From: a virus
DNA: 20,906 nt
Strand: one strand, 5' to 3'
IMG/VR virus record: IMGVR_UViG_3300030117_002791
Coordinates: 1-20,906 of that record
In this document: one piece after another, positions 1 through 20,906 of the stretch
Layout of the letters: each line of letters opens with the position of its first letter
Numbering within the stretch: position 1 is the stretch's first letter
The notes under the pieces: generated by a model
Databases searched by the model: none
What the model was told of the DNA's origin: nothing
The model's input: the letters and a program-made list of their open reading frames with translations, nothing else
Program-made: the position numbers and the translations under genes

Positions 1-1
1 A

Positions 2-505
2 CGTAAACAGGAATTAGAAGATCAAGGTCAATGGAAAACTCTTTGGGAAGAGGCTAATAAAACAGCCCAAGAAAAAGAACAACAGATAATGACTTTATCT
101 CAACAGTTAGATGATTTAAAAACTTCTAATGAAGTAGCTTCTACAAAAACAACGGCATTAGCAGCTATTAGTAATTTAGGTGCTATAAATGCAGAACAAA
201 CTTTGGCATTGTTACAAGGTAAGTTACAAAAAAATTCTGAAGGTAAAGTAGTTGTTCTTAATGGTGGAGTCGAACAAGATTTAACCAATTATCTTACAAG
301 TCTTAAAAATCCTGGCAGTGGTTGGGAACATCATTTTAAACCTAGTTCTGCTGCTGGAATGGGTGCAAAACCAAGTCCAGTTGCCAATGCAGGTGGAGGC
401 CAGCCAAACCCTTGGAAAACGGGCAATATAACACAACAAATGCTATTATCAGAACAAGACCCTCAAATGGCAGCAGTGCTGAAACAAGAGGCTCAAACTA
501 AATAG
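2..505 (+). CDS. Scaffold-like head assembly protein (5' truncated)
   Basis: The reading frame is open from the window edge to the TAG at 503-505, so this is the C-terminal 167 residues of a longer protein; the ATG at 89 is internal rather than the true start. Visible order: a charged, Glu/Gln/Lys-rich helical stretch with coiled-coil character over about the first 50 residues, a central part, a Gly/Ala/Pro linker, and a C-terminal helix beginning NPWKTGNITQQ. A charged coiled coil plus a C-terminal helix directly before the major capsid gene is the usual position and build of a phage scaffolding protein, which templates procapsid assembly and is then lost. No protease signature is visible in the part present. 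The role is inferred from position and composition; a minor structural protein is the alternative. Confidence 0.6.
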   Translation, partial: RKQELEDQGQWKTLWEEANKTAQEKEQQIMTLSQQLDDLKTSNEVASTKTTALAAISNLGAINAEQTLALLQGKLQKNSEGKVVVLNGGVEQDLTNYLTSLKNPGSGWEHHFKPSSAAGMGAKPSPVANAGGGQPNPWKTGNITQQMLLSEQDPQMAAVLKQEAQTK

Positions 506-550
506 TTGATTTCCGTGAAATCGACCCCCTTATCTGTGATTAGGGTATCG
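506..550 (+). other. Overlapping hairpins in the capsid gene leader
   Basis: Between the scaffold stop and the capsid ATG lies GATTTC-CGT-GAAATC (508-522), a perfect 6-bp stem with a 3-base loop, extendable to 8 bp at 506-524 with one G:U pair. A second, weaker stem (522-550: CGA, an internal mismatch, CCCT, loop, AGGG, TCG) shares the CGA at 522-524, so the two cannot form together. No T tract follows, so neither is a terminator. They could be an RNA processing or stability element for capsid mRNA; this is inference. Confidence 0.3.
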
Positions 551-574
551 CAAAACTAATTAAGGTAAATCTGA

Positions 575-1054
575 ATGGCTGCTCCGTTTCAGAATTATTC
601 TGGCGGTGTCCTATTAGCGGACATCGTTAAAAGAAATAATTTTAGTGCTTACGTTTCTGAAGCTATAAAAGAACGTAGTGCATTTATTCAATCTGGTGCT
701 GTAGTTCGTAATGCTTTGCTTGATGCAAGTGCAGGAGGAACAAGAATACAGGTTCCAGAATTTAACCCAATCGCACCAACTGAAGAAATTATTGATGGTA
801 CTGCTTCATGGGGTACTAGCAATAATGGTTACTTAACACCACAGAAGATTGGTACAGGAACACAGATCGCAACTATCTGTCATAGAGGTTTTGCTTATGC
901 TGTTGATGATGTAGCTGTATTAGCTGCTGGTGAAGATCCAATGGGTCATATCAGAAATCAACTTGCAGATGCAATTAACAAACTAAACTCAACACGTTTG
1001 TTTTATCAACTTCATGGTTTATTTGGTAGTGCTTTATCTGAGGTGAAGAACTAG
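575..1054 (+). CDS. Major capsid protein, N-terminal part (gene interrupted)
   Basis: The start MAAPFQNYSGG at 575 has an AAGG about 9 bases upstream. The 159 residues read as the N-terminal part of an HK97-fold major capsid protein: an N-terminal helical stretch, then a beta-rich part (GTRIQVPEFNPI, followed by a Glu-rich loop at about 68-73) and the long spine-helix-like segment ending NKLNSTRLFYQLHGLFG. It resembles the gp13-like capsid family. After LFGSALS the frame gives EVKN and a TAG at 1052-1054. The capsid sequence resumes in another frame from 1042 as GEELDTIVVHPSVAYYLYQVG. Family members have a few dozen more residues between these two points, so the break looks like an internal deletion whose length is not a multiple of three. 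As written, no intact capsid protein is made. Confidence 0.85.
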   Translation: MAAPFQNYSGGVLLADIVKRNNFSAYVSEAIKERSAFIQSGAVVRNALLDASAGGTRIQVPEFNPIAPTEEIIDGTASWGTSNNGYLTPQKIGTGTQIATICHRGFAYAVDDVAVLAAGEDPMGHIRNQLADAINKLNSTRLFYQLHGLFGSALSEVKN

Positions 1055-1104
1055 ATACAATCGTAGTTCATCCATCTGTTGCTTACTACCTATATCAGGT
1101 TGGT

Positions 1105-1551
1105 ATGTTAACATTTTCTACTTCTGCTCTATCTACTGGAACTGGCATCCAATGGGGTGGCGGTGGTGTTGGTGTTACTGATACATCAGTAGGCCAATTC
1201 GCTGGTATGAATGTAGTTGTTGATTCTTCAGTTAACTCTGTAGTTCCTGGTTCAAGTGGACATATCAAGGAGTTCTATTGTTACTTAATTAAGTCTGGAA
1301 CAATTCTTGAGGGTGTTCAATCTGAACTTGGTATTGAAGCAGAAAGAAACATCTTATCTAAGCAGGATGTTATGTCTGTTGATTATCACAGTACTTATCA
1401 CATTATGGGTACTAAGTGGAATGATGCTGCTGACAACCCAACTAACTCTGATTTAGGAGCACAAGCTAAATGGGCATTAACTTATGATGCTGATTTAATT
1501 CCTATTGTTCAGTTAACAGTTAACACACCACTTGATAATACAACTCTTTAA
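1105..1551 (+). CDS. Major capsid protein, C-terminal part (gene interrupted)
   Basis: This continues the capsid gene at 575 in a frame shifted by -1. The frame is open from 1042 (after a TGA at 1039-1041), and the residues before the ATG at 1105, including DTIVVHPSVAYYLYQVG, are clearly capsid-like, so the ATG is an internal Met and not a genuine start. The visible part includes a Gly-rich loop (GIQWGGGGVGV), a hydrophobic Val/Ser-rich strand region (GMNVVVDSSVNSVVPG) and a C-terminal strand region with VDYHSTYHIMG and KWALTYD. These fit the P-domain/A-domain end of an HK97-fold capsid. The overlap of the two open frames (1042-1054) contains no X-XXY-YYZ slippery heptamer, so programmed frameshifting is unlikely. 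A strong terminator follows the TAA at 1549-1551. Confidence 0.8.
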   Translation: MLTFSTSALSTGTGIQWGGGGVGVTDTSVGQFAGMNVVVDSSVNSVVPGSSGHIKEFYCYLIKSGTILEGVQSELGIEAERNILSKQDVMSVDYHSTYHIMGTKWNDAADNPTNSDLGAQAKWALTYDADLIPIVQLTVNTPLDNTTL

Positions 1552-1576
1552 TAGTTAACATTAAATTGTGGTCATC

Positions 1577-1610
1577 AAACCTCATCAATTATTGGTGGGG
1601 TTTTTTCTTT
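1577..1610 (+). terminator. Intrinsic terminator after the capsid gene
   Basis: AAACCTCATCA (1577-1587), loop ATTAT, TGGTGGGGTTT (1593-1603): an 11-bp stem with two G:U pairs, a 5-base loop, and a T-rich tail through 1610. It lies 26 bases after the capsid stop, which suits a partial terminator that keeps capsid mRNA more abundant than the downstream connector and tail mRNA. Confidence 0.85.
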
Positions 1611-1620
1611 ACGCTACAAT
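1592..1620 (+). promoter_or_regulatory. Possible sigma70-type promoter for the connector/tail genes
   Basis: TTGGTG (1592-1597), 17 bases, TACAAT (1615-1620), 24 bases before the GTG at 1644. The -35 box is weak (3 of 6) and lies inside the terminator stem, so terminator and promoter would share sequence. Reinitiation just after the capsid terminator makes biological sense, but in AT-rich DNA such matches arise by chance. Confidence 0.3.
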
Positions 1621-1643
1621 AAAACTAAATTACTTTATTAATC

Positions 1644-2174
1644 GTGGCAGCTACCATAAATGCAACTATAAAAAGTGAAACTGCCAATAGCTATGTCACA
1701 TTGGCAGAAGCTAATAGTTATTTTGAAACAGTACCAGACTCTTCAACTTGGACTAATAAAACAGACGATCAGAAAAATAGATCACTAATAGCAGCTACAA
1801 GATGGATTGATACTTTTGTATATCAAGGTGATAGATGTGACGAAGATCAGGCATTAAAATTTCCAAGAACAAACTATCAAGTAGATAGAGTTGAATTAAG
1901 TTGTTCTACTATTCCAAACAACATTAAATACGCACAATATGAATTAGCTAGAGCTTTGGCAAATGATACAGATGCGATTACTGGTACAACAGGTAAAGAT
2001 GGTAATTTTTCTGAAGTTAAATTAGGAGATCTTCAAGTTAAATATAATACTGATAGTCAGGGAACTGGTTCTATAAATAATATTATGGATGTATATCCGT
2101 GGTTACAAAGCTATCTTGGAGCGTATATGCTAGGTGGAGCAGGTACTTTTCAAATGAGGGTAGTTAGAGGATAA
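1644..2174 (+). CDS. Head-tail connector (adaptor), DnaT-like family
   Basis: A 176-residue protein starting at GTG. It carries the pattern of the phage family labelled 'DnaT-like ssDNA-binding protein' (Pfam DnaT_2), which in late operons sits where the first head-tail adaptor is expected: NSYVTLAEANSYF at 15-27, RSLIAATRWID at 46-56, ALKFPR at 70-75, then a helix around YAQYELARALAND. The DnaT name comes from distant profile similarity; at this locus the likely job is to form the ring below the portal that begins sealing the packaged head. It is first in the run after the capsid terminator, and its TAA overlaps the next ATG by one base. ATG codons downstream are too far in to replace the GTG without losing the NSYV motif. 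Confidence 0.75.
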   Translation: MAATINATIKSETANSYVTLAEANSYFETVPDSSTWTNKTDDQKNRSLIAATRWIDTFVYQGDRCDEDQALKFPRTNYQVDRVELSCSTIPNNIKYAQYELARALANDTDAITGTTGKDGNFSEVKLGDLQVKYNTDSQGTGSINNIMDVYPWLQSYLGAYMLGGAGTFQMRVVRG

Positions 2175-2557
2175 TGGCAGGTCAACTGGATTCATTATTT
2201 AAAAATGTTGCCAAACAGGTAGTAGCTGATTTAGGTTCTTCTTTTGATTCCTCTATCGTTTACATAAAAAAAGCATCTGGTAGTTACAACACAAGTACAG
2301 GAGTATTTAGTACAACTGATACAAGTTATAGTATAAATGCACCAATTGAATATGTTATATCAACTGAAGATGGCAGTGTTGAGACAAGGCAAGCAAAAAT
2401 TTATATTACACCTGATTTAATTGGTGATAATCAGCCAACTTTAGAAGACGAAATTTCTTTTAGTTATGCTGGCGAAACAGTTACAGGAGTGATTACAAAT
2501 ATTGATACTAAAAAAGGTGGACAGACTTATTTGTTTATATTGCTTGTGAGGTTCTAA
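2174..2557 (+). CDS. Head-closure / head-tail joining protein
   Basis: A 127-residue, beta-rich protein whose ATG overlaps the previous TAA (TAATG), indicating coupled translation. It has an N-terminal helix (MAGQLDSLFKNVAKQVVADLG), followed by a run of strands including SIVYIKKASGSYN, an acidic loop, KIYITPDLI and a C-terminal strand pair (VTGVITNID, QTYLFILLV). Small beta-barrel proteins of this size and position are the head-closure (Hc1) or SPP1 gp16-like components that plug the connector after packaging and present the surface for tail docking. The assignment rests mainly on gene order and fold-like pattern, not on a catalytic motif. Confidence 0.6.
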   Translation: MAGQLDSLFKNVAKQVVADLGSSFDSSIVYIKKASGSYNTSTGVFSTTDTSYSINAPIEYVISTEDGSVETRQAKIYITPDLIGDNQPTLEDEISFSYAGETVTGVITNIDTKKGGQTYLFILLVRF

Positions 2558-3111
2558 TGGCTAAAGAACAAGAGTTTAGTGCTGACAATGTTATGAATAA
2601 TCAAATGGCAAAATTAGATGCTGATTTTGCAGATACAATAAGAGATTTACACGCTGAATTGTCTTCAAAAGAAGGTAGTCCTATTTATACTGGTTTTTTA
2701 GCATCTAGTTGGAAAGTAAGAAGATTTCCAATACGGGACAAACAATCAGTATATAATTGGTCACCTTGGGCTGGTATAAGAAGACAATTAGATGCTGTAT
2801 ATGCATCCAGTAAAGAAGAAAGAAAAAGAAAACGTAGAGCATTATCAGAAAAAATAGCAAAAATTAAAATTCGATTTCCTGTTAATACTGCTTATAAATT
2901 TACAGATGCAGATATACATATTGGTAATGCTGCTTATTATGCTGGTTATAGTGCAGAAGATCAAAAACTTGCTAATTTTATTCAAGATAAAGCAGGTAAA
3001 ATTATTAAAGATAATATGAGAGATAAAGGTAAAATATTCTTAGGAGTTAAACCTGGCTCTGGTTTTGGTTCAATAAAACCTGGGTCTAGTTTACGTTATA
3101 TCGAAGGTTGA
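2557..3111 (+). CDS. HK97 gp10-like neck / tail-completion protein
   Basis: A 184-residue protein with start/stop overlap to the previous gene (TAATG). It shows the gp10-like signature: SPIYTGFLASSWKV at about 41-54 (the 'TG.L..SW.V' strand) and NAAYYAGYSAED at about 124-135, which corresponds to the 'Y A .. VE' segment of the family. Between them, at about 86-105, is a strongly basic helical insertion (KEERKRKRRALSEKIAKIKI). Proteins of this family sit in the neck between head-closure protein and tail terminator. The basic insertion could contact the DNA end in the neck channel, which is inference. It ends 6 bases before the next ATG. Confidence 0.65.
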   Translation: MAKEQEFSADNVMNNQMAKLDADFADTIRDLHAELSSKEGSPIYTGFLASSWKVRRFPIRDKQSVYNWSPWAGIRRQLDAVYASSKEERKRKRRALSEKIAKIKIRFPVNTAYKFTDADIHIGNAAYYAGYSAEDQKLANFIQDKAGKIIKDNMRDKGKIFLGVKPGSGFGSIKPGSSLRYIEG

Positions 3112-3117
3112 TTATTT

Positions 3118-3546
3118 ATGACTTTTGTAAATGTTAGAGCAGCTTTTGAAAAAGCAGTTACTGATCAAGTAGCTAATAATGATCCAACTATAAAAATGGT
3201 TTATGATAATGTGCCATATAAAGAGCCTGGAAAAACTTTAAAGTACATAGTAATGACTATAAATTTTGGTCAGTCAACTATTCAAAATCAAGGGGCTGCT
3301 GAAGATTATTATGCTGGTGTTATTCAATGTAATATTTATGTGCCGAAAAATAAAGGAACATCAGTTGTCTCTGGTATTTGTGAACATGTTATAGATGGTT
3401 TAACTTCTGTTAATGCTTCTGACTATGTAGATACTTTTAATTGCACTCCAAAAGTTCGTAATATTATTGGTCCAAATATGTTACAAATAGAGGATAGAAG
3501 TCATTTTATTGGAATTATTTCTTGTCAATTTACCGCAAATGCTTAA
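3118..3546 (+). CDS. Tail terminator / tail-completion protein (DUF4128-like)
   Basis: A 142-residue protein matching the phage tail-terminator-like family: an N-terminal helix (VNVRAAFEKAVTDQV), YDNVPYKEP at about 29-36 and the strand KYIVMTINFG. These are followed by the loop and strand segment YYAGVIQCNIYVPKNKGTS, and then a helix before the C-terminal strands (DRSHFIGIISCQFTANA). These hexameric proteins (lambda gpU equivalent) cap the growing tail tube and dock it to the head. In lambda-type gene order the next gene should be the major tail tube protein, but here a chaperone gene starts only 34 bases later. Confidence 0.75.
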   Translation: MTFVNVRAAFEKAVTDQVANNDPTIKMVYDNVPYKEPGKTLKYIVMTINFGQSTIQNQGAAEDYYAGVIQCNIYVPKNKGTSVVSGICEHVIDGLTSVNASDYVDTFNCTPKVRNIIGPNMLQIEDRSHFIGIISCQFTANA

Positions 3547-3552
3547 TATAAG

Positions 3553-3570
3553 TATAATATAAATATTATA
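3553..3570 (+). promoter_or_regulatory. AT-only dyad with TATAAT and TATAAATA matches
   Basis: TATAATAT-AA-ATATTATA (3553-3570) is a perfect 8-bp inverted repeat with a 2-base centre. It contains a perfect sigma70 -10 box (TATAAT, 3553-3558) and a match to the T4-type late consensus TATAAATA (3558-3565). It ends 10 bases before the ATG at 3581. No convincing -35 box is present at 17 bases (TTACCG), and TTGTCA at 3522 is too far away. It may be a promoter for the chaperone and tape-measure genes, or a fragile junction where a gene was lost. Confidence 0.35.
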
Positions 3571-3580
3571 TTAAAATACT

Positions 3581-3931
3581 ATGGAAGCGATTGAACTCCT
3601 TAAAAACAAGTTTGGTGTTAGCCAAAAATATAAATATGAATTAAAAGATGGAGAAAAAACTTTATTGGAAATATATTGGCATCCTTTGACTATTGCAGAA
3701 AGAGAATCAATTATGGCTAAATCTAAAAGTGATGATGGTAATGAATTTGCTTTAAATCTTATGATTGAAAAAGCATTAGATGAAGATGGTAAAAGAATAT
3801 TTCAAGATGGTCATAAAGCATCATTAAGAAGGGAAGTAAATGCAAGTGTTTTACAAGATATACAAATGGCAATGATGACATCTGGAGATAATTTAAAAGT
3901 GGAGGAAGCGAAAGCAGCTTTAAAAAGCTAA
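3581..3931 (+). CDS. Tail assembly chaperone (lambda gpG-like)
   Basis: A 116-residue protein directly before the gpT frame and the tape measure, the standard place of the tail assembly chaperone that coats the tape measure while the tube polymerises. Features: EIYWHPLTIAERESIMAK at about 31-48, the motif region typical of these chaperones, then an Asp/Lys-rich helical C-terminal half ending EEAKAALKS. It is acidic and helical, and has no catalytic motif. There is no strong ribosome-binding site before the ATG. Translation ends at TAA 3929-3931; just before it lies A5 (3922-3926), where a +1 slip would fuse it to the T domain read from 3927 onward, giving a product of about 178 residues. Confidence 0.75.
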   Translation: MEAIELLKNKFGVSQKYKYELKDGEKTLLEIYWHPLTIAERESIMAKSKSDDGNEFALNLMIEKALDEDGKRIFQDGHKASLRREVNASVLQDIQMAMMTSGDNLKVEEAKAALKS

Positions 3932-3947
3932 TAGAGATTGGTATTTA

Positions 3948-4118
3948 ATGTTTTTTTTGGCCAAAGAGTTAGGAATGACAATAAAACAACTTACAGCAAA
4001 TTTAACAAAAGAAGAGTTAATAGCTTGGGCAGGTTTTTTTGAATTAAAATATGAAGAAGAAGAAAAATATAAAGAACAAGTACAAAAAAAACAAGCCATG
4101 AAACCCAGAAGGCGGTAA
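3948..4118 (+). CDS. Tail assembly chaperone T domain (frameshift extension of G)
   Basis: This frame is open from 3924 to TAA 4116-4118 and reads ANRDWYLMFFLAKELG, then TKEELIAWAGFFELKYEEEE and a basic tail ending KPRRR. The pattern 'W..FFLAKELG.T...L....T..EL..W..FF.L' is the C-terminal T domain of lambda gpG-T fusions, which recruits tail tube subunits. The conserved RDW precedes the first ATG (3948), no ribosome-binding site is visible, and the frame enters from G only by +1 (or -2), so a fusion made by frameshifting is more likely than separate translation. Separate translation from 3948 would give 56 residues. The position between G and the tape measure fits exactly. Confidence 0.7.
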   Translation: MFFLAKELGMTIKQLTANLTKEELIAWAGFFELKYEEEEKYKEQVQKKQAMKPRRR

Positions 4119-4146
4119 TATAGAAGTAATTTATTGGGTCGAGTAA

Positions 4147-6477
4147 ATGGCAGCAGAATACGGAATAAATATTAATGTTAGAACTCAAACTCAACAATTA
4201 AAAAATTTACAGTTACAACTAAAAGCTGTAGATAATTTAGCTAAATCAATAAAAACACAACAGATTGCTCCAGAACTTAAAGGAGGTTCTCCAGAATTAC
4301 TTAGAAAATTTAAAGATAGAATTGCACAGATAAGAAATGAAGTAATTGTAGCTAATAATGCGTTTGTAAATAATACAAAACAAATTAATAATAATGCAGG
4401 TGAAATTAGAGGTTTTTCTGCTGCATTACGAGATGCAAGAGCAAACGTAAAATTATTTAGTGGAGAATATAATGTTTTAACTCAAGGCATTCAGAAAGCA
4501 GATTTTACTGCACGATTTAAAGAGTTAAAAGAATTTAGCAGGATTGCAGCAAATCAAGCAGCAAATTTAGGTGGTGCTATTCCAATGGCAAGAGGTACTA
4601 CCTTTGAAGATTTAATGGAGTTTAGGCCAACAAATACTAGAGAAGCTATAAATGATTACATAAGTATGTTAAGAGGTCTTGAGGCAAGACTAGATAGAAC
4701 AAGCGATAGGTTTAGGCAAGTAACAAGAAGAATAAAAGAGATGGAAACCCAACTAAGACAACCAATAATTGCTGATTCAAATGCTTATTCAAGACCTGCT
4801 GGTCCTAGACAGGCAATGGCAGGAGAAAACTTTTTTAATAGAGCTTTTGGTCAAAATAGACAATTTCAAGAGGGCGGTTTATTTTTTGAACCTGGTGGAT
4901 TTGCTAGCAGAAGAAGAAATGCTCTTAGTAGCGGTCTAATTGGTGGAGGTTTTCCTCTATTATTTGGTCAGGGTGTAGGTGCATCTGTTGGTGGTGGTAT
5001 TGGTGGTATTGCTGGTGGATTTTTAGGTGGTGGGCTAGGATTTGGTCTTTCTATTGTTGGTACTCAATTAGGTAAACAAGTAGATGTATTACTTCAAGCA
5101 ACGAAAAAAACAGGAGATGCTTTAGGAGATTTAACAAAAGATGCAAATGTATTAGTAGAGGCTTTAGGTAATACTAATAATGTCTTTGGAAAAAGAGTAA
5201 AATTATTAGAACAAGCAGAAGGAAAACAAGCTGCATTTGCAGAAGCCGTAAAACAAACTACATCACTTGTCGGTGAAAAAGGTGTTTCTGCATTAAAACT
5301 ATATGGAGATGAGACTAGAGAGATACAAACAAGTCTAGCTCAAATATTTTTACAATTTCAAGCTGGATTGGCAAGAGTTAATCAATTTCTTGGAGTCACT
5401 AAAGCACTTGCTGATTTGTTACCTAGAGATCTTGTTGGAGAATTAAATCAAATTTTAGATAATCCAAATGCAGGAAACTTTGATGTTATTAAGGGTTCAA
5501 GAACTGGATTAACTGCTAGTGAATTAGCAGATACAATTAGAAAAATTGAAGATCCAAAAGGTTTTCGAGAACTTATGTTCTCCCAACAGAACCAAGGTAA
5601 TTTAGCCAACTTTAAAGCTGATGCTAAAGATTTAAGTGATTTAGGTAATCAAATTATTAACAATACAATTGCTCAAGAGTTTTTTAATAAAGAATTACAA
5701 CATCAAATAGAACTTAATGAAGCTGTTGGTTACACAGCAAGGCAAGAATTAAAAGTTCGTAAAAAAATTAATGATGAAATTAAAAAACGTGAAGAAATTA
5801 TGGGGAGGAGTCTTGCAGAAAATGAAATAGAACAAATAACGAAATTAATAGAAGCTACAGAGGGATTAGCTCTTGGAATGAGATTAGTTAATGATGAAAT
5901 TGAAAGATTAGATATAGAAATGATTAAATTAAATGATACTGGTCATCAAATAGTTGAGTTATCAAAAGCAATTGGTTCATCATTTTCTGAATCATTTAAA
6001 GGAGTTATTAGCGGAACTATGACTGTTCAAGAAGCGTTTAGAAATATGTTTATGCGTATAGCAGATCATTTCTTAGATATGGCTGCACAAATGATGGCAA
6101 ATAGTATACGACGAGGGATATTAGGTTTATTTACTAATTTATTTTTACCTGCACCTTTAGGAGATGTTCAAGGTAAATTTATGCCTTCTAATCCTCAATT
6201 TAGAGGAGCTATGGCAGAAGGTGGGCCTGTAAAAGGAGGAAGTAGTTATTTAGTAGGAGAACGAGGTCCAGAAATATTTACCCCAGGTGTATCTGGAGGT
6301 ATTACACCAAATCATGCTCTTGGAGGTTCTACAAATGTTACTGTTAACGTAGATGCTGCTGGATCAAATGTTGAAGGAGATGCAGGTCAGGCAGAGCAGT
6401 TAGGACAGGCTATATCACAGGCTATACAGGCAGAATTAATTGAACAAAAAAGACCAGGAGGTTTATTATATAGCTAA
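4147..6477 (+). CDS. Tail tape measure protein
   Basis: A 776-residue protein that sets tail length and is ejected into the host during infection. Visible order: a long helical, Gln/Asn/Lys-rich region (1-230) with coiled-coil character, including 'EMETQLRQPI' at about 198-207; a Gly-rich hydrophobic block (about 266-310, GGGIGGIAGGFLGGG) that could span a membrane; a further helical region; a segment around SFSESFKGVISGTMTVQEAF; and the typical C-terminal tape-measure motif SSYLVGERGPEIFTPG at about 699-714, followed by a Gly/Asn-rich strand. At about 0.15 nm per residue the tail would be near 115 nm, close to lambda. No peptidase or lysozyme domain is seen. Its stop overlaps the next ATG. 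Confidence 0.9.
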   Translation: MAAEYGININVRTQTQQLKNLQLQLKAVDNLAKSIKTQQIAPELKGGSPELLRKFKDRIAQIRNEVIVANNAFVNNTKQINNNAGEIRGFSAALRDARANVKLFSGEYNVLTQGIQKADFTARFKELKEFSRIAANQAANLGGAIPMARGTTFEDLMEFRPTNTREAINDYISMLRGLEARLDRTSDRFRQVTRRIKEMETQLRQPIIADSNAYSRPAGPRQAMAGENFFNRAFGQNRQFQEGGLFFEPGGFASRRRNALSSGLIGGGFPLLFGQGVGASVGGGIGGIAGGFLGGGLGFGLSIVGTQLGKQVDVLLQATKKTGDALGDLTKDANVLVEALGNTNNVFGKRVKLLEQAEGKQAAFAEAVKQTTSLVGEKGVSALKLYGDETREIQTSLAQIFLQFQAGLARVNQFLGVTKALADLLPRDLVGELNQILDNPNAGNFDVIKGSRTGLTASELADTIRKIEDPKGFRELMFSQQNQGNLANFKADAKDLSDLGNQIINNTIAQEFFNKELQHQIELNEAVGYTARQELKVRKKINDEIKKREEIMGRSLAENEIEQITKLIEATEGLALGMRLVNDEIERLDIEMIKLNDTGHQIVELSKAIGSSFSESFKGVISGTMTVQEAFRNMFMRIADHFLDMAAQMMANSIRRGILGLFTNLFLPAPLGDVQGKFMPSNPQFRGAMAEGGPVKGGSSYLVGERGPEIFTPGVSGGITPNHALGGSTNVTVNVDAAGSNVEGDAGQAEQLGQAISQAIQAELIEQKRPGGLLYS

Positions 6478-6836
6478 TGGCTAACTTACCTAACACAGCA
6501 GCAGGTACAGCTTTTGTACCAAAATATAATTTCAAGAAATCAAACACACCAAATACCCGTGTTGTTTCTTTTGGTGATGGTTATGAACACCGAATTTCTT
6601 TCGGTCTTAATCAAAATGCAAAAATATTTAACCTTACTTTTGACGAAAGCGAAACTGACGCTGATACATTAACTAACTTTTTAGATGAAAGAGCCGTTGA
6701 TGGTGCGAATTTTACTTATACAGTTCCAGGTGAAAGTGCTATGAATTTTGTTGTAGAGGGTGGTTATAACAAAACTGTACCTTATTTAAATAGAGCAAGA
6801 GTGCAAGTTACATTTAGGCAAGTATTTGAACCATAA
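6477..6836 (+). CDS. Minor tail protein, lambda gpM-like
   Basis: A 119-residue protein of the Phage_min_tail (lambda gpM) family. Key segments: an N-terminal FVPKYNFKKSNTPNTRVVSFGDGYEHR, in which the 'FGDGYEQR'-type motif is diagnostic; NLTFDESETDADTLTNFL, the helix that follows the second strand; and the C-terminal YLNRARVQVTFRQVFEP. In lambda, M acts at the tail tip and joins the tip complex to the start of the tube. It is coupled by 1-base stop/start overlaps to the tape measure upstream and the L-like gene downstream, the same order (H, M, L, K, I, J) as lambda. Confidence 0.85.
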   Translation: MANLPNTAAGTAFVPKYNFKKSNTPNTRVVSFGDGYEHRISFGLNQNAKIFNLTFDESETDADTLTNFLDERAVDGANFTYTVPGESAMNFVVEGGYNKTVPYLNRARVQVTFRQVFEP

Positions 6837-7432
6837 TGAGTGAATTAAATAAAAATCTTCAATCAATAAATCCAAATCCAATTATTGAACTTTATGAAAT
6901 ACAATTAAAAACTGCTTTACATGGTGCGGATACAACTTATAGATTCCATAACAACACAAATATCACAACAGCACAGGGCAACATTATTTGGAACAGTAAT
7001 ACATATTATTCAGCACCAATACAGGCAAGTGGGTTTAAATATGAAACCAAACAAACTCCCAGGCCGACACTTACTATAAGTAACTTATCTTTATTAGCAC
7101 CTGCTGTTCCTATCGGAATAATGTCATCTGTACTTGTAGACGTTAACAGTACAACCCCTGGAAATGATCTTGTTGGTGCAACTGTGACCAGAATAAGAAC
7201 GCTTGCAAGATTTTTACCCAATAGTAATTTTACAGGTAATAATCCTTATGGAACCCCTGATCAAACACAAGAATTTCCTAGAGAAATTTATGAAGTAGCT
7301 CGTAAATCTGCTGAAACAAGAAATTTTTGTACGTTTGAATTAGCATCTTCGATAGATCAAGCTGGAGTAAAACTTCCTAAACGACAATTTTTACCAGATG
7401 AATTTCCTGGAATTGGTGATTTTTTTAACTAA
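6836..7432 (+). CDS. Minor tail protein, lambda gpL-like, without Fe-S cysteines
   Basis: A 198-residue protein of the Phage_tail_L family. Matching segments include IIELYEIQLK (16-25), ITTAQGNIIWNSNTYYSAPI (43-62), the strand RPTLTISNLSL (76-86), a segment near EIYEVARKSAETRNFCTFEL (150-169) and VKLPKRQFLPDEFPGIGDFFN at the end. Lambda gpL (232 residues) carries a C-terminal domain with conserved cysteines that bind a [4Fe-4S] cluster. Here the protein stops just after the 'LP.RQ' strand and contains a single Cys (165), so the Fe-S domain is missing. It is coupled to M and K by 1-base overlaps, and the intact overlap with K argues against a sequencing truncation. Confidence 0.8.
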   Translation: MSELNKNLQSINPNPIIELYEIQLKTALHGADTTYRFHNNTNITTAQGNIIWNSNTYYSAPIQASGFKYETKQTPRPTLTISNLSLLAPAVPIGIMSSVLVDVNSTTPGNDLVGATVTRIRTLARFLPNSNFTGNNPYGTPDQTQEFPREIYEVARKSAETRNFCTFELASSIDQAGVKLPKRQFLPDEFPGIGDFFN

Positions 7433-8160
7433 TGTATTGGAAAGATAAAGTTGTAGAACACGCACTAAAAGAAAGTCCAAAGGAATGTTGTGGTTTATTA
7501 GTAAATATAAAAGGTAAACTTATTTATAAAGAATGTAAAAATTTAGCACACATCAAAACAGATCAATTTATTCTGAATCCACATGATTATGCTGATATTG
7601 AGGATAAGTATGGAAATGAAGCTATAGAAGGTATAGTTCATTCTCATCCCAATTCAAGTCCTATAGCAAGTCCAGCAGATTTAGTATGTGCAGCAAGAAC
7701 AAATAAACATTGGTATATTGTTAATCCTCAAACAAATGAGTGGTATGATTTTTTCCCTAAAGAGTATAAACAAAGTCTTATAGGTAGACCGTGGACTTGG
7801 GATCATACTAATTGCTGGCAATTAATACGAGAGTACTTTAATGCTGAATTAGATATACAATTAATAGATTTTCCTAAACCTGATACGCCAGAAGAATTTT
7901 CTGAAAATCCACTATTTGAAAAATACTTTGAAAAGGCTGGTTTTAAAGAAATAAGTCAAGATGATTCATTACAAAAATATGACTGCGTATTAATGAATTT
8001 ATCTGGTGAAGTTTTAAATCATGTTGGAGTCATTTGTGATGATTTTGGAAATGAGCTTTTACATCATATGCAAGGTAGACTATCATGTAAGGAGACTTAT
8101 ACAAGTTGGTTTCGTAAAATTACAGGGAGGATAGTACGTTATGACAACTTGCCTTCGTAA
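7432..8160 (+). CDS. Tail tip protein K: JAMM/MPN peptidase plus NlpC/P60 domains
   Basis: A 242-residue two-domain protein like lambda gpK. The N-terminal JAMM/Mov34 metallopeptidase fold has Glu18 (KECCGLL) and H70-S-H72-P...S80-P-A-D83, a complete HxH(x7)SxxD zinc site. The C-terminal NlpC/P60 fold has the likely nucleophile Cys128 (HTNCWQL) and His197 (LNHVGVI), with polar residues near HHMQG (211-215) as a possible third residue. The protein sits at the tail tip; the NlpC/P60 half probably cuts peptidoglycan stem peptides during DNA entry, and the JAMM half may process a tail protein. Both active sites look intact. The last 20 bases overlap the next gene, whose ribosome site GGGAGG (8125-8130) lies inside this one. 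Confidence 0.9.
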   Translation: MYWKDKVVEHALKESPKECCGLLVNIKGKLIYKECKNLAHIKTDQFILNPHDYADIEDKYGNEAIEGIVHSHPNSSPIASPADLVCAARTNKHWYIVNPQTNEWYDFFPKEYKQSLIGRPWTWDHTNCWQLIREYFNAELDIQLIDFPKPDTPEEFSENPLFEKYFEKAGFKEISQDDSLQKYDCVLMNLSGEVLNHVGVICDDFGNELLHHMQGRLSCKETYTSWFRKITGRIVRYDNLPS

Positions 8161-8764
8161 GTTAAAAATATACGGTGATTTAGCGGAACACTTAGAAGTA
8201 AAAGAAATAGAAATAGATGTAGCTACAGTTGCTAAAAGTATTCAATGTTTATTGGCATACTATCCAAAAGCAGAAAGTTACATGATAAATAGAAATTATA
8301 GAGTACTAGTAGAGGATAGACCAACTGAATTAGAAGAGTTACATTATCCTGCTGGCAGAGGAGATATTAAAATAGTTCCTGTTATTACTGGAGAAAGTGG
8401 TAGAGGACTTGGATCTATTTTATTAGGAGGATTATTAATAGGAGCAGCTTTTATGAATCCAGCGTTTGGATTAAGTTCTTTTGCTAAAACACAAGTAGGT
8501 TCGGCTATTGCATTTAGTAAATTAGGAATTTTGACTAAATCAGCATTTTATATAGGTACTTATTTAGTACTTGGCGGTATTTCTCAAATGCTTACTCCAA
8601 CTCCACAAACACCAGAAGAAGATCCAGAGAACAGTTTTGCTTTTAACTCTCCTGTTAATACAGCTAGGGCAGGTTTAGCCATACCTTTAATTTATGGAGA
8701 AAGGCTTGTTGGTTCTGCTGTAATTTCAGCAGGTATCATAACCGAAAAAGTTGTGGAGGAGTAA
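8141..8764 (+). CDS. Tail assembly protein, lambda gpI-like
   Basis: A 207-residue protein of the Lambda_tail_I family. An N-terminal beta-grasp-like domain (LRKLKIYGDLAEHLE; a helix with AKSIQCLLAYYPKAE; RVLVEDRPTELEELHYPAG) leads to DIKIVPVITG, the conserved end of that domain. A Gly/Ala-rich hydrophobic stretch (about 88-150, GLGSILLGGLLIGAAF and FYIGTYLVLGGISQML) follows, and then a C-terminal strand segment with ARAGLAIPLIYGERLVGSAVIS. That last segment is typical: it contacts the J protein. The start at 8141 has GGGAGG 10 bases upstream. It ends exactly where the J-like ATG begins. Confidence 0.85.
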   Translation: MTTCLRKLKIYGDLAEHLEVKEIEIDVATVAKSIQCLLAYYPKAESYMINRNYRVLVEDRPTELEELHYPAGRGDIKIVPVITGESGRGLGSILLGGLLIGAAFMNPAFGLSSFAKTQVGSAIAFSKLGILTKSAFYIGTYLVLGGISQMLTPTPQTPEEDPENSFAFNSPVNTARAGLAIPLIYGERLVGSAVISAGIITEKVVEE

Positions 8765-11700
8765 ATGTCAGAAAACGATTTTAAAAATATTCAAGGTGCA
8801 GGTGGTGGTGGTGGTGGCAGTAAAAGTGGTGGTGGTAGTTCGCCAACTACAGCAGAAGATAATTTAGATAGTATTGCAAAAATTAAAGTTTTAGATGCTT
8901 TAGGAGAAGGAGATATTGATGGATTTGCAACACCAAGAAGTTTAGGTATGGCTCAAAGTGCTGCAAATTATAATACAGCAATGCTTAAAGACATATTTTT
9001 TGATAATACTCCAGTTTTAGAGGAAACTGCTAGCAATAGTAATCCAGCAGATGATGATTTTAATTTTGATAATGTAACAATTGCCCATAGAAGAGGTACT
9101 GGTACACAGACAGTTATTCAAGGATTTAGAGCTACTCAGACTGAAGTAAGCATAAATTCACCCGTTACAAAAACAAATCCTGCTGCTGCTACAACTCAAA
9201 CAATAACTGACGCTTCCGATACTATTGATAGAATTAGATTTACAATAAATTTCCCTCAACTTCAAGAATTTAATGATGATGGAGATATTGTTGGAAGTAA
9301 AGCTGAGTATAAGTTTTTAATAAGTTATGACGGTGCTGATTTTATTAATATGTCTCTTGAAGAGTTAGGAGAAGAAGTAACTTTTAACACTACTGGTCGT
9401 AGTGGAGATTTATATCAAAGAAGTTATGGTTTTAGACTGAGAGAGGCTGGATATACTAATAATATAAGAATAAGAATAGAGAGAGTAACAGACGACCCAC
9501 CTACAAAAACACAAAACGCATTTACTTGGTTTTCCTACACAAAAATAAAGTTTGATAATAATAGATACCTTAATACTGCTTTAGTAGGTTTACAGACAAC
9601 AGCAGAACAGTTTAGTTCTATACCTGTTAGAAATTATAGAGTTAGAGGGTTAAGAACAAGAATCCCGAATACTGGATCAGTAGTAATTGGTATTAGTAAA
9701 GCAGCAGGTAGGATTACATATACTGGAACGTGGCCTGGTGCTGGTGCTAGCGGTAATAATAACTTTACGACAACATGGCATAGCGATCCAGCGTGGATAC
9801 TTTGGGATCTTTTAACAGAAGAGAGGTACGGGCTAGGTATAGATCCAGCTACATTAGATGAATTTAGTTTTCTTGCAATTTCCCAGTACAACAATGAGTT
9901 GGTATCAGATAGAGTACCAGCACCTACAGCGATTTCTGGTACTGGAACTTATGACCAAAGTTCATCAACTACCATAACTATTACATCTAATGGACATGGT
10001 TTAGGAAATAACTTTTTTGTTAATTTAGATTTTACTTCGGGTGGACAATCAGATGGTGGCGATGGTGAATATCAAATAACAAGACTTAGTGCTAATGCTT
10101 TTACAGTTACAGTTGAGACTAGCGGAACAAACTCTGGTAACGTAAGTTTCAATACAAATAATTTAAAATTTGGTACATGGACACAGACTGCTAATAAAAC
10201 TTTTGTTGAGGTTACAACGATTGATGGTAATACACCTCCCAATGAAATAAGTCATAATTTAAGTAGCAGAGATTTTTTATTTTGTAAGTTTAGAGGAGCA
10301 AACCCTAGACCTGCTGATGGTACATATAGAGTTAAAAGAACAGGCAGAAAAACTTTAAGGTTATTAAATGTATCTTCTATAGCTTCTACTCAAACTGGTA
10401 CTGTTTCATTTTCAAGAGAAAATAGTGAAGTTAGGTTTGCTTTTAATGGTGTAATAAACAGAGAATACAGAGCTTTTGATCTAATAAATGCAATATGCTC
10501 TACCATGCGTGTCATGCCTTTTTGGAGTGCTGGTAGCGTTACTCTTATACAGGATAAGCCAGCTACACAAACTTCAGGAACTTATACAGCAACTGGAGAA
10601 GTAGCTCCTGTATTTGTATTTTCTCAAGCAAATGTAGAAGGAGGCAATTTTACATATGAAGGAAGTGATATAAAAAACAGAGCAACATTAGTAGCGGTTA
10701 AGTATTTTGATATGGAGCAACGTAAATTTGCTAGGGTTCAATTTCCTACTAAAGATAATGTTGCATCTGATTCAGCAATTACTAAATATGGAACTATAAA
10801 ACGTGAATTAAATGCCTTTGGCTGCACAAGTCAAGGTCAGGCAATGAGACTTGCCAAATGGACAAGAGAAAGTGAACAACTTCTTACTGAAACTGTTACT
10901 TTTACAGTATCTATAGATAGTGGAATTTATGTAAGGCCAGGTCATGTTATCGGTATTAGTGACAGAGTAAGAAATGGCGATTTCAGAAGAGCAGGTCGTG
11001 TAAAGTCTATTCCAGCATCTACAACTGACAGAATTAATTTAGATAGTGATGTAACCACAAGTTTATATGGTAGAAGGACTGTAGACGGTACTTATAGTCA
11101 ATCTGGAACGACTGTAACTATAACAACTAATTCAGATCACCATTATGAAGTTGGATCAAGAGTAACTTTAGATTTTACAAGCGGTAGTGCAGTTGATGGC
11201 TCGTTTGTAATAGCTACTGTTCCTTCCTCTACAACTTTTACAGTGACCGCTTCTGCTTCAGCTACAAATAGTGGAAATGTGACTGTAACTTATACAGATA
11301 CAAGAATGATTTCTGTAGTCATGCCAGATAATTCTGTATCAAGAAAAGAAGTAAACATTTTTAGAAAGTCAGATAATTTAGTTGATGTAGTTGGTAATTT
11401 TGAAACTACTGATGGTTCTCCAACAGCACCAGAAGTTAATACTGTATGGGTTCTGGAAGTTATTAGTGCTGCTGCAAATCGTAATTTAGAAACTGATTTG
11501 TTTAGAATTATTGGTGTAACTGAAGAGCAGGAAGCAAAGTATAAAGTAACAGCACTTACTTATAACCATAGTATTTATTCTACTGTCGATGCTGGTACGG
11601 ATGTTGAATATCGAGATGCTACAAACCTTAATGCCAAACCACAACCTCCAACAAATTTAACTACTACAGAATCTTTGTATAAGGAAACAATAAACCAAAA

Positions 11701-14635
11701 TGCAGATACAGACAGTACACAAAAGAAAACTAATAAGGCAAAAATAAAGTCAATGTTAGCTTTAAAATGGCAAGCTGCTGATGGTGTTGCCAATTATAAA
11801 GTCATGTATAGGTATGCAAATAATAATTTTAGAACAGAAGATGTGCAGGGCACTACATTTGAATTAAAAAACATCAAACCTAACAGACTTTATGATTTTA
11901 GAGTTCAAAGTGCATCTTCAGGAGGTAAATTATCAAGAAAAGCCTCATTAAATAATGTTTTAACACAAGGAAAAACAGCAGCACCAAATCCTGTAACAGG
12001 CTTAGCAATAACAGTGGATCCAAATAAAGGTTTGATTCTTACTTGGAACGAGAACGAGCCCGATCCAGATACTTTCGATGGGACTAATCCTGATGTGTTA
12101 TTTAAAGATTTAGATTTAGTTGGTTATGAAATTCATTTCAATAAAAACAATACTAATGACGTACCAAATGCTAATTTTGGTAATAAAAATGCAGCTACTT
12201 TTTTAACAAGAGCACAAGCACCAGATGTTGAAATAGGAATTAAAAATGTAAAACTTTTAACTTCAGGCAATTTAGGAACTGTTTTATTTTTTATAAAAGC
12301 AAGAGATGATGGAAATAGATACAGTGATGGATCATTTACAAATAATGCGAACAAAGTTACCTTTACACCTGCAACACCTCATGCACCTGTTATTGACACT
12401 TCAACATCAGGAGTTCAAATTGAATCAATAGTTATTGATTTTACAACATTAAGAGATTCGAGTGGCAATCCAGATACTAATGGTACTGAAATTCCTGCAA
12501 ATGGATTTGCAATAAAGCATTATGAAGTCTTGGTTGATGGTAAAACTACAAAAATTGATAATACAGAGTTTATAAGACCAGCCAATTTCAGTGGTACAAA
12601 AACTTTTCAAATAAGAACAGTAGATATTGCTGGCAGTAAAAGTGCATACTCCTCTATTGATATAACAGTAGAAGTTGGAACTGTTCAATTTGATACGCCA
12701 GAAATGGATGATGGTTTTGTTCTTTTAAATTGGAGTTATACACCTCCAACATCAGGTATTACCGTTAAAGAGTTTCAAGTTAAAGTAGGAAATACAAACC
12801 AAACCTTTGCACAGGCATCAGATAAAGGACGGATTCAAGCTACTTCATTGAAAGTAAAGCAAACTGTAGGAACTAAGCGTTATCACATTAGAGCTTTTGA
12901 TGTTAATGATAATATTTCGGCTATTAATACTCAGGATATAACAATTAATCCACCTGAATTGCCAGCACCATATTTTGACACACCAGCTATAACAATAGAT
13001 CCAGAATTATTAACGGTTACAGTTGATTGGTTGGAATATAATCCAGATTTAAATTTTACAGGTGGTTTTTCTTTACCTTTAAAACATTACAAAGTAAAAC
13101 GAGCTACAGCATCAAATATAAACAACACTACAGGTACAGTACAGAGTTTTGCAAACGCAAAAAACAGAGGTAATTACATGGCTACAGAGTTTAAAGAACA
13201 AATAAAACGAAGTAACGGAGTAAAAGAAAATACTTTTTATAGATATTATGTCGAACCAAAAGACATCTATAACAATACAGGCACAGTTCAAAGTGCTGAT
13301 ATTACAATTCAAAGACCTAATAATATAACAAATTTAGACACAGAAGTAATAGATAACAATGTACTTTTAAAGTTTGATGATGCTACTAATAGCAATGGTT
13401 TACCAATAAAACATTATGAGATAAAAAAATCAAAACAAGCAGCAGATGGTTCTTATCAAAGCTACGATGCTGCTGATTTACTGGGAAGAATACAGGGTAC
13501 TTTTTTTGTTAGTTTTGAAGATACAAGTGGTGATTATAGATATTATGTTCGTGCCGTTGATGTTTTAGGAATGCAAAGTGATGATGGTTTTATTGATGCT
13601 GTTGTAGATGAACCACCTGATTTCATATTAATAACAAATTTCAAAACTGATTTCGATGCCTCTACGAATCCCCCAAGTGGCTTACCTACTTTTATTAATT
13701 CAAGTAATTTTTATGTTGAAGATGGTGTTGGCTATGCAAATGTTAGTACAACAGAAACAATACAAGAACATTTTATAGGTACTGGTAGTAATGCGAGCCC
13801 ACAATTTGCAACACCACAAGCACAGATAGACGCTGGTTTTTCAAATTGGTTAATGCCTACAGAAACAGGAGGACATTTTCAGGAAATATTAAATTTAGGT
13901 ACTAATATTAAATCCGCAATAATAAAATCAAGGATTCAATCTGACGATATTGGTTCAACTGCAATAACTCCTACTGTAGGTTTTGGCTCGTCTATAACTG
14001 GCTCTGGGTCTAATACAAGCATTGTTAGTGAAACAAGTGCACAACAACGGAATATTTATGGAACAAATTTTCAATATGTAAGATTTAGGTATGATTTTGC
14101 ACAGGCTGGTGGAAATGATTTATTAAAAGTAAGACAGATAAGATTAAAAGCAGAAGTTAAACAGAAAAATGACCAGGGAAGAGGAGTTGCGATTGTAGGA
14201 ACAGGAACTTACACAAGAACACTTACAACAATGACAGTTACAAAAAATGCTCATGGATTGGCAGTTGGAGATGGTGTTGGGTTTGATGTCACCTCTGGTA
14301 ATGGCACATCAGGTGATTATCAGGTCGAGACAGTACCTAATGCAAATACTTTTACTGTTACCGACTCAGCTTCAGGAACAACAAACGGTAATGTAAGTTT
14401 TATACTTGCTGGCAGTAATAAACGTGGGACACCTGTTTTCTTTAATAAACCTTTTGTAGATATTGAAGCTGTCACTGCAACTCCGAATGTCAACATAACA
14501 GATTCTTATAGTAACGTATTTTGTGTTGTAGACTTTGAAGATGTTGCAGACCCTACAAAATTCCATGTATTTTTATTTAATGACGCTGGAGCTCAAATAT
14601 CTGGAATATTTACATGGCAATGCAGAGGTAGATAG
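8765..14635 (+). CDS. Tail tip attachment protein, lambda gpJ-like, with FN3 array
   Basis: A 1956-residue central tail-tip/host-specificity protein; lambda gpJ is 1132. It has a strong ribosome site (GGAGGAG) upstream. Visible order: a Gly-rich start (GAGGGGGGSKSGGGSS); a J N-terminal region (DSIAKIKVLDALGEGDIDG); the tail-tip ring domains, including HSDPAWILWDLLTEERYGLG; a small beta domain at 392-462; a divergent copy at 470-549; more ring sequence; another copy at 775-843; then about six FN3-like domains (about 962-1619). A C-terminal domain (1619-1956) follows and carries a further copy at 1812-1879, between DQGRGV and FFNKPFVDIEAVT. J trimers sit at the tail end and bind the receptor through the C-terminal part. 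The extra length comes from the FN3 run and the inserted domains. Confidence 0.9.
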   Translation: MSENDFKNIQGAGGGGGGSKSGGGSSPTTAEDNLDSIAKIKVLDALGEGDIDGFATPRSLGMAQSAANYNTAMLKDIFFDNTPVLEETASNSNPADDDFNFDNVTIAHRRGTGTQTVIQGFRATQTEVSINSPVTKTNPAAATTQTITDASDTIDRIRFTINFPQLQEFNDDGDIVGSKAEYKFLISYDGADFINMSLEELGEEVTFNTTGRSGDLYQRSYGFRLREAGYTNNIRIRIERVTDDPPTKTQNAFTWFSYTKIKFDNNRYLNTALVGLQTTAEQFSSIPVRNYRVRGLRTRIPNTGSVVIGISKAAGRITYTGTWPGAGASGNNNFTTTWHSDPAWILWDLLTEERYGLGIDPATLDEFSFLAISQYNNELVSDRVPAPTAISGTGTYDQSSSTTITITSNGHGLGNNFFVNLDFTSGGQSDGGDGEYQITRLSANAFTVTVETSGTNSGNVSFNTNNLKFGTWTQTANKTFVEVTTIDGNTPPNEISHNLSSRDFLFCKFRGANPRPADGTYRVKRTGRKTLRLLNVSSIASTQTGTVSFSRENSEVRFAFNGVINREYRAFDLINAICSTMRVMPFWSAGSVTLIQDKPATQTSGTYTATGEVAPVFVFSQANVEGGNFTYEGSDIKNRATLVAVKYFDMEQRKFARVQFPTKDNVASDSAITKYGTIKRELNAFGCTSQGQAMRLAKWTRESEQLLTETVTFTVSIDSGIYVRPGHVIGISDRVRNGDFRRAGRVKSIPASTTDRINLDSDVTTSLYGRRTVDGTYSQSGTTVTITTNSDHHYEVGSRVTLDFTSGSAVDGSFVIATVPSSTTFTVTASASATNSGNVTVTYTDTRMISVVMPDNSVSRKEVNIFRKSDNLVDVVGNFETTDGSPTAPEVNTVWVLEVISAAANRNLETDLFRIIGVTEEQEAKYKVTALTYNHSIYSTVDAGTDVEYRDATNLNAKPQPPTNLTTTESLYKETINQNADTDSTQKKTNKAKIKSMLALKWQAADGVANYKVMYRYANNNFRTEDVQGTTFELKNIKPNRLYDFRVQSASSGGKLSRKASLNNVLTQGKTAAPNPVTGLAITVDPNKGLILTWNENEPDPDTFDGTNPDVLFKDLDLVGYEIHFNKNNTNDVPNANFGNKNAATFLTRAQAPDVEIGIKNVKLLTSGNLGTVLFFIKARDDGNRYSDGSFTNNANKVTFTPATPHAPVIDTSTSGVQIESIVIDFTTLRDSSGNPDTNGTEIPANGFAIKHYEVLVDGKTTKIDNTEFIRPANFSGTKTFQIRTVDIAGSKSAYSSIDITVEVGTVQFDTPEMDDGFVLLNWSYTPPTSGITVKEFQVKVGNTNQTFAQASDKGRIQATSLKVKQTVGTKRYHIRAFDVNDNISAINTQDITINPPELPAPYFDTPAITIDPELLTVTVDWLEYNPDLNFTGGFSLPLKHYKVKRATASNINNTTGTVQSFANAKNRGNYMATEFKEQIKRSNGVKENTFYRYYVEPKDIYNNTGTVQSADITIQRPNNITNLDTEVIDNNVLLKFDDATNSNGLPIKHYEIKKSKQAADGSYQSYDAADLLGRIQGTFFVSFEDTSGDYRYYVRAVDVLGMQSDDGFIDAVVDEPPDFILITNFKTDFDASTNPPSGLPTFINSSNFYVEDGVGYANVSTTETIQEHFIGTGSNASPQFATPQAQIDAGFSNWLMPTETGGHFQEILNLGTNIKSAIIKSRIQSDDIGSTAITPTVGFGSSITGSGSNTSIVSETSAQQRNIYGTNFQYVRFRYDFAQAGGNDLLKVRQIRLKAEVKQKNDQGRGVAIVGTGTYTRTLTTMTVTKNAHGLAVGDGVGFDVTSGNGTSGDYQVETVPNANTFTVTDSASGTTNGNVSFILAGSNKRGTPVFFNKPFVDIEAVTATPNVNITDSYSNVFCVVDFEDVADPTKFHVFLFNDAGAQISGIFTWQCRGR
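9938..10150 (+). repeat. Inserted beta domain in J, copy 1
   Basis: Residues 392-462. The pattern is GTGTYDQ-(S/T-rich)-TITITSNGHGLG...VNLDFTSGG...DGEYQITRL..NAFTVTV..SGTNSGNVSF. The same pattern recurs at 11087 and 14198. A more divergent version (GTWTQTANKTFVEVTT ... DGTYRVKRTGRKTLRLLNVSS ... TGTVSF) follows at 10172-10411. Confidence 0.75.
11087..11293 (+). repeat. Inserted beta domain in J, copy 2
   Basis: Residues 775-843: GTYSQSGTTVTITTNSDHHY, VTLDFTSGSAVDGSFVIATV, STTFTVTASA, then NSGNVTVTY. It aligns along its length with copies 1 and 3 at protein level, while the DNA has diverged, so these are old duplications or repeated acquisitions. Confidence 0.75.
14198..14401 (+). repeat. Inserted beta domain in J, copy 3
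   Basis: Residues 1812-1879: GTGTYTRTLTTMTVTKNAHG, VGFDVTSGNGTSGDYQVETV, NANTFTVTDSASGTTNGNVS. It lies inside the C-terminal receptor-proximal domain, between KAEVKQKNDQG and RGTPVFFNKPFVDIE. Confidence 0.75.
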
Positions 14636-14639
14636 AATA

Positions 14640-14657
14640 TAGGATATGATTTATACT
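14640..14657 (+). promoter_or_regulatory. Possible promoter before the tail fibre gene
   Basis: The 45-base gap between J and the fibre gene contains TAGGAT (14640-14645) and TATACT (14652-14657, with TAGATA 17 bases upstream at 14629). Either could be a -10 box. Gaps this long are rare in this packed region. The evidence is only motif resemblance. Confidence 0.25.
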
Positions 14658-14680
14658 TTATTTAAAAAGTGCAATAGGTA

Positions 14681-17530
14681 ATGGCAGATTTTAACGAACC
14701 ACAATTAACCAGTACCTATACAAGTTTTTTAAGCACATTAAAAGCTAGAGATACTGATTTAGCAGCTATGTTTGCTAATGATGCTGTTAGCACATCAAAC
14801 TGGCCTGCAAGAGCAGTTAGATTTAATACCAACTCAAATAAATTTCAAAGACGTAACTCTTCTAATAGTGGTTTTGAGGACTTAACAAGTAATCATCATT
14901 TTCCAGCGATAACGATTGATGGATCTGGGACACTTTCGGTGGGAGGAGATATCACTGGTGCGAGTTTAATTGTTACAGATGATGTAACTGCTGGAAGAGT
15001 TAATGTAGTAAATTCAACTGTTCCAGCTAATGGTATATTCAGAGCAGCTAGTAATACTTTAGGTATAGCAACTGCTGCGGCTCATCAGTGGACAATAGAT
15101 TCAGATGGCAGGTTATTTAATAACGGACAGGCAACACATCAGGGAGATACCTCTTCTGACTTGCAAATTTATAACACTGCTGGAGCAAGAATTGATTTAT
15201 TAAGAGTAGATACTTCAGTTGGTACTAATAATATGTTAGGTCGTATATCGGCATACACACAGGAAAATGCTAATGATGCTTTTAGTGCCTGTGCTCACAT
15301 TGAGTTCAGGTCTGAAGATGCACACACTACTAATGACCACAGTTCAAGAATTGAATTTTTAACAAGTGGAGGTAATGTTAATGATACTACACCTAGAACT
15401 GTAGGTTGCTTTAATCAATTTGGGTTTTTAGGCGTTGGTGAGAATGTTGGTGAGTCTCCAGGAGCACCTTTACACGTTAATTCAGGTAGTTTTACAAGTG
15501 ATGTTGCTATTTTTGCAAGTGACCAAACTAACAACGATGCCACGATAGGTATAAGAGGAAGGCTTAATAATAATTTCGACAACAGAATACATACAGAAGG
15601 TTCAAATATGTCATTCAGGGTCGGAGGTAATGCTACCCCTGCTATAGCGTTAGATTCTTCTGGAATGGTTACTATAAACACAAATATTTCACTAGATTTT
15701 GATTCAGGGGGGAATCCGTGGCCTGGTGCTTTACAAGTAGCTGGAACTGATGGCAAGGCTCAAATTGTTATCGGTAGAGGATCAGCCAATAATTCTGCTC
15801 CTGTTCTTGTATTTAGCAAATACAGAACTAACACTTATTCATTAAATACAGCTTTACAAGTTAATGATGTGCTTGGACAAATGACCTTCAATGGTGCTGA
15901 TGGAAGTAATATGAGTGAAAGTCATAGAATAAGAGCTCAAATAATTACACCTGATTTTTCAGGAAATACTGTAGCTGTAGGCACTGGCAAATTACCTGTC
16001 GAACTTCAAATGCGAACCAGAAATAATGATGGTGGAAGTGTTGTGTATATGAAGATAGATCACAATGGTCATATTCAACATACCCCTCATTCACAGCCAT
16101 CTGGCGGAGGACAAAATGTTTATTGCATAGATCTACGAACTAATAATCAAAATGCAGCAGGTAATTTTCTTAGATTTACTAATGTAGATACAACAATAGG
16201 AGCAGGTCAATTTTCAGGTGGTATTCAATTTGCAACTGCTGATACTAACGCACAAAATAGTGGACTTTTAGGTGAAATAACTGTAGAGGCAGAAAGTGGT
16301 ACTCCTCATGGAATTATGAGAATGAAGATGGCTGGTACTGAACATATAACTATTGAAGGAGCAAATAATCATTTAGGAATACATAGAAGTGATCCAGAAT
16401 TTCCATTAGATGTAGTTGGTAATGCTTTATTCGATGGAAGTGTTTGTGTTTCAACTGAAAGGGCTGGCTTTATTAGCATGAATGAGAGTGCTGCTTTGCA
16501 GGTTACTGGATCTAGTAATGCTAGATCAATGGTAAATATTACAAGATATGGAAATAACCCTGGAAATTTCCCTACTTTAGTTTTTACAAAAAATCATAAT
16601 GATTCGCCATCAGGAAATACAACCTGTCCAGCCGATTCAACATTAGGAGGAGTTGAATTTCAAGGTGCTAATGGAACAGGTTTTGATGTAGGAGCTAGGA
16701 TAATAGGTAAAACTGGTGCAGCCTGGGATGGTACAAACCATAATACAGATTTAATATTTCAAGTTTCTAATCAAGCGATTCTTAACACTCATATGTGTTT
16801 AAGAGGTAATGGAGTACTTAATATAGGAGATGGTGAAGTTCAAGACGATTACAGTACATCAGGAGATGCACGTTTAGTCATTATTGATGCTTCTGCTCCA
16901 GATGTTCTACTTCATAGAAGAGATACTTCTATAGGTGCAACGAATGAACTAGGTGCAATAAAATGTAGCGATTCCGATGGTGGCATACCAGCACCTGCTT
17001 CTGCATCTTTAAGTTTCAGGTCTGCTGAAACACATTCCGCAACCGCAAAAGGAACAGATATAAGAATGCAAATGTGTGCAAACGGCACAACTACACTTAC
17101 TACTAGATTTACGTTTAGAGATTCTGGTGGGTTTGGCGTAAATGGAGACAGTGTTGGAAGTGACGGTGATTGCTTAATTTCCAAAGGAAATGCTCCCCCT
17201 GAGTATCAACCAGTAGGAGCTAAAGCCTTTGTTAATTTTGGAGGTACAAACGGTGTTATTACTGGAGGTAGACCAAACTATAATGTAAGTTCAGTTGATG
17301 ATAATGGGGTTGGTGATTTTACAGTGAATTTTACTAATAGTTTTCCCCAAGCAAATTATGCCTTTTCATTAACTATGGGCAGAGGTAACACTGGTGATGT
17401 TCCATTTACCGTAATTCAAAATGGTGATGACGGAGTTACCACTGATAAATTTAATTTACAGTGTTACAACCTTTCTACTAATAATAAATCGGACGCAGCA
17501 AATATTTCAGCTATATTTTTTGATGATTAA
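14681..17530 (+). CDS. Modular tail fibre protein
   Basis: A 949-residue fibre with an N-terminal attachment part (ADFNEPQLTSTYTSFLSTLK, about 1-60), then many beta-rich modules and a C-terminal domain (about 850-949, FVNFGGTNGVITGG to AANISAIFFDD) of the type that ends many marine phage fibres. Repeats are visible: 'LRVDTSVGTNNMLGRI' at about 173 and 'HRRDTSIGATNELGAI' at about 745, each followed by an FRS..(T)H segment and an F.(D/N)..GFLGVG-like turn, with a weaker relative (FTNVDTTIGAGQFSGGIQF) at about 498. A second module type starts ALQVAG at 350 and ALQVTG at 605, both with LVF(S/T)K. No chaperone or autocleavage domain was seen. It probably trimerises and provides receptor contact beside J. 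Confidence 0.8.
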   Translation: MADFNEPQLTSTYTSFLSTLKARDTDLAAMFANDAVSTSNWPARAVRFNTNSNKFQRRNSSNSGFEDLTSNHHFPAITIDGSGTLSVGGDITGASLIVTDDVTAGRVNVVNSTVPANGIFRAASNTLGIATAAAHQWTIDSDGRLFNNGQATHQGDTSSDLQIYNTAGARIDLLRVDTSVGTNNMLGRISAYTQENANDAFSACAHIEFRSEDAHTTNDHSSRIEFLTSGGNVNDTTPRTVGCFNQFGFLGVGENVGESPGAPLHVNSGSFTSDVAIFASDQTNNDATIGIRGRLNNNFDNRIHTEGSNMSFRVGGNATPAIALDSSGMVTINTNISLDFDSGGNPWPGALQVAGTDGKAQIVIGRGSANNSAPVLVFSKYRTNTYSLNTALQVNDVLGQMTFNGADGSNMSESHRIRAQIITPDFSGNTVAVGTGKLPVELQMRTRNNDGGSVVYMKIDHNGHIQHTPHSQPSGGGQNVYCIDLRTNNQNAAGNFLRFTNVDTTIGAGQFSGGIQFATADTNAQNSGLLGEITVEAESGTPHGIMRMKMAGTEHITIEGANNHLGIHRSDPEFPLDVVGNALFDGSVCVSTERAGFISMNESAALQVTGSSNARSMVNITRYGNNPGNFPTLVFTKNHNDSPSGNTTCPADSTLGGVEFQGANGTGFDVGARIIGKTGAAWDGTNHNTDLIFQVSNQAILNTHMCLRGNGVLNIGDGEVQDDYSTSGDARLVIIDASAPDVLLHRRDTSIGATNELGAIKCSDSDGGIPAPASASLSFRSAETHSATAKGTDIRMQMCANGTTTLTTRFTFRDSGGFGVNGDSVGSDGDCLISKGNAPPEYQPVGAKAFVNFGGTNGVITGGRPNYNVSSVDDNGVGDFTVNFTNSFPQANYAFSLTMGRGNTGDVPFTVIQNGDDGVTTDKFNLQCYNLSTNNKSDAANISAIFFDD

Positions 17531-17542
17531 CAATATTTAAGA

Positions 17543-17548
17543 TAAGAT
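17543..17548 (+). promoter_or_regulatory. Possible -10 box before the small gene cluster
   Basis: TAAGAT lies in a 38-base, nearly all A/T gap (17531-17568), 20 bases before the ATG at 17569. No hairpin precedes the T8 run, so this is not a terminator. A promoter for the downstream small genes is possible but unproven. Confidence 0.2.
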
Positions 17549-17568
17549 ATATTTAATTAATTTTTTTT

Positions 17569-17769
17569 ATGGCTAATTCAGATAAAAGGATAATTTACAC
17601 AAGAAAAGATGGTAGGCTCATTATTAAATGTCCAACAGATAACTGTGGTTTAACAGTAGAAGAAATACAGAAAAAAGATGTACCTGACGGAATAACCAGT
17701 TATATTATAGATGCTTCCAGTATTCCTACTGATAGAAGTTTTAGAAACGCTTGGACTTATACGGAGTAA
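17569..17769 (+). CDS. Fibre-adjacent conserved protein, N-terminal half (split gene)
   Basis: A 66-residue protein: IIYTRKDGRLIIKCPTDNCG (8-27), LTVEEIQKKDVPDGITSYII, DASSIPTDRSFRNAWTYTE. In other phages I recall this sequence type forming the first half of one protein of about 130-150 residues encoded beside tail fibre genes, where 'IPTDR.FRNAW' is followed directly by a helical 'DM.KAKEIH.D.(I/L)R.AR' region. Here a TAA (17767-17769) separates the halves, and the second half follows in the same frame 3 bases later. The function is unknown; a fibre assembly or virion role is suggested only by location. Confidence 0.6.
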   Translation: MANSDKRIIYTRKDGRLIIKCPTDNCGLTVEEIQKKDVPDGITSYIIDASSIPTDRSFRNAWTYTE

Positions 17770-17772
17770 AAC

Positions 17773-18033
17773 ATGGGATTTAGCATTGACATGGCAAAAG
17801 CTAAAGAAATTCATAAAGATAATATTAGGCTTGCCAGAGCAGAAAAATTTAAAGAACTTGACATTGAATTTCAAAAAGCATTAGAAACTGGTGCTTCAAC
17901 TGCTGATATTGCAAATAAAAAGCAAGCATTAAGAGATGCTCCTGCTGATTCTGCTATAGATGCTGCTTCTGATACAGCAGCATTGAAAGCACAATGGAAT
18001 AGTACTATTCTTGGAACATCACCTTATAGTTAA
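17773..18033 (+). CDS. Fibre-adjacent conserved protein, C-terminal half (split gene)
   Basis: An 86-residue, largely helical protein: DMAKAKEIHKDNIRLARAEK (6-25), LDIEFQKALETG, IANKKQALRDAPADSAIDAA, LKAQWN. It is in the same frame as the preceding ORF and separated from it by TAA AAC. Its ATG has GGAG 6 bases upstream (formed by the last codons and stop of the first half), so it can be translated as its own cistron. The KQALRDAPAD motif is the family's clearest mark. Together the two halves may reform one protein non-covalently. The alternatives are a recent nonsense mutation or readthrough. Confidence 0.6.
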   Translation: MGFSIDMAKAKEIHKDNIRLARAEKFKELDIEFQKALETGASTADIANKKQALRDAPADSAIDAASDTAALKAQWNSTILGTSPYS

Positions 18034-18035
18034 TT

Positions 18036-18335
18036 ATGGCAATCAATTACACTTGGAATATTCCCAAAAGATATACAATTGGAGCAGACCAACGTATCAG
18101 TCGAATACACATAATAATTGTTGCATCCGATGGTACGAAAGAATCTATTGCCGATTTTGCAATTACTCTTGCTTTGCCTGATACTATGATCCCTTTTGCA
18201 GATGTAACACAGGATATGGTGATAGGATGGGCAAAAAATCAACTAGGTACAAATGAAATAACGAACATTGAAAATAATTTAAAGAAAAAAATAGATGAAC
18301 AGTATAGTGCTACTACTACTTCTCACTCTTGGTAA
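18036..18335 (+). CDS. Small conserved phage protein (YTWNIP family)
   Basis: A 99-residue protein starting MAINYTWNIPKRY, 2 bases after the previous stop. It has an N-terminal beta part (RIHIIIVASDG, SIADFAITLALPD) and a helical C-terminal part (DVTQDMVIGWAKNQLGTNEI, then IENNLKKKIDEQ). Small proteins with this 'YTW.I' start and a 'W....LG' helix are common beside tail fibre genes in marine phages (possibly the DUF7936 family, from memory). The biochemical function is unknown, and a virion or fibre-assembly role is only suggested by position. Confidence 0.6.
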   Translation: MAINYTWNIPKRYTIGADQRISRIHIIIVASDGTKESIADFAITLALPDTMIPFADVTQDMVIGWAKNQLGTNEITNIENNLKKKIDEQYSATTTSHSW

Positions 18336-18346
18336 TAGGTGTAAAA

Positions 18347-18352
18347 TAGGAT
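18347..18352 (+). promoter_or_regulatory. Possible -10 box (TAGGAT)
   Basis: TAGGAT lies in a 34-base AT-rich gap, 17 bases before the ATG at 18370. It is the same hexamer as that before the fibre gene (14640). There is no clear -35 box. Confidence 0.2.
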
Positions 18353-18369
18353 AACTAAATTTTTATTTT

Positions 18370-18534
18370 ATGGATTTTGCTGCTAAAAAAGAAGCACTTA
18401 TCAAAACAGGGCAAGAACTGTCTGTTAAAGTATCTCAACTTCAAGGGGAAATGAACGAGCTTAATCTGGAGATTATCAAGATTAACGGTAAGATTGAAAT
18501 GTGTGACGAAGAATTAAACTCTGACGAGGAATAA
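18370..18534 (+). CDS. Small coiled-coil protein
   Basis: A 54-residue ORF: MDFAAKKEALIKTGQEL, then SVKVSQLQGEMNELNLEIIK, and an acidic tail ending CDEELNSDEE. Hydrophobic residues at heptad-like spacing through about 10-46 suggest a single coiled coil. Its TAA overlaps the next ATG by one base (TAATG), which supports real translation. No family was recognised; it may be a chaperone- or antirepressor-sized accessory protein, but nothing in the sequence fixes a role. Confidence 0.6.
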   Translation: MDFAAKKEALIKTGQELSVKVSQLQGEMNELNLEIIKINGKIEMCDEELNSDEE

Positions 18535-18770
18535 TGAAAAAACTAATCACAACAATTTTTGCTATAGGTTTATTTCTTCCTGTAGTAGCCGAGGCTGGTG
18601 CTTTTCGAGAAGGAATACCAAAACGTAGAAAGCCTAGATGTAAAGGTAGTGGAGGTGTAATGGTATGCCGTATGCCAAAACACAGAAAACCTAGAAGATG
18701 TGGCATCATGCCTTGTATTCCTCCAGGATATTACAGACCTAATCCACCAAAATTTATTCCTATGGGTTAG
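18534..18770 (+). CDS. Secreted cationic Cys/Pro-rich small protein
   Basis: A 78-residue protein with a clear Sec signal peptide: MKKLITTIFAIGLFLPVVAEA, with cleavage expected after AEA (19-21). The mature part (about 57 residues) has 15 Lys/Arg, one acidic residue, 11 Pro and four Cys (36, 45, 56, 61). It holds two related units, 'KRRKPRCK...VMVCRMP' and 'KHRKPRRCGIMPCIP'. There is no lipobox, so a periplasmic or secreted peptide, probably with two disulphides, is likely. Possible roles are outer-membrane or peptidoglycan disruption at lysis, superinfection exclusion, or binding the cell surface; all are inference. It is translationally coupled to the small coiled-coil gene upstream. Confidence 0.6.
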   Translation: MKKLITTIFAIGLFLPVVAEAGAFREGIPKRRKPRCKGSGGVMVCRMPKHRKPRRCGIMPCIPPGYYRPNPPKFIPMG

Positions 18771-18891
18771 TTTTTTCTGTCATCTGTCTTGTCATAATTC
18801 CCATCGTGATATAGAGGGGAGCCAAAGCACACAGACCAGAAAATACTATAATTGTAGTTAATGGTAATAATTTCAAAAGGGCTTGTCTCAT
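18760..18891 (-). CDS. Possible antisense small membrane protein
   Basis: This minus-strand ORF fills the only 119-base gap in the packed cluster (18771-18889), which has no + strand frame. From the ATG at 18891 it gives 43 residues: MRQALLKLLP, a hydrophobic span TTIIVFSGLCALAPLYITMG, then IMTRQMTEKTNP. This is one clear membrane helix with basic flanks. The frame extends upstream to 18945 (61 residues), but that would overlap the plus-strand gene more. The start shares the palindrome CATG (18889-18892) with the + gene at 18890. No ribosome site is evident. A holin-like or host-membrane role is possible; a chance ORF is the main alternative. Confidence 0.35.
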   Translation of the reverse strand: MRQALLKLLPLTTIIVFSGLCALAPLYITMGIMTRQMTEKTNP

Positions 18892-19102
18892 GTTAAATAA
18901 AATTTCATCTGTATTATCTATTTTATCCTTTATCATTAGCGTCACAACTATTGCTGCTGGATACGCAGGTTATCGTTACATAACAAGTCCACAGTTTGAA
19001 GCGATGATGATGGAAAAGGTTATGGAAGGTGTGGGTAAAATATTGCCTAATCAAATAGATAAAAAACTACCAAAAGTAACAGGCCCAATGTTGCCTTTAT
19101 GA
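18890..19102 (+). CDS. Small single-span membrane protein (paralogue 1)
   Basis: A 70-residue protein with AAAAGGG about 8 bases before the ATG. The N-terminal membrane segment is at about 5-32 (ISSVLSILSFIISVTTIAAG and onward), followed by YITSPQFEAMMMEKVMEGVG, an amphipathic helix, and a basic/Pro-rich end (KKLPKVTGPMLPL). It shares the pattern 'VL.L...I...G......Y..SP.FE....(Q/E).M' with the next gene, so the two look like tandem duplicates. Its last 4 bases overlap the next ATG. Role unknown; the size and one N-terminal membrane span allow a holin/antiholin or spanin-like part, but no specific evidence supports this. Confidence 0.6.
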   Translation: MLNKISSVLSILSFIISVTTIAAGYAGYRYITSPQFEAMMMEKVMEGVGKILPNQIDKKLPKVTGPMLPL

Positions 19103-19422
19103 CAGATTTACAACGCACACCTAGTCGTATAAGAACACGTTTTATAGCTGTCTTGGCATTGATAACATCAGCAATTACATTTGGATCGGGGTTTATGGTG
19201 TTTCTATACATGAAAAGTCCAGCGTTTGAAAATCAATTATTAGGACAAATAATGAAACACATGGACTGGATCGTAGCTGATGAGTTTGAAAAACAGATAA
19301 GAAAGCTAAAACCAAGACCTGTAGCAGATGCTAACGATCCAAACAAATGGTTTTGGGATTACATAGAACAAAGAAATAAAGAGTATATAGAATGGGAAAC
19401 AAAAGGTAAGTGGGAACAATGA
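19099..19422 (+). CDS. Single-span membrane protein (paralogue 2)
   Basis: A 107-residue protein: a basic N-terminus (TDLQRTPSRIRTR), a membrane segment at about 15-37 (FIAVLALITSAITFGSGFMV), then YMKSPAFENQLLGQIMKHMD, which mirrors the preceding gene, and an extended soluble tail rich in Trp and charge (PNKWFWDYIEQRNKEYIEWE). The basic N-terminus suggests a cytoplasmic N-end with the tail outside the membrane. It overlaps its neighbours by 4 bases on each side (ATGA). It differs from paralogue 1 mainly by the longer tail. No function is recognised. Confidence 0.6.
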   Translation: MTDLQRTPSRIRTRFIAVLALITSAITFGSGFMVFLYMKSPAFENQLLGQIMKHMDWIVADEFEKQIRKLKPRPVADANDPNKWFWDYIEQRNKEYIEWETKGKWEQ

Positions 19423-19586
19423 ACTGCTGGCACTGTGAAACTGAATTAATTTGGGGTGGAGATCACGATATGGATGGAGAAGATTATCCAGTAATGTCTG
19501 GTGAATATAGTATGGTAACTAATCTTTCCTGTCCTAAATGTAATTCTTTTGTTGAAGTGTATCTACCAAGAGATGCTTACGATTAA
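19419..19586 (+). CDS. Small zinc-ribbon protein
   Basis: A 55-residue ORF starting MNCWHCETELIWGGDHD and ending FVEVYLPRDAYD. Two CxxC pairs, Cys3/Cys6 and Cys38/Cys41, form a zinc ribbon, with an acidic middle (DMDGEDYPVMSGEY). Small proteins with this start are, from memory, widespread in marine cyanophages, and this is one of the best host clues in the window. It overlaps the previous gene by 4 bases and the next ATG by 1, so it is clearly part of the operon. The ribbon could bind nucleic acid or a host protein (for example the transcription machinery), but no partner can be read from the sequence. Confidence 0.75.
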   Translation: MNCWHCETELIWGGDHDMDGEDYPVMSGEYSMVTNLSCPKCNSFVEVYLPRDAYD

Positions 19587-19819
19587 TGATATTTGGATTT
19601 TTTAAAAAACTAATTAAACATTACATAGATAAGTTTATTGATTGGATGCGTATGGTTAAGTTTGATATAGAATTAGAAACTCAAATAAAAAAATTTCACG
19701 AAGATTGGTTAAGAGAAAATGCAAAAGAAAAACCTAAAGTAATAGAAAAAGGTACGTTTGGAGAAGATGGCTGGTCTATTTCTATTGGAGATATAGATGA
19801 CGAAGATACCAAAAATTGA
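19586..19819 (+). CDS. Small amphipathic/basic protein, unknown
   Basis: A 77-residue protein: a strongly amphipathic N-terminus (IFGFFKKLIKHYIDKFIDWM, 2-21) that could lie on a membrane, a helical middle (IELETQIKKFHEDWLREN), then a Gly/acidic C-terminus (KGTFGEDGWSISIGDIDDED). The ATG overlaps the previous TAA. Its last 23 bases overlap the next gene. No family is recognised with certainty; association with the small membrane genes around it suggests an envelope-related role, which is inference. Confidence 0.55.
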   Translation: MIFGFFKKLIKHYIDKFIDWMRMVKFDIELETQIKKFHEDWLRENAKEKPKVIEKGTFGEDGWSISIGDIDDEDTKN

Positions 19820-20426
19820 AATAAAAGAGGTTTACATTCCAAAGATAAGAACATGGGAAGTGCAGCCACCAATATTAGATTTAATTACTAAACCAGTTGT
19901 CGATATTCCAGGATGTGTTGATGCTCATAGAAATAATTTAACAGGACTGATAAATGAAGATGAACTAGGCACATATCAAGCCTGTGGTACGTTTGATATT
20001 CCTAGCTATGAGCCACTTGAATATAACCCTGCAAATTTTACATATACTGCACCTGCAAAACAACAGGAACAAAAGCAACAGCAACCTCCACAGCAAAAGC
20101 CTCAGATTCCACAAAAGAAAAAAGATAAAAAATTAGAAATCCCACCCTGTCCTAGTAACAAAGAGCAGAAAATCGGGGATTTTCGTAACGATAAAAAGCT
20201 GGAACGTGTTATTGCTTATGAAAGAGGGCAAAATGGGATTGAATGTATCACTTTGTATGAAGACGTACCGTTTATCTCTCAATACATTCCAAGTTTTAAG
20301 CAGTTTACTGGGGTTTTTAGTCTTGCTTTGGTCGGCTGTTCTGCTCCGATCATTCTTAATTTAGTAAAACCAATAGTTAAAAACGTGATAAAGAAACTGA
20401 CAAATAAGAAAAAAGATGTAGAATAG
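19797..20426 (+). CDS. Pro/Gln-rich protein with C-terminal membrane segment
   Basis: A 209-residue protein. The N-terminal domain (1-83) has PPILDLITKPVVDIPGCVDA (24-43) and a second conserved-looking block YQACGTFDIPSYEPLEYNP (60-78). A low-complexity linker (about 84-115) is rich in Gln, Pro and Lys. A short folded part (117-160, PPCPSNKEQKIGD, RVIAYERGQNGIECITLYED) follows, then one membrane segment at about 171-190 (TGVFSLALVGCSAPIILNLV) and a basic tail. Similar cyanophage proteins are known to me as conserved hypotheticals, possibly virion-associated. The tail anchor and long flexible linker would let it span an envelope gap. It is the last gene before the structured noncoding region. 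Confidence 0.65.
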   Translation: MTKIPKIEIKEVYIPKIRTWEVQPPILDLITKPVVDIPGCVDAHRNNLTGLINEDELGTYQACGTFDIPSYEPLEYNPANFTYTAPAKQQEQKQQQPPQQKPQIPQKKKDKKLEIPPCPSNKEQKIGDFRNDKKLERVIAYERGQNGIECITLYEDVPFISQYIPSFKQFTGVFSLALVGCSAPIILNLVKPIVKNVIKKLTNKKKDVE

Positions 20427-20430
20427 TACA

Positions 20431-20498
20431 TAAGCAACCAGACCTGATAAAGAGTAGATTAAGTTCTACCTCCTCACTGTCAGAGCGTCAGTTGCTTA
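20431..20498 (+). repeat. 8-bp inverted repeat enclosing a 52-base loop
   Basis: TAAGCAAC (20431-20438) pairs perfectly with GTTGCTTA (20491-20498). Inside are a smaller stem GTAGA/TCTAC (20454-20458 / 20465-20469) and ACTCC-like ACCTCCTCAC (20468-20477). It begins 4 bases after the last gene. It does not fold as a tRNA: no D or T arm with proper loops and no CCA. It could be a small RNA or a 3' end stabiliser for the operon mRNA. Confidence 0.45.
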
Positions 20499-20501
20499 CT
20501 T

Positions 20502-20532
20502 AGCAAAAGTGTTTTTGAGATTGCCTTTTGCT
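20502..20532 (+). repeat. Perfect 8-bp hairpin
   Basis: AGCAAAAG (20502-20509), 15-base loop containing TTTTT, CTTTTGCT (20525-20532). No T tract follows the 3' arm, so it is not a standard terminator by itself. It lies between the larger inverted repeat and the first terminator. Confidence 0.45.
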
Positions 20533-20540
20533 TATAAATT

Positions 20541-20588
20541 AGTAGGTAGACTAATTGGAAGGGGTCTATCTACTTTTTTATTTTTAAG
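20541..20588 (+). terminator. Intrinsic terminator 1 at the end of the late operon
   Basis: AGTAGGTAGAC (20541-20551) pairs with GTCTATCTACT (20564-20574): 11 bp with one G:U pair and a 12-base loop. It is followed by TTTTTATTTTT. A competing small stem, AATTAG/CTAATT (20537-20542 / 20551-20556), uses part of the 5' arm. It probably ends transcription of the tail and small-gene operon. Confidence 0.75.
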
Positions 20589-20603
20589 GTAGAATGTTCA
20601 TCC

Positions 20604-20648
20604 GTAGATAAGTTTAATATTCGTGACTTGTCTACTTTAATTTTTTGT
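20604..20648 (+). terminator. Intrinsic terminator 2 (tandem, related arms)
   Basis: GTAGATAAGT (20604-20613) pairs with ACTTGTCTAC (20626-20635): 10 bp with one G:U pair, a 12-base loop, then TTTAATTTTTTG. Its arms resemble those of terminator 1. The 3' arm also supplies a possible -35 box (TTGTCT). Confidence 0.65.
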
Positions 20649-20675
20649 ATATAATATATATTACAAGTCTATAAT
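20628..20675 (+). promoter_or_regulatory. Promoter region with two TATAAT boxes
   Basis: TTGTCT (20628-20633), 16 bases, TATAAT (20650-20655) is a reasonable sigma70 promoter (4 of 6 at -35, perfect -10). A second perfect TATAAT is at 20670-20675, with TTGTAT at 20645-20650 (19-base spacing). They lie just after two terminators and just before the GC-richer segment, so a new transcript probably begins near 20663-20683. Confidence 0.5.
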
Positions 20676-20681
20676 TCGGTC

Positions 20682-20906
20682 ACTTCACTAGGTTGATCTC
20701 CCCCAGACCTCTTAGTTGTGTCTTTTATAGACAAGGGGGTAACTTAGCAACAGGCCCTACATATCCTCCTGTTAAATCAGGATGTGAGTTTCTGATGGAT
20801 CGTTCTGTTGTTTTTATTAGATCGGAGTTGTTACGCCTAGAGAAATACTAGGTTAGCCAACCTCTCTCTGATGCGGACTGAACAGCTTAGGCAACTGTTC
20901 GGGAGC
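20682..20906 (+). ncRNA. Candidate structured RNA (GC-rich, hairpin-dense)
   Basis: About 45% G+C by hand count (20691-20906) against roughly a third in the rest of the window, with no convincing ORF. Perfect short hairpins: TGTCT/AGACA within an outer CCCCC/GGGGG (about 20699-20739), AACAGG/CCTGTT (about 20749-20773), ATCAG/CTGAT (about 20776-20795), CCTAG/CTAGG (about 20836-20852), AGGTT/AACCT (about 20850-20863), GAACAG/CTGTTC (about 20879-20899). ACTAGGTT occurs twice (20688 and 20848). It lies just downstream of TATAAT boxes. It is not recognised as a tRNA, tmRNA, RNase P RNA or group I intron. It is cut by the window edge. Confidence 0.4.

Follow-up and report, generated by a model that had tools for sequence, protein, structure and literature searches.

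A candidate modular small noncoding RNA gene, headed by promoter-like sequence, in a pocket between two convergent siphovirus genes

What does the GC-rich and apparently noncoding end of a sequenced stretch of siphovirus DNA specify? The window, i.e., the whole stretch of 20,906 nucleotides that was analyzed, comprises bases 1-20906 of the siphovirus record IMGVR_UViG_3300030117_002791 (full record 22,434 bases; 22.4 kb). It carries lambda-like tail genes for a central tail fibre J (phrog_31), a tape measure protein, a minor tail protein, and a tail fibre protein. The major head protein is apparently split in two ORFs (575-1054 and 1105-1551), the first of which matches only positions 8-143 of the 351 of phrog_247; a frameshift or an assembly error is possible. 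A first-pass annotation had flagged positions 20682-20906 as GC-rich, and indeed this segment has 44.9% G+C, compared with 34.5% in the whole window, with only 0.13% of 225-nt windows being as high. The described repeat was also found: ACTAGGTT has just two plus-strand copies in the window, at 20687 and at 20847, and its reverse complement occurs once, at position 339. ARAGORN found neither a tRNA nor a tmRNA.

The segment is part of a pocket between the gene for a 209-aa protein and a convergent partner gene (phrog_848), which lies outside the window, downstream in the record. Starting from the upstream gene, the pocket contains M1, M3, a terminator-like hairpin, M0, a promoter-like site, M14, M2, and M15 (Table 1). 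These elements form two units, each headed by a promoter-like site: unit 1, with M1, M3, and the terminator-like hairpin (20431-20586), and unit 2, with M14, M2, and M15, which extends from 20664 to past the window edge. Accordingly, the segment edges had to be revised: the RNA would start near 20664 instead of 20682, and the neighboring unit 1 had been overlooked. Two TATAAT boxes had been placed upstream of the RNA. In a search from 20401 onward, both boxes were found, at 20650 and 20670, but the latter lies inside the RNA, as part of M14 stem A.

Table 1. Elements of the pocket, in window coordinates.
Feature	Position	Strand	Basis
Upstream gene, 209 aa, phrog_570, flanking the pocket	19797..20426	+	ORF and phrog match
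Promoter-like site of unit 1, CTGACA-16 nt-TAGAAT, in the 3' end of ORF 19797-20426	20397..20424	+	promoter scan
Module M1, R1 structured RNA family, extended hairpin with internal loops	20432..20498	+	covariance model R1, folding z, pair counts
Module M3, small hairpin TTAGCAAAAG...CTTTTGCTTA	20500..20536	+	sequence; folding z -2.19
Hairpin followed by T-run, likely end of unit 1	20542..20586	+	folding z -3.91
74-nt stretch (M0, promoter, first bases of M14), exact repeat at record 20917-20990	20599..20672	+	
Hairpin M0 (GTAGATAAG...CTTGTCTAC), smallest pocket content among relatives	20604..20635	+	sequence comparison
Promoter-like site of unit 2, TTGTCT-16 nt-TATAAT	20628..20655	+	promoter scan; -10 spacing in relatives
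Module M14, start of unit 2	20664..20744	+	relatives
M14 stem A	20667-20674 with 20725-20732	+	covariation
M14 proposed pseudoknot stem B	20700-20704 with 20735-20739	+	compatible variation in L210 and L232
Module M2, divergent R1 family member	20745..20814	+	covariance model R1, 38.7 bits
Module M15, interrupted by assembly gap (record 20907-20916)	20816..20906	+	relatives

The RNA had been said to continue past the window edge, and indeed M15 is interrupted there by an assembly gap of 10 Ns. In the record, this gap is followed by an exact copy of 20599-20672 and then by the convergent gene. The window M15 is identical across 91 nt to that of a podovirus-type locus (L229), which extends past the gap point, and the bases after the gap and the repeat (TCTAGCCTACTCTAATTTATGAG) match the M15 end of L211, L213, and L234. 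Both matches suggest that in the true sequence M15 most likely runs directly into the convergent gene. The 74-nt repeat (gap plus repeat correspond to L003:508-591) is probably an assembly or strain-variant artefact.

To see the pocket in related phages, we fetched 80 relatives with the 209-aa upstream protein. Twelve were dropped, since the second gene was absent, and 68 loci with the phrog_848 partner were kept. In 11 of them the two genes overlap and the pocket is empty, while in 57 it is filled: 21 pockets of at most 34 nt hold one hairpin (M0), 31 hold longer strings of short modules, and 5 hold a long insert (574-2225 nt). The RNA modules, of 40-110 nt each, are short hairpin modules strung in many combinations, and the content differs among close relatives; some pockets hold genes instead.

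Several side observations were made in these pockets. The pocket gene at L004:6625-7200 resembles, by eye, an MT-A70 type adenine methyltransferase, a reading for which we take its DPPW motif as the basis. Long inserts directly after the upstream stop in L005, L006, L021, and L115 share recurring GATTGATTTGAG- and AGGTGTTAA-like phrases without evident coding and are possibly another, larger RNA; those of L007, L010, and L059 open near-identically (TAACATTGTTACG) after this stop and apparently contain ORFs. Further recurrent hairpin modules of approximately 55-75 nt, for example, TACAAGGAGAG...CCCTTGTA and AGCATTG...CAATGCT, were seen in L015, L022, L027, L033, L037, L041, L044, L055, and L064. 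Pfam contained no family for five flanking proteins.

Modules M1 and M2 belong to one structured family, R1. A pattern scan of IMG/VR listed at least 120 matches, many of them by chance, and the R1 element is present in many contigs. A covariance model was built from 30 rows, among them M1 and M2, which scored 67.4 and 38.7 bits, respectively; as model rows, they do not give independent scores. The model reached at least 38 bits in 60 of 70 chosen sources, the model-building rows included. In the alignment fitted to the model (72 matches, 58 distinct rows), which leans towards the structure of the model, both-sided changes were detected at 16 of 19 pairs (shuffled mean, 7.5), 95.5% of the cells were paired, and the covariation score was 0.375 versus 0.184 for shuffled alignments, a value that no shuffle reached. 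The covariation was lost when the partners were slid. An unfitted MAFFT alignment still had both-sided changes at 13 of 19 pairs. The clearest helix is the four-pair P2, which occurs as GTTG/CAAC, GTCA/TGAC, GCTA/TAGC, and GCCA/TGGC, with GCAA/TTGC, ATCG/CGAT, and ACCG/CGGT as further variants. The R1 helices contain U-G type pairs, and the outer stem is commonly AAGCAAC/GTTGCTT. A three-way-junction fold had both-sided changes at 9 of 16 pairs, but its third helix was broken in divergent members, and the extended hairpin (13 of 19) was preferred for this reason.

One scan, whose search pattern partly set the 5' end of M14, gave 23 stretches, and 20 of them contain this module; the remaining three (L222, L223, and L224) contained unrelated-looking high-GC sequence and were left out. 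Stem A of M14 occurs as GTCTATAA/TTATAGAC, GTTTATGA/TTATAAAC, GTTCA/TGAAC, and CTTTC/GAAAG and covaries in L220, L225, and L232, changes that demonstrate this predicted helix. Stem B, proposed to form a pseudoknot, is CCCCC/GGGGG, with compatible variation in L210 and L232 only and with AACCC/GGGTT in L232, the one variant that mainly supports it; we consider the pseudoknot likely. M15, whose conserved core was partly set by the search pattern, was present in 13 of 14 stretches, the remaining match (L227) being judged a chance match. Its consensus in relatives is a branched RNA of approximately 107 nt with both-sided changes at 6 of 28 predicted pairs. Thus, the covariance-model check that had been suggested turned out positive, with covariation in M1/M2 (R1), M14, and M15.

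Folding energy gave a different picture of the segment, which had been described as hairpin dense and structured: the structure is borne out by covariation, but an excess of folding energy is not. The minimum energy of 20670-20906 was not above chance when compared with shuffled sequences (z of -0.39 for the plus strand and -1.39 for the minus strand), and the unit 2 modules taken singly gave z values of -0.55 (M14), -1.14 (M2), and -1.08 (M15 of L234). Unit 1 does stand out (M1, -3.94; terminator hairpin, -3.91; whole unit 1, -4.6).

Could the segment instead be a small protein-coding gene? Its sole ORF, of 52 aa with a TTG start, would speak for this, as would one frame of the R1 core that is open in many members. 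In line with the first-pass annotation, which had seen no good ORF, no relative keeps the 52-aa ORF in frame. Across 21 M14 loci, none of the three frames was kept; each is broken by stops and by a 1-nt indel, which lies inside M14 and shifts the frame. Furthermore, the compensatory changes track the helices, and for the R1 core the helix covariation together with frame-breaking indels ruled out a coding reading. We regard a protein-coding gene as hardly credible. Compensatory changes in relatives, the lack of a conserved ORF, and promoter-like sequence directly upstream all agree with the proposed structured noncoding RNA.

No known RNA class had been recognized, and this held up: none of the 4227 families of Rfam 15 matched the window or 16 relative loci at the curated threshold, and relaxed E-values yielded chance-level matches only in the window, the relatives, and the single units. 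Comparison of the window segment and the modules with isolate phages by blastn gave no match or short chance matches only, and no report of such an RNA family was found in the open-access literature. Phage small RNAs as a kind are already known; a cassette arrangement in which RNA modules are shared would, to our knowledge, be a new form of them.

If the modules form an RNA gene, is it transcribed from its own promoter and in a fixed direction? Among 59 R1 loci tested, 50 have a homologue of a flanking gene, and in all 50 the element is sense to the upstream gene; the other 9 have neither gene. A TANAAT -10 box lies over or next to the stop codon of the upstream gene in 52 of 52 short-hairpin pockets (21/21 of at most 34 nt and 31/31 longer short-module pockets) and in 0 of 16 others (0/11 empty and 0/5 with long inserts). 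The loci behind these counts, those for orientation included, are related to one another and do not represent independent events; for the box, there are 9 + 22 distinct gene ends with it and 15 without. A protein-end allele traveling with the pocket could also be the source of the link between box and pocket. The box is present as well in pockets that hold M0 alone, without a larger RNA after it. When modules that are first in their array were considered, a -10 box with at least 5 of 6 matches was detected at 3-12 nt in 32 of 54, compared with a mean of 8.6 and a maximum of 16 in 500 shuffles, and -10 boxes are found upstream of M14 in relatives at a nearly constant distance. A promoter scan of 20350-20906 revealed two promoter-like sites, one before each unit, a count that is not significant (shuffles average 1.8). 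In the podovirus locus L213, no site passed the criteria of the promoter scan.

The same modules occur in T7-like podoviruses. In five of them (L206, L207, L209, L213, and L217), a unit headed by M14 follows a TATATT box and has a terminator-like hairpin at its end. L213 contains M14, M2, and M15 in the order of the window, followed by an R1 element, and its RNA points at the end of the following gene. That gene, an ORF of 244 aa, corresponds to one annotated as an exonuclease in Prochlorococcus phage P-SCSP2 (homology by gene order and by eye). In L232, the RNA unit and the genes around it are on opposite strands.

These data bear on the reading of the modules as decorated bidirectional terminators or 3'-end stabilisers, which would end convergent late mRNAs and protect their 3' ends, the elaborate structure being of help. 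The modules are located at gene ends, commonly a few bases from the stop codon, convergent genes need terminators, and several modules end in a T-run. Intrinsic terminators combine a short-looped, GC-rich stem with a run of U's behind it. The hairpin of unit 1 is strong and has a T-run after it, and it may be such a terminator, but a terminator scan of 20350-20906 (loop limit, 8) found none and did not report it. The R1 cores are far more elaborate than such a terminator. Moreover, a bidirectional terminator need not have a fixed strand, whereas here it is fixed in 50 of 50 loci; the podovirus unit has both a -10 box and, apart from the modules, a terminator-like hairpin, and it runs against the neighboring genes; and the L088 group has a core without the outer stem, with a terminator-like hairpin as a separate element after it. 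We therefore consider terminators or stabilisers an unlikely explanation, albeit one with real points in its favor.

Fixed orientation also weighs on the idea of a DNA-level element that folds as single-stranded DNA, be it a mobile hairpin, an attC-like recombination site, or an attachment, packaging, or origin site. Modules that are gained, lost, and joined in tandem, and terminal inverted repeats such as TAAGCAAC/GTTGCTTA, would fit such an element; the strand fixed in 50 of 50 loci, the U-G type pairs in the R1 helices, and the linkage of the -10 box to short-hairpin pockets would not. In passing, no recombinase gene was noticed next to it. Integron attC sites have the core boxes RYYYAAC and GTTRRRY, which the outer stem of R1 misfits at the second and third positions. 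The first-pass annotation had named a packaging, attachment, or origin site as its alternative. This was not upheld, since 11 of 68 relatives do without any pocket content, which is hence not essential, the contents vary among close relatives, and the same modules are found elsewhere in other phages. A DNA-level element is, in our judgment, very improbable.

A third possibility is a cis-acting leader (riboswitch, attenuator, or put-like antiterminator) that controls a downstream gene; put antiterminator RNA renders RNA polymerase resistant to terminators. M15 is located directly before co-directional genes in L236 (with TTGACA, 15 nt, and TATATT upstream) and L233, the order in the L088 group is motif, terminator-like hairpin, and gene, and in L148 the motif precedes a small gene and also a large ORF that looks terminase-like by eye. 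At the two commonest sites, however, the next gene is convergent, which leaves nothing downstream to regulate. This makes downstream regulation unlikely there and favors action in trans. As a general explanation we find a leader improbable, while M15 may also serve as a leader in view of L236 and L233.

The modules appear to be exchanged between phages. Over 103 nt, window positions 20649-20751 match L057 at 99% identity, although the flanking proteins of the two share only 63.5%; for 20650-20813 and L086, the values are 89.7% for the DNA and 33% for the flanking protein. This suggests that the modules are either more mobile or more strictly conserved than the genes next to them. The closest named isolates of the window siphovirus are Prochlorococcus phages such as MED4-184, with 33-40% protein identity; some uncultured single-cell virus records are closer, and the pocket of the named isolates contains a different sequence. 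For L232, the closest isolate portal protein is that of P-SCSP2 (78%), which has other sequence in the gap corresponding to the podovirus RNA site. That gap (L237:2120-2253) contains a terminator-like hairpin, CCCTAG...CTAGGG, then a T-run, and is perhaps another small RNA. The viruses sharing the modules probably infect cyanobacteria. At odds with this, a contig of the window's phage type with an R1 element (L218) comes from a single-cell assembly labeled Alphaproteobacteria (AG-426-I04).

How does this cassette relate to known systems? GOLLD and ROOL, which are carried by some phages, are likewise ornate structured RNAs. They are large, whereas the units here are modular and of approximately 80-400 nt, and no match to their covariance models was obtained. 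Morons are transcriptionally autonomous genes inserted between phage genes, and they usually encode proteins. Like a moron, the cassette has its own promoter-like sequence and occupies, in some relatives but not in others, the space between two genes that otherwise adjoin (filled in 57/68, empty in 11/68); its predicted product differs in being a noncoding RNA of swappable modules, with no conserved reading frame. Morons have been described for the Prochlorococcus siphovirus P-SS2 (PMC2784084). Among the cyanophage RNAs on record are manA, wcaG, PhotoRC-II, glnA, abiF, and CfrI (PMC2864571, PMC9964418, PMC12197685). The Rfam families manA, wcaG, glnA, and PhotoRC-II are also structured RNAs of marine cyanophages, but are mainly predicted to act as 5' UTR regulators of metabolic genes (PMC2864571, PMC9964418), and their Rfam models miss the elements described here. 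CfrI of cyanophage S-PM2 is likewise noncoding, intergenic, and of similar size (approximately 225 nt), but as described there it is antisense to psbA (PMC12197685), whereas by eye no psbA was noticed near our loci.

Taken together, the comparison of relatives demonstrates, at the level of sequence, conserved structure, a fixed strand, a noncoding nature, gain and loss of modules, sharing across unrelated phage types, and linkage of the -10 box to short-hairpin pockets. We estimate a probability of about 0.66 that the segment is the 5' part of a modular structured small noncoding RNA gene, carried in the pocket as a cassette headed by a sigma-70-type promoter, i.e., an "RNA moron." In such a gene, host RNA polymerase would start at the edge of the first module, each module would be one folding domain, and the RNA would end at a terminator hairpin or at the stem of the last module followed by U's. 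The free RNA could then bind a host (or competing) protein or RNA. The horizontally exchanged modular small-RNA cassette probably acts in trans; its specific trans role and its target are guesses. That modules turn over quickly among close relatives suggests that the role is a contested one, for example, host takeover or counter-defence.

In the reading of phage genomes, attention goes to proteins, and noncoding pockets tend to be skipped. Our broadest proposal, which we put forward tentatively and with more doubt than conviction, is that unrelated marine cyanophage types recombine shared structured RNA domains into promoter-headed pocket RNA genes. This combinatorial RNA arsenal would be the RNA counterpart of swappable counter-defence and host-takeover genes. 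If the segment is indeed part of a modular RNA gene, a family of RNA domains travels with greater ease between siphoviruses and T7-like podoviruses than the genes around it do, and close relatives exchange modules. Since the nearest named isolates of both types are Prochlorococcus phages, distant for the siphovirus and closer for the podovirus, a role of phage RNA in takeover or counter-defence could be directly testable by infecting a model strain.
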